From positions 1-64,000 of the forward strand of contig CALEDJ010000032.1 of the NCBI GenBank assembly GCA_937951485.1: a stretch of 64,000 nt of DNA. The letters are read 5' to 3'. The DNA comes from an uncultured bacterium (GTDB lineage Bacteria; Hydrogenedentota; Hydrogenedentia; Hydrogenedentales; CAILVY01). The stretch's first letter is position 1; each line of letters opens with the position of its first letter. Both the position numbers and the translations under genes were made by a program. A model generated the notes under the pieces. The model searched no databases. It was not told the DNA's origin and saw nothing but the letters and a program-made list of their open reading frames with translations. Shown here piece by piece: positions 1 through 64,000 of this stretch.

Positions 1-98
1 GCGGCGCTTACGATGGCCGCCAACGTCCCGGCCCGCGACAAGCGCATGTCTTGTACATTGGCCACTATCCATGTCAGAATCCTGATCGAGGCGTACAT
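1..98 (-). CDS. Hypothetical protein, 5' end only (runs off the left window edge)
   Basis: An open frame starts with ATG at 98 on the minus strand and stays open to the window edge. Its start is supported by a good Shine-Dalgarno sequence, GGAGGG, 7 bases upstream. Only about 32 residues are visible. They are mildly hydrophobic at the N-terminus (MYASIRILTWIVAN), which could be the first membrane segment or a signal anchor. Too little is present to name a family. It is divergent from the membrane protein that starts at 269, and the roughly 170 bases between them should hold both promoters; no convincing one was recognised. The call rests on the ribosome binding site and the open frame alone. 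Confidence 0.5.
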   Translation of the reverse strand, partial: MYASIRILTWIVANVQDMRLSRAGTLAAIVSA

Positions 99-268
99 GG
101 TCTTTCCCTCCAAATGGAACTCGATTTCTCAACTTGAGACCGTTTTAAGGCAAAAAAGACCATGCGCGCCTTTTATCTATCGCTTCATCTGTGAAAACTG
201 GGGATCACTGAGAGCGCCGTCTCGCTTTTTTGCTCCGGACTGTTTTCGATGCTATAACTCTGTTCCGT

Positions 269-1219
269 ATGCCTGACAGAGCGCAAAACTATTTTTCCAA
301 ATTCCCCAGAGGGGTCGCCGTCTCACACCGGGCGCTGGCGGCAATGCTTTATCTCGGCGTTGCCCCCCTTTTCGTATGCGCAAAAAAACTGCGATCCAAA
401 CCGTTTCTCCATCATCACCACAGCCAGGCCATGGGACTTATTCTGGTGGGCCTGATATTTCTCCTGGTCTCCATCCTGCTGATCCTGGGCATATCCTACA
501 TGATGGTGCATTTTCGACCTGTCTATGATGCATTCCATCCCGAAGCGCTGCTCCGAAGTTTCATGCGAAAACTTTTTATCATATGGGCCACCATCGCGGC
601 ATTTTCCATCGCACTCGCCCTGGTGGGTTCCTGCAGACCTGTTCCTCTGATTCACCGCCTGGGCAAGAAACGGCGTGTCGTCATGGCGGCAACGGTGTTG
701 ACATGGGTGCTTTACATAATGGGGGCGACCGGGGCGTTTATGGCCTGGCAGGCCGACCGCACGGTCAGGGATGATCCCCGTCCAGGTGCGGCGTATCTCC
801 TCTTCGAGGACAACGACCTGTTTCCGCGTTGCCTTTTATCGCTTGGCTTCTACCGAGTATCCGCCGCCGCCAATGAGAAGTGGGGGCAAGGCAGCGTGGT
901 CATGTTGAAACTATCCGAGGATTCCCTGCGGCGCGCCCTGCGCGAAGGGCGTTTCGTCTTTATCGGTTCCCATGGAACCGCCCAGGGAATGATTATGAAA
1001 GAAGGGTTCGTCGGGCCGGAACACGTGCTGGAAATGGAAAAGAACGCCGCCTTGCAGTTTGTGTATCTGGCCGGTTGTGACAGCGGCGCTCAACGCGCCA
1101 TTTGGGAAGCGGCTTTTCAACCTGCGGAAGTGGTCACCCACGACCGGTTGACTGCAGTACTGGAACACCTCTGGTGGCTCTGGATACGGGGACCGGAAAT
1201 TGTGCGGCGATTATACTGA
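269..1219 (+). CDS. Polytopic membrane protein with a C-terminal caspase/CHAT-like His-Cys pair
   Basis: The 316-residue protein starts at an ATG; a TTG at 230 would add 13 residues. The N-terminal half has about four hydrophobic segments: a first one soon after the start, then (following a His-rich HHHH loop) around residues 58-80, 98-122 and 140-160. This layout recalls DUF4870/Tic20-type proteins. The C-terminal half is soluble and predicted to alternate strands and helices. It carries GSHG with His235 and, 35 residues later, LAGCDSG with Cys270, each after a hydrophobic strand. That is the arrangement of the catalytic dyad in CHAT and caspase-like (clan CD) peptidases. What is seen is the motif pair; protease activity is inferred. 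The domain is short (about 130 residues), so it may be a minimal or degenerate version. No partner gene is obvious nearby. Confidence 0.6.
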   Translation: MPDRAQNYFSKFPRGVAVSHRALAAMLYLGVAPLFVCAKKLRSKPFLHHHHSQAMGLILVGLIFLLVSILLILGISYMMVHFRPVYDAFHPEALLRSFMRKLFIIWATIAAFSIALALVGSCRPVPLIHRLGKKRRVVMAATVLTWVLYIMGATGAFMAWQADRTVRDDPRPGAAYLLFEDNDLFPRCLLSLGFYRVSAAANEKWGQGSVVMLKLSEDSLRRALREGRFVFIGSHGTAQGMIMKEGFVGPEHVLEMEKNAALQFVYLAGCDSGAQRAIWEAAFQPAEVVTHDRLTAVLEHLWWLWIRGPEIVRRLY

Positions 1220-1247
1220 ATCGGTGCGCGCGCATCGTCACGTCTTG

Positions 1248-1613
1248 TCATCGCAGCCGCTCTGACTGCGCCCCGCAATCTTCCCCGCTTCCATGGGGCT
1301 TTGTGCCCCGGCCGCCTTCGCGGAAACGCAAAACGATATACCAGACCCAGAACGACACAAAGAAACAGAGAAACAGGTGTAAAAAAATCGCTGTGAAGTA
1401 CCAGCGGTCCGGCCTCCTGAGGAAACCCAGATAGCATTCATACACACGCAATGATGTGACGCTTTCTCGAAGCACTTCGCCCGCTTCGTTCTGAAGAATG
1501 CTCTTTCGCGTCAGCATGGGCACCCAGGAAGTCAATGCCAGAATAGCGGCGTAATTCACCCAAAAACGCGCCGACAATACATCCCGAAAACGGATACGGC
1601 GGCATTCTCCCAT
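1248..1613 (-). CDS. Small two-segment membrane protein, unknown function
   Basis: About 121 residues from the ATG at 1613; an in-frame GTG at 1619 or ATG at 1649 would lengthen it slightly, and AGGAG upstream fits the GTG about as well. Two hydrophobic stretches are visible: FWVNYAAILALTSWVPML near residue 20 and a strongly aromatic one, FTAIFLHLFLCFFVSFWVW, near residues 73-92. The last 25 residues are polar and Gly/Arg-rich. It lies just downstream of ilvE on the same strand and could be its operon partner. No family is recognised. The coding call rests on the coherent membrane topology and lack of competing features; the 3' half could be over-extended relative to the true protein. Confidence 0.45.
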   Translation of the reverse strand: MGECRRIRFRDVLSARFWVNYAAILALTSWVPMLTRKSILQNEAGEVLRESVTSLRVYECYLGFLRRPDRWYFTAIFLHLFLCFFVSFWVWYIVLRFREGGRGTKPHGSGEDCGAQSERLR

Positions 1614-1675
1614 GTCCACGATCCCGCGCGCTCCTGCCTCATCCTGCAAAATACGGAATCAAAGACGCCTCCAAT

Positions 1676-2605
1676 TCAAAAGACCGACGTGCACCAATGT
1701 CGGTATTGAGGCACTTTGCCCTGGACCACATCGAAATAGACTTCCTGGAGGCGGCGTGTGATAGGGCCAGGTTCTCCGTTGCGCAGCATGCGGCGGTCCA
1801 CCGAGCGCACGGGGGCCACCTGCGCGCCCGTGCCGCAGAAAAACAACTCGTCGCACACATACAACTCTGTGCGCGCGATGGGGCGCTCAATGACTTCCAG
1901 TCCCAGTTGCTCCCTGGCAAGTTGTATGACGGTATTTCGCGTGATCCCCACCAGGATATCCGCCGTGGGCGGCGTGGTGAACAGTTTTCCGTCATGCACC
2001 ATGAACATGTTCATGGCGCTTCCCTCCGCGACCGTGCCGTCCTCCCGCAGGAAAATCGCCTCATGGAACCCGGCCTGCTTTGCTTCTGTGGCGGCCAGGG
2101 AACTGTTGAGATAACTGCCGGTGGCCTTGACGCGGCTCGGTATGGCGTTATCCGAAAGGCGTCGCCATGAACTGACCGCCACATCCAGTCCCGCCTGCGT
2201 ATCGCAGTAGTCGCCAAGTTTGATCACATAACAACACAGACTGCTCTTCACCCCCTTCAACGTCGGCCCAAGCGACAACTCGCTTTTGTAACAGATGGGC
2301 CGGATATACACCCCTTCGCGGAATCCGCTACGCCGCACCAGTTCAATGCAAATCCGCTCGATATCTTCAAAAGACTCCGGAATCTCCATGCACAGGATGC
2401 GGAAATTTCTGACGAAGCGGTCCACGTGCTCTTTAAGGCGGAAAATAAGGATATTATCCTCTTCCGCGCTGTAATAGCCCCGTATGCCTTCGAAAAGACC
2501 TGTCCCGTAATTGAACGCATGCGTCATCACACTGATTTTGGCTTGCTCAACAGGGATGTATTCCCCCTCAAAGTACGCCGTCTTGCCAGGATGCATTTCC
2601 GCCAT
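1676..2605 (-). CDS. ilvE: Branched-chain amino acid aminotransferase
   Basis: A fold-type IV PLP transaminase of about 309 residues that interconverts valine, leucine and isoleucine with their 2-oxo acids. The start at 2605 is chosen because GGAG lies 8 bases upstream and the protein then begins in register with the family (MAEMHPGKTAYFEGEYIP). Family features seen: FNYGTGLFEGIRGY near the N-terminus, RPICYKS, the PLP-binding Lys160 in SRVKATGSYLNSSLA, EGSAMNMFMV, and the C-terminal ELFFCGTGAQVAPV. Length is normal. It is divergent from ridA, whose product removes the reactive enamine and imine by-products of PLP enzymes that can inactivate IlvE in other bacteria, so the pairing makes physiological sense. 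The last 15 residues beyond the family core are not conserved. Confidence 0.93.
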   Translation of the reverse strand: MAEMHPGKTAYFEGEYIPVEQAKISVMTHAFNYGTGLFEGIRGYYSAEEDNILIFRLKEHVDRFVRNFRILCMEIPESFEDIERICIELVRRSGFREGVYIRPICYKSELSLGPTLKGVKSSLCCYVIKLGDYCDTQAGLDVAVSSWRRLSDNAIPSRVKATGSYLNSSLAATEAKQAGFHEAIFLREDGTVAEGSAMNMFMVHDGKLFTTPPTADILVGITRNTVIQLAREQLGLEVIERPIARTELYVCDELFFCGTGAQVAPVRSVDRRMLRNGEPGPITRRLQEVYFDVVQGKVPQYRHWCTSVF

Positions 2606-2717
2606 CTCACACTCTCCATCGGGTTGTCGGGATGATTCCGCGCCGCTTGATCTCACCGGCATTCATGCGCATCATCCGGAGCAGTCTGCCGCCGGCGACG
2701 CGCTGGTCGCTTAGTAT

Positions 2718-2733
2718 CGCCGCTACAGCGGCG
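2718..2733. other. Short hairpin in the ilvE-ridA intergenic region
   Basis: CGCCGCT and AGCGGCG form a 7-bp stem around a 2-base centre. The stretch CTACAGCGGCGC recurs inside the tandem repeat near 27.6 kb, so this may be a relic of the same kind of small dispersed repeat. Otherwise the roughly 390 bases between ilvE and ridA hold only the inverted-repeat element just downstream and the presumed promoters. Confidence 0.4.
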
Positions 2734-2758
2734 CCGATGCAAATAAATGACGCCGTCA

Positions 2759-2855
2759 GGCATTTGCAAAATGGGCTTTTCCTGCACCTGCAAATGGAAA
2801 TTACCCGGGATTCTCGACGATGTTGACATCAAAAAATGCCCATTTCGCAAATGCC
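2759..2855. repeat. 97-bp element with 18-bp terminal inverted repeats, copy A
   Basis: Left arm GGCATTTGCAAAATGGGC (2759-2776) and right arm GCCCATTTCGCAAATGCC (2838-2855) are inverted repeats matching at 17 of 18 bases. A second element with the same arms and nearly the same length lies at 23066-23160, also between divergent genes. The roughly 60 internal bases are not alike. A possible ridA promoter (TTGACG, 18 bases, TACGGT at 2869-2898) begins 13 bases after the right arm, so the arms could be paired operator sites. A non-autonomous mobile element (MITE) with conserved ends is the alternative. No flanking target duplication was recognised. Confidence 0.75.
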
Positions 2856-2993
2856 GTCTTCCTTCAATTTGACGCATTTTGGCTTTGCATGGTACGGTTC
2901 TTACAAATGCCGACCACGAGAACACGGTTCGGAATAAACCAAAACTGAAGCAGCGTTTTCCCGTCAGAGCATGACGGCTGGCGAGGACAAATC

Positions 2994-3383
2994 ATGAAGA
3001 AACAATGTCTCCATGCTGCAAGCGGGCCGCCCGCGGCCGGCCCGTATTCCCATGCGGTTGCAGCCGGGAATCTACTCTTCGTCTCCGGGCAAGGCCCCTT
3101 CGCCATGGACGGCAGCGGCCCTGTGCGAGGCACTTTTCAAGAGGAAGCCCGAAGAACACTCGAAAATCTTCGCTCCGTACTTGAGGATTGCGGTTCCGGT
3201 CTGGACCATGTGCTCAAGGTCACGGTTTTTCTCGCGGACATGAACCAGTTCACCATTTTTAACGGCATCTACAAAGAATACTTTCCCAAGGATTTCCCTG
3301 CGAGGACTTGCATCCAGGCCGGGCGGCTGCCGGCGGATATCCAAATCGAAGTGGAAGCCATTGCTCTGCTGCCCTCGGCATAA
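2994..3383 (+). CDS. ridA: RidA family 2-iminobutanoate/2-iminopropanoate deaminase
   Basis: A 129-residue member of the YjgF/YER057c/UK114 family, usual length for a trimeric RidA. It hydrolyses enamine/imine intermediates released by PLP enzymes to 2-oxo acids and ammonia in the cytoplasm. Family features seen: GPYSHAV and FVSGQG near the N-terminus, and the C-terminal PARTCIQAGRLPADIQIEVEA block with Arg104 and Glu119, which match the substrate-binding Arg105 and Glu120 of E. coli RidA. GAGG lies 7 bases before the ATG. It is divergent from ilvE, a known beneficiary of RidA activity, and is followed after 13 bases by the peptidase-MA gene, so the two may be co-transcribed. Confidence 0.93.
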   Translation: MKKQCLHAASGPPAAGPYSHAVAAGNLLFVSGQGPFAMDGSGPVRGTFQEEARRTLENLRSVLEDCGSGLDHVLKVTVFLADMNQFTIFNGIYKEYFPKDFPARTCIQAGRLPADIQIEVEAIALLPSA

Positions 3384-3396
3384 CACGGGAAGACCA

Positions 3397-4647
3397 ATGC
3401 GGCGTCGGTTTTTTGCGCTTATCATTGCGGGAGTGGGGGGGCTTGGGACGCTCAGTGTCCAGGCGCAGTCGCTGTCTCCCGTCGAATACAACAACCAGGG
3501 AATACAGGCCTACAATGCCGGAAGGCACCTCGAGGCAATCTCCTGTTTTGAAAAGGCCTATCAAGGCGCGCGTGACAATGCCACTGTCCGCAGAAACCTT
3601 TGCAACGCCCACCAGGCCCGCGCCAATGACCTCGCTCAGGAAAACAATCTTATCGAGGCGGCCAGACACCTCAACCTCGCCATCGGCATTGATCCCGACA
3701 ATCCCTCCCCGCTTATCCAACTCGGCGCCTATTATCTGCGCATGAACATGGTTCAGGATGCCATCTTCCGCCTGGAGGAGGCCATAGAGATCAAACCCGG
3801 CGACCTGAACGCCCATGAGTTGCTCGGCGAGGCCTATTACCGCGACAACGATATTCCCTCTGCCCGCGCACAGTGGGATTATGTCCTGGAAATGGACCCC
3901 GGACGAAAGGACCTGCGCGAACGCTACGAAAAAGCCTTTCGCGAGGAATCCGTCGAATATGACTTCAACCGCGCCGGGTCACGACATTTCAGAATCAGCT
4001 ACCCTCGAAACATGCCCTATCCAATCCGCTCCCGCGTCCTCAACATCCTGGAATCCGCCTACTGGGACCTTGGCCGCAAATTCGGCGGGGCCTATCCGCC
4101 CGCACCGATCCAGGTGATTGTGTACGAAGCCGATCAATTCTCCGAGGCGACGCAACTCGACGGCCACGTCGGCGGGGTGTATGACGGAAAAATACGCATC
4201 CCCCTCACGGATGCCACCGGACAGTTTCTGCCCGACGACGAAATCAAGCGCCGCCTCACCCATGAATATGTCCATGTCATCGTTCGGCACCTGCTGGACG
4301 AAAAGGCCCCCTGGTGGGTGAACGAAGGGCTTGCGGAAACCCTCTCTCGCGGCCCTGAACCCATCGATGCCGATCTCCTGCGCCGCGCACTGGAACAGGG
4401 GGTTGCATTTCGCCTTGCCGACCTCGAAGCCCACCAGCTCAAGGCCCTTCGGCCCGACGCCCTTCGTCTGGCCTATGCCCAGGCCCACGCCGCTATCGGC
4501 CAACTCTGGTCACGATTCGGCCAGCAGCGCATCAATCAGTTTCTTGCTGAACTCGCCGCCGGCGCCACTCCCGAACAGGCCCTCCAGAAAGTCTTCCGCC
4601 GCACCTATCGCCGCCTCGAAGAAGAAGTTGTCGCTGTACTGCGCTGA
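3397..4647 (+). CDS. Secreted TPR protein with C-terminal peptidase MA-like metalloprotease domain
   Basis: 416 residues from the ATG at 3397, preceded by GGGAAG and lying 13 bases after ridA. A signal peptide (Arg cluster, hydrophobic core, cleavage near VQAQS) precedes about four tetratricopeptide repeats (residues 30-185; for example EYNNQGIQAYNAGRHLEAI and AIEIKPGDLNAHELLGEAY). The C-terminal half holds the gluzincin signature His289-Glu290-Tyr-Val-His293 and, about 20 residues on, WWVNEGLAE with Glu310 as the likely third zinc ligand. This combination is known from peptidase MA-like proteins (DUF1570-type relatives) in Planctomycetes and Deltaproteobacteria. Exported metalloprotease activity is inferred from intact motifs; the substrate is unknown. 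Confidence 0.85.
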   Translation: MRRRFFALIIAGVGGLGTLSVQAQSLSPVEYNNQGIQAYNAGRHLEAISCFEKAYQGARDNATVRRNLCNAHQARANDLAQENNLIEAARHLNLAIGIDPDNPSPLIQLGAYYLRMNMVQDAIFRLEEAIEIKPGDLNAHELLGEAYYRDNDIPSARAQWDYVLEMDPGRKDLRERYEKAFREESVEYDFNRAGSRHFRISYPRNMPYPIRSRVLNILESAYWDLGRKFGGAYPPAPIQVIVYEADQFSEATQLDGHVGGVYDGKIRIPLTDATGQFLPDDEIKRRLTHEYVHVIVRHLLDEKAPWWVNEGLAETLSRGPEPIDADLLRRALEQGVAFRLADLEAHQLKALRPDALRLAYAQAHAAIGQLWSRFGQQRINQFLAELAAGATPEQALQKVFRRTYRRLEEEVVAVLR

Positions 4648-4868
4648 TATCGGCGTTTCCATCGCCTCGCCAAACGCAGCGAAACACATTTCAAAAAAAT
4701 GACCTGTATTTGTCCCATACCTTTCTGAGCGGACCTGCCACCCATCTAATGAAACACCCGGAGTGCATGTCACTTGGACAATGTGCTAAAGTCTTTTGCA
4801 CCATGCGGGACGCCCCTGTCGGACGTCTTTCGTGCGCAATGTGGACAATAAAGAGGGAGGGCGACAAC

Positions 4869-5291
4869 ATGAATCGAAATGCACTTTGCATGATGGGAAT
4901 TGCCGTGCTGATTGCCGTGATGGCGGGTTGTGCGACATCAGGAAAAGCCGTCTCGGACGAGGACCTGCTCGATGCGTTGAAGCAGAAATGCGCGGAACGA
5001 ATCGCCGAGCAGGACATTGACGGCTTGCTTGCGTATTATTCCGACGATTTCTATTGCGAACCCATTGGTGACAAGGAAAAGATGCGCGTATTCCTGGAAG
5101 ACGCAAAAAGCATGGGATTCCTCGATGACGTGGAATTGAATTTTGCAAACGCGACAACGGTTATCCAGGGCGACAAAGCCTCAACCAATCCCGTGGAAAT
5201 CAGCGGGTATTTCGGCTATGTCAGCGCCACCTTCCATGCAGAAAAGCGGAACGGCCAATGGCTGATCACCGGGATGGAAGCCACACTGTAG
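4869..5291 (+). CDS. Small lipoprotein with an NTF2/SnoaL-like fold
   Basis: 140 residues. The start at 4869 is favoured by GGGAGGG 7 bases upstream and because it gives a clean lipoprotein signal: hydrophobic core and lipobox VMAGC with Cys about 21. The mature part reads DEDLLDALKQKCAERIAEQD, then IDGLLAYYSDDF, and ends with FGYVSATFHAEKRNGQWLI, the helix-helix-then-beta-sheet pattern of NTF2-like (DUF4440/SnoaL-like) domains, where the last strands typically read as here. These domains bind small ligands or act as structural modules, so no reaction is assigned. It stands 221 bases after the peptidase gene and 62 bases before the next gene; a shared transcript is possible. Confidence 0.75.
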   Translation: MNRNALCMMGIAVLIAVMAGCATSGKAVSDEDLLDALKQKCAERIAEQDIDGLLAYYSDDFYCEPIGDKEKMRVFLEDAKSMGFLDDVELNFANATTVIQGDKASTNPVEISGYFGYVSATFHAEKRNGQWLITGMEATL

Positions 5292-5353
5292 CGCACAATT
5301 TTCACCGCCGTGACCGGTTTGCGGACCGGCCACAATAACGGAGACAGACCGCC

Positions 5354-7378
5354 ATGATGAGCGCGGGGTTTATGAGCGTCGTGTCCTTTCTCTGCCTGGG
5401 CATGGGCGTCATTGCCGGGCGGGTGACCGACTCTGCCGGCCAGCCGATTGCGAACGCCCGCGTTTTCATGGAACCGGGCATCGTCGGCGCGCTGCGCGAA
5501 GCCATCCCTGCTGCAGACGGCGCATTCCGATTCGACGATGTACCCGCAGACGGCGTGGGAGTCTTTGCCATCGCGCCGGGCCACGGCTTCGGCGGCACAC
5601 ACCTGAATGTCGCCGTGGCCGATGAGATTCTCAACGTGGCCATCGTGTTGCGGCCCGCAGACAGTATCGCCGGGCGCATCACCAACCATAAAGGCGCACC
5701 CCTGGAAGGCGCGCGCATTACTCGCGTCGCCGTTCTCGGCGACAGCAAGGTCGGCATTCCGCTCGCCAAATTGGCGGCTTTCGGTTTTGAAGAGCCGGTA
5801 AGCAATAATCGCGGCCAATTCTCCATCCCCAACCTCCCGCGCGGCGCGAAGGTCGCCATCAAAGCGGGACACCCCCAATACGCACAGGAGGCAATCTCAG
5901 AGGTCGGTGTGGGGGAGAGCAACCTGCGAATCGCGATGGACCCCGGCATTCTTGTAACCGGGAATGCGCTTTCCCGCGATGGCAAGTCGCCGGTGACCGG
6001 CGCTTCAATCCTTTTCCGCAGTACGCAGCCTCCCCATGACACAATCATTGCCACCAGCGATTATCAAGGGGCCTTCATGGTTCGATTGAAACCCGGCGAA
6101 TACCTCTATCAGGCGGCGGGCATCGGCCGTCTCAGTCCTGGCTGGGAACGCCTCGACATCACTGCCGCCCGCGAAGTATCGCCGCTGCGTTTGACTGTCG
6201 CCGCTACTGGCGTGGTTCATGGCGTCGTGCGCGACGCCGTCAGCGGAGCGCCTGTCCAGGGCGCGCGACTGGAAATCGAGAGCAACGGGTCCAAAGCGGC
6301 GATACTTCGGACGGGTCCCACCGGCGCATTTCGCACGACCGTCGCCGAAGGAGAAAACCTCATTCGCCTCGAATCCGCACCGGGTTATTTGCCGCCAACC
6401 GATCCTGCGACGCGCTTTCGCGTAGTGGGCGGCGCCGAAATGGAACTGCCAGGAATGTGGCTCCGGCCCATCCCCTCGTACATGATCTATGTACTTGACG
6501 AGGATGGCGACACGCCGCGACCGGGCGCCGTTGTCACCCTCCTGCGTCCGCGCCAATTCGGCTGGCGGGTCGCCGACGCGATGGGCCTGGTCGAAATCCG
6601 TGTTGCGAATCTGCCAGAAGACCGCCGCATTATCGGGATGGTGGAAGACCCGCGCGAACCCCTGGGCGCCTTGTTTGCCCTGCATCTGAACGACGTGCAC
6701 GGCGCGCGTGTGCAACTGTTGCGGCTCGGCAGCGTGCGCGGGCGCGTGGTCAACGCACGCGGGCGCGGACTGGAGGGCCTCCTTGTCGGCGGCATTTTTC
6801 CCGGCGAACTAATTGACCACGATCTGCTGTTGTGGCAGCGCCTGACGGAGAAAGACGGCCTTTTTTCATGGGATGCCATTGTTCCGGGCGCGCCCCAACG
6901 CTGTGTGGCCATTGCCAACGACAATACCTCCGCGGAATCCATGATTCTGAATCCCGCGCCGGGCGGGGCGCAGGATGTAGGCAATGTTGTGCTGCGTGAC
7001 GGGAAGAGCGCATCCACTCTCACAGGAAAACCGTTGCGCTGGCGGGACTTGCCCCAAATCAGCGGCCCGCCTGTTGACAGGCGCGCATCCGATAATCGGC
7101 CCGCCATGGTTATCTATTGTGATGAAGAACAGGCGGAAATCGTCATGGAAGGACTGGACGTCATGGCCAAAATCCTGTCCAATCCAAACCTTCAAATCGC
7201 GGTGGTGGTCAATGGCCATTTCGCGCCGCAAGAGACAATCATACCCGTGTTCAATGGCGTTCCGCCCAATGCCGCGACGACGTTTCTATTGGACGCTTCC
7301 GGGCGCGTCCTGCTGGAAACCATCGGCATGCCCCCCCTGACCTCGTTGCGGAAAATCCAGTCTGAAACCGCGCCATGA
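5354..7378 (+). CDS. Large secreted protein of repeated carboxypeptidase-regulatory-like domains
   Basis: 674 residues with a short N-terminal signal segment. It contains about five beta-sandwich modules, each opening with the typical phrase G-x-V-x-D/N...G-x-P-(I/V)-x-x-A-R: residues near 22 (GRVTDSAGQPIANARVFM), 112, 200, 291 and 456. These modules resemble CarboxypepD_reg/CNA-B domains, which give rod-like extracellular structure. The last 90 residues (MVIYCDEEQAEIVMEGLDVM ... TTFLLDASGRVLLE) look like the second half of a thioredoxin-fold domain but have no redox cysteines. The ATG lies 10 bases after GGAG. The stop overlaps the next gene's start by 4 bases (ATGA), so the two are translationally coupled and probably act together at the cell surface. 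Confidence 0.8.
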   Translation: MMSAGFMSVVSFLCLGMGVIAGRVTDSAGQPIANARVFMEPGIVGALREAIPAADGAFRFDDVPADGVGVFAIAPGHGFGGTHLNVAVADEILNVAIVLRPADSIAGRITNHKGAPLEGARITRVAVLGDSKVGIPLAKLAAFGFEEPVSNNRGQFSIPNLPRGAKVAIKAGHPQYAQEAISEVGVGESNLRIAMDPGILVTGNALSRDGKSPVTGASILFRSTQPPHDTIIATSDYQGAFMVRLKPGEYLYQAAGIGRLSPGWERLDITAAREVSPLRLTVAATGVVHGVVRDAVSGAPVQGARLEIESNGSKAAILRTGPTGAFRTTVAEGENLIRLESAPGYLPPTDPATRFRVVGGAEMELPGMWLRPIPSYMIYVLDEDGDTPRPGAVVTLLRPRQFGWRVADAMGLVEIRVANLPEDRRIIGMVEDPREPLGALFALHLNDVHGARVQLLRLGSVRGRVVNARGRGLEGLLVGGIFPGELIDHDLLLWQRLTEKDGLFSWDAIVPGAPQRCVAIANDNTSAESMILNPAPGGAQDVGNVVLRDGKSASTLTGKPLRWRDLPQISGPPVDRRASDNRPAMVIYCDEEQAEIVMEGLDVMAKILSNPNLQIAVVVNGHFAPQETIIPVFNGVPPNAATTFLLDASGRVLLETIGMPPLTSLRKIQSETAP

Positions 7379-9231
7379 CATGCCCTCATTCCATCGCTGG
7401 ATTTTGGCGCACCGCGCCTGTCGCTGTGCTTGTCGCATGTGCCGCGTTCAGTTCCAATGCCCTGAGTCTCCGGGGCATCCTGATGGATGCGCAGAATGCG
7501 CCCGTCTCCGGCGCGGATGTCTGGCTCCGCACTGAAACGGAAATCCGGAAAACCCGCAGTGGGGAGGAGGGTGCGTTCCTTTTTGAAAATACGCCTGTGG
7601 GCGCGTGCGAGGTCGTCGCCCTCAAACAAGGACTGGCCATCGGAGGATTCAGTGCGTTTCTTCTCAATGACGAAGACGTTCGCATTGTCTTGGAAGAGCC
7701 CCAGGAACTGTCGCTCCGCGTGATCAACCAGAACCTGTTCCCCGTACCCGGCGCACGCATCAAGTTCATGCTGGTGCATGACGCATTCCGCGTTTCCGTA
7801 GACGTTCTCCTTGATCACGGTTTTCCCCGTCTGCGCGCGGACGACAACGGTATCATTACCCTCCCGTTTATGCCGCGAAACGCCTTCGTGCAACTGCTGG
7901 TCGCACATTACCGTTATGCCGACACCAGTGTCGCCTACCTGCCCGTCGGCGGCAAACGCCAGGATATTATCCTGCAATCCGGCATCCGCCTGAGCGGCCG
8001 TGTCATGCTCGACAAGACGCCCATTGCCAATGCGCACGTCGCTGTACTGGTCGCGGGATCAGGGGGACGCCAGGTCTGCTCGACAACAATATCTGATCCC
8101 GAAGGCTTTTATTCGGTCCATCTGCCCGATGGGGAATACTATCTCGTGGCCCACCATCCAGAATATGCCTCCCCCGAGCCAAAACCCGTCCTGGTTTCAA
8201 GAGAAAAGGAAGACTACGTTTTTAACCTTGACCTGGTCCCTCCCCATATTATCGAGGGACGCATCCTTTTTGATGATCAATCTCCGGCTCCCGGTATCTG
8301 GGCCGAATACTCAACACAGGGCCCGCCGGCCGTATCCGCACACACCAACGCCGAAGGCCGGTTTACGCTCTTGACCCCATCGCCCCAGGGAATTCTCCGC
8401 ATTATCGCCCCCCCCGGATACATGACAGAAGCCCTGCCGGAAATCCCCGTCAACATGGGGGAAACCCGGCACGCGCGCCTGGACACCATACGTCTGCTAC
8501 CCCTCCCACAAATCACCGGTACCATCACCATGCCGGACGGCAGTCCGGCGGCCCGCGTCATTATTGCATCCCAAAATCTGCCCCATCCCCTGTGGACGCT
8601 TAGCGACAAAGAAGGAAATTTTGGGATTCAATTGACCTATCAGCCGGACGTGGACAAAACAGGCTTTGTCGCCAATCACCCAACGGAATTCCTCCGCCGT
8701 GAATTCACCGTGGACTTGAAAAAAAACCGCCCGTTGCGACTTCGCCTGCGCGATTACAAACCAGACCCATTACCGGAGACGCCATCCGGCGCCGAAACAG
8801 CCACAATCCTGAACCAGCCCGCCCCGGACATCGAATGCGCGCAGTGGTTCAACACGCCCCCTCTTTCCATCGCTGACATGCGGGGAAAGGTTGTCCTGCT
8901 GCTGTTTTGGGGCGGATTCGATGACAGTCCGGACGGCGTCAATCGCATCGAAGAAATCCGCGTAACACACGCCGCCTTTCTGGGGAATCCCGAACTTGTT
9001 TTCCTCGGCGTCCACGATGACGCCGCAGACCCCGACGAGGTTTTCGCGCATATCCGCCGGATGAATATCCAATTTCCAGTTGGACTTGACGCTGAACCCT
9101 CGGTCACTTTCTCAAGATACCGCATACGGAGCATCCCCTGTGTTGTGTTACTTGACAAACAGGGCCTTGTCCGCTATGCCGCCGTCGAGGACCGCCTGTT
9201 GGACCACATCAAAACGTTGCTGTCGCGGTGA
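7375..9231 (+). CDS. Secreted carboxypeptidase-regulatory-like protein with a C-terminal TlpA/AhpC-like domain lacking CxxC
   Basis: 618 residues beginning with a signal peptide (cleavage near SSNALS). At least four regulatory-like beta modules are visible (LRGILMDAQNAPVSGADVWL, then SGRVMLDKTPIANAHVAVL, EGRILFDDQSPAPGIW, GTITMPDGSPAARVII). Residues about 475-618 form a TlpA/ResA-type thioredoxin fold: NQPAPDIECAQWF, MRGKVVLLLFWGGF, LGVHDD, YRIRSIPCVVLLDKQG with the cis-Pro loop. Where the family has W-x-x-C-x-x-C, this protein has WGGFDDS (Trp512), so the redox-active cysteines are absent. A thiol-redox role is therefore unlikely; a structural or binding role is inferred. It is the downstream paralogue of the previous gene. 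Confidence 0.82.
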   Translation: MTCPHSIAGFWRTAPVAVLVACAAFSSNALSLRGILMDAQNAPVSGADVWLRTETEIRKTRSGEEGAFLFENTPVGACEVVALKQGLAIGGFSAFLLNDEDVRIVLEEPQELSLRVINQNLFPVPGARIKFMLVHDAFRVSVDVLLDHGFPRLRADDNGIITLPFMPRNAFVQLLVAHYRYADTSVAYLPVGGKRQDIILQSGIRLSGRVMLDKTPIANAHVAVLVAGSGGRQVCSTTISDPEGFYSVHLPDGEYYLVAHHPEYASPEPKPVLVSREKEDYVFNLDLVPPHIIEGRILFDDQSPAPGIWAEYSTQGPPAVSAHTNAEGRFTLLTPSPQGILRIIAPPGYMTEALPEIPVNMGETRHARLDTIRLLPLPQITGTITMPDGSPAARVIIASQNLPHPLWTLSDKEGNFGIQLTYQPDVDKTGFVANHPTEFLRREFTVDLKKNRPLRLRLRDYKPDPLPETPSGAETATILNQPAPDIECAQWFNTPPLSIADMRGKVVLLLFWGGFDDSPDGVNRIEEIRVTHAAFLGNPELVFLGVHDDAADPDEVFAHIRRMNIQFPVGLDAEPSVTFSRYRIRSIPCVVLLDKQGLVRYAAVEDRLLDHIKTLLSR

Positions 9232-9291
9232 GAATAAGAGGGCCGGAATCTTTGGATATCGCTGTCCTTTATTTATGACCCCAAGCCCTGG

Positions 9292-9297
9292 TATAAT
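9292..9297 (+). promoter_or_regulatory. -10 box giving a possibly leaderless transcript
   Basis: A consensus TATAAT ends only 6 bases before the ATG of the DUF454 gene. Transcription would normally start about 7 bases after the box, at the A of the start codon itself. No Shine-Dalgarno sequence is visible. The -35 region is poor (TTTATT-like), so the promoter is a suggestion only. Confidence 0.45.
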
Positions 9298-9303
9298 CGC
9301 CAG

Positions 9304-9738
9304 ATGCAACGCGCTGTCAAGATAACGTTGATTGCTTTGGGCACCCTTTCGGTCGCCCTCGGTGTGCTGGGCATGTTTCTGCCAGTGATGCCCACCACCC
9401 CCTTTTTATTGCTCGCCGCGATATGCTACGAGCGCAGTTCCGATCGCTTCCACCGCTGGTTGCTGACCAACCGCTGGTTTGGGGAGTATATCCGCAATTA
9501 CCGCGATGGCAGGGGCATGCTGCTCCGCCAGAAAATATGCACCCTCACGCTGCTCTGGCTGACCATCGCCCTCTCGGTCGTATTCTTCGTGCCCCTGTGG
9601 TGGGTCCGCGCGCTGCTGGTGGCCATCGCGGCGGGCGTCACCATTCACCTGGTGCGCATCAACACCTATCGGCCCGAAAAGGCTTTTTCAATTGAGGAAT
9701 CCTGCCACACGAAAAGGCTGGAGTTTGACAGGGAATAG
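9304..9738 (+). CDS. DUF454 (YbaN-like) inner membrane protein
   Basis: 144 residues. The first 45 carry the signature of the DUF454/YbaN family: LGTLSVALGVLGMFLPVMPTTPFLLLAAIC, with the conserved GxxLPVxPTTPFLLLA core, then FHRWLLTNRWFGEYIRNYRDGRG, where the family reads W-L-x-x-H/R-x-x-F-G-x-x-I. Two further hydrophobic segments (residues 80-100 and 103-118) end at the polar tail. It is a small integral membrane protein; no biochemical function is established for the family. It seems to be a single-gene unit between the secreted-protein pair and a convergent minus-strand operon. Confidence 0.88.
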   Translation: MQRAVKITLIALGTLSVALGVLGMFLPVMPTTPFLLLAAICYERSSDRFHRWLLTNRWFGEYIRNYRDGRGMLLRQKICTLTLLWLTIALSVVFFVPLWWVRALLVAIAAGVTIHLVRINTYRPEKAFSIEESCHTKRLEFDRE

Positions 9739-9756
9739 CGAACCGCGCTTTTCCAA

Positions 9757-10233
9757 TCAGGGGAATTTACGCCACTCACCCTGCGCATCGAGTGTAATGC
9801 GGATTTGCGCATGGGGATACTGAACTTCAACCCAGGGCAGAGGCGCAACGTCATTTTCCGGGAGCGCAAATTGATAACGACGCTCCGAACTGACCCGATC
9901 TTCGGCCACCCCAAGAGACACTGCACCCGTCGGAGCGCGCATCAATACAGGCATCGCAGCCTCCCACCCGGCCCACGGTTCCTCGATGCGAAAAAGAATG
10001 CTTACGGAACCGCCTTCCTGCCTGGCATGCACCACTTCGCCGCGCCATAATGCAACAGGCCTCGCGCCGATCTGTCCCTTGATATCCTCCGGATAACTTT
10101 GCCAAGCAGGTTGCGCTTTGTCACAACGGCGCGCAACCTCCTCCGGGGGAATATCGTATGCCCCAATCTGCGCTATCGCCACGACAATCAGCACAAACAA
10201 CAGCGCCAATGACCCCACGATGATCCGGCGCAT
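9757..10233 (-). CDS. Membrane-anchored hypothetical protein
   Basis: 158 residues with one N-terminal hydrophobic segment (residues 4-24, after MRR), then a soluble, Trp-containing part rich in short strands. The start is well supported by GGAGG 6 bases before the ATG. It begins 18 bases after the stop of the REC-GGDEF-like regulator on the same strand, so the two are very likely one operon. No family was recognised. The small extracytoplasmic domain of mostly beta character would suit a ligand-binding or structural role, but that is speculation. Confidence 0.6.
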   Translation of the reverse strand: MRRIIVGSLALLFVLIVVAIAQIGAYDIPPEEVARRCDKAQPAWQSYPEDIKGQIGARPVALWRGEVVHARQEGGSVSILFRIEEPWAGWEAAMPVLMRAPTGAVSLGVAEDRVSSERRYQFALPENDVAPLPWVEVQYPHAQIRITLDAQGEWRKFP

Positions 10234-10251
10234 GCCGTTCCTCCAGGCGGT

Positions 10252-11187
10252 TCAGCGGTCCGAGCGGCGTCGGTCCACAAACGCAACGCTCTTCCCGGAC
10301 GTCGGTTGCGCCTTCTGTCGCACTTGCGCCAGCACCTCAAACATCTTCTTGGCGCTCTTGAACTGCCGGTATTGCGTGTGCGCCACGCCGATTGACAGGG
10401 CCATTAACGGACACCGCACGTCCTTGCCCTGACGATCCTTGGCGACAATATACCCTTGGTCCAGTTCCTGACGCGTGTAGAGTTCGCGCACCCGCTGATC
10501 GAAAGTCTGTATCAGGCTCGACGTGAAACGTTCATGGTCTTCCAGTTTCAACAACACCACGAAGTGCTCACCCCCCATGTGCGCCAAAAAGCACTCATAG
10601 ATTCCCATGTCGCGCGTCAGGCTGACCAGTAACTTGGACGTGAATTCCAACGCCTGCCGTTGGCCTTCCGGACCCCGCGCAGCACAGAACGGCTTGAAAC
10701 CAACCATGTCCACATAGACCGTGGCGATGGCATTGCCGCGAGCCAACTGGTGATTGATTTCACGCTTGATAGCGTCCGTACCCGGCAGATTTGTCACCCG
10801 ATTACGGGTGTCAATCGTGGCAAGCAACGCACCCAGCGACGCAATCTTGTCCATCAGCCGGTCCAGCTTAAACGGCTTCACCAGGTAATCATCCGCGCCC
10901 TGTTCCAGCCCGTGCAGAATCTCCGGTTCTTCGCCCAAAGCGGTAAGAATCAACACCGCCATCCGATACAACTCCGGGTCCTTGCGAAAACGTCTGCAAA
11001 TCTGGTAACCCGTAACCCCCGGGAGCATAATGTCCAGAATGCAGATATCCGGCTTCACCTGCTTGGCGTATTCAAAAGCCCCCTCTCCCGTATTGATTAC
11101 GAAAACCTGATGTCCCTCCGCATTCAATTTGGTCTTTATCAACTCAGATATATCAACATCATCGTCAACTACGAGAATCCTGCTCAT
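10252..11187 (-). CDS. Response regulator with receiver and degenerate GGDEF domain
   Basis: 311 residues. Residues 1-120 are a complete receiver domain: acidic pocket Asp8-Asp9, phosphoacceptor Asp52 in ILDIMLPG, the Thr of ILTALG and the Lys of KPF. A short linker leads to a GGDEF-like domain (about 130-295) with the family's opening TNLPGTDAIKREI and YVDMVGFKPF. The signature loop is Gly205-Gly-Glu-His-Phe209 rather than GG(D/E)EF, so the key acidic residue is His208. It may thus be a non-cyclase GGDEF that binds a ligand or a partner. A possible small gene upstream overlaps its start by 4 bases (ATGA) and a membrane-anchored protein follows. Confidence 0.88.
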   Translation of the reverse strand: MSRILVVDDDVDISELIKTKLNAEGHQVFVINTGEGAFEYAKQVKPDICILDIMLPGVTGYQICRRFRKDPELYRMAVLILTALGEEPEILHGLEQGADDYLVKPFKLDRLMDKIASLGALLATIDTRNRVTNLPGTDAIKREINHQLARGNAIATVYVDMVGFKPFCAARGPEGQRQALEFTSKLLVSLTRDMGIYECFLAHMGGEHFVVLLKLEDHERFTSSLIQTFDQRVRELYTRQELDQGYIVAKDRQGKDVRCPLMALSIGVAHTQYRQFKSAKKMFEVLAQVRQKAQPTSGKSVAFVDRRRSDR

Positions 11188-11468
11188 TCACCGTCCCCTT
11201 GTGGGTTGTTCTGGAAAACGCCCATACGCCTCCACCGAATGCCCTGCGCTAGCCCATTACACATCTTTATTATATACCAATTATCGCAAAGAGAGGCAAT
11301 ATCGGACTGAACAATCCGCTCCGCCACTTCCTTGCCGACACATTTACGGGGAAAACACCATGCGGAATATCCCTCATAGGCATCTATTGTCGGATTCGTG
11401 CCATTATACCCGCTCTTCTTTTCTTGTCCTTGCTCATTCGATATGATAGGATTATCCCACAAAGCCAT
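11184..11468 (-). CDS. Possible small protein upstream of and coupled to the response regulator
   Basis: A 94-residue frame whose TGA overlaps the ATG of the response regulator (ATGA), the arrangement of translationally coupled genes. The sequence is locally AT-richer than its neighbours and still has no stop. It reads as a plausible polar protein (KCVGKEVAERIVQSDIASLC near the middle), but there is no visible Shine-Dalgarno site at the ATG used here and no family match. The start may lie further downstream. It also occupies most of the 300 bases between the regulator and the divergent lipoprotein gene, which would otherwise be regulatory sequence. Confidence 0.4.
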   Translation of the reverse strand: MALWDNPIISNEQGQEKKSGYNGTNPTIDAYEGYSAWCFPRKCVGKEVAERIVQSDIASLCDNWYIIKMCNGLAQGIRWRRMGVFQNNPQGDGE

Positions 11469-11490
11469 TCAGCACTGGAAGGATATTGCC

Positions 11491-12153
11491 ATGCGTCAAA
11501 GCGTCATTATACTCCTGGCGAGCCTTGCGATGCTTGCGGGATGTGAAGCAAAGAAGCCTGAACCGCCCCCCGCCGAGGTGCCGCCTGAACCCACCCCTCA
11601 GGAGATTTTCAACAACGAATTGCAGCCTATCCTGAGTCTTCTCTGGGGGCCTCTTCGCGGCGGCCCTGTGTACGACGACGCACAACGCGCCGAAGCCATT
11701 GCAAAACTGGGACCTCTCAAAGCCAAACATTCGGCAACGGAAAACGGCAGAATTGCCCTGTCCAATTTCACCCGCGAGATTGAAGCCCTGATACGCGAGG
11801 CAAGAAACGCGAACCGCTGGCGTCTCGTAAAAGGCGGATGCATGGCCTACGCCGTGATGCAGCCGGGCAGTGACCGCTATCAAAAACTGGAGGAACGAGC
11901 GGATTTGATGCTCGCACGACCGCGGGTGGCTATTCGCGGTTTCTTCGACACCAACGGAGAATTGTACGTCTTTCTCGAGGTAACCGACCCTGTTACAGGC
12001 GAAACAACCAATTACAGGGTCCGGGAAGGGGAAGAGTTTCACGGCGTCCTGCGGCTCGTTCGCATTGTCGGGCGCAATAAGGCCGCCGAAATTCTCTATA
12101 TCCCCGTCAATGACACGTGGGAAGTGTTGGCGCCGGGTGAAGCCAGACAATAA
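11491..12153 (+). CDS. Hypothetical lipoprotein
   Basis: 220 residues from the ATG at 11491, which has GGAAGG 8 bases upstream. The signal peptide ends in a lipobox, LAGC (Cys18), followed by a Pro/Glu-rich stretch (PEPPPAEVPPEPTPQ) typical of a tether in an outer-membrane or periplasmic lipoprotein. The folded part begins near residue 35 and contains a helical region (ALSNFTREIEALIREARNAN) then a beta-rich part, GFFDTNGELYVFLEVTDPVT, ending with a domain that resembles small OB- or SH3-like folds. No family is recognised. The TMTC-like gene follows after 27 bases on the same strand, so they are probably co-transcribed. Confidence 0.7.
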   Translation: MRQSVIILLASLAMLAGCEAKKPEPPPAEVPPEPTPQEIFNNELQPILSLLWGPLRGGPVYDDAQRAEAIAKLGPLKAKHSATENGRIALSNFTREIEALIREARNANRWRLVKGGCMAYAVMQPGSDRYQKLEERADLMLARPRVAIRGFFDTNGELYVFLEVTDPVTGETTNYRVREGEEFHGVLRLVRIVGRNKAAEILYIPVNDTWEVLAPGEARQ

Positions 12154-12180
12154 CAATTTTTTCCGGGGGATGCCGCGCAC

Positions 12181-13935
12181 ATGAACATGACCGGCATCGA
12201 GATAAAGCACACAGGCGTCAGCGAAGGCGAGACGCCGGAGTTTCAATTCCGGACGAGCACGGCGCTGGCGATTCTTCTGGCGGGCTGCCTCGCTTACGCA
12301 AATACTATCTCCGGCGACTGGGTATGGGATGATGTTTCATCAGTCCTGCTTCACAAACATGTGCATGATCCCGGCAAGTTTTTTCAACTCTTCCGGGAAG
12401 ACCAACACGCATTCGGGCGCGGTTCCGGAAATTTCTATCGTCCCCTTGTTGCAGCCAGTTTTATGGCCGACTTCGCATTCTCCTACAACCCCGAACAAGA
12501 CGGTCACACGCGCACCGGCTATCCGGATATAAAACCTTTCTTATTTCACATAAGCAACCTCCTGTGGCATGTCGCCGCTTCGCTGCTGTTGTTCCTGTTG
12601 TTGCGCCGCCTGGGCGCGCCGCGCCTTGTCAGCGTAGCCGCATCCATGATCTATGTCCTCCACCCGCTCCACACGGAAGCGGTGGCCTACATCAGCGGTC
12701 GCGCAGACATGATGTCCGCCGCTTTTATGTATGCGGGCCTGCTGTGCGCCATTCCGGAACCCCACCGTCAGACGAGTGCATTAGGAATCACAGGGATGGC
12801 CGTCTGTTTTTCCGCCGCATTGCTGAGCAAAGAATCTTCTTTCATTTTTCCCGTATTGCTCGCCCTGCTGCTTCTCGTGCAGCCGTCCAATGAAAACATG
12901 CGCAGCCAACCCCTGCGACGCTTTGTTCCCCTGGCTGTCGCGGTCCCTCTGTTTCTGGGATATGCCCTATTGCGTCTGACAGTGCTTCGTTTCGGCGAGG
13001 GCGTAGCCATGAATCCCGCGCCGCTTTCCCAACGTCTGGTGGAAACCGCGCAGGCCTTCGCATTCTATTGCAGGGTATTGTTTCTCCCCATCGGCTTGCA
13101 CATGGAGCAGACTCTTGCCGATACCCCCGCTTGGACCGCGTTTGCAGGTGTTGCACTGCTGGCATTGTGTGTGGCTTTTATGCTGGCGGCATTCCGGGCG
13201 GGGCGCAGGCGCGAAGCCTTGGGCATGGCATGGTTCCTGGCGGCATGGCTGCCCATTTCAGGCATATTCCCCCTGAACGCCCCCATGGCCGAACACTGGA
13301 TGTATGTGCCGATGGCCGGTTTATGGTGGGCGTTGGCCGAGATTCTCATCAGAACGACCAAAATCCCCCTTGTCCGACGGTGGGCAGTAACGGCAGTATA
13401 TGTGCTGTGCTTGTTCTTCCTCGTGTTGACCATCCAACGCAACCGGGAGTGGCGCGACAATGAAATCCTTTTCCTCGCCACGTTGAGGGAGAATCCCGCA
13501 AGCATACGCGTCCACTATAATCTGGCCGTGACCTATGAGGACCTGCAAGGTAATTTGCCCGGAGCCAGACGCCACTACGAGGCCGTTCTGCGTCTCTATG
13601 AGGAACAGAAACGACTGCGGGCGGGCGGGGGGGACGCCCACACGTTGCTGGAAGAAGAAATTGACGTGCATCTCTCTTTGGGACGGGTCTGCATGCGCAT
13701 GGAAGACTATGTCGGCGCCCGCGACCATTTCGCCCTCGTCGCGACGCAGGCGCGCTCAGAAAAATATCGCATGGAAGCAGCCTCCGCGGCGATGGGACTG
13801 GGCCAGGCATTGCTCGCTCTCGGAGCGCTTCCCGACGCCTATGCCGCCCTGAACCAGGCGGCCGCCATCAATCCGGCGCTAGCCCCGGAGATCAACGCGG
13901 TGTTCACCGGCGCACCGCCGACATTGCTGAATTGA
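12181..13935 (+). CDS. TMTC-like polytopic membrane protein with TPR (putative protein O-glycosyltransferase)
   Basis: 584 residues with about nine to ten membrane segments (residues 27-410) and C-terminal TPR-like helices (440-580: IRVHYNLAVTYEDLQGNLPG, YAALNQAAAINPAL). Two features typical of TMTC and related GT-C enzymes are present: an acidic pair after the first segment (WVWDDVSSV, Asp50-Asp51) and the block HPLHTEAVAYISGRADMM with His161, His164 and Glu166. TMTC proteins are O-mannosyltransferases in animals, and bacterial relatives are common in Planctomycetes and Hydrogenedentes, though their substrates are unknown. Transfer of a lipid-linked sugar to exported proteins is an inference. 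It shares an apparent operon with the lipoprotein before it and the mutarotase after it. Confidence 0.82.
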   Translation: MNMTGIEIKHTGVSEGETPEFQFRTSTALAILLAGCLAYANTISGDWVWDDVSSVLLHKHVHDPGKFFQLFREDQHAFGRGSGNFYRPLVAASFMADFAFSYNPEQDGHTRTGYPDIKPFLFHISNLLWHVAASLLLFLLLRRLGAPRLVSVAASMIYVLHPLHTEAVAYISGRADMMSAAFMYAGLLCAIPEPHRQTSALGITGMAVCFSAALLSKESSFIFPVLLALLLLVQPSNENMRSQPLRRFVPLAVAVPLFLGYALLRLTVLRFGEGVAMNPAPLSQRLVETAQAFAFYCRVLFLPIGLHMEQTLADTPAWTAFAGVALLALCVAFMLAAFRAGRRREALGMAWFLAAWLPISGIFPLNAPMAEHWMYVPMAGLWWALAEILIRTTKIPLVRRWAVTAVYVLCLFFLVLTIQRNREWRDNEILFLATLRENPASIRVHYNLAVTYEDLQGNLPGARRHYEAVLRLYEEQKRLRAGGGDAHTLLEEEIDVHLSLGRVCMRMEDYVGARDHFALVATQARSEKYRMEAASAAMGLGQALLALGALPDAYAALNQAAAINPALAPEINAVFTGAPPTLLN

Positions 13936-13962
13936 TACAACAACGAAGGGAAGGAGTTGGAA

Positions 13963-14379
13963 ATGCTGCATCAACGACTGATTCACCCGACCATCCTGGA
14001 ATCGCTCGCCTCCGCCGGCCACGGCGCCAGAATCCTTATTACTGATGCCAACTATCCAGCCAGCACATGCCTCGGCGAAAACGCCGACCTCGTCTATTTG
14101 AATCTCGCGCCGGGAAAACCAACGGTCACCGAAGTCTTGGACGTGTTGATCACCGCCGTCCCCGTGGAGGATGCTGCGGTCATGACGCCCGATGACGGCC
14201 CTGAACCACGCATTTTTGAAGAATTTAGAACTCTCTTGCCCCATATTGAACTGACCAAGTACGACCGTTTCGAATTCTATGAGGAAGCATCCGGACCTGA
14301 TACTTGCTTGCAGATCGTCACCGGTGAACAACGCCTCTATGCCAACCTTCTGCTGACGATCGGCGTCGTGGCGCCGTGA
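13963..14379 (+). CDS. RbsD/FucU family sugar mutarotase
   Basis: 138 residues, usual for the RbsD/FucU family. It catalyses anomer interconversion of free sugars (ribose pyranase or fucose mutarotase). The start has AAGGAG 6 bases upstream. Family features seen: HPTILESLASAGHGARILITDANYP, with His20 in the catalytic GHG motif, and the paired Asp and Asn that follow; the C-terminal block EQRLYANLLLTIGVV. Either ligand specificity is possible; the ending and length lean toward FucU. It starts 28 bases after the TMTC-like gene. A sugar-handling enzyme beside a membrane glycosyltransferase is suggestive but not proof of a shared pathway. Confidence 0.88.
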   Translation: MLHQRLIHPTILESLASAGHGARILITDANYPASTCLGENADLVYLNLAPGKPTVTEVLDVLITAVPVEDAAVMTPDDGPEPRIFEEFRTLLPHIELTKYDRFEFYEEASGPDTCLQIVTGEQRLYANLLLTIGVVAP

Positions 14380-14712
14380 TCTGCGCGCCAAACGAGAACC
14401 GAAATACCGGATTGGGCTCGCCTTCCCTGACGGATAAAAGCGGTTTTCTGGTTTTGCTCTTTGGATGAGCGGGTTTGTCGGTTATCGAAGAATTATAAGA
14501 ACAATCCCGTATTGGCATTACCAATGACAATGGCGTTCTTTCCAGGTCTGAAGTAGAACAGGGTCGCCTCATGTATGCTACGCGCAAATGCGGCCATGTG
14601 CTTTTCATGCAATGGCTTAACGCAGGAAAAACCTTCCTTGCGCGCTCCAACGGCAATAACATCCACCCGTTCCTATTGACGGATTCTGAAGAACAATACC
14701 TCAGGAATTCTC
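14380..14712. other. Intergenic stretch with no recognised gene
   Basis: About 330 bases between the mutarotase and the next promoter. The reading frames are short or non-protein-like, the base composition is lower in GC, and no clear terminator hairpin with a T run was found. It could be the 3' untranslated region of the mutarotase operon plus decayed sequence. Confidence 0.5.
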
Positions 14713-14741
14713 TTGACAGCACACCGTTTGCGTGTTAGAAT
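14713..14741 (+). promoter_or_regulatory. Near-consensus sigma70 promoter
   Basis: TTGACA, 17 bases, TAGAAT. The predicted start of transcription is near 14748, leaving a leader of about 55 bases before the coiled-coil protein gene at 14803. It is one of the strongest-looking promoters in the window. Confidence 0.75.
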
Positions 14742-14802
14742 GCAATTCAAGGTGAGCCAGTGGGTGTAGTGTGCTTAGGCCAGCAAAACGGAGGTGGGTC
14801 TG

Positions 14803-16512
14803 ATGACCGAAGACAAGCATCGTGACGAAGAATCCAAAAAAGAGAAGGATATGTCCAGCGACTCCGGGTTGGGTAATCTGCCGCCGCTGAGCGATTTCGA
14901 TTCCAAGCCCGGTATGTCCTCCGATTCCGGCTTGCCCCCCTTGGGTGATTTCGATACCGGCACCAGCGACCAGGGCGGATTGCCCCCCATCAGTGACATT
15001 GATATCCAGACGCCGGAACCCACCGGCGGTTATGTCCGCCCCACACCCCCGGGCTTTGACAGCGGGAAGAAGCGTCCCGCCGAAGTGAAATTCTCTTCTT
15101 CAACAGGATTTCAGGATTTGGCGGCGGACAGCGATTTCTCACCCGAAACACCGGAAATCGGCCCCGGTCCGGGTCCCGATATCAATGTGGACACCCCGAT
15201 GTTCGACAGCGCCTTCGGTGGTCCCAACAGTGGCATGGCAGAAAGCATAAGCACCCCCGCACCGACACAAGCCATGGAAACGCCCATGTTCGGCGGCGCC
15301 GAACCTTCCATGGGCGCCGGATTCGATCAGGGCGCTTTCGGTGAAGGCATGGACTTCGGCGGCGGCACGCCCGCCCCGGATTTCTCCCCAGACACCGATC
15401 TCCGGCAGGCTGCCGCACCCACGCCCGCCCCCAAACCGGCGAAAAAAGGCGGCGGCAACAGGGCTGTCGCAGCGGTTATCGCTTTGCTGGCAGGCTTGAT
15501 TATAGGCATTCTGCTTGGCCCAATGGCATTGAGTTACCTGCCCTTCGAATTGCCCGTGCCCAACCCCGTAAAAACCGAGTTGACGGCCGCCCAGGGACAA
15601 ATCGAAAAACTGCGCAGAGATCTGGACGAATACCGTCGCATTGCACAACCCGCCACCCAGATCACCATCTCTCCGGAAGAATTGACCAAACTGGAAGAGG
15701 ACATCAGAAACAGGACCAATGAATTGTCCCAGCGCACCGCGGAGTTGGAACGGGTCAGCGCCGACCTTGAAGAACGGCGCACCGCACTGCGCGCCATTGA
15801 ACAGGACATTGCAGACAAGACCGAGGAATTCGTGCAAGCGCAGGAAATGTTTGAAGACCTGCAAAACGAAACCGCGATCGTCCAGGCCCGCCAGAAGGGT
15901 CTTATTTCCGAAGTGGAACGCCTTACCGCTCTTGTCGGCGAACTTGAAGTCGCCAATCAACGCAGCATGGCAATCAAACAGGCAATGGAGACCAGCGTTG
16001 ACCGGCTGATTATACAAATCAAGGAAGGCATGCCGCTAACCCCGGAGAAGTACAATCATGCGGTCCGCCTGCAACGCGTGGAGCGTCTGCGCGAAGAACT
16101 CGCAAACGCCAAGTATGTAACCCCAGAACTACAAAACCGCTACACTGATCTCTACATCAACGAACTCCGGATTGCCGCAGCCAGGGATTACTTCTTTGCC
16201 CGAATTCCCGTCACTGATCAATTTGGCAACCGCGTGCTGAAGTGGGCCGAGTGCCTGATGAACGGCAACTGGTCCGTGTACTATCGCACGCTTGATGGAA
16301 GAAACATCGGCGTCTATCAGAACCTGGCGGCCACCGGCGCGCCCCAGTGGGGATTCAAAGAAGACCTTCCAGCCCGCAGCCAACGCGAAATCGAAGAGCG
16401 GATTATCGCCGCGAGGGTGCCAGGATATGAAGAGAGAATTCAGGTTTTGGCGCAAAAAGAAGTAATGGCGCTGGAAGGGTCCGCGCTTCAACGCACTTTT
16501 GATTCCCTGTAA
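14803..16512 (+). CDS. Disordered / single-TM / coiled-coil protein, unknown function
   Basis: 569 residues from the ATG at 14803 with GGAGG 8 bases upstream. Residues 1-220 are disordered, rich in Gly, Pro, Ser and Asp, with a repeated phrase (SSDSGLGNLPPLSDFD, then SSDSGLPPLGDFD, then GGLPPISDID). A single membrane segment follows a KPAKKGGGNR stretch (about 223-247). The rest is periplasmic: a heptad-rich coiled coil (about 260-400, with KLEEDIRNRTNELSQRTAEL) and a C-terminal globular region with several aromatic residues (NGNWSVYYRTLDGRNIG). The layout, with a cytoplasmic disordered tail and external coiled coil, suits an envelope scaffold or anchoring protein. Its own strong promoter and terminator make it a single-gene unit. 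No family is recognised. Confidence 0.75.
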   Translation: MTEDKHRDEESKKEKDMSSDSGLGNLPPLSDFDSKPGMSSDSGLPPLGDFDTGTSDQGGLPPISDIDIQTPEPTGGYVRPTPPGFDSGKKRPAEVKFSSSTGFQDLAADSDFSPETPEIGPGPGPDINVDTPMFDSAFGGPNSGMAESISTPAPTQAMETPMFGGAEPSMGAGFDQGAFGEGMDFGGGTPAPDFSPDTDLRQAAAPTPAPKPAKKGGGNRAVAAVIALLAGLIIGILLGPMALSYLPFELPVPNPVKTELTAAQGQIEKLRRDLDEYRRIAQPATQITISPEELTKLEEDIRNRTNELSQRTAELERVSADLEERRTALRAIEQDIADKTEEFVQAQEMFEDLQNETAIVQARQKGLISEVERLTALVGELEVANQRSMAIKQAMETSVDRLIIQIKEGMPLTPEKYNHAVRLQRVERLREELANAKYVTPELQNRYTDLYINELRIAAARDYFFARIPVTDQFGNRVLKWAECLMNGNWSVYYRTLDGRNIGVYQNLAATGAPQWGFKEDLPARSQREIEERIIAARVPGYEERIQVLAQKEVMALEGSALQRTFDSL

Positions 16513-16528
16513 TCCCATTCGACTTTTA

Positions 16529-16562
16529 GCCGCGCCGGTTTCCCATATCGGCGCGGCTTTTT
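16529..16562 (+). terminator. Rho-independent terminator
   Basis: GCCGCGCCG and CGGCGCGGC form a 9-bp GC-rich stem around an 11-base loop, followed by TTTTT. It lies 16 bases after the stop of the coiled-coil protein gene. Confidence 0.9.
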
Positions 16563-16623
16563 CTGTAAATATGCGAACGTCCGGCTTGGAAAACCACCAT
16601 GAATCAAGAAGGAAAATAACGAC

Positions 16624-17811
16624 ATGCTGGCCACATTGAGCGCGTTTGCCGTCGGACTCTATGCTGCGGCGCCCATCCTGAACGGTGAGTTCATTTTTCC
16701 CCCGAACCCGAAACACAATCATGGGTCCAGCATTGTGGAGACCCCGCAGGGCGATCTGCTGGCCGCGTGGTTCCATGGCAGCGGGGAACGCACCGCCGAC
16801 GATGTGGTCATCCAGGGCGCGCGCAAACGCAAAGGGGATGATGCCTGGTCGGAACCTTTTCTCATGGCCGATACGCCCGACCTGCCAGACTGCAACCCGG
16901 TCCTCTTTGTGGATCCCAGGGGTGTTCTGTGGCTTTTCTGGGTTGCCATTCAGGACAATCAGTGGGGCGGCGCCCTGCTCAAGTGCCGCACTGCAACCTC
17001 TTACGACGCGGATGGACCACCGCAATGGGACTGGCAGGATGTAATTCACACTCGTCCAAAGAATCTGGAACCGTTGTTTCTCGCAGTGGTGGACAATGCA
17101 AAGGAAGCGCTGGCCCCGCTGCTGGCTGCCACGCCCAGACTTGCTGAAGACCTTGAAGACGCCCGTGCCGCCGCGCAAAGCAAACTCCGCAGCCGACTGG
17201 GTTGGATGACCCGCGTCCATCCCATTATGGTTTCCGACACGCGCATGCTGCTGGGACTCTACTCCGACGTCTTCAACTGCTCTCTCGCCGCTTACACCGA
17301 AAACTGGGGCAAAACATGGGTGTGCAGCGAACCCGTCATGGACCCGGAAGCAAAATATCTCGGCAACATCCAGCCGAGTTTCGCGCGGAAGCGCGACGGC
17401 GCCATCATGGCGTTCATGCGCGATAACGGCATCCCCAAATACGTGCGCACCGCTGTTTCCAACAATCTCGGACAAACCTGGTCGCGCCTGGGCATGTTGG
17501 ACATCAGGAACCCCGGTTCGAGCGTGGAGTGTATCGTCCTGCAGAGCGGCCGCTGGCTGCTCATCTGCAACGATACCCTTGACGGACGTCATATCCTCTC
17601 TGCGTACCTCTCGGAAGATGAAGGCGCGACGTGGCCCGTCTCACGACGGATCGAGGACCGCGAGAGAGGGCAGGGATCGTTCTCCTATCCCTCGGTCATT
17701 CAGGCAAAGGACGGCACAATTCACTGCACCTACTCCTATTCCGGCGCAGGCATCCAAGGCTCCACCATCAAACACGTGCATTTCAACGAGGCCTGGATAA
17801 CGGGCCAATAA
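16624..17811 (+). CDS. Sialidase-like (BNR/Asp-box) beta-propeller protein
   Basis: 395 residues with a short N-terminal signal segment (cleavage near LYAAAP). It has the six-bladed propeller pattern of exo-alpha-sialidase-like (GH33/BNR) proteins, with Asp-box-like motifs TENWGKTWVC, SNNLGQTWSR and SEDEGATWPV, and family phrases HNHGSSIVETPQGDLLAAWF near the start and SYPSVIQAKDGTIHCTYSY near the end. Such proteins are usually annotated as neuraminidases, but many in Planctomycetes and Hydrogenedentes lack proof of activity and may cleave other sugars. An ATG with AAGGA about 10 bases upstream is used. A related gene lies at 44.2 kb. Confidence 0.82.
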   Translation: MLATLSAFAVGLYAAAPILNGEFIFPPNPKHNHGSSIVETPQGDLLAAWFHGSGERTADDVVIQGARKRKGDDAWSEPFLMADTPDLPDCNPVLFVDPRGVLWLFWVAIQDNQWGGALLKCRTATSYDADGPPQWDWQDVIHTRPKNLEPLFLAVVDNAKEALAPLLAATPRLAEDLEDARAAAQSKLRSRLGWMTRVHPIMVSDTRMLLGLYSDVFNCSLAAYTENWGKTWVCSEPVMDPEAKYLGNIQPSFARKRDGAIMAFMRDNGIPKYVRTAVSNNLGQTWSRLGMLDIRNPGSSVECIVLQSGRWLLICNDTLDGRHILSAYLSEDEGATWPVSRRIEDRERGQGSFSYPSVIQAKDGTIHCTYSYSGAGIQGSTIKHVHFNEAWITGQ

Positions 17812-17841
17812 GTTCTGGAGTTAAGGCTTCAATCTGCCAAT

Positions 17842-17903
17842 GTTCCGGCGTACGGGCTTCAGCCTGTGGTTTTATTAACAGGCTGAAGCCCGTACGCCGG
17901 AAC
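17842..17903. repeat. Perfect 26-bp inverted repeat between convergent genes
   Basis: Arms at 17842-17867 and 17878-17903 are exact reverse complements, separated by 10 AT-rich bases (GGTTTTATTA). The right arm ends on the base next to the stop of the pectate lyase gene, and the left arm starts 30 bases after the stop of the sialidase-like gene. The arms contain CTTCAGCC and CGTACGCC. It could act as a bidirectional terminator, though without strong flanking T runs, or be a REP-like dispersed hairpin. Confidence 0.85.
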
Positions 17904-19262
17904 CTATTCGTGCGCGGCTTCAAGGTAATCCATCAAAAAATGGGCGTTCCGATTGAAGACATTCACATGCACCATGGGCATGTCTTCCGGAACACCCGCT
18001 TTCCGGTACTCCTCCAATTCCCCCTCCGTGGGCGCGCTGACCCACCATCCGTCATCGGTGATCGCATCACAAATCGCCCGCACCCGTTCCTCCAATGTTT
18101 TCGGATCGCCTTTTTTCTTCGGCGTGTTGCGTTCCTCCAAATAGGCCGTCCGTCCAATCTCCCGAATTCGGTCATAAGCCCGTTTTGCGTCATGGGGATA
18201 CCAATTGCCCTGCCACCCATAGCCGGAGCAGGCGCTCTCGAATTCATAGACCGGTTCCGGCTTGTCCCGTCGTCCATAGACGGGTCGTTGCGTTTCCGGT
18301 TCATAAAGACGCGCCCACTTGCCGTTCGGCAGGCGGTGCGTCTCGTACCAGCCGAACGCCTTGGGAAGCGGTTCCAGATAACGGTCTTCGCCTGTGGTCA
18401 GATATAGTTCGATAAGGACATTGCAGACACCAATGGATTCCACGGACGAATAGCCGGGCGGTTCAAAGTTCCGCGCCCACGCGGGTTTGAGTGTTTCCGG
18501 GTCATATTGCTGCGCCCAGATTTCCTCGCCCGGCCCGCCCTGGAGGCGGATGATGCAGTCGCCGCCCTTCTTTGCCGCCGCGAGATACCGCTCCTCTCCG
18601 CTGATGGCATGCAGCCGCAGCAACGCCTTGATGACGTTGGTCATGGCGTTGTCGTTAAACGTAATGTGTTTGGCATAACCCCCGGATGGCGGAGGATAGG
18701 CCTGGGGCCAGCCGCCGTTGTCCGGGTACTGGGACAACAACAGGAATTCACCAACGTTTTCCACCGCCTTCCAGTCTTCGGCTTTGCCCGTGTACTGCCA
18801 CCAGTCAATCAGAAAATGCAGCACGCCCGTGGTCGTATCGTCATCGAAAGTGCCCATTTTCGGCGCGGGGCCTGCCGGGTTGCCCTCATGCGGGAAGCCG
18901 CCTTCCGGAGTCTGCATCGCCGGCAGCGTATCGCGCGCCGCCTTGGCAGTTGCCGCAAACACCTCATCACCCAGGAGCTGCGCCGCGCGCAGATAGACGC
19001 CTGCCACGGTCGGCGTCGCCGGCGGCTGGATCGTAATCGCATGTTTCGGAATCGGCCGATACTCACCCCACATGATGTTGCCGTCCAATGTGTATGCCCG
19101 CCCCCAGCCGCCATGCGTTTGTCGCGTCGCCATCGCCGTCAGGGCGCGCCGCAGCGTCTCCTCCGCCTGTTTTTCCCGCAATGCTTCCGATGCCATGGCG
19201 GTGCCGGAAAACAAAATGCAAAATAATGATGCGATTTGCACGGGTTTCTTTATTTCCATCAT
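17904..19262 (-). CDS. Pectate lyase, family PL10-like
   Basis: About 452 residues from the first of two tandem ATGs, with AAGGA 9 bases upstream. A signal peptide ends near GTAMASE. Family PL10 (Pec_lyase) features are seen in order: TRQTHGGWGRAYTLDG, GTFDDDTTTGVLHFLIDWW, YPDNGGWPQAYPPPSGGYAK, HITFNDNAMTNVIKAL and ARNFEPPGYSSVESIGV. In PL10 enzymes the acidic FDD-type and ND motifs bind calcium and the Arg of the AR-x-F/Y-E block is catalytic. It would cleave polygalacturonate outside the cytoplasm by beta-elimination. The C-terminal 60 residues (NTPKKKGDPKTLEERV onward) extend past the core. Nearby secreted carbohydrate enzymes fit a plant or algal polysaccharide role. Confidence 0.85.
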   Translation of the reverse strand: MMEIKKPVQIASLFCILFSGTAMASEALREKQAEETLRRALTAMATRQTHGGWGRAYTLDGNIMWGEYRPIPKHAITIQPPATPTVAGVYLRAAQLLGDEVFAATAKAARDTLPAMQTPEGGFPHEGNPAGPAPKMGTFDDDTTTGVLHFLIDWWQYTGKAEDWKAVENVGEFLLLSQYPDNGGWPQAYPPPSGGYAKHITFNDNAMTNVIKALLRLHAISGEERYLAAAKKGGDCIIRLQGGPGEEIWAQQYDPETLKPAWARNFEPPGYSSVESIGVCNVLIELYLTTGEDRYLEPLPKAFGWYETHRLPNGKWARLYEPETQRPVYGRRDKPEPVYEFESACSGYGWQGNWYPHDAKRAYDRIREIGRTAYLEERNTPKKKGDPKTLEERVRAICDAITDDGWWVSAPTEGELEEYRKAGVPEDMPMVHVNVFNRNAHFLMDYLEAAHE

Positions 19263-19437
19263 CACCTGAAATCCTTTCCGTCCTTCCATCCGCCATTGTT
19301 TCAGAAAGCGCCCGCCCCTGTAAACCGGATATCATCACACATCACAATCAATCCGAAATAAATGACTTGTCTCGTTCAGGATGGGAAACGCATAATGCGT
19401 CGCACACATCCAGTACGGGAAAAGGGAGAAAAACGCC

Positions 19438-21567
19438 ATGCTGCACATGATTCTGGTTTCTGTAACACTGTTGGGCGCTGATGACGCCTTTGCGCCCCGC
19501 CTGAAGACACTGACTTTTCACATCGAACGCCTCGGCGCTATCACCGTGCCAGAGGCGCTGCGCCCGGAAAAGGAGGCGAAACTGGAGGAACTCAAGAAGC
19601 GCATGGGGCAGGGGGTGCAGTCGGAGGAGGAATTCAATGCGATCTACAACGCCATTGATGAAGTGCGAATGTGGCTGTGGGACAACGCCGCGTCCCGCCC
19701 GGAACGCGTCCCCGGCGATTTTGCCGAAACGCCGGACCACTGGACGGTGACCTCGCCGAACCTGCACCTGCAAGTGCATAAGAAGGACCTGGCGATGACG
19801 GTGAATACGCCGGGCCATGTCTGGCGCTTTCTGCCATGCGATGATAATGACATTCAACTTCTCGGAACCCGGTTCAGTTTCAGGGATGCCGCAGATGTCG
19901 CCATAAAAGCGTTTCATACCGGATATGGCGCGGGGCTTACAGCCCGACTGAAGGGATTTGAGAAAGCCCCTGACCTGGAGGTGCGCTTTTCTGCGCACCT
20001 GATCGGAAACGAGATCGTATTTGATCTCGCGATGAGCGACCACAGCGACAATCTGCTTGCCGTGAACTGGCCCAAAGCGCTTGAAACGGGCAACACCGCC
20101 GCCGACATCGCCGTAATCCCCCGGATGCAGGGCATGCTGCTGCCCGGAGATTGGCCGCAGCCCCTCCACGGCGAAGACCTCAGCAACTCGCGTTCGTTTT
20201 ATCTGCCCTGGTGGGGACAGATTCAGGACGGGCGCGGCGTGCTCACTATCCTGGAAACCGACGACGACGCCGGCGGCGCCTATCGTCACCCGGCGGGCGG
20301 CCCCACCCGCATCGCCCCCCGCTGGTATGCCAGCCTCGGGCGCATGCGCTACATGCGCAGTATCCGCTATGTCTTCGACGACGAAGCGACCTATGTGCGC
20401 ATGGCCAAGCGCTACCGCCGCTTCGTCATGGAACGCGGCCATTTTGTGTCGCTCCGCGAAAAACTCCTGCGTACTCCCGCGCTCGACGAGGTGATTGGAA
20501 AGCCGGTGGTTCACCTGGGCGCGTTGTACCATTTCGTGCCGCAGGCGAATCTGTTCAACAAAGAACGCATCGAGAACAATCACATGCTGCAAACCTTCGA
20601 CCAACTGGCGGATCAACTGCGCACACTCAAATCCACGGGGATTGAACACGCCTATGTGCATCTGGACGGCTGGGGCTTCTACGGCTACGACAACGGCCAC
20701 CCCGATGTGCTGCCGGTCGGCGAGGAACAGGGCGGATGGGATGGTCTGCGCCGCTTCTCCGAGACCTGCAGGGAACTCGGCTATCTCTTTGCGGTTCACG
20801 ACCAATACCGTGATTTCTACTTCAATGCGGTCTCCTTCGATGACCGCCTCACGGTGACGCGCATGGACGGGAGCCGGGAAGAGCACAGCACCTGGTGCGG
20901 CGGCCCGCAAACCATCCTCAGCCCGCGTTTCGCGCCGGAATACGTCCGCAGGAACCATGACCTCTTCGCCGCGCACGGCGTGGAGGTGCGCGGCGCATAT
21001 CTGGACGTGTTTTCCGTGGTGCCATTGGAAGAAAGCGCCCAAACCGCGCATCCTGTCACACGCACCGATTGCGCGCGCTATCGCCGCGAATGCTTCGATC
21101 TGCTCCGCGCGCGCGGCTATGTCGTCAGTTCTGAGGAGCCGACCGAATACCTCACCCGCAGCCTCGATCTTGTCCACCACGCCCCCTATGCCACATACCC
21201 CAACATCGGCGGCGGCGACGCGTGCGGCATCCCCGTGCCGCTATATAATCTCGTGTACCACGATTCCATTCTGGTCCCCTGGGAAATGGGCGAGGACGGC
21301 GGTTGGGGCATTCCCAGGGGCGACGCCGCGTATCTGCATTGCCTGTTGAACGCCGGGCTGCCCTATGTCTGGCCCGGCGCCGACGAGACGGCCATAAAGC
21401 GCGTGCTGGAAGCCGCCGCCCTGGCGCGCCATTGCGCCCACCTTGAAATGAACAATCACGAGTTCCTGGATGAAAGCCGCCGCATGCAACGTGCGACGTA
21501 CAGCGATGGCACACAGGTTACCGTGAATTTTGACACCAAGGAGTACAGCATCGTCTACGGAGGATGA
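19438..21567 (+). CDS. Putative glycoside hydrolase-like protein (DUF5696/GH101-like)
   Basis: 709 residues starting at an ATG with GGGAG 9 bases upstream. A very short hydrophobic start (LHMILVSVTLLGADDAFA) may be a signal peptide. Residues about 80-330 are beta-rich, as in galactose-mutarotase-like domains; 350-620 look like a TIM barrel, with successive strand-end acidic motifs AYVHLDGWGFYGYDNGHP, LFAVHDQYRDFY, GAYLDVFSVV and VVSSEEPTEYL. This order, with an Asp after a strand and a Glu in the next, is typical of retaining glycosidases of the GH101/DUF5696 kind. Substrate is unknown. It is divergent from the pectate lyase, with a 175-base shared upstream region, so the two may be co-regulated. 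Confidence 0.65.
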   Translation: MLHMILVSVTLLGADDAFAPRLKTLTFHIERLGAITVPEALRPEKEAKLEELKKRMGQGVQSEEEFNAIYNAIDEVRMWLWDNAASRPERVPGDFAETPDHWTVTSPNLHLQVHKKDLAMTVNTPGHVWRFLPCDDNDIQLLGTRFSFRDAADVAIKAFHTGYGAGLTARLKGFEKAPDLEVRFSAHLIGNEIVFDLAMSDHSDNLLAVNWPKALETGNTAADIAVIPRMQGMLLPGDWPQPLHGEDLSNSRSFYLPWWGQIQDGRGVLTILETDDDAGGAYRHPAGGPTRIAPRWYASLGRMRYMRSIRYVFDDEATYVRMAKRYRRFVMERGHFVSLREKLLRTPALDEVIGKPVVHLGALYHFVPQANLFNKERIENNHMLQTFDQLADQLRTLKSTGIEHAYVHLDGWGFYGYDNGHPDVLPVGEEQGGWDGLRRFSETCRELGYLFAVHDQYRDFYFNAVSFDDRLTVTRMDGSREEHSTWCGGPQTILSPRFAPEYVRRNHDLFAAHGVEVRGAYLDVFSVVPLEESAQTAHPVTRTDCARYRRECFDLLRARGYVVSSEEPTEYLTRSLDLVHHAPYATYPNIGGGDACGIPVPLYNLVYHDSILVPWEMGEDGGWGIPRGDAAYLHCLLNAGLPYVWPGADETAIKRVLEAAALARHCAHLEMNNHEFLDESRRMQRATYSDGTQVTVNFDTKEYSIVYGG

Positions 21568-21615
21568 AACATTCCCGTATGCCCCTGATTGTTCTCCGTG
21601 CTGCTGGAGCAGGTC

Positions 21616-23007
21616 TTATGCCGGAAGGTCCTGGACCGCGAGATCATCTTCAGATTGCAGCGCGGGAAACTTTCCGGCAAGGCGGCCAATCCGCACCAGG
21701 GATTCGGCAAGCAGTTTCTCGCCTGCGCCCAGGCCGACATAGGTCGGGGTGATTCCACCGTAGCCGCCGGCGGCCGCATCGCTCACGGTGGGGAAATAGG
21801 CGTGGTACTCGTTGGCAAAGCCGCATAGAAAAGCGTGGGGGAGGGGCGATTGCGCTTTCAGCGATCGCTGGAATTGCACAAAAATTTCGCCCGGCCAGAA
21901 AGCAAAAGCAAGGGTTTGATGGAGCACGAGAACCCCCAGCGGCACGGCGAAATCGGGCGTGAGATGACCGATATAGAGGTCGTACATCGGACCATACACT
22001 TTCTTCAGAATAGCGACTTGTGCGGGGTCGGCAATGTCCCAACGAAGCCCGACCGATACCTTGTCTTCTTCATAGACGACCGACCGACGGGGGGTATCAA
22101 CGGGGACAATCGCTTTCCAGGCGGCCATTACCGCCTCCGCCGCTTTGGCGCCTTCGGCACGCATGGATTCAAGGCCGCCTTCCGAAAGCGGCGTCTTGTC
22201 GAGATACGGGTTGATATCGCCGCAGGCCCCCTGCAAAAACACACATTCAACGCCGGTGGCTTCCTTAACCAGTCGCCGCATTTCTCCCGGCCAGTCGGCG
22301 GAACATCCCGTGCTGTCAGGACCTAGAATCACCGGATGGCAGGCATAATGAACCAGGGCAACGATAGGTTCCCCGGACATGGCATCAATCCGGATTACGG
22401 CCGCCTCCTTGTCCAGCGGAGACGTCGGAAGACGTTTTGCGTTACGCCATCGCATGTAGCATTTCCCATCCCGGATGACACGGCGATTGTGCGCAATATC
22501 AATTTCCGCGTACCCAATGCCAATCCGCGCGGGGCGCATGGCGCCCACTGCTTCAAGAATCGCCTCGAAAATGCTGTTTTCGATGGCATCCAGGTAAGGC
22601 AGGCCGGGCAGTTCCATGAACGGGGCGCTGTGAGTATGGCTGGCGCAGAAGATCACGTTCTGAACCCCGGCTGCCTGGGCGCGTTCGCGGATACGCGCAC
22701 AGACCTCCGGTCGTGGAACGCGTCCAAGATCAAGGGCGACCGCCGCTACGCTCGATGTCCCACATTGCAATACCAGCGCCTGCGCCAGCAACGGATCATG
22801 CACGCCGTCAGCGAGCCGAACACCCTCGGAATAGCCCCACAGCGGCGCGCCCATCGGCGGCGTGATTTCGCGCACCGCCACGCCGGCGCGGAATTCGCTA
22901 TCCGCATTTTCCACAACCCCGACGGCTCTCGCCGATGCTTGAACCATTGTTGCCGCACCCATCGCAGCCGTCTGTTTCAGGAAAAGCCTGCGCGAAACGG
23001 TACCCAT
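21616..23007 (-). CDS. Tat-exported neutral ceramidase-like protein (copy 1)
   Basis: 463 residues with one of the best ribosome binding sites in the window (AAGGAGG, 8 bases before ATG). The N-terminus SRRLFLKQTAA is a twin-arginine signal. The body matches the neutral/alkaline non-lysosomal ceramidase N-terminal domain: AGVAVREITPPMGAPLWGY, ALDLGRVPRPEV, CASHTHSAPF with zinc-ligand candidates His124 and His126, YACHPVILG, CSADWPGEMRRLV, FLQGACGDINPY and a C-terminal CGFANEYHAYFPT. It is shorter than true ceramidases (about 640-760 residues) because the C-terminal immunoglobulin-like domain is missing. Relatives in this size range have unknown substrates, so amide hydrolysis is inferred and ceramide is only one possibility. 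Confidence 0.85.
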   Translation of the reverse strand: MGTVSRRLFLKQTAAMGAATMVQASARAVGVVENADSEFRAGVAVREITPPMGAPLWGYSEGVRLADGVHDPLLAQALVLQCGTSSVAAVALDLGRVPRPEVCARIRERAQAAGVQNVIFCASHTHSAPFMELPGLPYLDAIENSIFEAILEAVGAMRPARIGIGYAEIDIAHNRRVIRDGKCYMRWRNAKRLPTSPLDKEAAVIRIDAMSGEPIVALVHYACHPVILGPDSTGCSADWPGEMRRLVKEATGVECVFLQGACGDINPYLDKTPLSEGGLESMRAEGAKAAEAVMAAWKAIVPVDTPRRSVVYEEDKVSVGLRWDIADPAQVAILKKVYGPMYDLYIGHLTPDFAVPLGVLVLHQTLAFAFWPGEIFVQFQRSLKAQSPLPHAFLCGFANEYHAYFPTVSDAAAGGYGGITPTYVGLGAGEKLLAESLVRIGRLAGKFPALQSEDDLAVQDLPA

Positions 23008-23065
23008 GGACTTGGCCTCCTTAAATCTCGCTCGTTTTCACGACGATATCCACACCCTCTTCTGA

Positions 23066-23160
23066 GGCATTTGCGAAACGGGCGTTTCAAACCTCAGTTC
23101 CATCAAGAAGCCCAGATATTTCGCGTTCTTAAACGCAAAACAGTCCATTTCGCAAATGCC
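23066..23160. repeat. 95-bp element with 18-bp terminal inverted repeats, copy B
   Basis: Left arm GGCATTTGCGAAACGGGC (23066-23083) and right arm GTCCATTTCGCAAATGCC (23143-23160) match as inverted repeats at 16 of 18 bases and match the arms of copy A at 2759-2855. It sits between the divergent ceramidase-like and amidohydrolase genes, 58 bases before one start and 91 before the other. The internal sequence differs from copy A and contains its own small hairpin, CGCGTT near 23122 with AACGC near 23132. Confidence 0.75.
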
Positions 23161-23250
23161 TTTCCGGGAATCAATGGTATTCCAGCGGCGGTTTATGTTA
23201 CAAGGTATTGAGAACAACATCGCGTTCCCGATACCAAGGCAGAGGAAATC

Positions 23251-24492
23251 ATGGCGAAATCCAAGAAAAAACAAAACAATATCCCCGCCGCTACTGCGCG
23301 CAAACCGCGCCTGAGCATTGTGGCGTGGGTTTTGATTTTAGTGGCGGCACTAATCGCAGGCCGCGTATTGACGGTTGAAATTCCCCATTTCATCAATCAT
23401 CAGCGCCAGGGCGCAGCAAACGTCGCGACCGATGCGCCCGCAATTGACTTCAGCGCGTCTGCCCTCAGTTTGGAAGAAATCCAGAAACAACGCCTGATCA
23501 TTGACGTTCACGAGCATATCGGATCGCTGGATTTGGCTCCCATCTACCTCGACATCATGAATGAACTTGGCATCGCGAAAATGTGCCTGATGGGGAGTTC
23601 CAAATTCACCCTGACCCTCGACGAATCTTACGGTTTCACCGAAACAGAAGCCAACAATGAGGAACTGATCAAGATTATCGATCAATATCCGGGGCGTTTC
23701 GAAGCATGGCCCACCCTGGACCCCACAGATCCTGACAAGTTGGAAAAATTCAAGGCCTTGGTCGCCCGCGGGGCGACCGGACTAAAGTTATACACCGGCC
23801 ACGGTTATATTACGAAAAAAGGCGAATACATGTTTCACCCCGTGGCCATGGACGACCCCGGCATGCTGCCGGTCTATGCCTATTGCCAGGAAAACTTCAT
23901 CCCCGTATGCATGCATGTCAATCCATCCAGCGCAGCGCCGGGATTCGCCCAGGAACTCATCGCCGTCCTTACCGCTTTTCCCGACATGAAAACCGTCGTG
24001 CCGCATTTCATGCTTTCTTCCATCTACTCCGACCGCCTCCGGGAATTTCTGGACACCTTTCCGAATCTCTACACGGACATCAGTTTCGGCGATTTCTTCA
24101 TGGCCGATGGTTTGAAACGCATTTCGCGTTCGCCCAGAAAGTTCCGCCAGATTTTCAACGACTATCCAACCCGCATCATGTACGCCACGGACCTGGTGCT
24201 CATCAACAGCCCCCGGCAGGATCGACAATGGGTGCGGGAACAGCACCAGGCCTATCTGGACATGCTCACAAAGGAACGCTACACCACGCCTGCGATTCCC
24301 GGTGAAGATCTCCGCGGGCTGGCCCTGCCGAACCACATCCTCGAGCGGGTGCTCTACAAAAACTACCTGGATTTCAGCGCAAAGCGTCCCAAAGGCACTG
24401 TCATTACACGACAAATTAACTGGGACAAAATGAATCAGGAGAAACTGGACAGGCTGCCCGGTCAAGCCTTTCCACCGCCGCCCAAAAAATAG
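23251..24492 (+). CDS. Membrane-anchored amidohydrolase (Amidohydro_2 family)
   Basis: 413 residues. A lysine-rich start (KSKKKQ) and one hydrophobic segment (about 28-46) make it a signal-anchored protein with the enzyme outside the cytoplasm. The TIM-barrel metal-dependent hydrolase features of PF04909 are present: LIIDVHEHIG (HxH metal ligands), GATGLKLYTGHGY, PVCMHVNP, TVVPHFMLSS, FPNLYTDISFGD and YATDLV with the final Asp. Relatives include decarboxylases and lactonases; the reaction is unknown. AGAGGA lies close to the ATG. It is divergent from the ceramidase-like gene across the inverted-repeat element, and a glutaminyl cyclase gene follows. Confidence 0.82.
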   Translation: MAKSKKKQNNIPAATARKPRLSIVAWVLILVAALIAGRVLTVEIPHFINHQRQGAANVATDAPAIDFSASALSLEEIQKQRLIIDVHEHIGSLDLAPIYLDIMNELGIAKMCLMGSSKFTLTLDESYGFTETEANNEELIKIIDQYPGRFEAWPTLDPTDPDKLEKFKALVARGATGLKLYTGHGYITKKGEYMFHPVAMDDPGMLPVYAYCQENFIPVCMHVNPSSAAPGFAQELIAVLTAFPDMKTVVPHFMLSSIYSDRLREFLDTFPNLYTDISFGDFFMADGLKRISRSPRKFRQIFNDYPTRIMYATDLVLINSPRQDRQWVREQHQAYLDMLTKERYTTPAIPGEDLRGLALPNHILERVLYKNYLDFSAKRPKGTVITRQINWDKMNQEKLDRLPGQAFPPPPKK

Positions 24493-24542
24493 CGATTCCA
24501 AACAGGGAAGCAACACAGCCAGAACGCGCATTGGACCCACAA

Positions 24543-25397
24543 ATGGAAACCACTCTCCCGAGATCTAATCCGTTGATGATGCTCGCCCTCTGTTTTTTTG
24601 CGTTGTCGATCGGACAATGCATTCCGGCGGACGGCAGCACAGCATCACCGGGAGATACCCCGTCACTGACCGAATCCTCCGGGCTGGCGCAGTCGCGCGG
24701 AGACTGCACCTACGTCATCCTCCGCACTTTTCCTCACGATCCGGAAGCCTTCACCCAAGGGCTTGCGTTCGACAATGGGATACTTTACGAAAGCACCGGC
24801 CTTCTCGGCCGTTCCACCCTGCGCAAAGTGGACCTGGAAAGCGGCGCACCCCTTCAGATTCGCCACCTACCGGAAAATGTATTCGGCGAAGGCATGGAAG
24901 TTATCGGCGACCGCATCATCCAGTTGACCTGGCAGAACAGGGTCGCCTACGTTTATGACAAAAAATCCCTGGATAAAATCGGCGAATTTTCTTACGACAC
25001 AGAAGGATGGGGAATCACCTACGACGGCAAGCGCATCATCATGAGCGATGGTTCTTCGCGCCTCTATTTTCGCCACCCACACACGTTTGAACAGATCGGC
25101 ACGGTGACCGTCCGGTACCAGGGCAGTCCCGTCCGGCGCCTGAATGAACTGGAATACGCCCACGGCGAGGTGCTGGCCAATGTCTTCCAGACCGACCGCA
25201 TCGCTCGCATCAACCCCGACACCGGCAATGTCACAGGATGGATTAATCTGGATGGGCTTCTGACCCCGCAGGAGCGTCGCAGCGCGGATGTGCTCAACGG
25301 CATCGCCTATGATGCGGAAGCGGACAGATTGTTCGTTACGGGCAAATTGTGGCCCAAGTTGTTCCAGGTCCGCCTTGCGCCCATCGCGCGTCCCTGA
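24543..25397 (+). CDS. Glutaminyl-peptide cyclotransferase, bacterial/plant propeller type
   Basis: About 284 residues from the ATG at 24543; another ATG at 24573 is possible and no strong Shine-Dalgarno site decides. A signal or lipoprotein-type leader (LALCFFALSIGQC) precedes the domain. Glu_cyclase_2 (PF05096) features are clear: FPHDPEAFTQGLAFDNGILYES, the family signature FTQGL plus YES, then STLRKVDLESG, GEGMEVIGDRIIQLTW, TEGWGITYDGKRIIMSDGSS, LNELEYAHGEVLANVF and YDAEADRLFVTGKLWPKLF. This five-bladed propeller enzyme turns N-terminal Gln into pyroglutamate, protecting exported proteins. It is 50 bases after the amidohydrolase and may share its transcript; convergent with cstA. Confidence 0.9.
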   Translation: METTLPRSNPLMMLALCFFALSIGQCIPADGSTASPGDTPSLTESSGLAQSRGDCTYVILRTFPHDPEAFTQGLAFDNGILYESTGLLGRSTLRKVDLESGAPLQIRHLPENVFGEGMEVIGDRIIQLTWQNRVAYVYDKKSLDKIGEFSYDTEGWGITYDGKRIIMSDGSSRLYFRHPHTFEQIGTVTVRYQGSPVRRLNELEYAHGEVLANVFQTDRIARINPDTGNVTGWINLDGLLTPQERRSADVLNGIAYDAEADRLFVTGKLWPKLFQVRLAPIARP

Positions 25398-25412
25398 TCC
25401 GCCGTTTGCCCA

Positions 25413-27014
25413 TTATTGCCGTACAGGCGCGCGTAGCGCCTTGTAGGCTTCCTGTACGAGCATCAACGCCAGTGCAAGCAGCACCACGCCAATCCCGACC
25501 AACAGATAGTTGCCCTTCCCCCAATTGCTGGTAACCAACAGAACCAGGGCCGCCAGCGTGGTCAACAGCATAAACACCATCGGTAACATCAGGAAGGCCG
25601 CGCCTTTTTTCAGCCCTTTAATGACCCAGACCGACACTGCCAGCAGCGCCAACGCCGCCACCAACTGGTTGGACGCGCCGAAGACCGGCCAAATCAGTTT
25701 CCACGCCGGAATATCGCCGCTGCGCACATACAACAGCCCCATCGCGCCCACCACCCCAATCAGCGTCGCCGTATACCGATCCAGACGGTCGTTGCTCATC
25801 TCCTGCAACTGGTAACGCCCCAGTCTCGTCGCCGTATCCAGCGACGTCAGAATGAAACTGTTGACGGCAAGCAATCCCAGCGATTTTCCCAAACCCGGCT
25901 CAATGCCCAGAACTTGGGCAAATCGGCCGAAACCCGCCCCGTAGGTTTCCATCGGATTGTTATTGACCAGCGATCCGGCAACCATAATTGTTCCCAACGC
26001 AATAATCGCCACCAGCCCTTCCAGCAGCATCGCGCCATACCCGATAAACTGGGCGTCCGTTTCGCAGCGGATTTGCTTGGAGGTGGTTCCGCTGCCCACC
26101 ATGCAGTGAAACCCCGATATGGCGCCGCAAGCGACCATCACAAAAAGCAGCGGCCACAGATAAGTCGCCTCCAACGGCGTGAATGATTTGAACGCGGGCA
26201 GCGTGATCTCATGAAAACCGCCGAAAAGAATGCCCGCCGCGCCCACGATTACTGCAAAATACAACAGATATGACGCGAGATAGTCGCGGGGTTGGAGCAG
26301 CAGCCACACCGGCAGAATGGACGCCACAAACACATACCCAATCAATATCCACCGCCACCTCTCCATTGGTATCGCGAAGACCGTCTGCACCCAGTCCGCA
26401 TAGTGGCCATACACCACCGCCCCCAGCACCAGCGGTATCATCGCCAGGGATGTATACAGCAACGGCAGTTTCAACCTGTACACCAGCACCCCGAAAACCA
26501 CCGCGAGAAAGATGTACACCGTACCCGAAAACGCCACCGCTGGGTCCGCCGCAAACGTATCCGCGGATAACTGCAGAAAGACCGCCACCACCAGCACCAG
26601 TGTCAACCATGTAAAACACAGAAACAACCACTTCCCCCGACGACCAATCCAGCGGTCCACCACCTCGCCGATGCTCTTGCCTTCGTGACGCATGGATGAA
26701 ACTACCGACCCCATGTCATGCGGACCGCCAAAAAAGGCCGACCCGATCACGCACCATAAATAGGTGGGAAGCCAGCCGAACAGGGAGGCCGCCGCAATCG
26801 GCCCCACAATCGGCCCCGCCCCCGCAATGGAACTGAAATGATGCCCTATCAACACCGACGGATGCGCCGGACAGTAATCCACCCCGTCATAGCATGTCTC
26901 CGAAGGCGCTTTATGCGCGTTGTCCAGTTCATAGACTTTTCGCATGTACCGGCCGTAAACGAAATAACAAATCACGAAAAGCACTGCCGCCGCTACCAAA
27001 AGCGCCGCTAACAT
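25413..27014 (-). CDS. cstA: CstA-family peptide/pyruvate transporter
   Basis: 533 residues with about fifteen hydrophobic segments. It matches the carbon starvation protein family: FVYGRYMRKVYELD, YCPAHPSVLIGHHFSSIAGAGPIVGPI, the highly conserved FGGPHDMGSVVSSMRHEGKSIGEV, GFHCMVGSGTTSKQI, then SFILTSLDTATRLGRYQLQE and WPVFGASNQLVAALALL. E. coli CstA (about 700 residues) and YjiY/BtsT are involved in peptide or pyruvate uptake; this shorter form is common outside Enterobacteria. It begins 14 bases after the stop of the small hypothetical gene upstream on the same strand, with AAAGGCGG as ribosome binding site, so both form one operon. Confidence 0.92.
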   Translation of the reverse strand: MLAALLVAAAVLFVICYFVYGRYMRKVYELDNAHKAPSETCYDGVDYCPAHPSVLIGHHFSSIAGAGPIVGPIAAASLFGWLPTYLWCVIGSAFFGGPHDMGSVVSSMRHEGKSIGEVVDRWIGRRGKWLFLCFTWLTLVLVVAVFLQLSADTFAADPAVAFSGTVYIFLAVVFGVLVYRLKLPLLYTSLAMIPLVLGAVVYGHYADWVQTVFAIPMERWRWILIGYVFVASILPVWLLLQPRDYLASYLLYFAVIVGAAGILFGGFHEITLPAFKSFTPLEATYLWPLLFVMVACGAISGFHCMVGSGTTSKQIRCETDAQFIGYGAMLLEGLVAIIALGTIMVAGSLVNNNPMETYGAGFGRFAQVLGIEPGLGKSLGLLAVNSFILTSLDTATRLGRYQLQEMSNDRLDRYTATLIGVVGAMGLLYVRSGDIPAWKLIWPVFGASNQLVAALALLAVSVWVIKGLKKGAAFLMLPMVFMLLTTLAALVLLVTSNWGKGNYLLVGIGVVLLALALMLVQEAYKALRAPVRQ

Positions 27015-27028
27015 TCCAACCGCCTTTC

Positions 27029-27469
27029 CTATGCCATCGTTTGCTGCCTGTCACCGCTTTTTCCGATAACAAGCAGCGCCTCGTCAATTAACCCTGCCAG
27101 GTCTTTCATGCCGCGATGCGCGCGGCCATCTGCGTCATACTCGTATATTTCCAGATAACCGCGAAAACCCAATAAGAATGCCCGCATACGACGTCTCGCC
27201 GCCGATTCCCGCGTAAGGAAAACGACACGCTGCACCATCACCTCCGGAAGCGCCTGCCACGATCGAAACACCGCATCCTGGTCGGGCTTCCCATTGTGCT
27301 GCCATACGATATAATCATCTGCATAATAGCGCGCCACCTCGCCCAGCATCGAAGCCTTGCGCACCGTCATCCGCCGGTACACGCCCGCCATCCCGTCCTG
27401 CCGCCACGGAACAAACCCACGCGATTGCCAATACGCGCCCGCATGCGCCAACACGCTGAATTCCTTCAT
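27029..27469 (-). CDS. Hypothetical protein in operon with cstA
   Basis: 146 residues, cytoplasmic, basic and rich in Arg and aromatic residues (YARYYADDYIVWQHNGKPDQ-like segment and VYRRMTVRKASMLGEVARY), no signal or membrane segment. The ending KDLAGLIDEALLVIGKSGDR is predicted helical. No domain is recognised. Its close spacing to cstA suggests a related function or shared regulation, for example a small modulator, but there is no direct evidence. Confidence 0.65.
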   Translation of the reverse strand: MKEFSVLAHAGAYWQSRGFVPWRQDGMAGVYRRMTVRKASMLGEVARYYADDYIVWQHNGKPDQDAVFRSWQALPEVMVQRVVFLTRESAARRRMRAFLLGFRGYLEIYEYDADGRAHRGMKDLAGLIDEALLVIGKSGDRQQTMA

Positions 27470-27565
27470 GATACGTCACCAAACATCATTGTCCATTATA
27501 ATACCGCAAATGTAACACCGTATGCCTTCGTCATGGAAGATTTTCCCCCACGCTTGGCCTCCTTA

Positions 27566-27675
27566 CACCGCTCCCGCGGTGTAACGCACTACAGCGGCGC
27601 TCCCGCGTCACATATCCACCAGCCAATCTCGGTCACCGCTCCCGCAGTGTAACGCACTACAGTGGCGCTCCCGCG
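27566..27675. repeat. Two 42-bp direct repeats, 68 bases apart, each with an internal hairpin
   Basis: Copies at 27566-27607 and 27634-27675 are identical except for two bases. Each begins CACCGCTCCCGCGGTG (G to A once in the second), a small hairpin, and ends in GGCGCTCCCGCG. The following bases (CATATC) are also shared, so the repeat period is 68. Only two copies are present, so this is not a CRISPR array. Together with the dinB promoter, it is all that is seen in the 330 bases between the cstA operon and dinB. Confidence 0.8.
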
Positions 27676-27729
27676 CCGCATATCATCTGCCCTTCCGTTT
27701 TCACACGGCCATCCGTAAGGGATTGGGCC

Positions 27730-27758
27730 TTGACGCGGGAGAGGGGAAAGGATATAAT
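27730..27758 (+). promoter_or_regulatory. Near-consensus sigma70 promoter of the dinB-dnaE2 unit
   Basis: TTGACG, 17 bases, TATAAT. Transcription would start near 27765, about 34 bases before the dinB ATG. No sequence resembling a LexA operator of the E. coli (CTGT-N8-ACAG) or Bacillus type was found around it, so SOS control is not evident. Confidence 0.75.
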
Positions 27759-27798
27759 TGAACTGAAAATATAATCAGTATTTTTGACCGCCACACCA

Positions 27799-28965
27799 AT
27801 GGAATGCCGGATTCTACATATTGACATGGATGCGTTTTTCGCGTCGGTGGAAGAAGCGCGAGACCCGCGTTTGCGGGGAAAACCGCTGATCATCGGGGGG
27901 GACGTGGAAGGCACGCGGGGGGTGGTGTCCACGGCGTCGTATGCGGCGCGGGCGTACGGAGTGCATTCGGCGATGCCGATGGTGCAGGCACGGCGCTTGT
28001 GTCCGCACGCCATCTTCCTGCAGGGCGATTTTCATCTCTACGCCGTCGCCTCGCGGCGGGTGAAGGAAATCCTCGATGGCGTGTCGCCGCAGGTGCAGAT
28101 GGCCTCGATAGACGAGGCGTATGTGGACATTTCTGGGTCCCAGCGCCTCTTCGGCGGCGACGACGCCATCGCCGCGCACATCAAGACGGCCATCCGCCGG
28201 GAATTGGACCTGCCGTGCAGCATCGGCATCGCGGGCAACAAGATGGTCGCGAAGGTGGCGACAAATATCGGCAAGCCCGACGGGTATGTGCGGGTGGCGC
28301 CGGGCGGCGAGCGCGATTTTCTGGCACCCCTGCCGGTGCGCGCATTGCCGGGCGCAGGACCGAAGACCTGCGCGGTACTCGAAGGCATGGGGATCATGCG
28401 CGCGGGACAGATGGCGGAATGGCCGCTGCATGCCCTGGAGTGCGTGTTCGGGCGTCAGGGGGCCGTGCTGTTGCAGCGCGCGGCGCGCGGCGTGGCCGAT
28501 GCGGTGGTGGCGACGGCGTCCGCGCCCAAGTCCATCAGCCGGGAAACGACGTTTGAGCGCGATTTGCTGGACTGGGAACGGGTCGAGACGGTACTGGCGC
28601 ACCTGCTGGAACGCTGCGCGTATGCGCTGCGTGAGGAGGGACTGGAAGCGAAACGGGTGACGCTGAAAGTGCGCTACGGCGATTTTGAGACAAAACTCTT
28701 TGCCAGGACCCTGCCGGAATCCACGTGCATTGACGCGGAATTCGCGGCGGCGCTGCGCGAATTGCTGCCCAAGGCGCGGGCGCGCCGCGCGCGGGTGCGG
28801 CTGATCGGCGTGACCCTGTCCGCCCTCACGCACAACCAGCACCAGTTGCGGCTGTTCGGCGGCGAGGCGTCGGAAAAATGGGCGCGCGCGTTGGAAAGCG
28901 TGGACCGGGTGCGGGCGAAGATGGGCTTTTCGGCGCTGCGCTTCGGAAAAGCGATGTCGCGGTAG
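27799..28965 (+). CDS. dinB: Y-family DNA polymerase (DNA polymerase IV)
   Basis: 388 residues from the ATG at 27799 (an in-frame TTG at 27784 is less likely). It carries the full Y-family catalytic set: HIDMDAFFASVE with Asp9, and SIDEAYVDIS with Asp105-Glu106. So it is an active-site-intact DinB rather than the inactive ImuB type. Other features: RGVVSTASYAARAYGV, SIGIAGNKMVAKVATNIGKPDG, the HhH-like LPGAGPKTCAVLEGMGI and a little-finger domain opening at SISRETTFERDLLD. The C-terminus QLRLFGGEA resembles a beta-clamp binding motif (Q-L-x-L-F). It carries out lesion bypass and error-prone extension. dnaE2 follows after 15 bases. Confidence 0.94.
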   Translation: MECRILHIDMDAFFASVEEARDPRLRGKPLIIGGDVEGTRGVVSTASYAARAYGVHSAMPMVQARRLCPHAIFLQGDFHLYAVASRRVKEILDGVSPQVQMASIDEAYVDISGSQRLFGGDDAIAAHIKTAIRRELDLPCSIGIAGNKMVAKVATNIGKPDGYVRVAPGGERDFLAPLPVRALPGAGPKTCAVLEGMGIMRAGQMAEWPLHALECVFGRQGAVLLQRAARGVADAVVATASAPKSISRETTFERDLLDWERVETVLAHLLERCAYALREEGLEAKRVTLKVRYGDFETKLFARTLPESTCIDAEFAAALRELLPKARARRARVRLIGVTLSALTHNQHQLRLFGGEASEKWARALESVDRVRAKMGFSALRFGKAMSR

Positions 28966-28980
28966 CGGGGATGCGCGGCG

Positions 28981-31900
28981 ATGATTCACCTGGAAGTGCA
29001 CAGTCATTTTTCGATGCTGTCGGGCACGGCGGGGGTGCGGCAGTTGGCGGCCCGCGCCGTGGAGCACGGCATGAAGGCGCTCGCGCTGACCGACACCGGC
29101 GGCCTCTACGGCGCGATTCCCTTTTACAAGGCGGCGAAGGCGGCGGGGGTAAAGCCCCTGCTTGGCGCGAAACTGGGGCCGTGCGTGTTGCTGGCGCGGG
29201 ATCGCGAGGGCTATGCGCATCTCTGCGAAATCATTTCCGCCGTGCAGTTGGAGAAGGTGACGTCAGATCAACTGGGCGCGTGGCCATTTCCCTTCGGCAT
29301 GGAACGTCTCTTTTGCGTCACCGCCGATCTCGGCGTGGCGCGGTGTCTGCGCGATCGCGGCCTTCCGCCCCTGATCGCGATAACCCATTACGGCGATGCG
29401 CGGTCGCGCTATCGGGCTGCCCAGGTTCATGAGGCCGCGCGGCGTATGGGACTGCGCGCCGTGGCCGTGAACCCGGTGTATTTCCTCGATCCCCCACACT
29501 ACGCCGTTCACCGGGTGCTCGCCGCGATCCGCGAGAATACCACGGTGGACCAAGTGGAACCCGCTGTATGCGCCCATCCGCAGGATTGGTTCCGGTCGCC
29601 GGATCAGATGGAGCGCCTCTATGCCGCCTGGCCGGACGCATTGGACCATGCCTCCTGGATTGCCGAGGAATGCAACGTGGAACTGGCCCTGGGCAAGCCG
29701 ATTTTCCCCGATTTTCCCTTACCCGAAGGCGCAACGCCCGGCTCCTGGTTGCGGCAACAATGCCTGGAAGGCGTGCGGACGCGCTATCATCCGGCGCCCC
29801 AGGCGGCGATGGACCGCCTGCGCCATGAACTGCAGGTCATTGATGACCTCGGTTTTTCGTCCTATTTTCTCATCGTGGGCGACATCGTGCGTTTCGCCCG
29901 CGAACGCGGCATTCCTGCCGTGGGGCGCGGCTCCGCCGCGAACAGCCTCGTCGCGTATGTCCTCGGCATCACCCGCGTGGACCCCCTGCGCTACAACCTC
30001 TACTTCGAGCGCTTCCTCAACAGGTCGCGCGCCGACGCGCCCGACATTGACCTGGACCTCTGCTGGCGACGGCGGGATGAGGTGATTGAATACCTCTATG
30101 AACGCTACGGCGCGGACCGCGTCGCCATGATCGCCGCCGTCAACACTTTCCAGGCGCGGTCCGCCGTGCGCGAAGCCGCACGCGCCCACGGCCTCAGCCC
30201 GGCCGAGATCGGGCGCATCACCCGCGTAATTCCGCATTACGGCGCACGCGACATCCGCAACGCGCTGAAGCGCCTCCCGGAATGTCGCGGCCTGCGCTTC
30301 GACGACGAACCGCTCAGGAGCATCCTCGAATTCGGGGAGTTCGTGGACGGTTTTCCCCGCCATCTCGCGGTGCATGCCGGCGGCATGATCATCGCCCCGG
30401 ACCGCCTCACCCGCTATCTCCCCATCCAGCGCGCGGCCAAAGGCATCCTCATCACCCAGTACGACAAAGACGCCGTCGAGGACCTGGGCCTTGTCAAGAT
30501 GGATATCCTCGGCCACCGCGGCCTGAGCGTCATCACCGACACGGTCCGGGAAATCGCGAGGAATCAGGGGAAAACGCTTGACATCGAGGCGATTCCCGAC
30601 GGCGATCCCCGCGCCGCCGCGCTGGTCCGCGCCGGGAAAACGCTGGGCTGCTTCCAGATTGAATCCCCCGCCATGCGCGGGCTGCTCCGGAAGATCGGCG
30701 CCTGCGACACGCACACGCTCATACAGAGCATCGCGCTGGTGCGGCCCGGCGCATCCGGAAGCGGCATGAAACAGCAGTTCATTGACCGTCACCACGGCCG
30801 CGAGGAAACCGTCTTCCTCCACCCCGCGCTGGAACAGGTGCTCGGCGACACCTACGGCGTCATGATCTACCAGGAGGACGTGCTCAAGGTCGCCCATGCC
30901 GTCGCGGGCATGGACCTGGAAGAGGCCGACGCGCTGCGCCGCGCCATGAGCAAACAGCGCAGTCCCCGCGAAATGGCCAGGAGCATGAAACGGTTCCTCG
31001 AAAAGGCGCGGGGTAACGGCGTGGACGATGACAGCACGCGGCGCATCTGGGAACTCATCGCCAACTTCGCCGCATACGCCTACTGCAAGGCCCACGCCGC
31101 CACCTACGGCGAACTCGCCTACCAGAGCGTCTGGCTCAAGGCACACTACCCCGCCGAATTCTTCGCCGCCGTGCTGTCCAACCGGGGCGGCTTCTACGCG
31201 CCCCCCGTCTATCTCGAAGAAGCCAAACGCTGCGGCATCGAAATCCGACCCCCGGACATCAACCGAAGCGACTACCCCTACACCGCCGAAGACGACGCCG
31301 TCCGCGTGGGCTTCGTCGAGGTGCGCCGACTCAGCCAGAATGCCGTGCAGGCCATCCTCGACGCGCGCCGTCGGGACGGACCCTTTCGCGACATCGCCGA
31401 CCTGCGCGCCCGCGCACGCATCCACTATGCCGACGCCGAGGCGCTGTTTCAGGCGGGCGCGCTCGATGCCTTCGGCGCGCCGCGCCCCGTCCAGTACCGT
31501 CAGTTGCGGACAATCTATCAGGGTATGCCCCGCTGCGAGGCAGAACTTCCGTTATTGTATAAAAAAGAAAAGCGCCATACAGATAAAAAAATGTATATTC
31601 CTGATTATTCAAATAAAAAAAGATGCGATTTGACTTGGGATGCGCTGGGAATCTTTCCCGATCAACGCCACCCCTTCCACTATCATCTGGCGGCCTTGTG
31701 CCAAGAGACTTTGGTGTCCAGCGCCGAATTGGCGCAATACGCGGGGCGGCGCGTGACGCTGGCGGGATGGATTTTCGCGGAGCGGCGTCTGCCGGTGCGG
31801 GACGGCAGCGGGATCATGAAGTTCCTCAGTTTTGAAGACAGCCAAGGAATTTTCGAGGGCGTGCTGTTCCCGGAAACCTACCAGCGCTTCGGGCATCTTC

Positions 31901-32046
31901 TCACCACGCACGGCCCCTACCTGGTCACCGGCCTGGTCCAGGCGGAACAGGGCGACTGCACCCTTGTCGTGGAGCGTCTTCAACGCGCGGCGCGTGGTGC
32001 CGCCCCGAATTTTTCGTACAAGGCGGCAGGGGGGAATGAAATATAG
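28981..32046 (+). CDS. dnaE2: Error-prone DNA polymerase III alpha subunit (DnaE2-like)
   Basis: 1,021 residues, near the usual DnaE2 size. Order: N-terminal PHP domain (HSHFSMLSGTAGV, ALTDTGGLYG), polymerase core with catalytic Asp355 and Asp357 in PDIDLDL and Asp508 in VKMDILGHRG, PRGSAANSLVAYVLG-type fingers, YQEDVLKVAHAVAGM, FAAYAYCKAHAATYGELAYQ, then an HhH region and a C-terminal OB domain (RRVTLAGWIFAERRLPV). DnaE2 is the polymerase of mutagenic translesion cassettes. Here it follows dinB rather than imuA-imuB. A conspicuously AT-rich in-frame patch (31551-31638) encodes a Lys/Tyr-rich linker between HhH and OB domains, unlike its surroundings. Whether this is DnaE2 or a second DnaE1 is judged from context and size. 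Confidence 0.9.
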   Translation: MIHLEVHSHFSMLSGTAGVRQLAARAVEHGMKALALTDTGGLYGAIPFYKAAKAAGVKPLLGAKLGPCVLLARDREGYAHLCEIISAVQLEKVTSDQLGAWPFPFGMERLFCVTADLGVARCLRDRGLPPLIAITHYGDARSRYRAAQVHEAARRMGLRAVAVNPVYFLDPPHYAVHRVLAAIRENTTVDQVEPAVCAHPQDWFRSPDQMERLYAAWPDALDHASWIAEECNVELALGKPIFPDFPLPEGATPGSWLRQQCLEGVRTRYHPAPQAAMDRLRHELQVIDDLGFSSYFLIVGDIVRFARERGIPAVGRGSAANSLVAYVLGITRVDPLRYNLYFERFLNRSRADAPDIDLDLCWRRRDEVIEYLYERYGADRVAMIAAVNTFQARSAVREAARAHGLSPAEIGRITRVIPHYGARDIRNALKRLPECRGLRFDDEPLRSILEFGEFVDGFPRHLAVHAGGMIIAPDRLTRYLPIQRAAKGILITQYDKDAVEDLGLVKMDILGHRGLSVITDTVREIARNQGKTLDIEAIPDGDPRAAALVRAGKTLGCFQIESPAMRGLLRKIGACDTHTLIQSIALVRPGASGSGMKQQFIDRHHGREETVFLHPALEQVLGDTYGVMIYQEDVLKVAHAVAGMDLEEADALRRAMSKQRSPREMARSMKRFLEKARGNGVDDDSTRRIWELIANFAAYAYCKAHAATYGELAYQSVWLKAHYPAEFFAAVLSNRGGFYAPPVYLEEAKRCGIEIRPPDINRSDYPYTAEDDAVRVGFVEVRRLSQNAVQAILDARRRDGPFRDIADLRARARIHYADAEALFQAGALDAFGAPRPVQYRQLRTIYQGMPRCEAELPLLYKKEKRHTDKKMYIPDYSNKKRCDLTWDALGIFPDQRHPFHYHLAALCQETLVSSAELAQYAGRRVTLAGWIFAERRLPVRDGSGIMKFLSFEDSQGIFEGVLFPETYQRFGHLLTTHGPYLVTGLVQAEQGDCTLVVERLQRAARGAAPNFSYKAAGGNEI

Positions 32047-32553
32047 GCGGCAACCCCTGGGGACATGGAGATGTCGGGACAACGCGCGAACTTGCTTCAC
32101 TTCCGCATCCGTAACCCTTGGGGACATGGAGATGTCCGCCCTGTCCGACTCGTCCGACTTGCCCGATTACACGCGACCGCAGGTCTTCCTCACTCGTTTT
32201 CATGGAAATTCGTCCAAGCATTGCAACAGACAGACAGCGAATCACGATTGGATAACGGTTGGAATGTTTCATGTCTCCTCCTCCCGCTTCAGCACGATTG
32301 CGGAGACCCCATGATGAACACACTCCCTTGGACCAAGCCACCTTGGGCCATATCTCCGACTGATATTCTACCCCCCGCATTTGTCAAGTCTCATTTTACA
32401 AAAATTACGCAGAATTATTACCAAGAATAAACTATAACAGGATAGAGAGGCGCTCTTTGGCGAAACGGGATCGCCTTGGATAGACGGCGAAAATCTGCCA
32501 ACACGAAGCCCCCCGCCGAGAGGACGCTGTGAAGGGTTTACTGCCGGTGGGAG
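32047..32553. other. Gene-free stretch between dnaE2 and rpsT
   Basis: About 500 bases. It contains the direct repeat described separately, a hairpin-prone segment near 32458 (GGCGA with TCGCC) and an AT-rich patch near 32390-32440. Frames are short and not protein-like. No T-run terminator for either flanking gene was recognised. Confidence 0.55.
32052..32136. repeat. Two 24-bp direct repeats with internal dyad, 61 bases apart
   Basis: Copies at 32052-32075 and 32113-32136 differ at one base. Each contains GGGGACATGGAGATGTC, in which GACAT and ATGTC can pair around GGAG. The first begins 3 bases after the dnaE2 stop. They may be a small dispersed repeat; protein binding or RNA folding roles are possible. 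Confidence 0.7.
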
Positions 32554-32817
32554 TTATTGGACCGAGGCGACCAGGTGCTGGAGGGAAGACTTCTTGCGGG
32601 CCGCAGCGTTCCGGTGGATGACGCCCTTGGCGGCGGCGCGGTCTATTTGAGAGACTGCGGCCCTCAGGGCGGTCTGAATCTGCTGGGGGTCCTTGGCATC
32701 CACAGCGGCCCGAACCTTCTTGATGACGGTCTTCATGCGGGACCGCACCGCCATGTTGCGCTGGCGCCTCTTTTCATTCAGGACAATCCGTTTCTTCTGC
32801 GATTTGATGTTGGCCAT
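32554..32817 (-). CDS. rpsT: 30S ribosomal protein S20
   Basis: 87 residues, typical S20 length. It starts MANIKSQKKRIVLNEKRRQR, the usual basic N-terminal helix, with RSRMKTVIKKVRAAVDAKD and the conserved end KGVIHRNAAARKKSSLQHLV. It binds 16S rRNA early in 30S assembly. The ATG at 32817 is fixed by the family start. A near-consensus promoter lies about 50 bases upstream, so it is a single-gene unit, as in many bacteria. Confidence 0.97.
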   Translation of the reverse strand: MANIKSQKKRIVLNEKRRQRNMAVRSRMKTVIKKVRAAVDAKDPQQIQTALRAAVSQIDRAAAKGVIHRNAAARKKSSLQHLVASVQ

Positions 32818-32864
32818 TACGTACCTACACTCCGTTTGCTCGGTTTTTACCGGGGTTCGAGAAA

Positions 32865-32893
32865 AGTATAGCAAATGAATGATCACTTATCAA
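32865..32893 (-). promoter_or_regulatory. Sigma70 promoter of rpsT
   Basis: On the minus strand TTGATA, 17 bases, TATACT. The predicted transcript start is near 32858, about 40 bases before the rpsT ATG. This rules out a longer N-terminus for the divergent histidine kinase, whose frame stays open across this site. Confidence 0.75.
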
Positions 32894-33100
32894 ATCATGC
32901 GTGATACGACGAACAGGAGGCCAGCACGGTCAGGGATAGGCGTGGACGACCTGGCGCTTCGGAGAGAGGCGACCGTGGAACAGTCGGGGGATTTGACAGT
33001 GTCGGCGGCAAGGAGGCATGATTTTCATTCCGTTCCGAATCTGTTTTCCTGGCAGGTCCGATATACTGGTATACTGGCTTGGGTATTGGCGAAACGCAGA

Positions 33101-35509
33101 ATGCAGCATATGGCACAGGCAACGATTCTGTTGGTGGACGATGAAGGGGCGAACCATTCCCTTTTCGCCGAGGTGATTTCACGCCATCTTCCGGATTGTG
33201 TGCTGCGGAGCGCGTTCGACGCAGAGGAAGGTTTTGCGCTGGCCCGGTCGCTGCAGCCCGATTGCGCGGTTGTTGACGCGATGCTTCCGGACATGAACGG
33301 CATTCCCCTGTGCCGGAAGATGAAGGCCGGTGAAGATACCGCCCAGATTCCCATCCTGCTGATTACTCCCGGAGAAGTGAGTCCGGAATTTCGGATGCGG
33401 GGACTGGAATCCGGAGCGGACGATTTTGTTTGCTGCTTGTGCACACCGGTTGATCTGGCGGCGAAGATTCGCCTGATGTTGAAGATCAAACATGCGGAGG
33501 ATGAATTCCGCGCTGTGAACAAGCGGCTGGCGGAATTGGCCGCGGAGCGGTCCTGCGCATTGCGCGAATCGGAGGAATGCTTCCGGCTCTTGTTCAATGC
33601 GTGCAGTGATGGCGTGTTTATTTATGAATTCGCCGATTCCATCGCATCGGGGCGTTTTCTCGATGCGAATGAGGCGGGTTGCCTGCTCTTGGGCTATTCC
33701 CGCGAAGAGTTGCTGCAACGGCGACTGAAAGACCTGTTTCCTGCCTCACTAATTGGAGGCATCCAGGGGCGGATTGACAGCATCCTCACGCGGCAACAGG
33801 TTTTTTTTGAAACGGTGTTGTTGCGGCAGGACGGGCGGACGGTTCCCGTCGCGATGACGGCCCGGGTATTCGCGCGTGGCCCCAGTCACACCATCATCGC
33901 AGTGGTGCGCAGCCTGACGGAATCCGGCGATTTGAGCGATATGGAGCGTGAAGCGGAAGCCCGATACCGCACGATAGCGGCCCAGACAGGCCAGATGATT
34001 TATGACGCCGATATGCGCCAGGGTGTTTTCAAATGGGGCGGCGCGGTCACCCAGGTCACCGGATATACCCTGGAGGAAGTGCACTCATTCACCCCGGAAG
34101 AGATGATTTCCGCCATTCACGAGGAGGACCGGAATCGGGTGACGGCGACACTGGAGGCGGCGATGGATGCGGTCAGCACCTATCAGATAGAGTACAGGAT
34201 TCGGCACAAATCGGGAGAATACCGGCATGTGGAGAATCTGGGCGTGGCGCTGCCGGACGAAGAAGGCCGGGCCTATCGTCTTCTGGGCACGATCAAGGAC
34301 ATCACGGCGCGTGTCAAGGCAGAAGAAGAGCAACGGCGTCTGGAACGGGAGACCCAGCACTCCCAGAAACTGGAAAGCCTCGGCGTATTGGCGGGAGGCA
34401 TCGCGCACGATTTCAACAATATCCTCGCTGCCATCATTGGCCTGACCGACATGGCGCTTCATGACATTCCGCCCGATTCCGCCACTTACACCGATCTGCA
34501 GGAGGCGCTTCAGGCGGCGCATCGCGCCAAGGAACTGGTCAAGCAGATTCTGATGTTCAGTCGTCAATCCGGCGAGGAACGCACGCCGATTTATTTGCAC
34601 GTGGTGGTTCGCGAAGCGCTCAAATTGCTGCGCGCATCGCTGCCGGCGACCATCGAGATCATTGACAACGTTGATGTGGCTTCCGGGGCCGTGCTGGCGA
34701 ATCCGGTGCAGATGCATCAGGTGGTCATGAACTATTGCACCAACGCGGCGCAGGCGATGAACGGCAAGAAAGGGGTGTTGGAAGTGCGGCTGACGGATGT
34801 GGAGGTGGATGAAAAAATGGCCGCATTGCATCCGAAACTGCACCCGGGGCCTTATGTAAAATTGAGCGTGAGCGACACGGGACATGGCATGGAACCTGGC
34901 GTCATGAACCGCATCTTTGACCCCTTTTTCACCACCAAAGGCCCCGGCGAAGGCACGGGGATGGGCTTGGCCGTAGTGCACGGTATCGTAAGCAACCACG
35001 GTGGCGTCATCCTGGTGGAAAGCGTCGTGAACAAAGGCAGCGTGTTTCACACGTTCCTTCCGCGTATCTGCGACCCAGCGATAACGGCTGAAATGGCGAC
35101 CACTCACGTGCCCCAAGGCCGGGAACACATCCTCTTTGTTGATGACGAAGAGGGGGTGCGCCATTTTGGGAAATCCATGCTGCCCCGGCTGGGTTATCAA
35201 GTGACGGTCTGCAAAAGCGGCGCGGAAGCGTTGCGGATTTTCAAGAGATCGCCGGAGGTGTTTGATATCGTGGTCACGGATTATATGATGCCCCGCATGA
35301 CAGGCGAGGTGCTGGCGGCCTCCATCCGCCGAATCCGTCCCGAAATACCAGTCATTCTGTTCACCGGCTTCAGCAATCAATTCACAGAAGAGAACGCCAG
35401 AAAAGCGAACATCCAGGATGTGGTGATGAAACCAATTATCGGTGCAGATCTGGCCAGGCGCATCCGTCAGGTCCTGGATGGTGTATCTTCATATGCCGAT
35501 AGTTCATAG
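33101..35509 (+). CDS. Hybrid sensor histidine kinase (REC-PAS-PAS-HisKA-HATPase-REC)
   Basis: About 802 residues from ATG 33101 (33110 is also possible); the upstream open frame overlaps the rpsT promoter and is not used. Order: receiver domain (LLVDDEG, Asp59 in VVDAMLPD), a short helix, PAS (about 160-280, FRLLFNACSDGVFIYE), second PAS with PAC (about 290-415, ending RLLGTIKDITARV), HisKA with His436 in GGIAHDFNNILAAI, HATPase_c (NYCTNAAQAM, VSDTGHGM, GTGMGLAVVHGI) and a C-terminal receiver with Asp727 in VVTDYMMP. No membrane segments, so it senses in the cytoplasm. Bearing receivers at both ends, it may pass phosphate on through an unlinked Hpt protein or act as a switch itself. Confidence 0.93.
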   Translation: MQHMAQATILLVDDEGANHSLFAEVISRHLPDCVLRSAFDAEEGFALARSLQPDCAVVDAMLPDMNGIPLCRKMKAGEDTAQIPILLITPGEVSPEFRMRGLESGADDFVCCLCTPVDLAAKIRLMLKIKHAEDEFRAVNKRLAELAAERSCALRESEECFRLLFNACSDGVFIYEFADSIASGRFLDANEAGCLLLGYSREELLQRRLKDLFPASLIGGIQGRIDSILTRQQVFFETVLLRQDGRTVPVAMTARVFARGPSHTIIAVVRSLTESGDLSDMEREAEARYRTIAAQTGQMIYDADMRQGVFKWGGAVTQVTGYTLEEVHSFTPEEMISAIHEEDRNRVTATLEAAMDAVSTYQIEYRIRHKSGEYRHVENLGVALPDEEGRAYRLLGTIKDITARVKAEEEQRRLERETQHSQKLESLGVLAGGIAHDFNNILAAIIGLTDMALHDIPPDSATYTDLQEALQAAHRAKELVKQILMFSRQSGEERTPIYLHVVVREALKLLRASLPATIEIIDNVDVASGAVLANPVQMHQVVMNYCTNAAQAMNGKKGVLEVRLTDVEVDEKMAALHPKLHPGPYVKLSVSDTGHGMEPGVMNRIFDPFFTTKGPGEGTGMGLAVVHGIVSNHGGVILVESVVNKGSVFHTFLPRICDPAITAEMATTHVPQGREHILFVDDEEGVRHFGKSMLPRLGYQVTVCKSGAEALRIFKRSPEVFDIVVTDYMMPRMTGEVLAASIRRIRPEIPVILFTGFSNQFTEENARKANIQDVVMKPIIGADLARRIRQVLDGVSSYADSS

Positions 35510-35595
35510 AATGATTCCCGATTGGCCGCGCTTGTGGGTTGCAGGGCGGGGTGCCGAAATGTGACAGATTTGCGGACGCGGGGAGGGTGCAGTAA

Positions 35596-36408
35596 ATGCA
35601 GGATAAACGGTGGCTTGCGGGGATTGGCGCATGCGCTGCGATTGTCATATTGGGCGGCGTCGCGTTTGGCGTGTCGGCGTTTCTGAGGCCTCCGCCACTC
35701 CCACTTCCACCGCCGGGGTCGCCTGCCGTGCTTCTCGAAACAGTTCCCCAGAAAACCGGCCCGGAGAATGCGCCGGACGCAGAACCGGTTTCGATAATGC
35801 CGCCAGACCCTGAGGAGGCGCCGCTGCTCCTGGATGCAGGGGATGCGACACCGCCTTCCGCCCTGGCAGTGTCAATCATGGGGGCGGTTCAGGCGCCCGG
35901 ATTCTACAAAATGCCTGAAGACAGCAGGGTGCATGATTTGATTGAGAAAGCGCAGGGCATCACGCCGGATGCGGACCTGCACGACATCAACCTGGCGGCG
36001 CGCTTGATAGACGGGACAACCCTGACAATACCAGCGCGGCCTGTCCAGGGAACACAGGACGAAAAACTCGTCATCAAGGGCGCGCCGACGGCTTCGGCGC
36101 TGAATCCCCCGTTTTATACCCGTTCCGGCTGGCTCTCAGGGATTGCTGCGTTCCACTCAACCGCGTCCGAAACCGCCCCTCCGGCTTCCGGCGAAAACTC
36201 CGGAAGACCAGCCTCCGGATTGATCAATCTGAATACAGCCTCACAGAAGGAATTGGAAACCCTGCCGGGGATTGGTCCCGCGCTGGCCGGGCGCATCATC
36301 GCCTTTCGAGCGCAACGTTCTTTTCATTCCGTAGACGAACTTCAGGAGGTGCCTGGAATCGGCGAAAAACGGCTCGAAGCGGTCCGCCACCTCGTCACTG
36401 CGCCATAG
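35596..36408 (+). CDS. ComEA-like DNA-binding protein (SLBB plus helix-hairpin-helix)
   Basis: 270 residues; GGGAGG lies 9 bases before the ATG. An N-terminal membrane anchor (about 8-30) leads to a Pro-rich linker, a SLBB beta-grasp domain (about 91-148: SIMGAVQAPGFYKMPEDSRV), a second linker, and a ComEA-type helix-hairpin-helix pair (about 208-270: LINLNTASQKELETLPGIGP, then ELQEVPGIGEKRL). That is the full ComEA layout, the periplasmic DNA receptor of competence systems. No comEC or comEB is adjacent. Related proteins in Gram-negative bacteria can also have other envelope DNA roles. Confidence 0.85.
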   Translation: MQDKRWLAGIGACAAIVILGGVAFGVSAFLRPPPLPLPPPGSPAVLLETVPQKTGPENAPDAEPVSIMPPDPEEAPLLLDAGDATPPSALAVSIMGAVQAPGFYKMPEDSRVHDLIEKAQGITPDADLHDINLAARLIDGTTLTIPARPVQGTQDEKLVIKGAPTASALNPPFYTRSGWLSGIAAFHSTASETAPPASGENSGRPASGLINLNTASQKELETLPGIGPALAGRIIAFRAQRSFHSVDELQEVPGIGEKRLEAVRHLVTAP

Positions 36409-36428
36409 TTCGGTTTTTCCGCGGTGGA

Positions 36429-37100
36429 CTATTTTGCAAGGCGCAACAGATTACCGCGCAGTTGCCGCTCTTCTACCGGCGCAGTATCCATAGACTCCGC
36501 CGACGGGCCTTTTTCATCGAGCGGCGGCGTCTCCAATTGGGCGCGCCGTCGCGTCAGGCGCTCTTTGGCCGTTTCCCTGCGCTGGAGAAAAGCCTCGCGG
36601 CGCTCTTCGCGGATTTCCCTGGCGCGTTCCAGATGCTCCTGCACCTTTTCTTCCGGCACCAGCGGATAATGGTCCACGCAGATTTTCATCACGGGGAAAG
36701 CCGCCCATGTGAAGGCGAAATCGCTGAGATTGAGCGTCCTCCAGTCTTCTTCCACCGCCGTGTTGGCCGCGCCCAGTTCCCGATAGGCATACGCGCCCGG
36801 CGGCGGTGCGAAGACGGAACCTTTGTACAGGCTCTCTCCCAAGGCGAAGACGCCGCGCCGCGCGCCGCGCCCCACTTCCACCGTGCCGATAATGGGGGTT
36901 TTCAGGTTCCCGTGTTTCAAGCGATCGACAATATGGAAGACAAGGGATTTCCCGCCATGGTGAAACCACTTGCAGGGCCGAAGCGCAGGTTCTTCAGGAT
37001 TGCCATAAGGACCCGTGTAAGCGGCTTCAACCACTGCAAAAGCGGTCCCGCATGCCACAATCAGCGTCAATGCAACAAGTGCCATCTTTACAGTGTGCAT
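36429..37100 (-). CDS. Exported hypothetical protein with charged C-terminal helix
   Basis: About 223 residues from ATG 37100, chosen because it opens the signal peptide (HTVKMALVALTLIVACGTAFA) and has GGTGA nearby; the in-frame ATG at 37124 lacks a good site. The mature part is neutral and beta-like (GPYGNPEEPALRPCKWFHHG, YRELGAANTAVEEDWRTLNL), and residues about 155-200 form one highly charged helix, EKVQEHLERAREIREERREA onward, probably coiled coil. A single Cys in the mature part (near residue 46) makes disulphide-linked dimers possible. No family is recognised. It follows the giant surface protein on the same strand after a 180-base gap. Confidence 0.6.
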   Translation of the reverse strand: MHTVKMALVALTLIVACGTAFAVVEAAYTGPYGNPEEPALRPCKWFHHGGKSLVFHIVDRLKHGNLKTPIIGTVEVGRGARRGVFALGESLYKGSVFAPPPGAYAYRELGAANTAVEEDWRTLNLSDFAFTWAAFPVMKICVDHYPLVPEEKVQEHLERAREIREERREAFLQRRETAKERLTRRRAQLETPPLDEKGPSAESMDTAPVEERQLRGNLLRLAK

Positions 37101-37244
37101 AATATCGTCACCCTTGTCATTCACCGCATCGCAATTGCATCATTGTTGCCTGAAGCCTATATGTTGAACATCTTGTCCCATTATTGTAAGACTCTGCGCG
37201 GCTTGGCGCAAGGGTAACGCACGCGGAATCCCCGCGCCGCGTTT

Positions 37245-37261
37245 GCAGGCGGGACGCCTGC
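37245..37261. other. Hairpin downstream of the giant surface protein
   Basis: GCAGGCG and CGCCTGC pair around GGA, next to GC-rich sequence (CGCGGAATCCCCGCG lies just upstream). No T run follows in either direction, so it is not a standard terminator. It may be a REP-like hairpin or an mRNA 3'-end stabiliser. Confidence 0.5.
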
Positions 37262-37279
37262 CCTCTATCCAAGTCTCCG

Positions 37280-41380
<4,101 letters not shown>

Positions 41381-41639
41381 TGTTCCACCCCTTCGCGTGT
41401 TGGATTACGATTACCGGAAAAAACAGTATAAAACCTGACCGACAGATAAGGACAGAGAAAACAACGCTTGCTGCATCGTAACCCTTCCCATGTTCTGTCT
41501 GCCTTTCCGGCGACGTCCTGCCGAGTCGCCATGTTCCCTGCTGAGATTATAGTAATGCGATTCCCCTCCAATGTCAATAGGTTTTCCATATTTGATAGGA
41601 ATGTGACACCGTTGGGGGCAGGCAGGCATACGAACTTAT

Positions 41640-41669
41640 TTGACATATAACTCAGGGCTTTGTTACGAT
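41640..41669 (+). promoter_or_regulatory. Promoter of rplM-rpsI
   Basis: TTGACA, 18 bases, TACGAT. Transcription would start near 41676, giving a leader of about 60 bases before the rplM GTG start. The leader holds no obvious structure. Confidence 0.65.
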
Positions 41670-41735
41670 ACGCGCCCCGTTGCATTTGTACGCGCATATT
41701 CCCAAGTGCGCAAATCAGTTCCGGAGGAAAGAAAC

Positions 41736-42170
41736 GTGAAGACCTATGTCCCCAGAGAAGGGGAAGTGAAACGAAAATGGCATGTGATTGATGCGGAGGG
41801 GAAGGCGCTGGGCCGCGTGGCGGCGGCGGCGGCTTCATTGCTGCGCGGCAAACACAAGCCGCAATATACGCCGTATCTGGATTGCGGTGACGGCGTGATC
41901 ATCATCAACGCCGCAAAGGCGCGCGTAACGGGCCGCAAGGCGGAGCAGAAAACCTATTACCGCCATTCGGGGTATCCGGGCGGCCTTCGGGAAATCACCT
42001 ATCAGGATTTAATCAAGAAGCATCCTGAACGGGCGATGGAACTTGCCGTGAAAGGCATGCTTCCGCATAACCGTCTTGGCAGGCATTTGTTCCGTCATTT
42101 CCGGGTCTATGCGGGCCCTGATCATCGTCAGGAAGCGCAGAATCCGCAACCCTACACCGTAACGCGATAG
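41736..42170 (+). CDS. rplM: 50S ribosomal protein L13 (GTG start)
   Basis: 144 residues when started at the GTG at 41736, which has a perfect GGAGG 8 bases upstream; the family start is then matched (VKTYVPREGEVKRKWHVIDA). Conserved parts: GKALGRVAAAAASLLRGKHK, YTPYLDCGDGVIIINAAK, then YYRHSGYPGGLREITY, the P-x-R-A-x-E-x-A-V-x-G-M-L-P block (ERAMELAVKGMLPHNRLGR) and VYAGPDH near the end. Early assembly protein of the 50S subunit. rpsI follows 15 bases later in the same operon, as in most bacteria. Confidence 0.97.
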   Translation: MKTYVPREGEVKRKWHVIDAEGKALGRVAAAAASLLRGKHKPQYTPYLDCGDGVIIINAAKARVTGRKAEQKTYYRHSGYPGGLREITYQDLIKKHPERAMELAVKGMLPHNRLGRHLFRHFRVYAGPDHRQEAQNPQPYTVTR

Positions 42171-42185
42171 GGATATTCAGGCAGC

Positions 42186-42596
42186 ATGACAGCAACCATT
42201 GACAAGCACACAAAAGAGATTGTGACGGTTGGGCGCAGAAAGCGCGCAAGCGCGCGGGTGCGCATCAAACCGGGCACGGGGCAGTTTGTGGTGAATGGGC
42301 GACCGCTGGAAGACTATCTGCAGCGGGAAACCCTGGTGCAGATGGCGCGGCAACCGCTTGAGGCGACCAACACGCTGGACCGGTTTGACATTCGCGCCCG
42401 GTGCGACGGCGGCGGCCTGACCGGGCAGGCCGGCGCGTTGCGCCTTGGCGTGGCCCGCGCGCTGGTGAAGGAAAATGTGAACTTCCAGTCCATCCTCCGC
42501 GGCGCCGGTCTCTTGACGCGCGATGCGCGCGAAGTGGAACGCAAAAAATACGGCCGCCCCGGCGCGCGCAAACGGTTCCAATTTTCCAAGCGTTAA
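42186..42596 (+). CDS. rpsI: 30S ribosomal protein S9
   Basis: 136 residues with a short N-terminal extension before the S9 core (VTVGRRKRASARVRIKPGTG). Family features: FVVNGRPLEDYLQRETLV, GGGLTGQAGALRLGVARAL, LTRDAREVERKKYGRPGARK and the C-terminal RFQFSKR, whose final Lys-Arg reaches the P-site tRNA in ribosomes. Co-transcribed with rplM and closed by a strong terminator. Confidence 0.97.
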   Translation: MTATIDKHTKEIVTVGRRKRASARVRIKPGTGQFVVNGRPLEDYLQRETLVQMARQPLEATNTLDRFDIRARCDGGGLTGQAGALRLGVARALVKENVNFQSILRGAGLLTRDAREVERKKYGRPGARKRFQFSKR

Positions 42597-42623
42597 ACAC
42601 CGGTCCTTTTGTCAGTATTATGC

Positions 42624-42654
42624 AAAAGCCCCGCGAGGTTGCGGGGCTTTTGTC
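42624..42654 (+). terminator. Rho-independent terminator of rplM-rpsI
   Basis: An 11-bp stem, AAAAGCCCCGC with GCGGGGCTTTT, around a 6-base loop. The U-rich 3' arm supplies the T run on the plus strand and the A-rich 5' arm supplies one on the minus strand, so it may also stop transcription coming from the convergent ceramidase-like gene. Confidence 0.92.
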
Positions 42655-42725
42655 GTCATACAGGTCCGATGCGATCTGTCGGTCCTATTGGTGGACACGA
42701 TGGCCGCAAAAAACGCGGCCGGACA

Positions 42726-44018
42726 TCACGGGGTCTCCCCGGCAAGCATCCTTGCGATGTTCTGAAGTGCCGTGTCAATCATTTCGCGACCTGCGTGAGG
42801 CGGCACCCATGCGAACATGGGATCCGCGCCATAACCGCCTTCTTCGACGGCGGCCTCAGTGGGAATGTACATGGTATGGCCATTGCAGTAGCCGAAGAAG
42901 AGGGTCTTTGCCGCGGGCGATTCACGCTTGAGCCGCACCGCGTGGTCGCTGAAAAACTCGCCGGTGCCACCGACAAGGGCGAGTTCCTTGTTGACAAGCA
43001 CGGTGACGAGGCGCGGCCTGACGATATTGTCTTCCAGTTCGACCATCATGGCCGTGATTTCGGGGAAAAAGCCCTGCTTGAAAACGGCCAACAGGAGTTT
43101 ATCCTGGAGGTCCAGACGGGCGGGAAAAGAAAAGAAATCGTATTTCCCCTGAATACCCGGATTTTCCGGAATCCGGGTGACCACTTGCCGGTTCAATGCC
43201 AAAACGGCATCACCGATGGCCGCGCCGAATCCCTCCATACCCCGGCGCTCAGGGTTGGTATTGGGTGAAAGGTCGCCCGATGCGCCCTGCATGAAAACGC
43301 AGGCAATGCCTGATTGGGCCTCCACGTGACGCTGCATCACCCCGGCCCAGTCGCCCGACCAGCGCCGGTCCATAATATTCGCCAATACCGGATGTGCGGC
43401 GAAACTGACCACGAGCGCGATGGGTTTGTCGTCTATCGTGTCAAAGCGCAGGACGCATAATTCCGGGTCACGCGGTTTGGGTTCTCGCTTGGAAACGCGG
43501 TTGCGATTCAGATCGGTGTCTTCCGACGCCCAGCCGATTTTTGCCGGAACGGTGTTGCCGGCGGCTTCCACGATGGCTTCGATGATTTTCTGTTGCAGCA
43601 CGCCCACATAGGCCACGGCGTCGTCGAACTTGCCCCTGCCGTAGCCGGGTTCATCGATCAACTCGATCACCGGGCCATGGTGGGTATGGGAACCGGAGAT
43701 CATGACATGCTCCACGCCGGCCTGCTCCTTCACAGCGGCCATGATGGCGTCCATGGAACGGAAGGTGGGCGAACGGCCGATGTCAAGCCCAACCACGGCG
43801 GCCTTCTTGCCGCCGGCTTCGAGCACGACCGCCTTGGCCATCAACGGGTCCAGCGTACCGGTGGAGGGGTAATCATGGCGCGCGCCGTAGCCCCACATCG
43901 GCTGGGGATGCTCCGGAGTGATATCGCGTTGGGCGAACCCCGCCTTGAACTCCGCAAAAGCGCTTACGGGCAACAGCAGGGTAATGAGGATCAGGGAAAG
44001 AAAGGTGTGTCGTTGCAT
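42726..44018 (-). CDS. Neutral ceramidase-like exported protein (copy 2)
   Basis: 430 residues with a Sec signal peptide (cleavage near VSAFAE) rather than the Tat signal of copy 1. Ceramidase N-terminal-domain features are present: FKAGFAQRDITPEHPQPMWGYG, VGLDIGRSPTF, ISGSHTHHGPVIEL (His111, His113), VSFAAHPVLANIM, SGDWAGVMQRHVEAQSG, FMQGASGDLSPNTN and CNGHTMYIPTEAAVEEGGYG. As in copy 1, the C-terminal immunoglobulin-like domain of full ceramidases is missing. The two copies differ in most positions outside motifs, so they are distant paralogues. It lies downstream of a sialidase-like gene and a transporter on the same strand; spacing of 164 bases leaves room for its own promoter. Confidence 0.85.
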   Translation of the reverse strand: MQRHTFLSLILITLLLPVSAFAEFKAGFAQRDITPEHPQPMWGYGARHDYPSTGTLDPLMAKAVVLEAGGKKAAVVGLDIGRSPTFRSMDAIMAAVKEQAGVEHVMISGSHTHHGPVIELIDEPGYGRGKFDDAVAYVGVLQQKIIEAIVEAAGNTVPAKIGWASEDTDLNRNRVSKREPKPRDPELCVLRFDTIDDKPIALVVSFAAHPVLANIMDRRWSGDWAGVMQRHVEAQSGIACVFMQGASGDLSPNTNPERRGMEGFGAAIGDAVLALNRQVVTRIPENPGIQGKYDFFSFPARLDLQDKLLLAVFKQGFFPEITAMMVELEDNIVRPRLVTVLVNKELALVGGTGEFFSDHAVRLKRESPAAKTLFFGYCNGHTMYIPTEAAVEEGGYGADPMFAWVPPHAGREMIDTALQNIARMLAGETP

Positions 44019-44182
44019 GGCAGGCGATCATCCATTTTTTTTGCCGGGTGCCATTCGGTCAATATGCGTTCCTCTGGAAAAAGGTGCAGGCCAAGGGCCG
44101 CGAACGGGATGATTTCCCGCCGCCGTGAGGCAGCCCCTGGCTTGCATGATCTGAGACTGCCGGTGGGTATTGACAGGTTTCA

Positions 44183-45307
44183 TCACTCCAGCGCCGCCAG
44201 AGGAATCTGCCAGCAGCGGATGCGTTCACGGCGCCACGTGTAACTGACAGCGACACCGTCACGGGTGCGCACAATGGCCGGATAGGAAAATTCCCCCCTT
44301 TTTTCTGGATCATCCTCCAGATGGGCAATATTTTCCCATGTGTGGCCGTTGTCGGTGGAGACCGCGAGGGAAAGCGGGGTGCGTGGGCCCCAATTCATCG
44401 CGATCGGGTTATAGACCATCAGCAGGCGGCCATCTTCCACAAGCAAGACATCCAGACCGCTGTTATTGTTGGGGATATCCGTGGCATAAACATCGCCCCA
44501 GGTGCGCCCGCCGTCCTCGGAATCCACGCGCCATGCGCGACCCACCGTGGTGCGCATGAGGGCGTGGACTTTGCCCGGCGCGGACTCCCAGAAACTGGGC
44601 TGAATCGCGCCCCGTCCTTTCAGGGTGTCGCGATCAATGCGCCAATCTTCCGACCGAGTCCAGGTCTGCCCGCGATCGGTGGACACATCGGCAAAAGGCT
44701 TCCAGCCCTGGTGTTCGGTGGAAGCCGGGGCCAGCCACGCGCCGTCGGAAAGGATGATGGGCTTGTTCTTCACGGGGCCGCGGCCGCCCTTGTCGCCGGG
44801 AACCAGTTCCACGGGTTCAGACCATGTCAGGCCGGCATCCGCGGTCCGCATCCACCAGGTCTGCCAGAACGGGATTTCAGGGCCAACCTTGAAAAAGAGA
44901 TAGACCACACCCGCCGCATCGCGGAACAACACCGGGTTCCAGTGCGCCGTTTCATTTACCTTGGCGACGCGCGCGGGCGGCGTCCAGTCCCCGTCACTGA
45001 ACCGCGAAAGCCAGATGGCGACATCCGGATTCTTCTCCTTCGTGCCGCCGAACCAGGCGCACAGCATATCGCCATTGTCAGCCTGCACCACGGTGGAGGC
45101 ATGGCATTGGGGGAAGGGGCGGTCGTCGCCGAAAACGAAGTCCACACGACCGCCCGATGCGGCGACCTTTTCGGCAAAAGCATCCGGCGCAAGCGTTGGG
45201 TTCTCTTGAATCATGGCCTGTTCCTCCCTGGATACCGCCTGCGCTGCATGAGACCCGCAGACAGCCAATAAGGCAGCGAGCAGGGGTCCGCACAGATTGT
45301 TCTTCAT
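44183..45307 (-). CDS. Sialidase-like (BNR/Asp-box) exported protein (copy 2)
   Basis: 374 residues from the ATG at 45307, with GGGAG 8 bases upstream and a signal peptide (cleavage near SHAAQAV). Four Asp-box motifs are seen: TADAGLTWSE, STDRGQTWTR, SEDGGRTWGD and STDNGHTWEN. The start FPQCHASTVVQADNGDMLCAWFGG and the ending FSYPAIVRTRDGVAVSYTW are typical of exo-alpha-sialidase/BNR proteins found in PVC bacteria. It is more canonical than the gene at 16.6 kb. The substrate may be sialic acid or another sugar. The anion/ion transporter gene upstream on the same strand could serve product uptake, but this is an inference. Confidence 0.85.
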   Translation of the reverse strand: MKNNLCGPLLAALLAVCGSHAAQAVSREEQAMIQENPTLAPDAFAEKVAASGGRVDFVFGDDRPFPQCHASTVVQADNGDMLCAWFGGTKEKNPDVAIWLSRFSDGDWTPPARVAKVNETAHWNPVLFRDAAGVVYLFFKVGPEIPFWQTWWMRTADAGLTWSEPVELVPGDKGGRGPVKNKPIILSDGAWLAPASTEHQGWKPFADVSTDRGQTWTRSEDWRIDRDTLKGRGAIQPSFWESAPGKVHALMRTTVGRAWRVDSEDGGRTWGDVYATDIPNNNSGLDVLLVEDGRLLMVYNPIAMNWGPRTPLSLAVSTDNGHTWENIAHLEDDPEKRGEFSYPAIVRTRDGVAVSYTWRRERIRCWQIPLAALE

Positions 45308-45392
45308 GCTGTTTTCTCCCGCTTGTTCTTCCGGCGCTTGACTCAAAGGGCATTGTGACGGATTGTTCAGATATCGCGCAAGCGCACGCTCG

Positions 45393-46661
45393 TCAACGCC
45401 AAACAAACCAGACAAACAGATATGCGGGCAATACCGACACAACGCTGAAGGGAATGGAAATGCGCAACCACTCACTGAAAGAGACGGTATACCCCTCTTT
45501 TCGGAGCATACCGCATCCTACCACGTTGGCGGAAGCGCCGATCGGCGTGACATTGCCCCCGAGACTGGCCCCAATCAGCAGCCCAAAGAGAAAAAGTGTC
45601 GGGTTCATATGCAGTTTTTCCGCCATCGAGATGCCGACGGGCAGCATGGCGGCGAGATAGGGCACATTGTCAACGAAAGCGGAAAGCAGAATGGACACAA
45701 AAACCACGGTGGTGTATCCGAGAAAAACATTGCGCCCCATCATGTCCGACATCCAGTCGGAGGCGCGGTCCGTCCAACCGGTGATGGTCAGGCTGTGCAC
45801 GATGACGAAGATGCCCATGAGGAAGAACGTGGTGTCCCAGTCGAGCCTTCGAAGACTGGGAATCAATGCGGTTCGCTGGACCCACCTTGCCCACGCCAGC
45901 ATGATCACGGCGAAGATCATGCAGATCGCGCCCGCGAGATAACTGAATCCGGTGTCGTAAAACGAGGAAACGGCGAGCGCAATAATCAATAGAACCATGG
46001 CGATGCTGGGTATCCAGGAGAGCACCGGTTCGACGGTGACCCTGACCATCTCGACCTGCTGTTTGCGGAAAACGAAATAAAGAAAACACAACGAAGAAAT
46101 GGCCCCTATCTGCACGGAAAAGAAAATACTCGGTTTGCCGTGATAGAAGAAGAAATCCGTGAAGGTCATTTTCGCGAAGCCGCCCAGGAGCATGCTCGGC
46201 GGGTCGCCGATAAGCGTGGCAGCGCCCTGAAGATTGCTGGAAATGGCAATGCCAATCATCATGGCGGTGGGGTTCAGTTTCAGACGCCTGGCAATCGCGA
46301 ATCCTATCGGCGCAATGATCAGCACCGTCGCCACATTTTCCACAAAAGCGGAGATGAACGAGGTCAACGCACAAATGAAGACCAGCGCCAAGGCGCTGTT
46401 GGGCGCTCGGTTCACGATGTGTTCGGCGAGAAAGGCCGGACAGCGGCTGTCAATAAAAACATCCGCCATCACCAGCATCCCCACGAAAATACCCATCACG
46501 TTCCAGTTGATTGCCGCCGGCGCTTCAAGAAGCGGCACCACCCCCACCAGGATCAACGCCAGCGCGCCGCATACCGCAACCAGGCTGCGGCGTGTCGGCA
46601 GAAAGACAAAGAGGGCGTAGCAGAGAAAGAAAACCGTCAGGGCGATATAGCGGTCTGCCAT
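45393..46661 (-). CDS. ArsB/NhaD/CitM-type ion transporter (IT superfamily)
   Basis: 422 residues with about eleven membrane segments. Both pseudo-symmetric halves show the superfamily motifs: SAFVENVATVLIIAPIGFAI, then SSNLQGAATLIGDPPSMLLG in the first, and SAFVDNVPYLAAMLPV, then GASLGGNVTPIGASANVVG in the second. The paired N-V/N-x-P helix breaks form the substrate site. Substrates in the family include arsenite, sodium/proton, citrate and other anions; none can be chosen from sequence alone. It probably heads the unit with the sialidase-like gene 85 bases downstream. Confidence 0.85.
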   Translation of the reverse strand: MADRYIALTVFFLCYALFVFLPTRRSLVAVCGALALILVGVVPLLEAPAAINWNVMGIFVGMLVMADVFIDSRCPAFLAEHIVNRAPNSALALVFICALTSFISAFVENVATVLIIAPIGFAIARRLKLNPTAMMIGIAISSNLQGAATLIGDPPSMLLGGFAKMTFTDFFFYHGKPSIFFSVQIGAISSLCFLYFVFRKQQVEMVRVTVEPVLSWIPSIAMVLLIIALAVSSFYDTGFSYLAGAICMIFAVIMLAWARWVQRTALIPSLRRLDWDTTFFLMGIFVIVHSLTITGWTDRASDWMSDMMGRNVFLGYTTVVFVSILLSAFVDNVPYLAAMLPVGISMAEKLHMNPTLFLFGLLIGASLGGNVTPIGASANVVGCGMLRKEGYTVSFSEWLRISIPFSVVSVLPAYLFVWFVWR

Positions 46662-46756
46662 AGCCGGTGAAATCCCGAATTCGTTGCAGGCAAGGGGGGA
46701 TTATTCTATGATGAGTGCGCGGGGATCAAGCATCGCGGCTTGCGGAAAGGAATGCC

Positions 46757-48247
46757 ATGATAAATGTGGGCTTCATCGGATGTGGGCGAATTGCCGATTT
46801 GCATGCGCTGGCGTATCGCAATTCTCCGGAGGCACGGCTGTATGCCATCTGCGATCCAGACCCGGAGACCCGAATGAGGCGGCAGGCGGAATGGGGGCCG
46901 GAAAAGGCGTATGCCGATTATCGGACGCTGCTGGATGACCCCCGTGTGGACGCCGTGGAGATACTGTGCCCCTATGATCAGCACGAACCCGTGTTTCTTG
47001 CGGCGGTGCAGGCCGGCAAACATGTCGCCTGTCAGAAGCCCATGACAACCACGCTCGCCAGCGCGGACCGGATGGTGGCCGCCTCGAAGCAAACAAAAAA
47101 GGTGACCAAAATCACCGAGATCTATCTGCAATATCCACCGATTGTACTGGCGAAGCGCCTGTTGGAGGAGGGAAGCATCGGCGATCCGATGGGACTGCGC
47201 ATCAACTGCATCAGCAGCCCGAAGGGCGGGTGGCACGTGCCGGCCAGAACCTACGAGCAACAGGTACGCATCGCCTCCTTGGGTCTGGGACTGGAGACTT
47301 TTGATCACGGCCACCACGAATGGGCGACGGCGTGGCATCTGCTGGGGGACGTGGAACGGGTCAGCGCCTGGATTGACACCCTGAACGGCATCGTGGACTG
47401 CCCGGCCACGGTGATGTGGAAAGGCCGGGGTAACAAACGCTATGGCGTGTGTGATTTCCTGTTCTGCCCGGACCTGGAGATACCGTCCAAGTATTACTCC
47501 AACGACGAGATGTACCAACTCATCGGCAGCAAAGGGCTGATCCTTGTCAATCGGGGCACGGGCGATTTGTTTGACCGCCCCCCGGTCAGCCTCTTTGACG
47601 GCGCAAAATGGACGCATTTTGAAGATGTGCAGGGAGATTGGGCGCAAGGCTTTATCGGCGCAGGGCGCAATTTCATCGCCGCGATACAGGGCCGTGAACA
47701 ACCGCTGCTGACCATGGAACAGGGCAGGGAGGTGCTGCGATTCGCCATGGCCGTCACGCTGTCGGCGCGCAAGCGCCGCGAAGTCTTTCTGGATGAACTG
47801 GACCATCCCATGCCATGGTGGTATGCGTGGCGGCGGCGCCGCCGCGAGCGCCGGGACTGCGTGGTGCGAACGCAAACTCGCGGCCGGCGGCTGTTCGGTG
47901 ACTATGCGAAATATGCGCCGCAGGCCCGCGAACTCACCCTGCGACTGCCGGAACGGTTCGACGCCACCGCCGCCGGGGAATGGGAATGTGTCATCGCGCT
48001 GACATTGACGGGGGAAAACGGCGTCGGCGATGGGCAATTCGGGCTTACGGTCCGGCAGGGCAGGCTCGATGTCATGGCGGACGCGCTGCCGGAGAATTCG
48101 GACCTGTCCCTGACCGTACCCGCTGGGGTCTGGGCGGCCATCCTGCTGGGGAAAAAACGCATCGAAACCGCTCTCATGCAGGGGATGATCAGGTATAGCG
48201 GACAAGTTGAAAAAGCCTTGCCATTGCGCAGCGCCTTCAGAATTTAA
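46757..48247 (+). CDS. Gfo/Idh/MocA oxidoreductase fused to a C-terminal SCP2-like domain
   Basis: 496 residues from ATG 46757 with AAAGGA close upstream. Residues 1-130 are a Rossmann NAD(P) domain (VGFIGCGRIADLHALAY, AICDPDPETR, GKHVACQKPMTT with the catalytic-type Lys of the (E/Q)KP motif). Residues 130-345 are the GFO_IDH_MocA alpha/beta domain (FDHGHHEWATAWHLLG). After a very Arg-rich linker (YAWRRRRRERRD) the last ~90 residues read as a sterol-carrier-protein 2 fold: FGLTVRQGRLDVMADALPEN, SLTVPAGVWAAILLGK, QGMIRYSGQVEKALPLRSAF. Fusion of a sugar-type dehydrogenase to SCP2 is unusual; it may bring a hydrophobic or lipid-linked substrate to the active site. Confidence 0.8.
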   Translation: MINVGFIGCGRIADLHALAYRNSPEARLYAICDPDPETRMRRQAEWGPEKAYADYRTLLDDPRVDAVEILCPYDQHEPVFLAAVQAGKHVACQKPMTTTLASADRMVAASKQTKKVTKITEIYLQYPPIVLAKRLLEEGSIGDPMGLRINCISSPKGGWHVPARTYEQQVRIASLGLGLETFDHGHHEWATAWHLLGDVERVSAWIDTLNGIVDCPATVMWKGRGNKRYGVCDFLFCPDLEIPSKYYSNDEMYQLIGSKGLILVNRGTGDLFDRPPVSLFDGAKWTHFEDVQGDWAQGFIGAGRNFIAAIQGREQPLLTMEQGREVLRFAMAVTLSARKRREVFLDELDHPMPWWYAWRRRRRERRDCVVRTQTRGRRLFGDYAKYAPQARELTLRLPERFDATAAGEWECVIALTLTGENGVGDGQFGLTVRQGRLDVMADALPENSDLSLTVPAGVWAAILLGKKRIETALMQGMIRYSGQVEKALPLRSAFRI

Positions 48248-48381
48248 CTGTCTTCCGCCCGAACATTATCCCGCCACACATAAAGAGCGTCCAGATTCGC
48301 CCCGATGCCCCACATGCGTCATATCCCTTCCAGCAAGGATCATAGAACAGATTCCTCCCCGAAAGTGACACAAGAAACTGA

Positions 48382-48410
48382 TTTACAAGGAACTCTTTTT
48401 TGGATAAAAT
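48382..48410 (+). promoter_or_regulatory. Sigma70 promoter of the first pseudopilin-like gene
   Basis: TTTACA, 17 bases, TAAAAT, five of six consensus bases in each box. The predicted transcript starts near 48417 and the ATG lies about 55 bases on, after AAGGAGG. Confidence 0.7.
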
Positions 48411-48471
48411 AGGGAAAGATAGGGATAAAGTGAAAACCCTTGTCGTCATTAAAAAAGAAAAGGAGGATAAG

Positions 48472-49416
48472 ATGAAATACTCGATGAAAAGAACCGGTAC
48501 CGCAAAAGGGTTTACTCTGATCGAATTGTTGGTGGTGATCGCGATCATCGGCATTCTGGCGGCGATCTTGTTGCCGGCGCTGGCGCGCGCACGCGAAGCG
48601 GCGCGACGCTCATCCTGCCAGAACAACCTGAAACAGTGGGGGCTGGTGATGAAGATGTACGCCAACGAGTCGCAGGGGCAGAAATTCCCGCCGATGGGTA
48701 CGGAAGCGAACATGGCGGAACCCAACGCGAAGGGATGGGTGTGCTGTCCGGCGGGAGAGACGATATATCCCGAGTACCTGTCGGATATGAACATTTACTT
48801 CTGCCCATCCGATGTCAATTCCTATGCGAAGGACTATATCCTCTGCCCGCAAGGAGCATGGTGCACCGGCCCTGACCGCACCTTGGACCCGACACATTTC
48901 GAAGACCGCAGTTATGTGTACTACGGGTATGCGGCGGAAGATGCGTTTGTGTGGCTGACAGGGAATGGCTGGTTGGTCTATGAGGAATTCCTCGTTGGCG
49001 GCTATCCTGACGCAGCCGACTACGCCCGCGCAGCGGACAACGATTTGGCGAATATAGACCTCGTCGTGCTTGAAATCGTCGCACGAGCCTATTTCTCCGA
49101 GGAGATTTCGCGCATCGAGGCGCTGAGCGGTCAGACACTGCGCCTCTATGGCAACGGCGGCGGCAACACGGTGTACCGCCTGCGCGAAGGCATCGAACGC
49201 TTCCTGATCACGGACATCAATAATCCGGCGGCCAGCGCGAAAGCCCAGAGCGAACTCGCCATCATGTGGGACCAGATAGACGAGGACGTGGATTTCTCGC
49301 ACATGCCGGGCGGCTGCAATGTGCTGTACCTGGACGGCCATGTGGAATGGCACCGCTATCCGGGCGAACACCCCGTATCCGTCATCAACGGCATCCTGGG
49401 CCGCCTGATCGGCTGA
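48472..49416 (+). CDS. Prepilin-type (type II pseudopilin-like) secreted protein 1
   Basis: 314 residues; AAGGAGG sits 5 bases before the ATG at 48472. After a basic leader the prepilin signature [14 protein letters not shown] appears, with Gly as cleavage site, Phe+1 and Glu+5 for N-methylation. The hydrophobic helix is followed by the family's [20 protein letters not shown]. The globular part has several Cys ([15 protein letters not shown]) and ends with the DUF1559/H-X9-DG region [19 protein letters not shown]. Hundreds of such proteins occur per genome in Planctomycetes and relatives; they assemble on type II secretion-like machinery or form surface fibres, but roles are unknown. Confidence 0.88.
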
Positions 49417-49570
49417 AGATTCGCGAAAATCGGAAGCGCTCACACCCGCGGCAAAGGGGGGAATGGCCTATGTCGCTCGTTGCATCCTGTGAAAGGGGAA
49501 CTGTGGCCGATTGGCGCGTTTGAGGGAAATGAGTAGATTTTGCGCGATGGTGTTTGTCGTGCCCCAAAAT

Positions 49571-49610
49571 ATCCCCCTTTGAAGGGGGAGGGCGCGAAGC
49601 GCCGGGGGAT
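49571..49610. repeat. REP-like compound hairpin
   Basis: The arms ATCCCCC and GGGGGAT enclose two further hairpins, CCCCCTT with AAGGGGG and GGCGC with GCGCC. The same kind of structure occurs widely as intergenic repeats. It lies between two pseudopilin-like genes and could terminate or process the first transcript. Confidence 0.75.
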
Positions 49611-49647
49611 GTTTCCAATAGCCTCAACTTTGCGATAACATACTGCC

Positions 49648-50397
49648 ATGATATCCGAATTTTATGATTATCCATCCTTGGGCAGCGCGCGAATCAGGCG
49701 GGCGCGCGGGCGCGGCTTCACGCTGGTCGAGTTGCTGGTGGTCATCGGCATCATCGGCATTCTGGCGGCATTGCTGCTGCCCGCGCTGTCGCGCGCCCGC
49801 GAGGGAGCCAAGCGCGCCTCGTGCGCCAACAACCTCCGGCAGATTTATATCGCCTTTGAGTGCTACCTGCTGGAGCACAAGGACACCTACCCCGCATGGC
49901 AGGATACCCCGCTCGACAAGTCGCCGGGTTACTGGCTCTGGATGGGGCGCGGCTGGCGGCGTCTGCTCGCTCCCTACATCCCCGGCGACAAGGAACGCCC
50001 CGGCGTCTTCTACTGCCCCTCGGACACCCGCCAGCGCAGCATTGACGTGTTTGAACGCACTTCCTACGCCTATTCCATGGCCTTCTACCATTCCCCGGAA
50101 CAAATCAACAGCATCACCACCGTCGCCGGCAATTACAGCAATCCCCTTCCGGCCATCCCGCAGACCAGCGCCGCGCTCCGCCATCCCACCCGTAAAATCC
50201 TCATCGGGGAGTGGTACGCCAACCACGCCGCATGGGGCAACGACCGGGGATGGTTCGGCCCCGGCGGCAAACGCCTCTACCTCTTCGCCGACGGCCACGT
50301 CGAATTCCTCGACGCCGCCCAAATCCGCCCCGCCAACGACGGCAACCCCAACCCCAATCTCACCAAAGACGGCATCGCCGGCTACGATGTGCAATAG
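49648..50397 (+). CDS. Prepilin-type (type II pseudopilin-like) secreted protein 2
   Basis: 249 residues. A long basic leader (about 22 residues, RIRRARGR) precedes the prepilin signature [14 protein letters not shown] with Glu+5. Downstream is the family's [20 protein letters not shown] motif and a C-terminal [19 protein letters not shown], the H-X9-DG-type block. The globular part has Cys in [11 protein letters not shown] as in the first copy. No Shine-Dalgarno site is visible before the ATG at 49648, so the start could differ. The two proteins lie 230 bases apart and share little beyond the class motifs, so they are separate members, not a recent duplication. Confidence 0.85.
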
Positions 50398-50463
50398 CGG
50401 TGATCATTATTGACGGCTTCCCTCATAACGCCTGCCAGGGAATGCCATCGGCATCATGGTCTA

Positions 50464-51018
50464 TTACGATTTCATAAAACGGGATAGTTCGGCTTTGGCT
50501 GCACGCCGTCCGGCATTGGTGATACGCCAGACAAGTCCGCCGCCGGCTTCCACCCAGCCTTCCTGTACCATGGCTTTTCTGGCGCGTAACACCATGACCT
50601 GCCACCGTTGAAACCGTCCCCCCGACATGGAATCCCGATCATTCTCTTTGAAAACCGGCGCCATGATCTTTTCGACTTCATCCATAAGCGCTTGGCGTTT
50701 TGCCTCGCCGCCCAATGCCTCAAGTGCCTGCAAAATCGGTTGATAAAATGACCACAACGGCGTCTTTTCGTTCTTCACCGGGCGAACTTTTCGTGCAGGG
50801 CGAAGCAAGTTTTTCCATTGTTTCCTAAGGGTCTCCACTTCCTGAATAAAGGCCTTGATTTCTCGACCACGGCGCGCCAGCGCCTCAGCCTTGTCGTACT
50901 CTCCGCGCATCATCAATTTTCCTGCTTGCGCGTTCAGCGAATCCAAGGCATTCTCAATCGTGCCAATGACGGTCTTAAGCGCTTTGTCCACTTCTGCAGA
51001 ACGTGGTATCACTTGCAT
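50464..51018 (-). CDS. Coiled-coil plus Mrr-N-like winged-helix protein
   Basis: 184 residues. Residues 1-75 are helical with heptad-like spacing (VDKALKTVIGTIENALDSLN, GEYDKAEALARRGREIKAFI), likely a dimerising coil. A basic linker (RPARKVRPVKNEK) leads to about 100 residues resembling the Mrr N-terminal winged helix (PF14338): PLWSFYQPILQALEALGGEA, MDEVEKIMAPVFKENDRDSM, RWQVMVLRARKAMVQEGWVE, then GGLVWRITNAGRRAA. In restriction proteins this fold reads DNA. No nuclease domain is attached here. Its ATG overlaps the end of the HNH/DGQHR gene by 10 bases, so the pair is co-translated and the nuclease is probably its partner. Confidence 0.72.
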   Translation of the reverse strand: MQVIPRSAEVDKALKTVIGTIENALDSLNAQAGKLMMRGEYDKAEALARRGREIKAFIQEVETLRKQWKNLLRPARKVRPVKNEKTPLWSFYQPILQALEALGGEAKRQALMDEVEKIMAPVFKENDRDSMSGGRFQRWQVMVLRARKAMVQEGWVEAGGGLVWRITNAGRRAAKAELSRFMKS

Positions 51019-52655
51019 TGGTACATTAGCCCCTGTTTTTCCTTGATCATTTCGTGAAGATTCAATCCTTCAGTAAGAATGCGTTGGCCATTGGTCGCCA
51101 CGCCTGTATTGAATACCTTATCCCAAAATTCCGGATTTTGCTTGGGGCCGAAGACAGTCGTGCTGAGATTCCGATCCACCCAACAGGGAAGTTGGCCAAG
51201 ATTACTGAGGAAAATCCCAATGCGGCACCATAATTCATCCGGAAGTTTCGTATGTAACAGGCGTTCCTTATCCACCATTCTTCCCGTCCACGAGAAGAAA
51301 TTCTCGATGACCAGACGAATCCACTTCACTGTAATGGTTACCACCTCTTCTCTGGCGATGCGCCATGCCCTCAGATGATATTCATCAATTTTTTCCCCTT
51401 TTTGAATTCTCGCTTCAAGCCGTCTCCCGCCAATTTCAGGGTCCCATTTGCCAACAAAGAAAACTTCGGCAAACAGGGACATTAATCGCACCATCTGCTC
51501 CCGTTCCAAGAACCGGGGATTTGTCCCCTGCTCAAATCCCTCATCAATGGGCGAATCAAGCGCCTTCTTATAAAGGAATTCCTTAAAGAATGTCTTCTCG
51601 ATGGTTGAGTAAGAAATTGGCCGGTTTCCCGTTTTTCCCGCCCACTCCACAAATTCCAACAATTTGTTTTCCGCGCTGTGCGTGATGTTGTCGCGTTGCG
51701 CATCAATGATATACCGTTCCATTTCACGACGTTCCCCGCGAAAGAACCGGACGAGGTCCTGTTCGCTGAAGGAAAGATCGTCTTCGGGAAGGCCGCGCAT
51801 GCGCCGGTATTGCTGCACGCGCTCTGCATACAAAGTGCTTCCCAGGTGTCGCATCACTGCCTGATCAAAAGCCACCTGACGAAGTTTTCCGCCCGCGTTC
51901 GTATTAGCCTGAAGCAAGACGTTAATGTTGGGTTCAACGAACACCCTCACCGGCAATTCACGAACTCCGAGAAGGATTTGTGCTGCGGCCTTATGCTGTC
52001 CATCAAAAAGTTTCAATGGGCCGCTGCCATCAGAATCTTCCGGCGCCCACCAAGCCAAGCCGACATGCAATTGAGGGCGTTTCTGGAGAAACTCTTCGAT
52101 CAGACCGCGTATGTTTGGACCGATGCTGCGCGGATTGATCCGATCATCATGGTGAAGATATTCGATTGGAAAACTGGCGAAAAAATAGTCCATACCGCTG
52201 AGTTTGTCAGTGAGAACAGGTGATTGTCGAATCCTGTTGTCACCGGATGCGCTCATAGAATATTGGATCGAGTCGCCATCACGCTTCAGACGAAGAGAAT
52301 ACTTCGCACCGCCGTGACGCTCAAGAACATCGCCGAGATTAGCGCCTCTTTTCCCGGCTTTCTGCGCTTCCTGCTGGAGTTTTTCAAATTCGGCAAGGCG
52401 ACGTGCGACACGAAGATCAGAAGCGCCTTTGCTGCGATTGCAACTGGCGTGCGTCAACGCGAAATTGTTTTCTGAATCCAGACCATCTTCGACAATCGGG
52501 TCAATGTGATCTATGTCAAGTTGGCCTGCATGCAGGGTAAGATCAACAAGTTCATCGCATATGAAGCACCGGTTATTCTGGCGATTTGAGAGACGTTGCT
52601 CCAATTCATGTCGTTGAATTTCGGTCAGTGCGCCGAGGTATTTTGACGCGGCCAT
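51009..52655 (-). CDS. HNH endonuclease fused to a ParB/DGQHR-like domain
   Basis: 548 residues; AGGGAGGA lies 8 bases before the ATG. Residues 25-80 are an HNH nuclease: Cys30-x-x-Cys33, DIDHIDPIVEDG with Asp49-His50, Asn64, His69, Cys72-Asn73 and Lys. A long linker leads to a ParB/DGQHR-type domain with the exact signature Asp218-Gly-Gln-His221 in KLFDGQHKAAAQILLG, plus LLQANTNAGGKLRQVAFDQA, recalling DndB and other DGQHR proteins of DNA modification and defence. The last 250 residues are unassigned alpha-rich sequence. The combination suggests recognition of modified or foreign DNA followed by cleavage, an inference. The Mrr-N-like gene overlaps its end. Confidence 0.8.
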   Translation of the reverse strand: MAASKYLGALTEIQRHELEQRLSNRQNNRCFICDELVDLTLHAGQLDIDHIDPIVEDGLDSENNFALTHASCNRSKGASDLRVARRLAEFEKLQQEAQKAGKRGANLGDVLERHGGAKYSLRLKRDGDSIQYSMSASGDNRIRQSPVLTDKLSGMDYFFASFPIEYLHHDDRINPRSIGPNIRGLIEEFLQKRPQLHVGLAWWAPEDSDGSGPLKLFDGQHKAAAQILLGVRELPVRVFVEPNINVLLQANTNAGGKLRQVAFDQAVMRHLGSTLYAERVQQYRRMRGLPEDDLSFSEQDLVRFFRGERREMERYIIDAQRDNITHSAENKLLEFVEWAGKTGNRPISYSTIEKTFFKEFLYKKALDSPIDEGFEQGTNPRFLEREQMVRLMSLFAEVFFVGKWDPEIGGRRLEARIQKGEKIDEYHLRAWRIAREEVVTITVKWIRLVIENFFSWTGRMVDKERLLHTKLPDELWCRIGIFLSNLGQLPCWVDRNLSTTVFGPKQNPEFWDKVFNTGVATNGQRILTEGLNLHEMIKEKQGLMYQCK

Positions 52656-52686
52656 GTGAACATCCTCCCTCGCATTCTTTCCCCTT

Positions 52687-52715
52687 ATTACTCAGAAATA
52701 ATATTGTCCTGTCAA
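52687..52715 (-). promoter_or_regulatory. Possible promoter of the HNH-DGQHR / Mrr-N pair
   Basis: On the minus strand TTGACA, 17 bases, AGTAAT. The -35 is perfect, the -10 is weak. It lies 15 bases after the stop of the HicA-nucleotidyltransferase gene, within a short AT-rich gap, so the HNH pair can be expressed independently of hicBA. Confidence 0.5.
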
Positions 52716-52730
52716 CGTGCGGCAATGCGT

Positions 52731-53531
52731 TTAATCCGTCTTCTGCACTTGTCCTTTGAGTTCATCGCTGAGCAGGTCCCAGAGATGCGGGTGTGCTTCG
52801 ACGAGGCGGGCGATGTCGGCGAGGTCTTTGATGCGTTTGCTTTGCCTGCGGGCGGGGTCCGTCCACGCGCGCATTTTTCCGTGGAGCGTATCTTCCAGGG
52901 ATGCGACGCGCATGAGGATGCCGTGGACATCGGCGGGGACGGCGCGGGCAGGGAACTCGCGGTAGAACGACTCGGTGCTGCATTGGATGCTGAGCGCGGA
53001 TTGCCCTTTGAGGTTTATGGACCACTCGAAGCGTTCCGCGTGAAACCCTGCTTCTTCGAGGAGTTTGACGGCGCGCTCGACGTCCTCCGCCGCCACAACG
53101 ATGTCCACATCCTGCGTGACCATGGGGTTCTTCGCCCAGTGGTTGACGGCCAGGCCGCCGATTGCGCACCAGGCAATGTCAGCCCGTTCCAGGCAGTCAA
53201 TAAGGCACATCACGTCGTTCGTGCCGCCGGAGGTCTGCCAATCGAAGAACTGTTTGGAAGTCACGGTACTGTGCCTCTGCTGGTTGCCATCGAACATCTT
53301 GCTTGTCGCCGGATAATGTTTTAGGAGTTCCTTGAACTGCCGGGGAGTCAAGCCTGCGTCCTGCGCAATGGCGCCCATGGTGAATGAATTGATGGGATTA
53401 TGGCGCGGAATGGTAAGCCTTATAACACCGTTGGACATTACAGTGTGTTTCCCTTCGCGCACTGTCTTATACCCGATCTTGCGAAATACGCGGACCGCTT
53501 CTTCCCAACTGATCCCCGGAATGCGTGGCAT
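52731..53531 (-). CDS. HicA toxin domain fused to a nucleotidyltransferase domain
   Basis: 266 residues. Residues 1-70 are a HicA/YcfA mRNA interferase: RIPGISWEEAVRVFRKIGYK, the catalytic His29 in EGKHTVM, RLTIPRHNPINSFTMGAIAQ and LTPRQFKELL. Free-standing HicA ends about here. A linker (71-108) leads to a nucleotidyltransferase of the AbiEii/MNT type: IGGLAVNHWAKN (Gly125-Gly126), TQDVDIVV with Asp141 and Asp143, and GKMRAWTDPARRQSKRIKDL near residues 218-238, where the family has K and R-x-K-D-x-x-D. Both domains keep their key residues. The ATG is one base after the hicB stop. Two toxin-type domains in one chain under one antitoxin is the striking point. Confidence 0.85.
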   Translation of the reverse strand: MPRIPGISWEEAVRVFRKIGYKTVREGKHTVMSNGVIRLTIPRHNPINSFTMGAIAQDAGLTPRQFKELLKHYPATSKMFDGNQQRHSTVTSKQFFDWQTSGGTNDVMCLIDCLERADIAWCAIGGLAVNHWAKNPMVTQDVDIVVAAEDVERAVKLLEEAGFHAERFEWSINLKGQSALSIQCSTESFYREFPARAVPADVHGILMRVASLEDTLHGKMRAWTDPARRQSKRIKDLADIARLVEAHPHLWDLLSDELKGQVQKTD

Positions 53532-53532
53532 T

Positions 53533-53730
53533 TCAGACCGTCACGATTTCTTCGGTAATTTTGAATTCCGCTTTGTCCAATTCCTCGGCATCGAGCCATT
53601 CCCGAATGGCTATGCGGATATTGGCAAGCGCTTCTTCACGTGTTTCCCCTTGGGAGTGACAACCGCGAAGCGCGGGACAACTCACGGACACCCCCTCTTC
53701 CGTCTCTATTAATGTAACCCGGAATTCCAT
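53533..53730 (-). CDS. hicB: HicB-like antitoxin, short form
   Basis: 65 residues. It has the HicB partial-RNase-H-like fold: FRVTLIETEEGVSVSCPALR, GCHSQGETREEALANIRIAI, REWLDAEELD, the usual C-P-x-x-x-G-C-x-S-x-G-x-T-x-x-E-A pattern. There is no room for the C-terminal DNA-binding domain found in longer HicB proteins. GGAG lies 10 bases before the ATG. It precedes the HicA-fusion gene by one base; antitoxin-first order is common in hicBA variants. It presumably binds and blocks the HicA domain; whether it also controls the nucleotidyltransferase is unknown. Confidence 0.9.
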   Translation of the reverse strand: MEFRVTLIETEEGVSVSCPALRGCHSQGETREEALANIRIAIREWLDAEELDKAEFKITEEIVTV

Positions 53731-53758
53731 AACTTCTATGCTCCATTCTCCTTGAGGA

Positions 53759-53788
53759 ATTATACGGGAATACCGCGAATCCGGGCAA
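53759..53788 (-). promoter_or_regulatory. Promoter of the hicBA-nucleotidyltransferase unit
   Basis: On the minus strand TTGCCC, 18 bases, TATAAT. The start of transcription would be near 53752, about 22 bases before the hicB ATG. Nearby GGTATTCC and GGAATT-type half-sites around the -10 could be an operator, but the dyad is imperfect. Confidence 0.6.
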
Positions 53789-54025
53789 TCCCACGGATAT
53801 TCCCCCCGGCCCGACTCGCTTCCATGGCCTTTATTGAAACATCAATGCTGTTTCGACAAGACAAAACGTTCCGTCAGTCGCCGAACCGCGATCTCCGCTG
53901 TTTCCGCTTGCGCGCAGGCGCTGAGATTCCGCGCACGCTGAAACGTGAACAACACGGGATGATCGCTTCGCGCCGGGGACTGCGGCGGCGTATACTAATG
54001 GCATGCAATGGAGGGTGCGCCGGGC

Positions 54026-54598
54026 ATGAATGGAATCGCAAAGATGTTGTTGTTTCTGTGTCCGCATTGCGATGAGTTGCTGAAGGTGCCTGAGGCGTAT
54101 CTTGGGCAACGCGGCCGGTGCAACAAGTGCGGCGGGCGCATCGCGCTTATCGGCGATGCAAACCTGGCAACACCGCAGGCGGCCAGCATCGTGGCGGATG
54201 AGACGGCGACCGACCCACGCCTCGGACCGCCCAAGCCGGCGTCGGACAAGCAATTGGATTATCTCCGCGCCTTGGGCGCGCCGGAACAGACCTTGCGCGG
54301 TCTCGACCGGGATCAGGCTTCGGCGCTGATTGACGAACTGAAGGAAAAGCGTCAACGCGGCGAGCCGCCGACGGAAAAGCAATTGACATACCTGAAACAC
54401 CTCGGCGCAACGGAACGGCAATTAGGCCGGGTGCGCAGCAAGGCGGATGCGACGCGGCTAATTGAGGACCTGCACCTGTCGCCCACGGCAGACCAGATCA
54501 AGCGTCTGAAGGCGCTGGGCGCGAGCGGCGCGCACCTCGCAGCGCTGAAATCCAAGGCCGCGGCGGACGCCCTGATAGAGGAATTGAGCGATCCATGA
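54026..54598 (+). CDS. Zinc-ribbon protein with three tandem ~40-residue helical repeats
   Basis: 190 residues from ATG 54026 (alternatives 54008 and 54044). Residues 10-40 are a zinc ribbon, Cys12-x-x-Cys15 and Cys32-x-x-Cys35, with the VPEAYLGQRGRC linker seen in many PVC zinc-ribbon proteins. Three related repeats follow: SDKQLDYLRALGAPEQTLRG ... ASALIDELK, TEKQLTYLKHLGATERQLGR ... ATRLIEDLH and TADQIKRLKALGASGAHLAA ... ADALIEELS. Each has a K/D-Q-(L/I) start, L-x-x-L-G-A turn and L-I-x-x-L end, suggesting SAP-like helical hairpins. The TGA overlaps the radical SAM ATG by 4 bases, so the two are translationally coupled. Nucleic-acid binding is plausible but unproven. Confidence 0.75.
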   Translation: MNGIAKMLLFLCPHCDELLKVPEAYLGQRGRCNKCGGRIALIGDANLATPQAASIVADETATDPRLGPPKPASDKQLDYLRALGAPEQTLRGLDRDQASALIDELKEKRQRGEPPTEKQLTYLKHLGATERQLGRVRSKADATRLIEDLHLSPTADQIKRLKALGASGAHLAALKSKAAADALIEELSDP

Positions 54599-55572
54599 AC
54601 TTTTTCCTGCAGGACATGGAGACGGCGGGGGAGGGGATAGACCCGCGTTTTGTGGTGGACCCATTTGAACCCGCCTATATGAAACTGGATGACGACACAT
54701 TGACTGCACGCCTGGGATGGGCACATGAATCTCTGCGGGAATGCCATGCCTGCCCGCGCATGTGCGGGGCCGACCGCATGCAGCGCGAGGAAGGCTATTG
54801 CCACACCGGCCGCTATGCGCGCGTGGCCAGCGCGTTTCCCCATTTCGGCGAGGAATGGTGCTTGCGCGGCATGCGCGGTTCCGGCACCATCTTCTTCAGT
54901 TGCTGCAACCTGCGCTGCGTCTTCTGCCAGAACGCCGACATCAGCCAGCAGCGCACCGGCGCGGAATACCCCCCCGACATGCTCTCCGACCTCATGCTGG
55001 AATTACAGCAGGCGGGTTGTCACAACATCAATTTCGTCACGCCGGAACACGTCGCCCCGCAAACCCTGGAAGCCATTGTCGCTGCAATCCCCAAGGGGCT
55101 GAAGGTTCCCATCGTGTACAACACCAGCGCCTACGATTCCGTGGATACCCTGCGGCAATTCGACGGTCTGGTGGACATCTATATGCCGGATTTCAAGTTC
55201 TGGAATTCCGAAAGCGCCGCCCTGTATTCCAAAGCCCCCGATTACCCGGAATACGCCCGCGACGCCATCCGGGAAATGCATCGTCAGACGGGCGTCCTGC
55301 GTTTTGGTCCCGACGGCATCGCGCGGCGCGGCGTGCTTGTGCGACACCTGGTTATGCCCGGCATGCTGGAGGAGTCCGCCGCCATCTTCGAGTGGCTGGC
55401 GCAGGAAATCTCCCCCGACACCTTTGTCAATATCATGGCCCAATACCGCCCCGCCAACCACGTCGGGCGCGACCCCCGCTACGGCGGCATCGCCCGGCGC
55501 CCCTCCAGCAAGGAACTCGACGCCGCCTATGACGCAGCCCGACGCGCAGGATTATGGCGTTTCGATAAATAA
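54595..55572 (+). CDS. Radical SAM protein, PflA-like (COG1313 type)
   Basis: 325 residues. The radical SAM cluster motif is Cys104-x-x-x-Cys108-x-x-Cys111 in FFSCCNLRCVFCQN. Upstream is a second Cys set, Cys50, Cys53, Cys57 and Cys69 (CHACPRMCGADR ... GYC), which in this family may hold an auxiliary cluster or zinc. Family features: FPHFGEEWCLRGMRGSGTIF, HNINFVTPEHVAPQTLEAI, PIVYNTSAYDSVDTLRQFDG, VDIYMPDFKFW and VLVRHLVMPGML. Homologues are annotated as pyruvate formate-lyase activating enzyme-like but their targets are unknown; no glycyl radical enzyme is nearby. It is coupled to the zinc-ribbon repeat protein, which may be a substrate or adaptor. Confidence 0.88.
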   Translation: MNFFLQDMETAGEGIDPRFVVDPFEPAYMKLDDDTLTARLGWAHESLRECHACPRMCGADRMQREEGYCHTGRYARVASAFPHFGEEWCLRGMRGSGTIFFSCCNLRCVFCQNADISQQRTGAEYPPDMLSDLMLELQQAGCHNINFVTPEHVAPQTLEAIVAAIPKGLKVPIVYNTSAYDSVDTLRQFDGLVDIYMPDFKFWNSESAALYSKAPDYPEYARDAIREMHRQTGVLRFGPDGIARRGVLVRHLVMPGMLEESAAIFEWLAQEISPDTFVNIMAQYRPANHVGRDPRYGGIARRPSSKELDAAYDAARRAGLWRFDK

Positions 55573-55580
55573 GCGCCAGA

Positions 55581-55829
55581 GTGGTAAAGCGATTTGAGAC
55601 AGCGGTGCCTCCAGGGCGTCGTAGCGCTTTTGTAGCACATCCCGTGAAAGAATGGGTTGCTGAACAACAGTGCCAGAAATTGACGCACGCCGTGCTGGAA
55701 AGGTGCCGCGAGATGTCCGAAGAATACTTCCGATTGAAACAGGATTTTCACCCCCTCCAAGAGGAAGCAGCGTATGCCGCTTACCGCGACAAAGCATCCA
55801 AGGCAACGACAGGCTCAATGCCGACATAG
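55581..55829 (+). CDS. Possible small protein or remnant downstream of the radical SAM gene
   Basis: An 82-residue frame opened by GTG 8 bases after the radical SAM stop. The middle reads as a plausible helical protein (EWVAEQQCQKLTHAVLERCR, MSEEYFRLKQDFHPLQEEAA) but the first 20 residues are less convincing, with no clear Shine-Dalgarno site. The opposite strand also has open frames. It could be a true small gene, the tail of a decayed one, or chance. No family is known. Confidence 0.3.
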   Translation: MVKRFETAVPPGRRSAFVAHPVKEWVAEQQCQKLTHAVLERCREMSEEYFRLKQDFHPLQEEAAYAAYRDKASKATTGSMPT

Positions 55830-55883
55830 TGAATACCCGAAGCGCCGGGGAATTCTTCGCGCATCAACAAGTATCTGTCTCCA

Positions 55884-57395
55884 TCAACTAATCATTTCCG
55901 CAAGCAGCCGCAGCAATGCCGCATGGTCCGGGGGATTTTCGGTTAATCCGGCGCAGAACCGTTCAATAGTTGCAAGGGAACTGCGGGCCAGTCCAAGCGC
56001 GGCGCGTCCCCGGTTGTCTTCGCGGAACGCCCACAGCAACTCGGCGGCGTAGGCGGGGGCGCAAAGTTCCTTCTTGGGCTTGCCGCGCCCGATCTGCGTC
56101 AACGCCTTCTTGCGGCGCTCCGCATCGCCGCCGGGCGCATGCCCGGCGTGGTCGAGGCGCTCATTGGCGACATTGCAGGCCGCCGGGCCTTGGAGCCGCG
56201 CCCACAACAGGCGCTCCAGTTCCGACTCCAGCACACCGTTGAGGACAAAATCTTCGGGCAACTGCGCGGAACCGCTTTTCAACAGGCGCAGCATGCGACG
56301 GTTTCCCTCCGAAAACGCTTCCCACCCCGGTATCCACGCATCCAGCGCACGGCCTGCAGAGTCAGGCAGTGTAATCGCGCATGCGGTTTCTTTGTTTTCC
56401 TGAATCCCCGGCGTCCAGGTTGCGCGCCCGGCCATGGCCGCCACGGCGTCCAACATCGCCTCACGGTGCACGGTGTTTCGGATTGCGCCGTGGCTGGTTT
56501 TAAGGACGATGTGAACGGTCATCTCCCGGAGGGCGGCGTCGTATTCCGCGGAAAAGGCCAGAGAACCCGCAGGCGGCAGCACCCAGACGGCCCATTCCAG
56601 AAGGTGCAATATCATCATCCGCCATTCACGGCGGTCGAGCAGGATGGGGGGGAGGCTGTCCGGGATTTCCTGGATAATTTGAACGGATGCCTCTCGTAGT
56701 GTTTCCGAGCGGTCCACGAGCGCTTTTTCTGTCGTTGTCTTGAGGTCGATCGGTTCGGGCGGCCGCGCTTCGGCGATGCGTTCGCGCAGCGTCCGCAATG
56801 CCGCTTCCGGCGGCATCGTACTCAGGATTCCGATGAATGCCTGGACATCCGGTAATGGTTCCGGTGCCAGGCGCATGCCGCGCAGGCGCAGGTCCATGCC
56901 GTTCTCGGTCAGGTCAATGCGACCGTCGCGGGTGGCCAGCGTCCAACATGCGGCAATTTCCTCAAAGGACATGCGGAAACAGTCGCCCACAAAAAACCGG
57001 TCATTTAAGTGTCCGGGGCCGGACAACCCCAGGCCGATACGCGGAATTTTCCGGCCGCGTTCCTCGTCTTCGCAGACCTCGAACACCAGCGCTGCGTCTT
57101 TCTCCAACACAAACGCATCGGCCAGAACGCCCAACAGCGTGAGCACGCGGTCTGGCGCTCCGGCGCAATCCGACACCGCGTCCACAAACAACTCGCGATG
57201 CGCTTTCAAGAAAGCCTTGCTGTTGGCAAGCAACCATTCACCGGGGTTGTACGGGACATATTGCGGCGGCGCGAACAATGACAGAAACATGCGAATCGTT
57301 CCAGCGCGTTCTACCGGATCGGCCCCCGGACCAGGCCGCAGCGCCGCATCCAGCCTCTCCGACACCCAAAGCCACGAAAATACATATGGATTCAC
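55884..57395 (-). CDS. Hypothetical cytoplasmic protein, possible degenerate histidine-kinase-like ATPase fold
   Basis: About 503 residues if started at GTG 57395, which has a GAGAGGT site; the in-frame TTG at 57416 would add seven residues. There is no signal or membrane segment. Residues about 230-360 run in an order that recalls an HATPase_c domain (REWRMMILHLLEWAVWVLPP, SLAFSAEYDAALREMTVHIV, ending CAITLPD), but the N, G1 and G2 boxes are not recognisable. The C-terminal third has a short Gly/His/Arg-rich insert (DHAGHAPGGDAERRKK) in an alpha-helical region. This resemblance is weak, so the protein is left unnamed. It forms a single-gene unit convergent with the upstream radical SAM region. 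Confidence 0.55.
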   Translation of the reverse strand: MNPYVFSWLWVSERLDAALRPGPGADPVERAGTIRMFLSLFAPPQYVPYNPGEWLLANSKAFLKAHRELFVDAVSDCAGAPDRVLTLLGVLADAFVLEKDAALVFEVCEDEERGRKIPRIGLGLSGPGHLNDRFFVGDCFRMSFEEIAACWTLATRDGRIDLTENGMDLRLRGMRLAPEPLPDVQAFIGILSTMPPEAALRTLRERIAEARPPEPIDLKTTTEKALVDRSETLREASVQIIQEIPDSLPPILLDRREWRMMILHLLEWAVWVLPPAGSLAFSAEYDAALREMTVHIVLKTSHGAIRNTVHREAMLDAVAAMAGRATWTPGIQENKETACAITLPDSAGRALDAWIPGWEAFSEGNRRMLRLLKSGSAQLPEDFVLNGVLESELERLLWARLQGPAACNVANERLDHAGHAPGGDAERRKKALTQIGRGKPKKELCAPAYAAELLWAFREDNRGRAALGLARSSLATIERFCAGLTENPPDHAALLRLLAEMIS

Positions 57396-57464
57396 GTCAA
57401 CCCGACCTCTCGCCAAGAACCGCCGTCAAGGATATCTGTCTGCGCTTCCCGCTGTTTCATCAGT

Positions 57465-57540
57465 CGCTTCTTTCCCTGCCGTCCCTGCTGTTCCCTTTAT
57501 CTCTGCCGTCCTTGCCGTCTTTGTTGTCTTTTACAAAGGA
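57465..57540. repeat. Purine/pyrimidine-biased short tandem repeat
   Basis: CTGCCGTCCCTGCTGTTCCC followed by degenerate copies (CTGCCGTCCTTGCCGTCTTT) forms a pyrimidine-rich tract with a rough 9-12 base period; on the minus strand it reads GACGGCAAGGACGGCA. It lies between the unknown protein and the M50 protease promoter, in the gene-free 260-base gap, and may be a variable-number or slippage-prone repeat. Confidence 0.5.
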
Positions 57541-57583
57541 ATCCCCTGCGCAAGGTCAAAAGCCCGGGAAACCAAGCACATTT

Positions 57584-57613
57584 TTGCATAGTCACACTAC
57601 AGTTCTCTATACT
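57584..57613 (+). promoter_or_regulatory. Possible promoter of the M50 protease gene
   Basis: TTGCAT, 18 bases, TATACT. The transcript would begin near 57620, about 36 bases before the GTG start codon. Confidence 0.45.
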
Positions 57614-57655
57614 CAGACTGCGTTGGCAATCGCGGGTTGCACAAAGGACATGTAA

Positions 57656-58312
57656 GTGGCCATAGATTTTCCAGTCATTTTAATGCAGTATGTCTGTCTG
57701 CTGTTTTCGTTATGCGTGCACGAGGCGGCGCACGCGGCGATGGCCAATCGCTGCGGCGATCCCACGGCGCGGCTGATGGGGCGGCTCTCCCTCAATCCGC
57801 TGAAACACATAGACCCCCTGGGTACGGTCATCATGCCGTTGCTGATGATGCTGACCCGTTTCCCTTTCCTGTTCGGATTCGCCAAGCCGGTTCCCTTCAA
57901 TCCCCGCAACCTGAACAACATTCGGCGCGATCCCGTGCTGATCGCGCTGGCAGGGCCTGGTTCCAACCTGTTGTTGATTATCGCTTTCACCTTCGTACTG
58001 CGGATTACGGTCTTGGCGTCCGGCATCACCACGGTCGAGGAACTCGTGCAGTCCCCCGCGGCGATAATCGCCCTGTATATGATCGTCATCAACCTGGTGC
58101 TGATGCTGTTCAACTGCATTCCGCTGCCCCCCTTGGATGGTCACCATGTGCTGGCTTATTTTCTGCCGCCCGCTGCCAAACAGGCGTTCCAGCAGATTGG
58201 CCCCTTCGGCCTGCTCATCGCCATCCTGATCGGGGGGAGGCTGATCCATCCGCCGTTGGTCTTCCTTCGCAATCTGGTAGTCGCGTACGGATTGTTCGGC
58301 TTCAACCTCTGA
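57656..58312 (+). CDS. Site-2 protease-like membrane metalloprotease (M50 family, GTG start)
   Basis: 218 residues. GTG at 57656 is used, with AAAGGA 7 bases upstream. About five to six membrane segments. The zinc motif His22-Glu23-Ala-Ala-His26 lies in the first segment (CVHEAAHAAMANRCGDPTAR), followed by GRLSLNPLKHIDPLGTVIMP, FGFAKPVPFNPRNL and the third ligand region NCIPLPPLDGHHVL with Asp161. This is the compact, PDZ-less group of M50 proteins (Rip3/YwhC-like) found in most bacteria. Substrate unknown; intramembrane cleavage of regulators is the known type of role. Confidence 0.9.
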   Translation: MAIDFPVILMQYVCLLFSLCVHEAAHAAMANRCGDPTARLMGRLSLNPLKHIDPLGTVIMPLLMMLTRFPFLFGFAKPVPFNPRNLNNIRRDPVLIALAGPGSNLLLIIAFTFVLRITVLASGITTVEELVQSPAAIIALYMIVINLVLMLFNCIPLPPLDGHHVLAYFLPPAAKQAFQQIGPFGLLIAILIGGRLIHPPLVFLRNLVVAYGLFGFNL

Positions 58313-58420
58313 TTTGCGGCGCATTGGCCATTCCTTTCGGCGATTTGCTATACTTCGCCCATCCCCCAGGATGCACCCATGCGGGTAGTTTTTTATCGAA
58401 GAGAGCACATGGTCTCGCCC

Positions 58421-58533
58421 CGTCATTGCGAGCGAAGCAGCGCGTAGCGAAGTCATCTGAGTGAAAGACGATTCGTTGCTTCCTGAGAGTGCTTCGATCA
58501 ACGGCGCCATGCGCCGGCCCGCTTGCAATGACA
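58421..58533. repeat. MITE/REP-type element with GTCATTGCGAGC ends
   Basis: Left end GTCATTGCGAGC (58422-58433) and right end GCTTGCAATGAC (58521-58532) are inverted repeats with one mismatch; the left end continues GAAGCAGCGCGTAGCGAAG, and the centre has a GGCGCCATGCGCC hairpin. Elements that begin CGTCATTGCGAGC and end GCAATGACG are widespread small dispersed repeats in unrelated bacteria. It sits between the M50 protease and valS, in the roughly 255 bases that otherwise hold only a -10-like TATACT at 58349. Confidence 0.8.
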
Positions 58534-58570
58534 GGTGAGAGGAATCGCTGTTGATACCACGGAGTCAATG

Positions 58571-61171
58571 ATGGAACTGCCGAAACGATTTGATGCCAGG
58601 GAAGTGGAAGCGCGCTGGCAACGGATTTGGGAAGAACAGCGCATCTACGCTTATGACCCCGCAAAAAGCCGCGAGGAAACCTTCGTGGTGGACACGCCGC
58701 CGCCAACGGTCAGCGGGTCGCTCCATGTCGGCCACATGTTCAGTTATTCGCACCAGGACTTCATCGTGCGCTACCAGCGGATGTGCGGCAGGAACATCTT
58801 TTTCCCGATCGGCTGGGACGACAACGGCCTGCCCACCGAGCGCCGCGTACAGAACCTCTACGGCGTCAAATGCGAGGCGCATCTCCACTATGATCCTGAA
58901 TTCAAACCCCAACGCGCCCGCAAGGGCGAACCCATCCCCATCAGCCGGCGCAATTTTGTGGAACTCTGTGACCAGGTCACGAAGGAGGACGAGTCTGCTT
59001 TCAGACATCTGTGGACCCGGCTCGGCCTGAGTTACGACTGGAACGAAGAATACGCCACCATCAACGAGCACTGCCGCCGCTTGTCGCAGTACAGTTTCCT
59101 GGACCTGCTGGCCAAGGGCGAAATCTATCAGGACGAGCGTCCCGTGCTCTGGGATGTGGATTTTCAGACTGCCATCGCCCAGGCGGAACTGGTGGACAAG
59201 GAAGTCCCAGGCGCCTATCACCATCTCCGGTTCGGGGTCGAGGGTTCCGATGACAGCCTGGTAATCGCCACGACCCGCCCCGAACTGCTGGCGGCCTGCG
59301 TGGCGGTGCTGGTGCATCCCGATGATGACCGCTACCGCGCATACGTTGGCAAAAACGCCGTTACGCCTGTTTTCCAGGTTCCCGTCCCCATCATGGCCGA
59401 CCCGAAAGCAGACCCCGAAAAGGGGACCGGCGTGGTGATGGTCTGCACGTTCGGCGACCAGACCGACGTGGAATGGTGGCGCGCGTTCGACCTGCCTTTG
59501 CGCCAGATTATCGGGCGTGACGGCCGCCTTCTGCCCGTCACCTTCGGCTCCCCCGGCTGGGAGAGCCGCAATCCGGAGGCGGCGAACGCCGCTTATGCGC
59601 AACTGGCGGGGCACAATGTCAAGAAAGCGCAGAAAATCTTCATCGAAATCGCGGAAAAAACCGAGGGTGCCCTGGCCGGTCCGTCACAACCCATCACCCA
59701 TGTCGTTCGCTTTTTCGAGAAAGGCGACCGCCCGCTGGAACTGATCCCCACCCGCCAATGGTACACGCGGATCATGGACAAGAAGGACGCGCTCATCGCT
59801 CAGGGCCGGAAAATTCAATGGCACCCCGATTATATGGTCAAGCGTTACGAGCACTGGGTGGAAGGTCTCAATCAGGACTGGTGCCTCAGCCGGCAGCGTT
59901 ATTTCGGCGTACCGATTCCCGTCTGGTACCGCCTCGATGAACACGGCATGGTCCGCTACGACCAGAAGATTCTGCCCGACATGAACCGCTTGCCCGTGGA
60001 CCCGCTCTCGGACGCCCCGGACGGTTTCACCGAGGAACAGCGCGACGCACCCGGCGGCTTCACCGGAGACCCCGATGTGCTGGATACCTGGGCCACGAGT
60101 TCGCTCACCCCGCAAATCGCCTCCCACTGGATACTCAACCCAGACCGCCACAAAAAACTGTTTCCCATGGATATCCGCCCGCAGGCGCACGATATCATCC
60201 GCACCTGGGCGTTCTACACCATCGTCAAGGCTTACCTCCACGACCGAGAAATTCCCTGGAAAAACATCGTGCTCAGCGGCTGGATTCTGGACCCGGACCG
60301 CAAAAAAATGTCCAAGAGCCAGGGGAACGTGGTCACGCCGGAGCCGCTCATTGACGAATTCGGTGCGGACAGCGTGCGCTACTGGGCGGCCCGGGCGCGG
60401 CTGGGCGTTGACACCGCTTACGATGAGCAGGTCTTCAAGGTCGGCAAGAAACTCGTCACCAAACTCTTCAATGCGGCGAAATTCGTGGTCGGACGGCTGG
60501 CGGGCGTGGACAAGGCGCTCCTCACGCCCGACAAGGTCATCATGGAGACCGACCGCGCCCTGATCGCCGAATTGCGCCCCCTGATTGCCCGGGCAACCAG
60601 GGCGCTCGACGCCTTCGACTACGCTCAGGCGCTGAGTCTGACCGAGGAGTTTTTCTGGGGGGCCTTCTGCGACAACTACCTCGAACTCGCCAAGCCACGC
60701 ACCTATGACGAGAACCTCTCCCCGGAACGCCTGTCGGCCTGCGCCGCACTGCGCCTGATGCATCGGGCGCTGACGCGCCTTTTCGCGCCCTTTGTGCCCT
60801 ACATCGCCGAGGAAATCTGGCAATGGGCATATTCGGGAGATAGCGACATGCATGCCTCGGTCCACCGCAGCCCTTGGCCGACCCTCAAGGAATTCGAGGC
60901 CATCCCCGCACCCGCCAGCGAGACCGTCTACCCCGCGATCATCGCCGTGCTGGAGGCCGTCCGCAAGGCCAAAGCCGAAGCCAACGCCAGCATGGCCGCC
61001 CCGGTAGCGCTGGTCCAAGTGACCACAACCACCGAAATCCAGAAGACCTTGGAACCCTGCATCCCCGACATCAAGGGAATGATGCGGATTGATCAATTGG
61101 AGTTCATAAACAAAAAACCCGCGGACGGACTCGCCGAAATCAAGACGATTTTAAGCGCCGCACAACAATAA
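58571..61171 (+). CDS. valS: Valyl-tRNA synthetase
   Basis: About 866 residues from ATG 58571 (a tandem ATG lies 3 bases earlier); GGAG is 7 bases upstream. Class I signatures: His52-Val-Gly-His55 (HIGH) in SGSLHVGHMFSYSHQDF, and KMSKS at 579-583 (DPDRKKMSKSQGNVVTPEPL). The CP1 editing domain is present (VIATTRPELLAACVAVLVHPDD, GTGVVMVCTFGDQTD). Ending lacks the long C-terminal coiled-coil arm of E. coli-type ValRS, and RYWAARARLGVDTAYDEQVF resembles the archaeal/actinobacterial type, so this is a shorter ValRS form. It charges tRNA-Val with valine. Single-gene unit with a strong terminator. Confidence 0.95.
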   Translation: MELPKRFDAREVEARWQRIWEEQRIYAYDPAKSREETFVVDTPPPTVSGSLHVGHMFSYSHQDFIVRYQRMCGRNIFFPIGWDDNGLPTERRVQNLYGVKCEAHLHYDPEFKPQRARKGEPIPISRRNFVELCDQVTKEDESAFRHLWTRLGLSYDWNEEYATINEHCRRLSQYSFLDLLAKGEIYQDERPVLWDVDFQTAIAQAELVDKEVPGAYHHLRFGVEGSDDSLVIATTRPELLAACVAVLVHPDDDRYRAYVGKNAVTPVFQVPVPIMADPKADPEKGTGVVMVCTFGDQTDVEWWRAFDLPLRQIIGRDGRLLPVTFGSPGWESRNPEAANAAYAQLAGHNVKKAQKIFIEIAEKTEGALAGPSQPITHVVRFFEKGDRPLELIPTRQWYTRIMDKKDALIAQGRKIQWHPDYMVKRYEHWVEGLNQDWCLSRQRYFGVPIPVWYRLDEHGMVRYDQKILPDMNRLPVDPLSDAPDGFTEEQRDAPGGFTGDPDVLDTWATSSLTPQIASHWILNPDRHKKLFPMDIRPQAHDIIRTWAFYTIVKAYLHDREIPWKNIVLSGWILDPDRKKMSKSQGNVVTPEPLIDEFGADSVRYWAARARLGVDTAYDEQVFKVGKKLVTKLFNAAKFVVGRLAGVDKALLTPDKVIMETDRALIAELRPLIARATRALDAFDYAQALSLTEEFFWGAFCDNYLELAKPRTYDENLSPERLSACAALRLMHRALTRLFAPFVPYIAEEIWQWAYSGDSDMHASVHRSPWPTLKEFEAIPAPASETVYPAIIAVLEAVRKAKAEANASMAAPVALVQVTTTTEIQKTLEPCIPDIKGMMRIDQLEFINKKPADGLAEIKTILSAAQQ

Positions 61172-61191
61172 ACCTATATCCTGAAATCACT

Positions 61192-61227
61192 TGCGCCACG
61201 TCTTGATCAGCAGACGTGGCGCATTTT
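61192..61227 (+). terminator. Rho-independent terminator of valS
   Basis: TGCGCCACGTCT and AGACGTGGCGCA form a perfect 12-bp stem around TGATCAGC, followed by TTTTC. It ends 16 bases before the convergent small gene's stop, and an A-rich start is lacking, so it mainly serves valS. Confidence 0.93.
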
Positions 61228-61242
61228 CTTGAGAAGACGCGG

Positions 61243-61572
61243 TCAAACCGCTTTTTTCCGCGCCGGCAGGGCGCAGGTTTCCGTCACGGGTTCCGGGCAG
61301 TCGCAGGCTTTTCCCTCGCCCCCTTGCACCCGGCAGCAGGCGTCGTTGAGGCTGGTGATATTGTCATACCCCTGCGGGGCAACAGACTTCTGTGGTCCGT
61401 AAAGCCGCCGCACCACCCCCCGACAGGCCTTTCCCAACAGGCTTTCTTTTGCCCGAACAGGCTCCGGGGAATAGTATTCCGGGGCAAACTGCTGTCGCAG
61501 CGCATCCAGCAATACCAATGACGTGTAGGTGTCAAGACCAAAATTGTTGTACAGCATCGTGTGTGTTCTCAT
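61243..61572 (-). CDS. Small hypothetical protein with Cys-rich C-terminus
   Basis: About 109 residues from ATG 61572; starts at 61581 or 61644 are also possible and no clear Shine-Dalgarno site decides. The N-terminus MRTHTMLYNNFGLDTYTSLV and the middle DALRQQFAPEYYSPEPVRAK look like a folded soluble domain, while the last 35 residues carry five Cys (DACCRVQGGEGKACDCPEP ... TC), perhaps a metal-binding tail. It is convergent with valS and divergent from the rib operon. No family is recognised. Confidence 0.45.
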   Translation of the reverse strand: MRTHTMLYNNFGLDTYTSLVLLDALRQQFAPEYYSPEPVRAKESLLGKACRGVVRRLYGPQKSVAPQGYDNITSLNDACCRVQGGEGKACDCPEPVTETCALPARKKAV

Positions 61573-61726
61573 GCCGCGCATGCGCCTGTCGGCAAACGGG
61601 CACTGGCCCGTGGAGCGTTGTCGCCAGTCATGGTCGCGTATCACCCTTAAAATGCGCTATGCGCACTTCTTGGCGGAAAAACCTCCAGAACAACATGTGC
61701 GGGCGGTACGCTTATTCCCGATTTGT

Positions 61727-61756
61727 TTGACTCATTCGCCCCGCAGGAAATATAAT
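61727..61756 (+). promoter_or_regulatory. Promoter of the riboflavin operon
   Basis: TTGACT, 18 bases, TATAAT. Transcription would start near 61763, directly before the FMN riboswitch, as expected for RFN-controlled operons. Confidence 0.8.
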
Positions 61757-61769
61757 ATCAATCCAGTAA

Positions 61770-61882
61770 CGGCCTTCAGGGCAGGGTGAGATTCCCGACC
61801 GGCGGTGACAGCCCGCGAACGCGCATGCGTTGACCCGGTGAGATTCCGGGGCCGACGGTACAGTCCGGATGGGAGAAGGTCG
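61770..61882 (+). ncRNA. FMN riboswitch (RFN element)
   Basis: All conserved RFN blocks are present in order: CTTCAGGGCAGGGTGAGATT, CCGACCGGCGGTGACAGCCC, the variable hairpin (CGCGCATGCG), GACCCGGTGAGATTCCGGGG, CCGACGGTACAGTCCGGATG and GGGAGAAGG. FMN binding shuts down the downstream genes. About 100 bases separate it from ribD. They contain CGGCGAGAAAATGTGCCGC and CCTGCTGGAGTCGG segments that could form the expression platform; no clean terminator with T run is visible, so control may act on translation. Confidence 0.96.
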
Positions 61883-61985
61883 GCGAGAAAATGTGCCGCG
61901 CATGTCGGTCCTGCTGGAGTCGGCGGTTTTCGGCACGTTCTGATGCGTGATTGCCCTGAAGGTTCGGGAAAACAGTCAGGGCATT

Positions 61986-63092
61986 ATGTTTTCAGAGGCT
62001 GACAAATCATATATGGGCCGGGCGCTGGCATTGGCGGCGAAGGGCCGGGGACGCACCAGCCCCAATCCGATGGTCGGCTGTGTCATCGTGCGTGACGGCG
62101 CCATCATGGGCGAGGGATGGCACCGGAAGGCCGGTGAACCACACGCGGAAGTTGAGGCGGTGGCGGCAGCGGCGGGGGAGATTCGCGGGGCGACGGTCTA
62201 TGTGAACCTGGAGCCCTGCGCCCACCACGGCAAGACACCGCCGTGCGCGGATATGCTGGCGGCGTTGCGGCCCGCGCGCGTCGTGGCCGCCATGCGCGAC
62301 CCCAATTCCCTGGTGGCCGGAAAGGGCATCGCCCGCCTGCACGCGGCGGGCATCGCTGTGGATGTCGGATTGATGGAGGAAGAGGCGCGCCGGCTGAACG
62401 AGGCGTTCATCAAGTACATTACGACGGGCCGCCCCTTTGTCATCGCGAAATGCGCCATGACCCTGGATGGCAAAATCGCCACCCGGACCGGCCATTCGCG
62501 GTGGGTGACCGGCGAAGCCTCGCGGCGGCTGGTGCATGAACTCCGCAACGAGGTGGATGCCGTGCTGGTGGGCAGCCGGACGGTGATGCTGGACGACCCC
62601 AGTCTGACCACGCGCCTGGACCGACCGGACACCCGCGACCCGATCCGCGTCATCCTCGATGCGGGTGAATACCTGGATGCGGGCCGCAAGGTCTTCCATG
62701 TGCCCAGCGAGGCGCCCACCTGGGTCGCCGTGACGGAAGACCGGGACTATCCCGCCGCCGCGCAAGTGATCCGCGTGCCGCGCGGCAACAGCGGCGTGGA
62801 CATGGAAATCCTCATGGATGAACTGGGCCGCCGCGAAATCATGACCCTGCTTATCGAAGGCGGCGGCACCACGCATGCCTCCGCATTTGAAGCCGGCATC
62901 GTGGACAAGGTCCTGTTTTTCATCGCCCCGAAGATCGCCGGCGGGCGCGAGGCCATCACGCCGGTCGAGGGCAAAGGCGTGCCGCTGATGGACGACGCCA
63001 TCGCGTTGACCAACATGACAGCCACGTCCGTCGGGGAAGACCTGCTTATCGAAGCCTATGTGAAGAAAGCATCATGTTTACAGGAATCATAG
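61986..63092 (+). CDS. ribD: Bifunctional riboflavin deaminase/reductase
   Basis: 368 residues from ATG 61986; an in-frame GTG at 61947 would add 13 residues and no strong ribosome binding site decides. N-terminal deaminase (1-145): TSPNPMVGCVIV, the zinc/proton-transfer motif His53-Ala-Glu55 in GEPHAEVEAV, and Cys78 and Cys87 in EPCAHHGKTPPC. C-terminal reductase (150-360): PFVIAKCAMTLDGKIATRTG, WVTGEASRRLVHELRNEVDA, VGSRTVMLDDPSLTTR and LLIEGGGTTHASAF. It converts the product of GTP cyclohydrolase II to the ribitylamino intermediate in two steps. First gene after the FMN riboswitch; ends inside ribE. Confidence 0.95.
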   Translation: MFSEADKSYMGRALALAAKGRGRTSPNPMVGCVIVRDGAIMGEGWHRKAGEPHAEVEAVAAAAGEIRGATVYVNLEPCAHHGKTPPCADMLAALRPARVVAAMRDPNSLVAGKGIARLHAAGIAVDVGLMEEEARRLNEAFIKYITTGRPFVIAKCAMTLDGKIATRTGHSRWVTGEASRRLVHELRNEVDAVLVGSRTVMLDDPSLTTRLDRPDTRDPIRVILDAGEYLDAGRKVFHVPSEAPTWVAVTEDRDYPAAAQVIRVPRGNSGVDMEILMDELGRREIMTLLIEGGGTTHASAFEAGIVDKVLFFIAPKIAGGREAITPVEGKGVPLMDDAIALTNMTATSVGEDLLIEAYVKKASCLQES

Positions 63093-63700
63093 AGGAAGTT
63101 GGCGCGGTATCACGCCGATCCGGCGCGCAATTGACCATCCTTGCGCGCGAAGTGCTCAAGGACCTGAGCCTCGGCGACAGCGTGGCAGTGGACGGGGCGT
63201 GCTTGACCGTCGCCGCGCTGCGCCCCGACGGTTTCGTCGTGCAGGTCTCCCCGGAAACCCTGCTGCGCACCACACTGGGACGCCTGCGCGCGGGGCATGC
63301 CGTGAACCTGGAGCGCGCCATGCGGGCTGACGGACGTTTCGGCGGTCATTTCATGCAGGGCCATGTGGACGGCGTGGGCAAGATCGAGAGTGTCATGGAC
63401 CAGGGCGAGTTTTCGCTGTGGCGCTTTCGCGCTCCAGCCGAAGTGGCGCGTTATCTTGTGCCCAAAGGCTCCATCGCCATAGACGGCATCAGTCTCACCG
63501 TCATTGAACCGGAACGCGATACCTTCGCAGTGGCCGTCATTCCAACGACCATCAAGAAAACGACGCTGTCCACCAAGGGTCCCGGCGATTTTGTAAACAT
63601 GGAAGCCGACATGATCGGAAAACATATTTATCATTACCTCAAAGGCGGCAAGAGCGAGGGCATCACGCCCGAACTCCTGGCCCGCCTTGGGTTTGATTAG
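63074..63700 (+). CDS. ribE: Riboflavin synthase, alpha chain
   Basis: 208 residues of the usual two lumazine-binding half-domains: [17 protein letters not shown] and [20 protein letters not shown], then [16 protein letters not shown] and [20 protein letters not shown]. The start MFTGII-E-E is invariant. It dismutates two 6,7-dimethyl-8-ribityllumazine molecules into riboflavin. It overlaps ribD by 19 bases, so the two are translationally coupled. The symbol follows the Bacillus/E. coli alternatives (ribC in some systems). Confidence 0.95.
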
Positions 63701-63710
63701 GAGTCTTATT

Positions 63711-64000
63711 GTGCTGACCCCCATACCGGACATTCTTGAAGAACTGCGCCAGGGCCGCATGATAATCCTGGTGGACGACGAAGACCGCGAAAATGAGGGC
63801 GACCTCGTCATCGCCGCAGAAAAAGTGACGCCGGAAGCCATCAATTTCATGGCGCGATACGGACGCGGGCTGATCTGTATGCCAATGCCGGAAGATCGCC
63901 TCAAGGAATTGGCCTTGCCGCCGATGACCGCCGACAACACTTCGCCGTTCAACACCGCCTTTCATGTCTCCTTTGAAGCCGCCACCGGCATTTCAACCGG
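63711..64000 (+). CDS. ribB: 3,4-dihydroxy-2-butanone 4-phosphate synthase, 5' part
   Basis: About 96 residues before the window ends, in an open frame from GTG 63711 with GGAG 7 bases upstream. The DHBP synthase start is clear: [20 protein letters not shown], the acidic loop [10 protein letters not shown] for Mg and substrate binding, [29 protein letters not shown], and [17 protein letters not shown]. It makes the four-carbon unit from ribulose 5-phosphate. In most bacteria of this group the chain continues into GTP cyclohydrolase II (RibBA); that cannot be seen here. Third gene of the FMN-controlled operon. Confidence 0.94.

Follow-up and report, generated by a model that had tools for sequence, protein, structure and literature searches.

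The question raised by this locus is whether two overlapping genes, here called A and B, work together as an anti-phage or modified-DNA restriction system, and what each of them would contribute. They lie in the window, the whole 64,000-nucleotide stretch of contig CALEDJ010000032.1 from an uncultured bacterium of the Hydrogenedentota. A preliminary description had assigned to A an HNH nuclease joined to a DGQHR/ParB-type domain and to B a coiled coil with an Mrr_N-like winged helix, and had proposed that recognition and cleavage of the target are split between the two.

The A-B locus

The open reading frames, their strand and their 10-base overlap were as described (Table 1). So was the residue numbering of A (C30, C33, H50, N64, C72 and D218-G-Q-H221). 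The span originally assigned to the pair, 50464-52715, runs about 60 non-coding bases beyond the end of gene A. Three sigma-70-like sites were observed against 2.3 expected, which is no excess over chance.

Table 1. Features of genes A and B in the window.
Feature	Coordinates	Strand	Description
Gene A	51009..52655	minus	548 aa, HNH + ParB/sulfiredoxin-fold (FDGQHKAAAQ) protein
HNH nuclease domain of A	52371..52625	minus	residues 11-95; PF01844, 5e-7; H50, N64, N73; zinc C30, C33, H69, C72
ParB/sulfiredoxin-fold domain of A	51876..52202	minus	residues 152-260; structural matches to 3cyi and 6ryk
FDGQHKAAAQ motif of A	51978..52007	minus	residues 217-226; predicted nucleotide-binding signature
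Helical C-terminal region of A	51036..51863	minus	residues 265-540; no family model, no Pfam match
Gene B	50464..51018	minus	184 aa, helical hairpin + Mrr_N winged helix
N-terminal helical hairpin/coiled coil of B	50803..51000	minus	residues 7-72; AlphaFold model
Mrr_N winged-helix domain of B	50494..50757	minus	residues 88-175; PF14338; winged-helix fold matches
Overlap of A stop and B start	51009..51018	minus	10 bases; co-translated pair
Weak sigma-70-like site 5' of A	52698..52725	minus	possible operon promoter; not above chance

The GC3 was 0.52 for A and 0.57 for B, compared with 0.72–0.83 for the neighbours. Because their GC3 is lower than that of the neighbouring genes, A and B look recently acquired. 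No terminal inverted repeats or target repeats were found around the pair, and the probes tried detected no methyltransferase or restriction gene within the window.

A separate gene lies 75 bp upstream of A on the same strand (52731-53531, minus). Its single 266-aa open reading frame combines a HicA-like toxin domain (PF07927) with an AbiEii-like nucleotidyltransferase (PF08843); as toxin-type fusions go this is an unusual one, and its GC3 of 0.72 is native-like.

Predicted folds and conserved residues of A and B

The HNH domain of A exceeded the Pfam cut-off for PF01844. An AlphaFold model of A, built on an alignment of 46 sequences, had a pLDDT of 91 and a pTM of 0.80, and most blocks of the C-terminal region exceeded a pLDDT of 90. 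In the predicted structure, residues 11–95 resembled Cas9 HNH domains (Z 8.2, 81 residues aligned), and residues 152–260 (148-259 as aligned) resembled both sulfiredoxin with ATP (3cyi; Z 7.6, 94 residues aligned) and the ParB domain of PadC (6ryk; Z 7.3, 2.3 Å over 99 residues). The Foldseek E-values reached only about 1e-3 to 1e-2. Though the Z-scores are moderate, each half of A models as a fold of its own, both of them expected, and the motif is consistent with this. By its modelled fold, A falls in the ParB/Srx superfamily, with the signature motif predicted to lie at the nucleotide site. The HNH plus DGQHR/ParB-type architecture first proposed is thus borne out by the Pfam match and the model.

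All 65 aligned relatives share an identical FDGQHK motif, even the 17 with approximately 20-25% identity, and it lies within the ParB/sulfiredoxin fold, which dispels the worry that DGQH had matched by chance. Among the same 65 members, H50 was conserved in 64 and N64 in 63, and P175, R176, N251, A254, Q260, F263, R381 and E384 were invariant. The third HNH residue was N73 in 48 of the 48 close members, most of which also retained the zinc site C30-C33-H69-C72.

In 46 members of the family, Pfam recognised PF01844 in every one and HNH_4 in 37, and only HNH-type domains rose above chance. Searches of A against PADLOC, NCBIfam and PHROGs gave mainly HNH-local matches (Cas9, IscB, PtuB and phage HNH). 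Neither A nor B matched a curated PADLOC protein over its full length; the matches of A were confined to the HNH, chiefly those of Cas9 and PtuB, and B had one weak match (E 0.045). A kinship of A with Cas9 or IscB was rejected, the HNH domain alone being in common. Judged from these sequence comparisons, the A family is undescribed beyond its HNH domain in the databases searched (Pfam, NCBIfam, PHROGs and PADLOC). No description of its architecture was found in the literature searched, mostly outside subscription journals.

The Mrr_N domain of B scored 36.8 bits (4e-9) against a PF14338 gathering cut-off of 29.5, and the AlphaFold model (pLDDT 84) placed a helical hairpin before the winged helix. 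No nuclease motif was found in B. These results agree with the coiled coil and nuclease-free winged helix read from the sequence earlier. B also resembled an 800-aa protein of relatives, which turned out to be gyrase A and a chance match.

The A family is rare and widely spread

Single-sequence searches of genome and viral contigs returned no relatives of A, because the short exact peptides used were too strict. In plasmid and phage collections, tblastn gave HNH-local matches or nothing significant, and nothing full-length. The family was recovered with hand-made query alignments that forced DGQH into the pattern, in which the first row alone is a real protein; the hand-made rows were excluded from structure prediction. 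At least 75 loci were found with one genome per species across bacteria and archaea. Among the matches listed, about 50 loci were 40–71% identical, most of them full-length, and about 20 were 24–30% identical.

The tree of A covered at least 16 phylum-level groups, including archaea, and placed near kin in distant hosts. Because close kinship joins distant hosts in this tree, the sequences indicate that the family is horizontally transferred. The family is also rare, occurring in roughly 0–0.3% of the species sampled. It was present in 1 of 68 genomes of the window's phylum, where the other match was an HNH alone, and in 0 of 376, 1 of 391 and 1 of 397 genomes of three other phyla with the seed genomes left out.

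A recurs in restriction-modification operons

Among the matches listed, at least 22 of 73 loci had a restriction-modification (R-M) gene within 3 kb of A, a lower bound owing to short contigs. A was located between type I genes in the order HsdR–A–HsdM–HsdS (gaps 0–1 bp; L051, L061), between type III genes in the order Mod–A–Res (gaps 11 and 3 bp; L069), and after DrmD and a type IIG methyltransferase, with Mokosh genes or a DruE-like helicase next in line (L033, L041, L046, L063); further R-M arrangements were seen besides these. Among larger open reading frames, R-M-type probes matched 14 of 105 within 3 kb of A and 7 of 206 beyond; the probes were drawn from the same neighbours of A, and the comparison is therefore support rather than an unbiased test. 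The defence setting suggested for the window copy is thus seen among its relatives.

More than half of the sampled relatives had no R-M gene in reach. Other copies of A were single and lay between housekeeping genes (aconitase, valS, thrS, purH, recO, aroA, nuoL and pccB/pccA). Because so many relatives are without an R-M gene and some sit in housekeeping operons (pccB-A-pccA, nuo, valS, thrS), the R-M linkage of A is not obligatory. The earlier observation that no methyltransferase lies nearby is true of the window copy and of most of its nearest relatives, and fails for the family at large. Given the R-M-linked relatives, the proposal of a modification-dependent system rather than classical R-M was too strong for the A family.

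The recurring run of DrmD helicase, type IIG/DrmMI methyltransferase and A, then Mokosh A/B-like genes or a DruE-like helicase, may represent a hybrid defence operon.

B accompanies A in one clade

Of the ten members of the window's clade, six carry B immediately 3' of A, with gaps of -4 to +14 bp, and -10 in the window. The carriers are the window, Betaproteobacteria, Planctomycetota, KSB1, Myxococcota and Eisenbacteria. The five non-window genomes each have exactly one copy of B, beside A. In the remaining four members B is absent from the whole genome, and no B was seen beside A outside the clade among the loci found. Because the deepest member of the clade (L025) has B, the simplest reading is one gain followed by several losses. 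Most relatives of A occur without B, so B is an add-on to A and not its missing half. The conserved neighbourhood expected of the pair was therefore found in five further genomes, and the idea of a two-gene core unit does not extend past this clade. Homologues that never occur together, a chance DGQH or a known homing family had been named beforehand as grounds for abandoning the proposal; the genes do occur together, the motif is invariant and A was placed in no such family.

It is unlikely, in our estimate, that A and B are a self-contained two-component type IV-like (modification-dependent) system in which the Mrr_N domain of B recognises a modified base and brings A in for the cut. Mrr-type restriction proteins carry Mrr_N as their N-terminal winged helix, the co-translated pair is conserved in the six lineages, and the probes tried found no methyltransferase near the window copy, all of which speaks for such a system. 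However, Mrr_N alone is no proof of modified-base reading, most relatives of A have no B while many lie beside methyltransferases, and the distant solo relatives of B in the window's phylum have no nuclease near them. A division of recognition and cleavage between B and A is possible.

Stand-alone B-like genes of the window's phylum (L004, L005, L009; 22-27% identity) adjoin unrelated genes.

Comparison with known systems

Three known families and the Mrr proteins were compared with the pair. GmrSD is a functional precedent for A (PMC4619093). The GmrSD type IV proteins (DUF262 + DUF1524; GmrSD, BrxU) are defence-linked and, like A, combine a DGQ-motif domain of ParB/Srx fold with an HNH; NTP-dependent cleavage of glucosylated hydroxymethylcytosine DNA is characteristic of GmrSD. 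In A, however, the order is reversed with the HNH first, the HNH is PF01844 and not DUF1524, the motif is FDGQHK instead of (I/V)DGQQR, and there are a helical C-terminus and, in one clade, a winged-helix partner. Among 46 members of the A family, DUF262 (PF03235) gave no match at E<=1 and DUF1524 (PF07510) was not among the Pfam matches listed. An hhalign comparison of the A profile with 14 GmrS sequences gave a very weak 6.8%.

In SspE, the HNH nickase is controlled by GTP hydrolysis, for which the DGQQR motif is required (PMC9646914). SspE, a phosphorothioate-sensing GTP-dependent nickase, resembles A in this pairing and acts beside a DNA-modification system, but differs in domain order and HNH family. 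The neighbours of A are methyltransferase systems, and no sspABCD phosphorothioation genes were recognised among those profiled.

The DndB/DGQHR proteins (TIGR03187, PF14072) share with A a DGQH motif and, after it, a conserved motif containing N, and in A the DGQH likewise lies within a ParB/Srx-type domain. Alignment of A with multi-sequence DGQHR profiles by hhalign gave a weak 32–48% with DGQH in register, against 0.1% for a reversed-profile control, in keeping with the DndB-type likeness noticed at the outset. A nevertheless stayed under the threshold of both models and has an HNH, which DndB is without; a TIGR03187 search of the window's genome gave nothing. On these profiles and alignments, A would belong to neither the GmrSD, the SspE nor the DndB/DGQHR family. 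B has in common with the Mrr proteins an Mrr_N winged helix that passes the Pfam cut-off, and differs from them in having no Mrr catalytic domain and in its N-terminal helical hairpin.

DndB, a DGQHR protein, is a transcriptional regulator of the dnd operon (PMC4507180), and B is a small winged-helix protein. One could accordingly suppose that the main role of A, in the manner of DndB, or of B is to regulate transcription or to damp an R-M system, the HNH activity being minor or self-limiting. We consider this improbable: the HNH active-site residues, needless for a pure regulator, are kept in 63-64 of 65 members, and solitary copies of A have no modification operon to regulate.

A as a candidate NTP-gated nuclease

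The A-B pair is probably an anti-virus defence module. By analogy to SspE and GmrSD, the best reading of A is an effector that nicks or cuts under NTP control. We put the probability at about 0.55 that A is a horizontally transferred NTP-gated HNH restriction effector with B as a recognition or regulatory subunit. From fold, invariant residues and genomic context, we infer that A uses an NTP and cuts DNA, that B has this role and that the function is anti-phage. The ParB/sulfiredoxin-fold domain would bind, and probably hydrolyse, an NTP at the FDGQHK motif. A may then couple the sensing of DNA state (modified versus unmodified, or stalled or phage DNA) to nicking or cutting by its N-terminal HNH, as SspE and GmrSD do. 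In relatives, A plugged into type I, III and IIG R-M operons would back up or extend restriction as a second layer. In the window's clade, where A is co-translated with B, the likeliest role of the winged-helix protein B is to provide or tune target recognition, or else to control the operon. ParB- or wHTH-linked HNH proteins are classed as auxiliary restriction factors in a recent survey (PMC12839542).

More tentatively, A could represent an uncatalogued defence-effector family, an NTP-gated nuclease that plugs into modification systems unrelated to one another (type I, III and IIG/DrmD), of which one clade would have gained its own winged-helix recognition subunit and become an independent two-gene system. 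The pairing of ParB/sulfiredoxin and HNH (GmrSD, SspE) is a recurring route to modification-dependent DNA cutting. A also pairs the two, but in the opposite order and with an HNH of unrelated type, and it occurs within three classes of restriction operon. It therefore permits a direct test of whether one nuclease serves as a general second line of restriction and which signal opens it, and the window's A with its co-translated winged-helix partner is a small two-gene construct for such a test.

Single copies of A between housekeeping genes

In Extensimonas, A exactly spans the interval from the pccB stop to the pccA start, and pccB and pccA are adjacent in a relative without A. This exact fit, the HNH type of A and the single-gene insertions between housekeeping genes without a transposase would suit a selfish single-gene mobile element, a free-standing HNH homing-type endonuclease, yet such an origin is improbable: the sites and flanking genes of A vary from locus to locus instead of marking one fixed homing site, homing sits badly with an invariant ParB/sulfiredoxin domain and with the repeated insertion of A into R-M operons, and phage and plasmid collections gave the HNH alone while viral contigs gave no relatives.

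The pccB-pccA junction in relatives of Extensimonas (L099 and L100, positions 1371-1410; with L049) holds a 40-bp duplicate of the 5' end of pccA, together with the apparent tail of another gene. Such a junction suggests an insertion hot spot for single cargo genes. At about position 3256 of L085, a distant member of the A family overlaps the start of nuoL by four bases, beside a respiratory complex I gene.

Follow-up and report, generated by a model that had tools for sequence, protein, structure and literature searches.

The fused gene in the 64,000-nt stretch analyzed here (the window) probably arose when an ordinary hicBA toxin-antitoxin pair and an unrelated stand-alone nucleotidyltransferase (NTase) gene were joined by loss of the hicA stop codon, giving a chimeric reading frame private to this genome. 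Since the two genes are separate in every relative found, a chance event looks likelier than a novel type of toxin system. Neither the private nature of the join nor its coincidence with a gene boundary in the relatives is visible from the window alone.

The fused HicA-NTase frame (53531-52731, minus strand) encodes 266 aa without an internal stop and begins one base (53532) after the end of hicB (Table 1). A preliminary description of the region had given this layout, a 65-aa HicB, one base and a single open frame, with coordinates, strand and frames all correct. It had also proposed an N-terminal HicA domain with His29 and a C-terminal NTase with Gly125-Gly126, Asp141 and Asp143; all of these residues are present, and Pfam places both domains above cut-off. 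HicA_toxin is matched at residues 9-61 (33.5 bits against a cut-off of 27), while the C-terminal part matches AbiEii (PF08843, 1.5e-7) and also NTP_transf_5 (5.7e-7). HicB matches HicB_lk_antitox (29.1 bits, cut-off 27), with neither an HTH nor an RHH match in Pfam. Further matches of the locus proteins in NCBIfam and PADLOC were weak or AbiEii-like. The locus is present in a single copy in the genome (4.55 Mb, 77 contigs).

Table 1. Features of the hicB and HicA-NTase locus, in window coordinates.
Feature	Position	Strand	Basis
hicB, 65 aa, small antitoxin without DNA-binding domain	53533..53730	(-)	PF15919, 1.2e-6
HicA domain, residues 1-70, His29 intact	53322..53531	(-)	PF07927, 4.4e-8
Linker of 57 nt (codons 71-89), probably once intergenic	53265..53321	(-)	Similar to nothing
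MenT1/AbiEii-type nucleotidyltransferase (NTase), ancestral start at codon 90 (GTG)	52731..53264	(-)	Relatives and fold
TTGCCC-18-TATAAT, promoter-like, upstream of hicB	53759..53788	(-)	Consensus match only

HicA is common in the phylum, being found in at least 49 of 68 Hydrogenedentota genomes. In the closest relatives of the pair, a HicB 58-69% identical to this one is encoded directly upstream of hicA. The six closest HicA relatives of standard length each have 70 aa, with a stop as the following codon, and lie behind their own hicB. The pair resembles HicBA Class 2 (Gerdes 2024; PMC10865869) in having hicB first, a HicB without a DNA-binding domain, similar HicB and HicA sizes, and the HicA active-site His, but differs in that HicA continues into a 19-residue linker followed by an NTase of 177 aa. 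A separate HicA protein of 60-85 aa is a Class 2 trait; the frame here runs to 266 aa, unlike that of any relative. By analogy with an ordinary type II pair, HicB would probably still bind and neutralize the HicA domain. HicA had a sole phmmer match in the PDB, to SUMO2, which was set aside as chance.

The NTase relatives tell a matching story from the other side of the join. The gene is separate in each of the 28 aligned full-length relatives, with an ATG located exactly at the window's Val90 (GTG). (The joint alignment was used for the NTase only; HicA rows were misplaced on the NTase in it and were left out.) These relatives come from the Hydrogenedentota, Planctomycetota, Lentisphaerota, Verrucomicrobiota, Desulfobacterota, Acidobacteriota and other phyla, and most are 64-77% identical to the window's NTase; two Hydrogenedentota sequences are 42-43% identical. 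One phylum genome (G012) and the GTDB record JAKQEQ010000023.1 (Candidatus Hydrogenedentota) carry the same NTase locus. No recurring neighbor was found beside the NTase in its relatives, where only near-syntenic pairs of loci share neighbors, and no cognate antitoxin gene was found next to it; HicB adjoins the NTase in this genome only. Because identities of about 64-77% extend across very distant phyla without a conserved neighbor (loci L030-L053), the sequences suggest that this orphan MenT1-like NTase may have spread horizontally as a single-gene unit.

Relatives match either residues 1-71 or from about residue 84-90 to the end, never both. The linker between them (residues 71-89) resembles none of the relatives of either half, and residues 75-89 have low pLDDT in the model of the fusion. 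The HicA half of that model is also of low confidence because the alignment rows covered only the NTase, and it was not used for domain contacts. An origin of the linker from a repeat or from the end of a mobile element was considered and rejected: no good second copy was found in the genome, and no flanking direct repeats frame hicBA. Since the relatives of each half end or start at these points and the linker matches nothing, the join is an ordinary gene boundary that is read through in this genome.

The assembly has GAACTCCTAAAACATT at the end of hicA (CTCCTAAAAC in the region 53250-53340). This end reads CTC CTA AAA, and a TAA shifted by one base from the hicA frame lies at the place where relatives stop (CTCC-TAA-AAC, compared with CTTCTG-TAA-AAC in the relative L010). 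This arrangement raises the question of an assembly or sequencing indel, in which case the true locus would be a 70-aa hicA ending in TAA followed by an NTase starting from the GTG at 53264, with no fusion at all. Several features would fit such an error: every close HicA relative ends exactly at residue 70, the TAA of the window stands in the +1 frame at just that spot, an SD-like AGAGG precedes the GTG by 9 nt, and the assembly is fragmented. It would, however, require loss of 2 nt or gain of 1 nt outside any long homopolymer, which is rare in short-read assemblies, and a single substitution of TAA to AAA accounts for the sequence equally well. An indel artifact is considered possible but unlikely.

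Under the preferred explanation, stop loss in a real chimera, a compact Class 2 hicBA pair would have ended up some 55 bp upstream of a normally stand-alone MenT1-like NTase gene. The hicA stop would then have been lost, by a single TAA-to-AAA change or by loss of 2 nt just before it, and a short intergenic stretch, by chance free of stops and in frame, would have let hicA read into the NTase, making the latter a C-terminal passenger that now depends on the hicBA promoter for expression. In 13 of the 28 relatives, the 18 codons that precede the NTase form an open stretch in frame with it; stop loss would thus lead to in-frame read-through about one time in seven (1/3 × 13/28). From these sequence comparisons, chance alone would suffice for the origin of the fusion. 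Against a mere accident, both halves are well kept: the NTase shows no deviation at 49 near-invariant columns, and the HicA half keeps 23 of the 25 columns that are invariant in six of its closest stand-alone relatives (two deviating). The fusion has therefore caused no decay; it may be either tolerated or of use.

The fusion was found in just one of 68 Hydrogenedentota genomes, this one; the NTase is a separate gene in several of them. The search for the same domain order gave nothing in the 67 other phylum genomes, 27 GTDB loci, plasmids, phages or IMG/VR, and no locus holding both halves was seen among the relatives' loci examined. Among the matches listed, three long-frame HicA proteins (G061, G064 and G037) were set aside, having HicA C-terminal to an unrelated upstream frame and no NTase. 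A conserved fusion family was rejected accordingly, as these collections hold no second instance.

The preliminary description had suggested a composite system, with one antitoxin for two toxins or an NTase domain acting on HicB. With no conserved homologues of the fusion, neither idea gains comparative support. A functional composite would mean that HicB restrains one protein with two activities, mRNA cleavage (HicA) and modification of tRNA 3' ends (the MenT1-like NTase), or that the NTase tunes the HicA-HicB pair. In its favor, the active-site residues of both domains are retained, and the NTase has the fold of MenT1, a toxin that a small protein antitoxin inhibits; but the arrangement occurs in one genome only, the NTase family is without HicB everywhere else, and the linker has no conserved counterpart, which together make a composite quite improbable. 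More doubtful still is the specific version in which one HicB would hold a two-headed toxin in check (mRNA cutting plus modification of the tRNA acceptor end), the orphan MenT1-like NTase having gained an antitoxin by fusion. If the two activities were in fact jointly controlled, this would be the first HicA-NTase composite toxin; the comparative record gives no such pointer.

None of the 14 HicA contexts catalogued by Gerdes (2024; PMC10865869) includes an NTase. Fused HicAB/HicBA proteins (Classes 11-13) and SMC-HicA (Class 14) likewise have HicA within a longer chain, but there it is joined to the antitoxin or to SMC rather than to an NTase, with several instances each against one genome here (PMC10865869). 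Although the arrangement is unlisted among these classes, one private chimera would be weak ground for a new one. A 2009 survey described HicA-HicB and HEPN-MNT as strictly unique pairs save for domain fusions (PMC2701414). The present case suggests how toxin-antitoxin genes can gain partner domains, by one lost stop codon beside a neighboring gene.

The stand-alone NTase family, spread across distant phyla without an antitoxin, may be the more useful lead. The AlphaFold model of residues 90-266 has a pLDDT of 89.7, and its best structural match is M. tuberculosis MenT1 (8an4; Z 18.1, rmsd 2.1 Å over 156 residues), with ANT(2'')-Ia (Z 13.8) and MenT3 (Z 11.2) lower. AbiEii (PF08843, DUF1814), above cut-off here, matches 28 of 29 NTase family members. 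MenT1 (Rv0078A, of the MenAT family) shares the small NTase fold and the T-x-D-x-D motif, with T50, D52 and D54 (NTase numbering) corresponding to MenT1 T39, D41 and D43 (PMC10435456). D52, K130 (in 28 of 29 members), D147 and D150 are conserved; K130 and the last D were paired with the MenT1 catalytic set (D41, K137, D152) by motif order, not superposition. Identity to MenT1 is just 22%, however, and the NTase here has no MenA1-like partner, being stand-alone in relatives and fused in the window. The nearest guess is a tRNA-modifying toxin; the substrate may instead be a small molecule, as for ANT and Lnu enzymes.

Of the 27 stand-alone NTase relatives, 12 (L002, L003, L031-L034, L036, L038, L043, L045, L048 and L052) have a TANNNT sequence, read as a -10 box, that ends 6-7 nt ahead of the ATG, compared with 0-2 at control positions. 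This excess suggests that the NTase gene is normally served by a promoter of its own, travelling along with it, and has a leaderless mRNA. There is no such box before codon 90 in the window, and the NTase here therefore probably relies on the hicBA message. The preliminary description had assigned this message a TTGCCC-18-TATAAT promoter; the sequence is indeed there (53788-53759), but as a promoter it is not above chance, with two promoter-like sites found in the region vs. 1.1 expected from shuffles. All relatives have ATG at codon 90, and the GTG in its place in the window would fit a start codon that is no longer required. GTG can still serve as a translation start, and given the SD-like sequence upstream the NTase is possibly also started from this old codon.

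Downstream on the same strand is a gene for a 548-aa HNH protein (51009-52655, minus strand) with a DGQHK motif, which is suggestive of DGQHR/ParB-like proteins. It is overlapped by a gene for a 184-aa protein with an Mrr_N domain (50464-51018, minus strand), and the two look like a small restriction or defense pair. A conserved defense operon uniting the locus with the HNH gene was also considered, but the HNH protein has no relatives at E 1e-20 in the 67 other phylum genomes with which to compare it. Beyond these, on the plus strand, two consecutive genes (48400-50397) encode proteins with type IV pilin-like N-termini, resembling DUF1559-type prepilin proteins. On the other side of the locus, a 196-aa zinc-ribbon protein with repeats is encoded at 54008-54598, and its gene adjoins one for a probable radical SAM protein with the cysteine cluster CNLRCVFC (54595-55572, plus strand).
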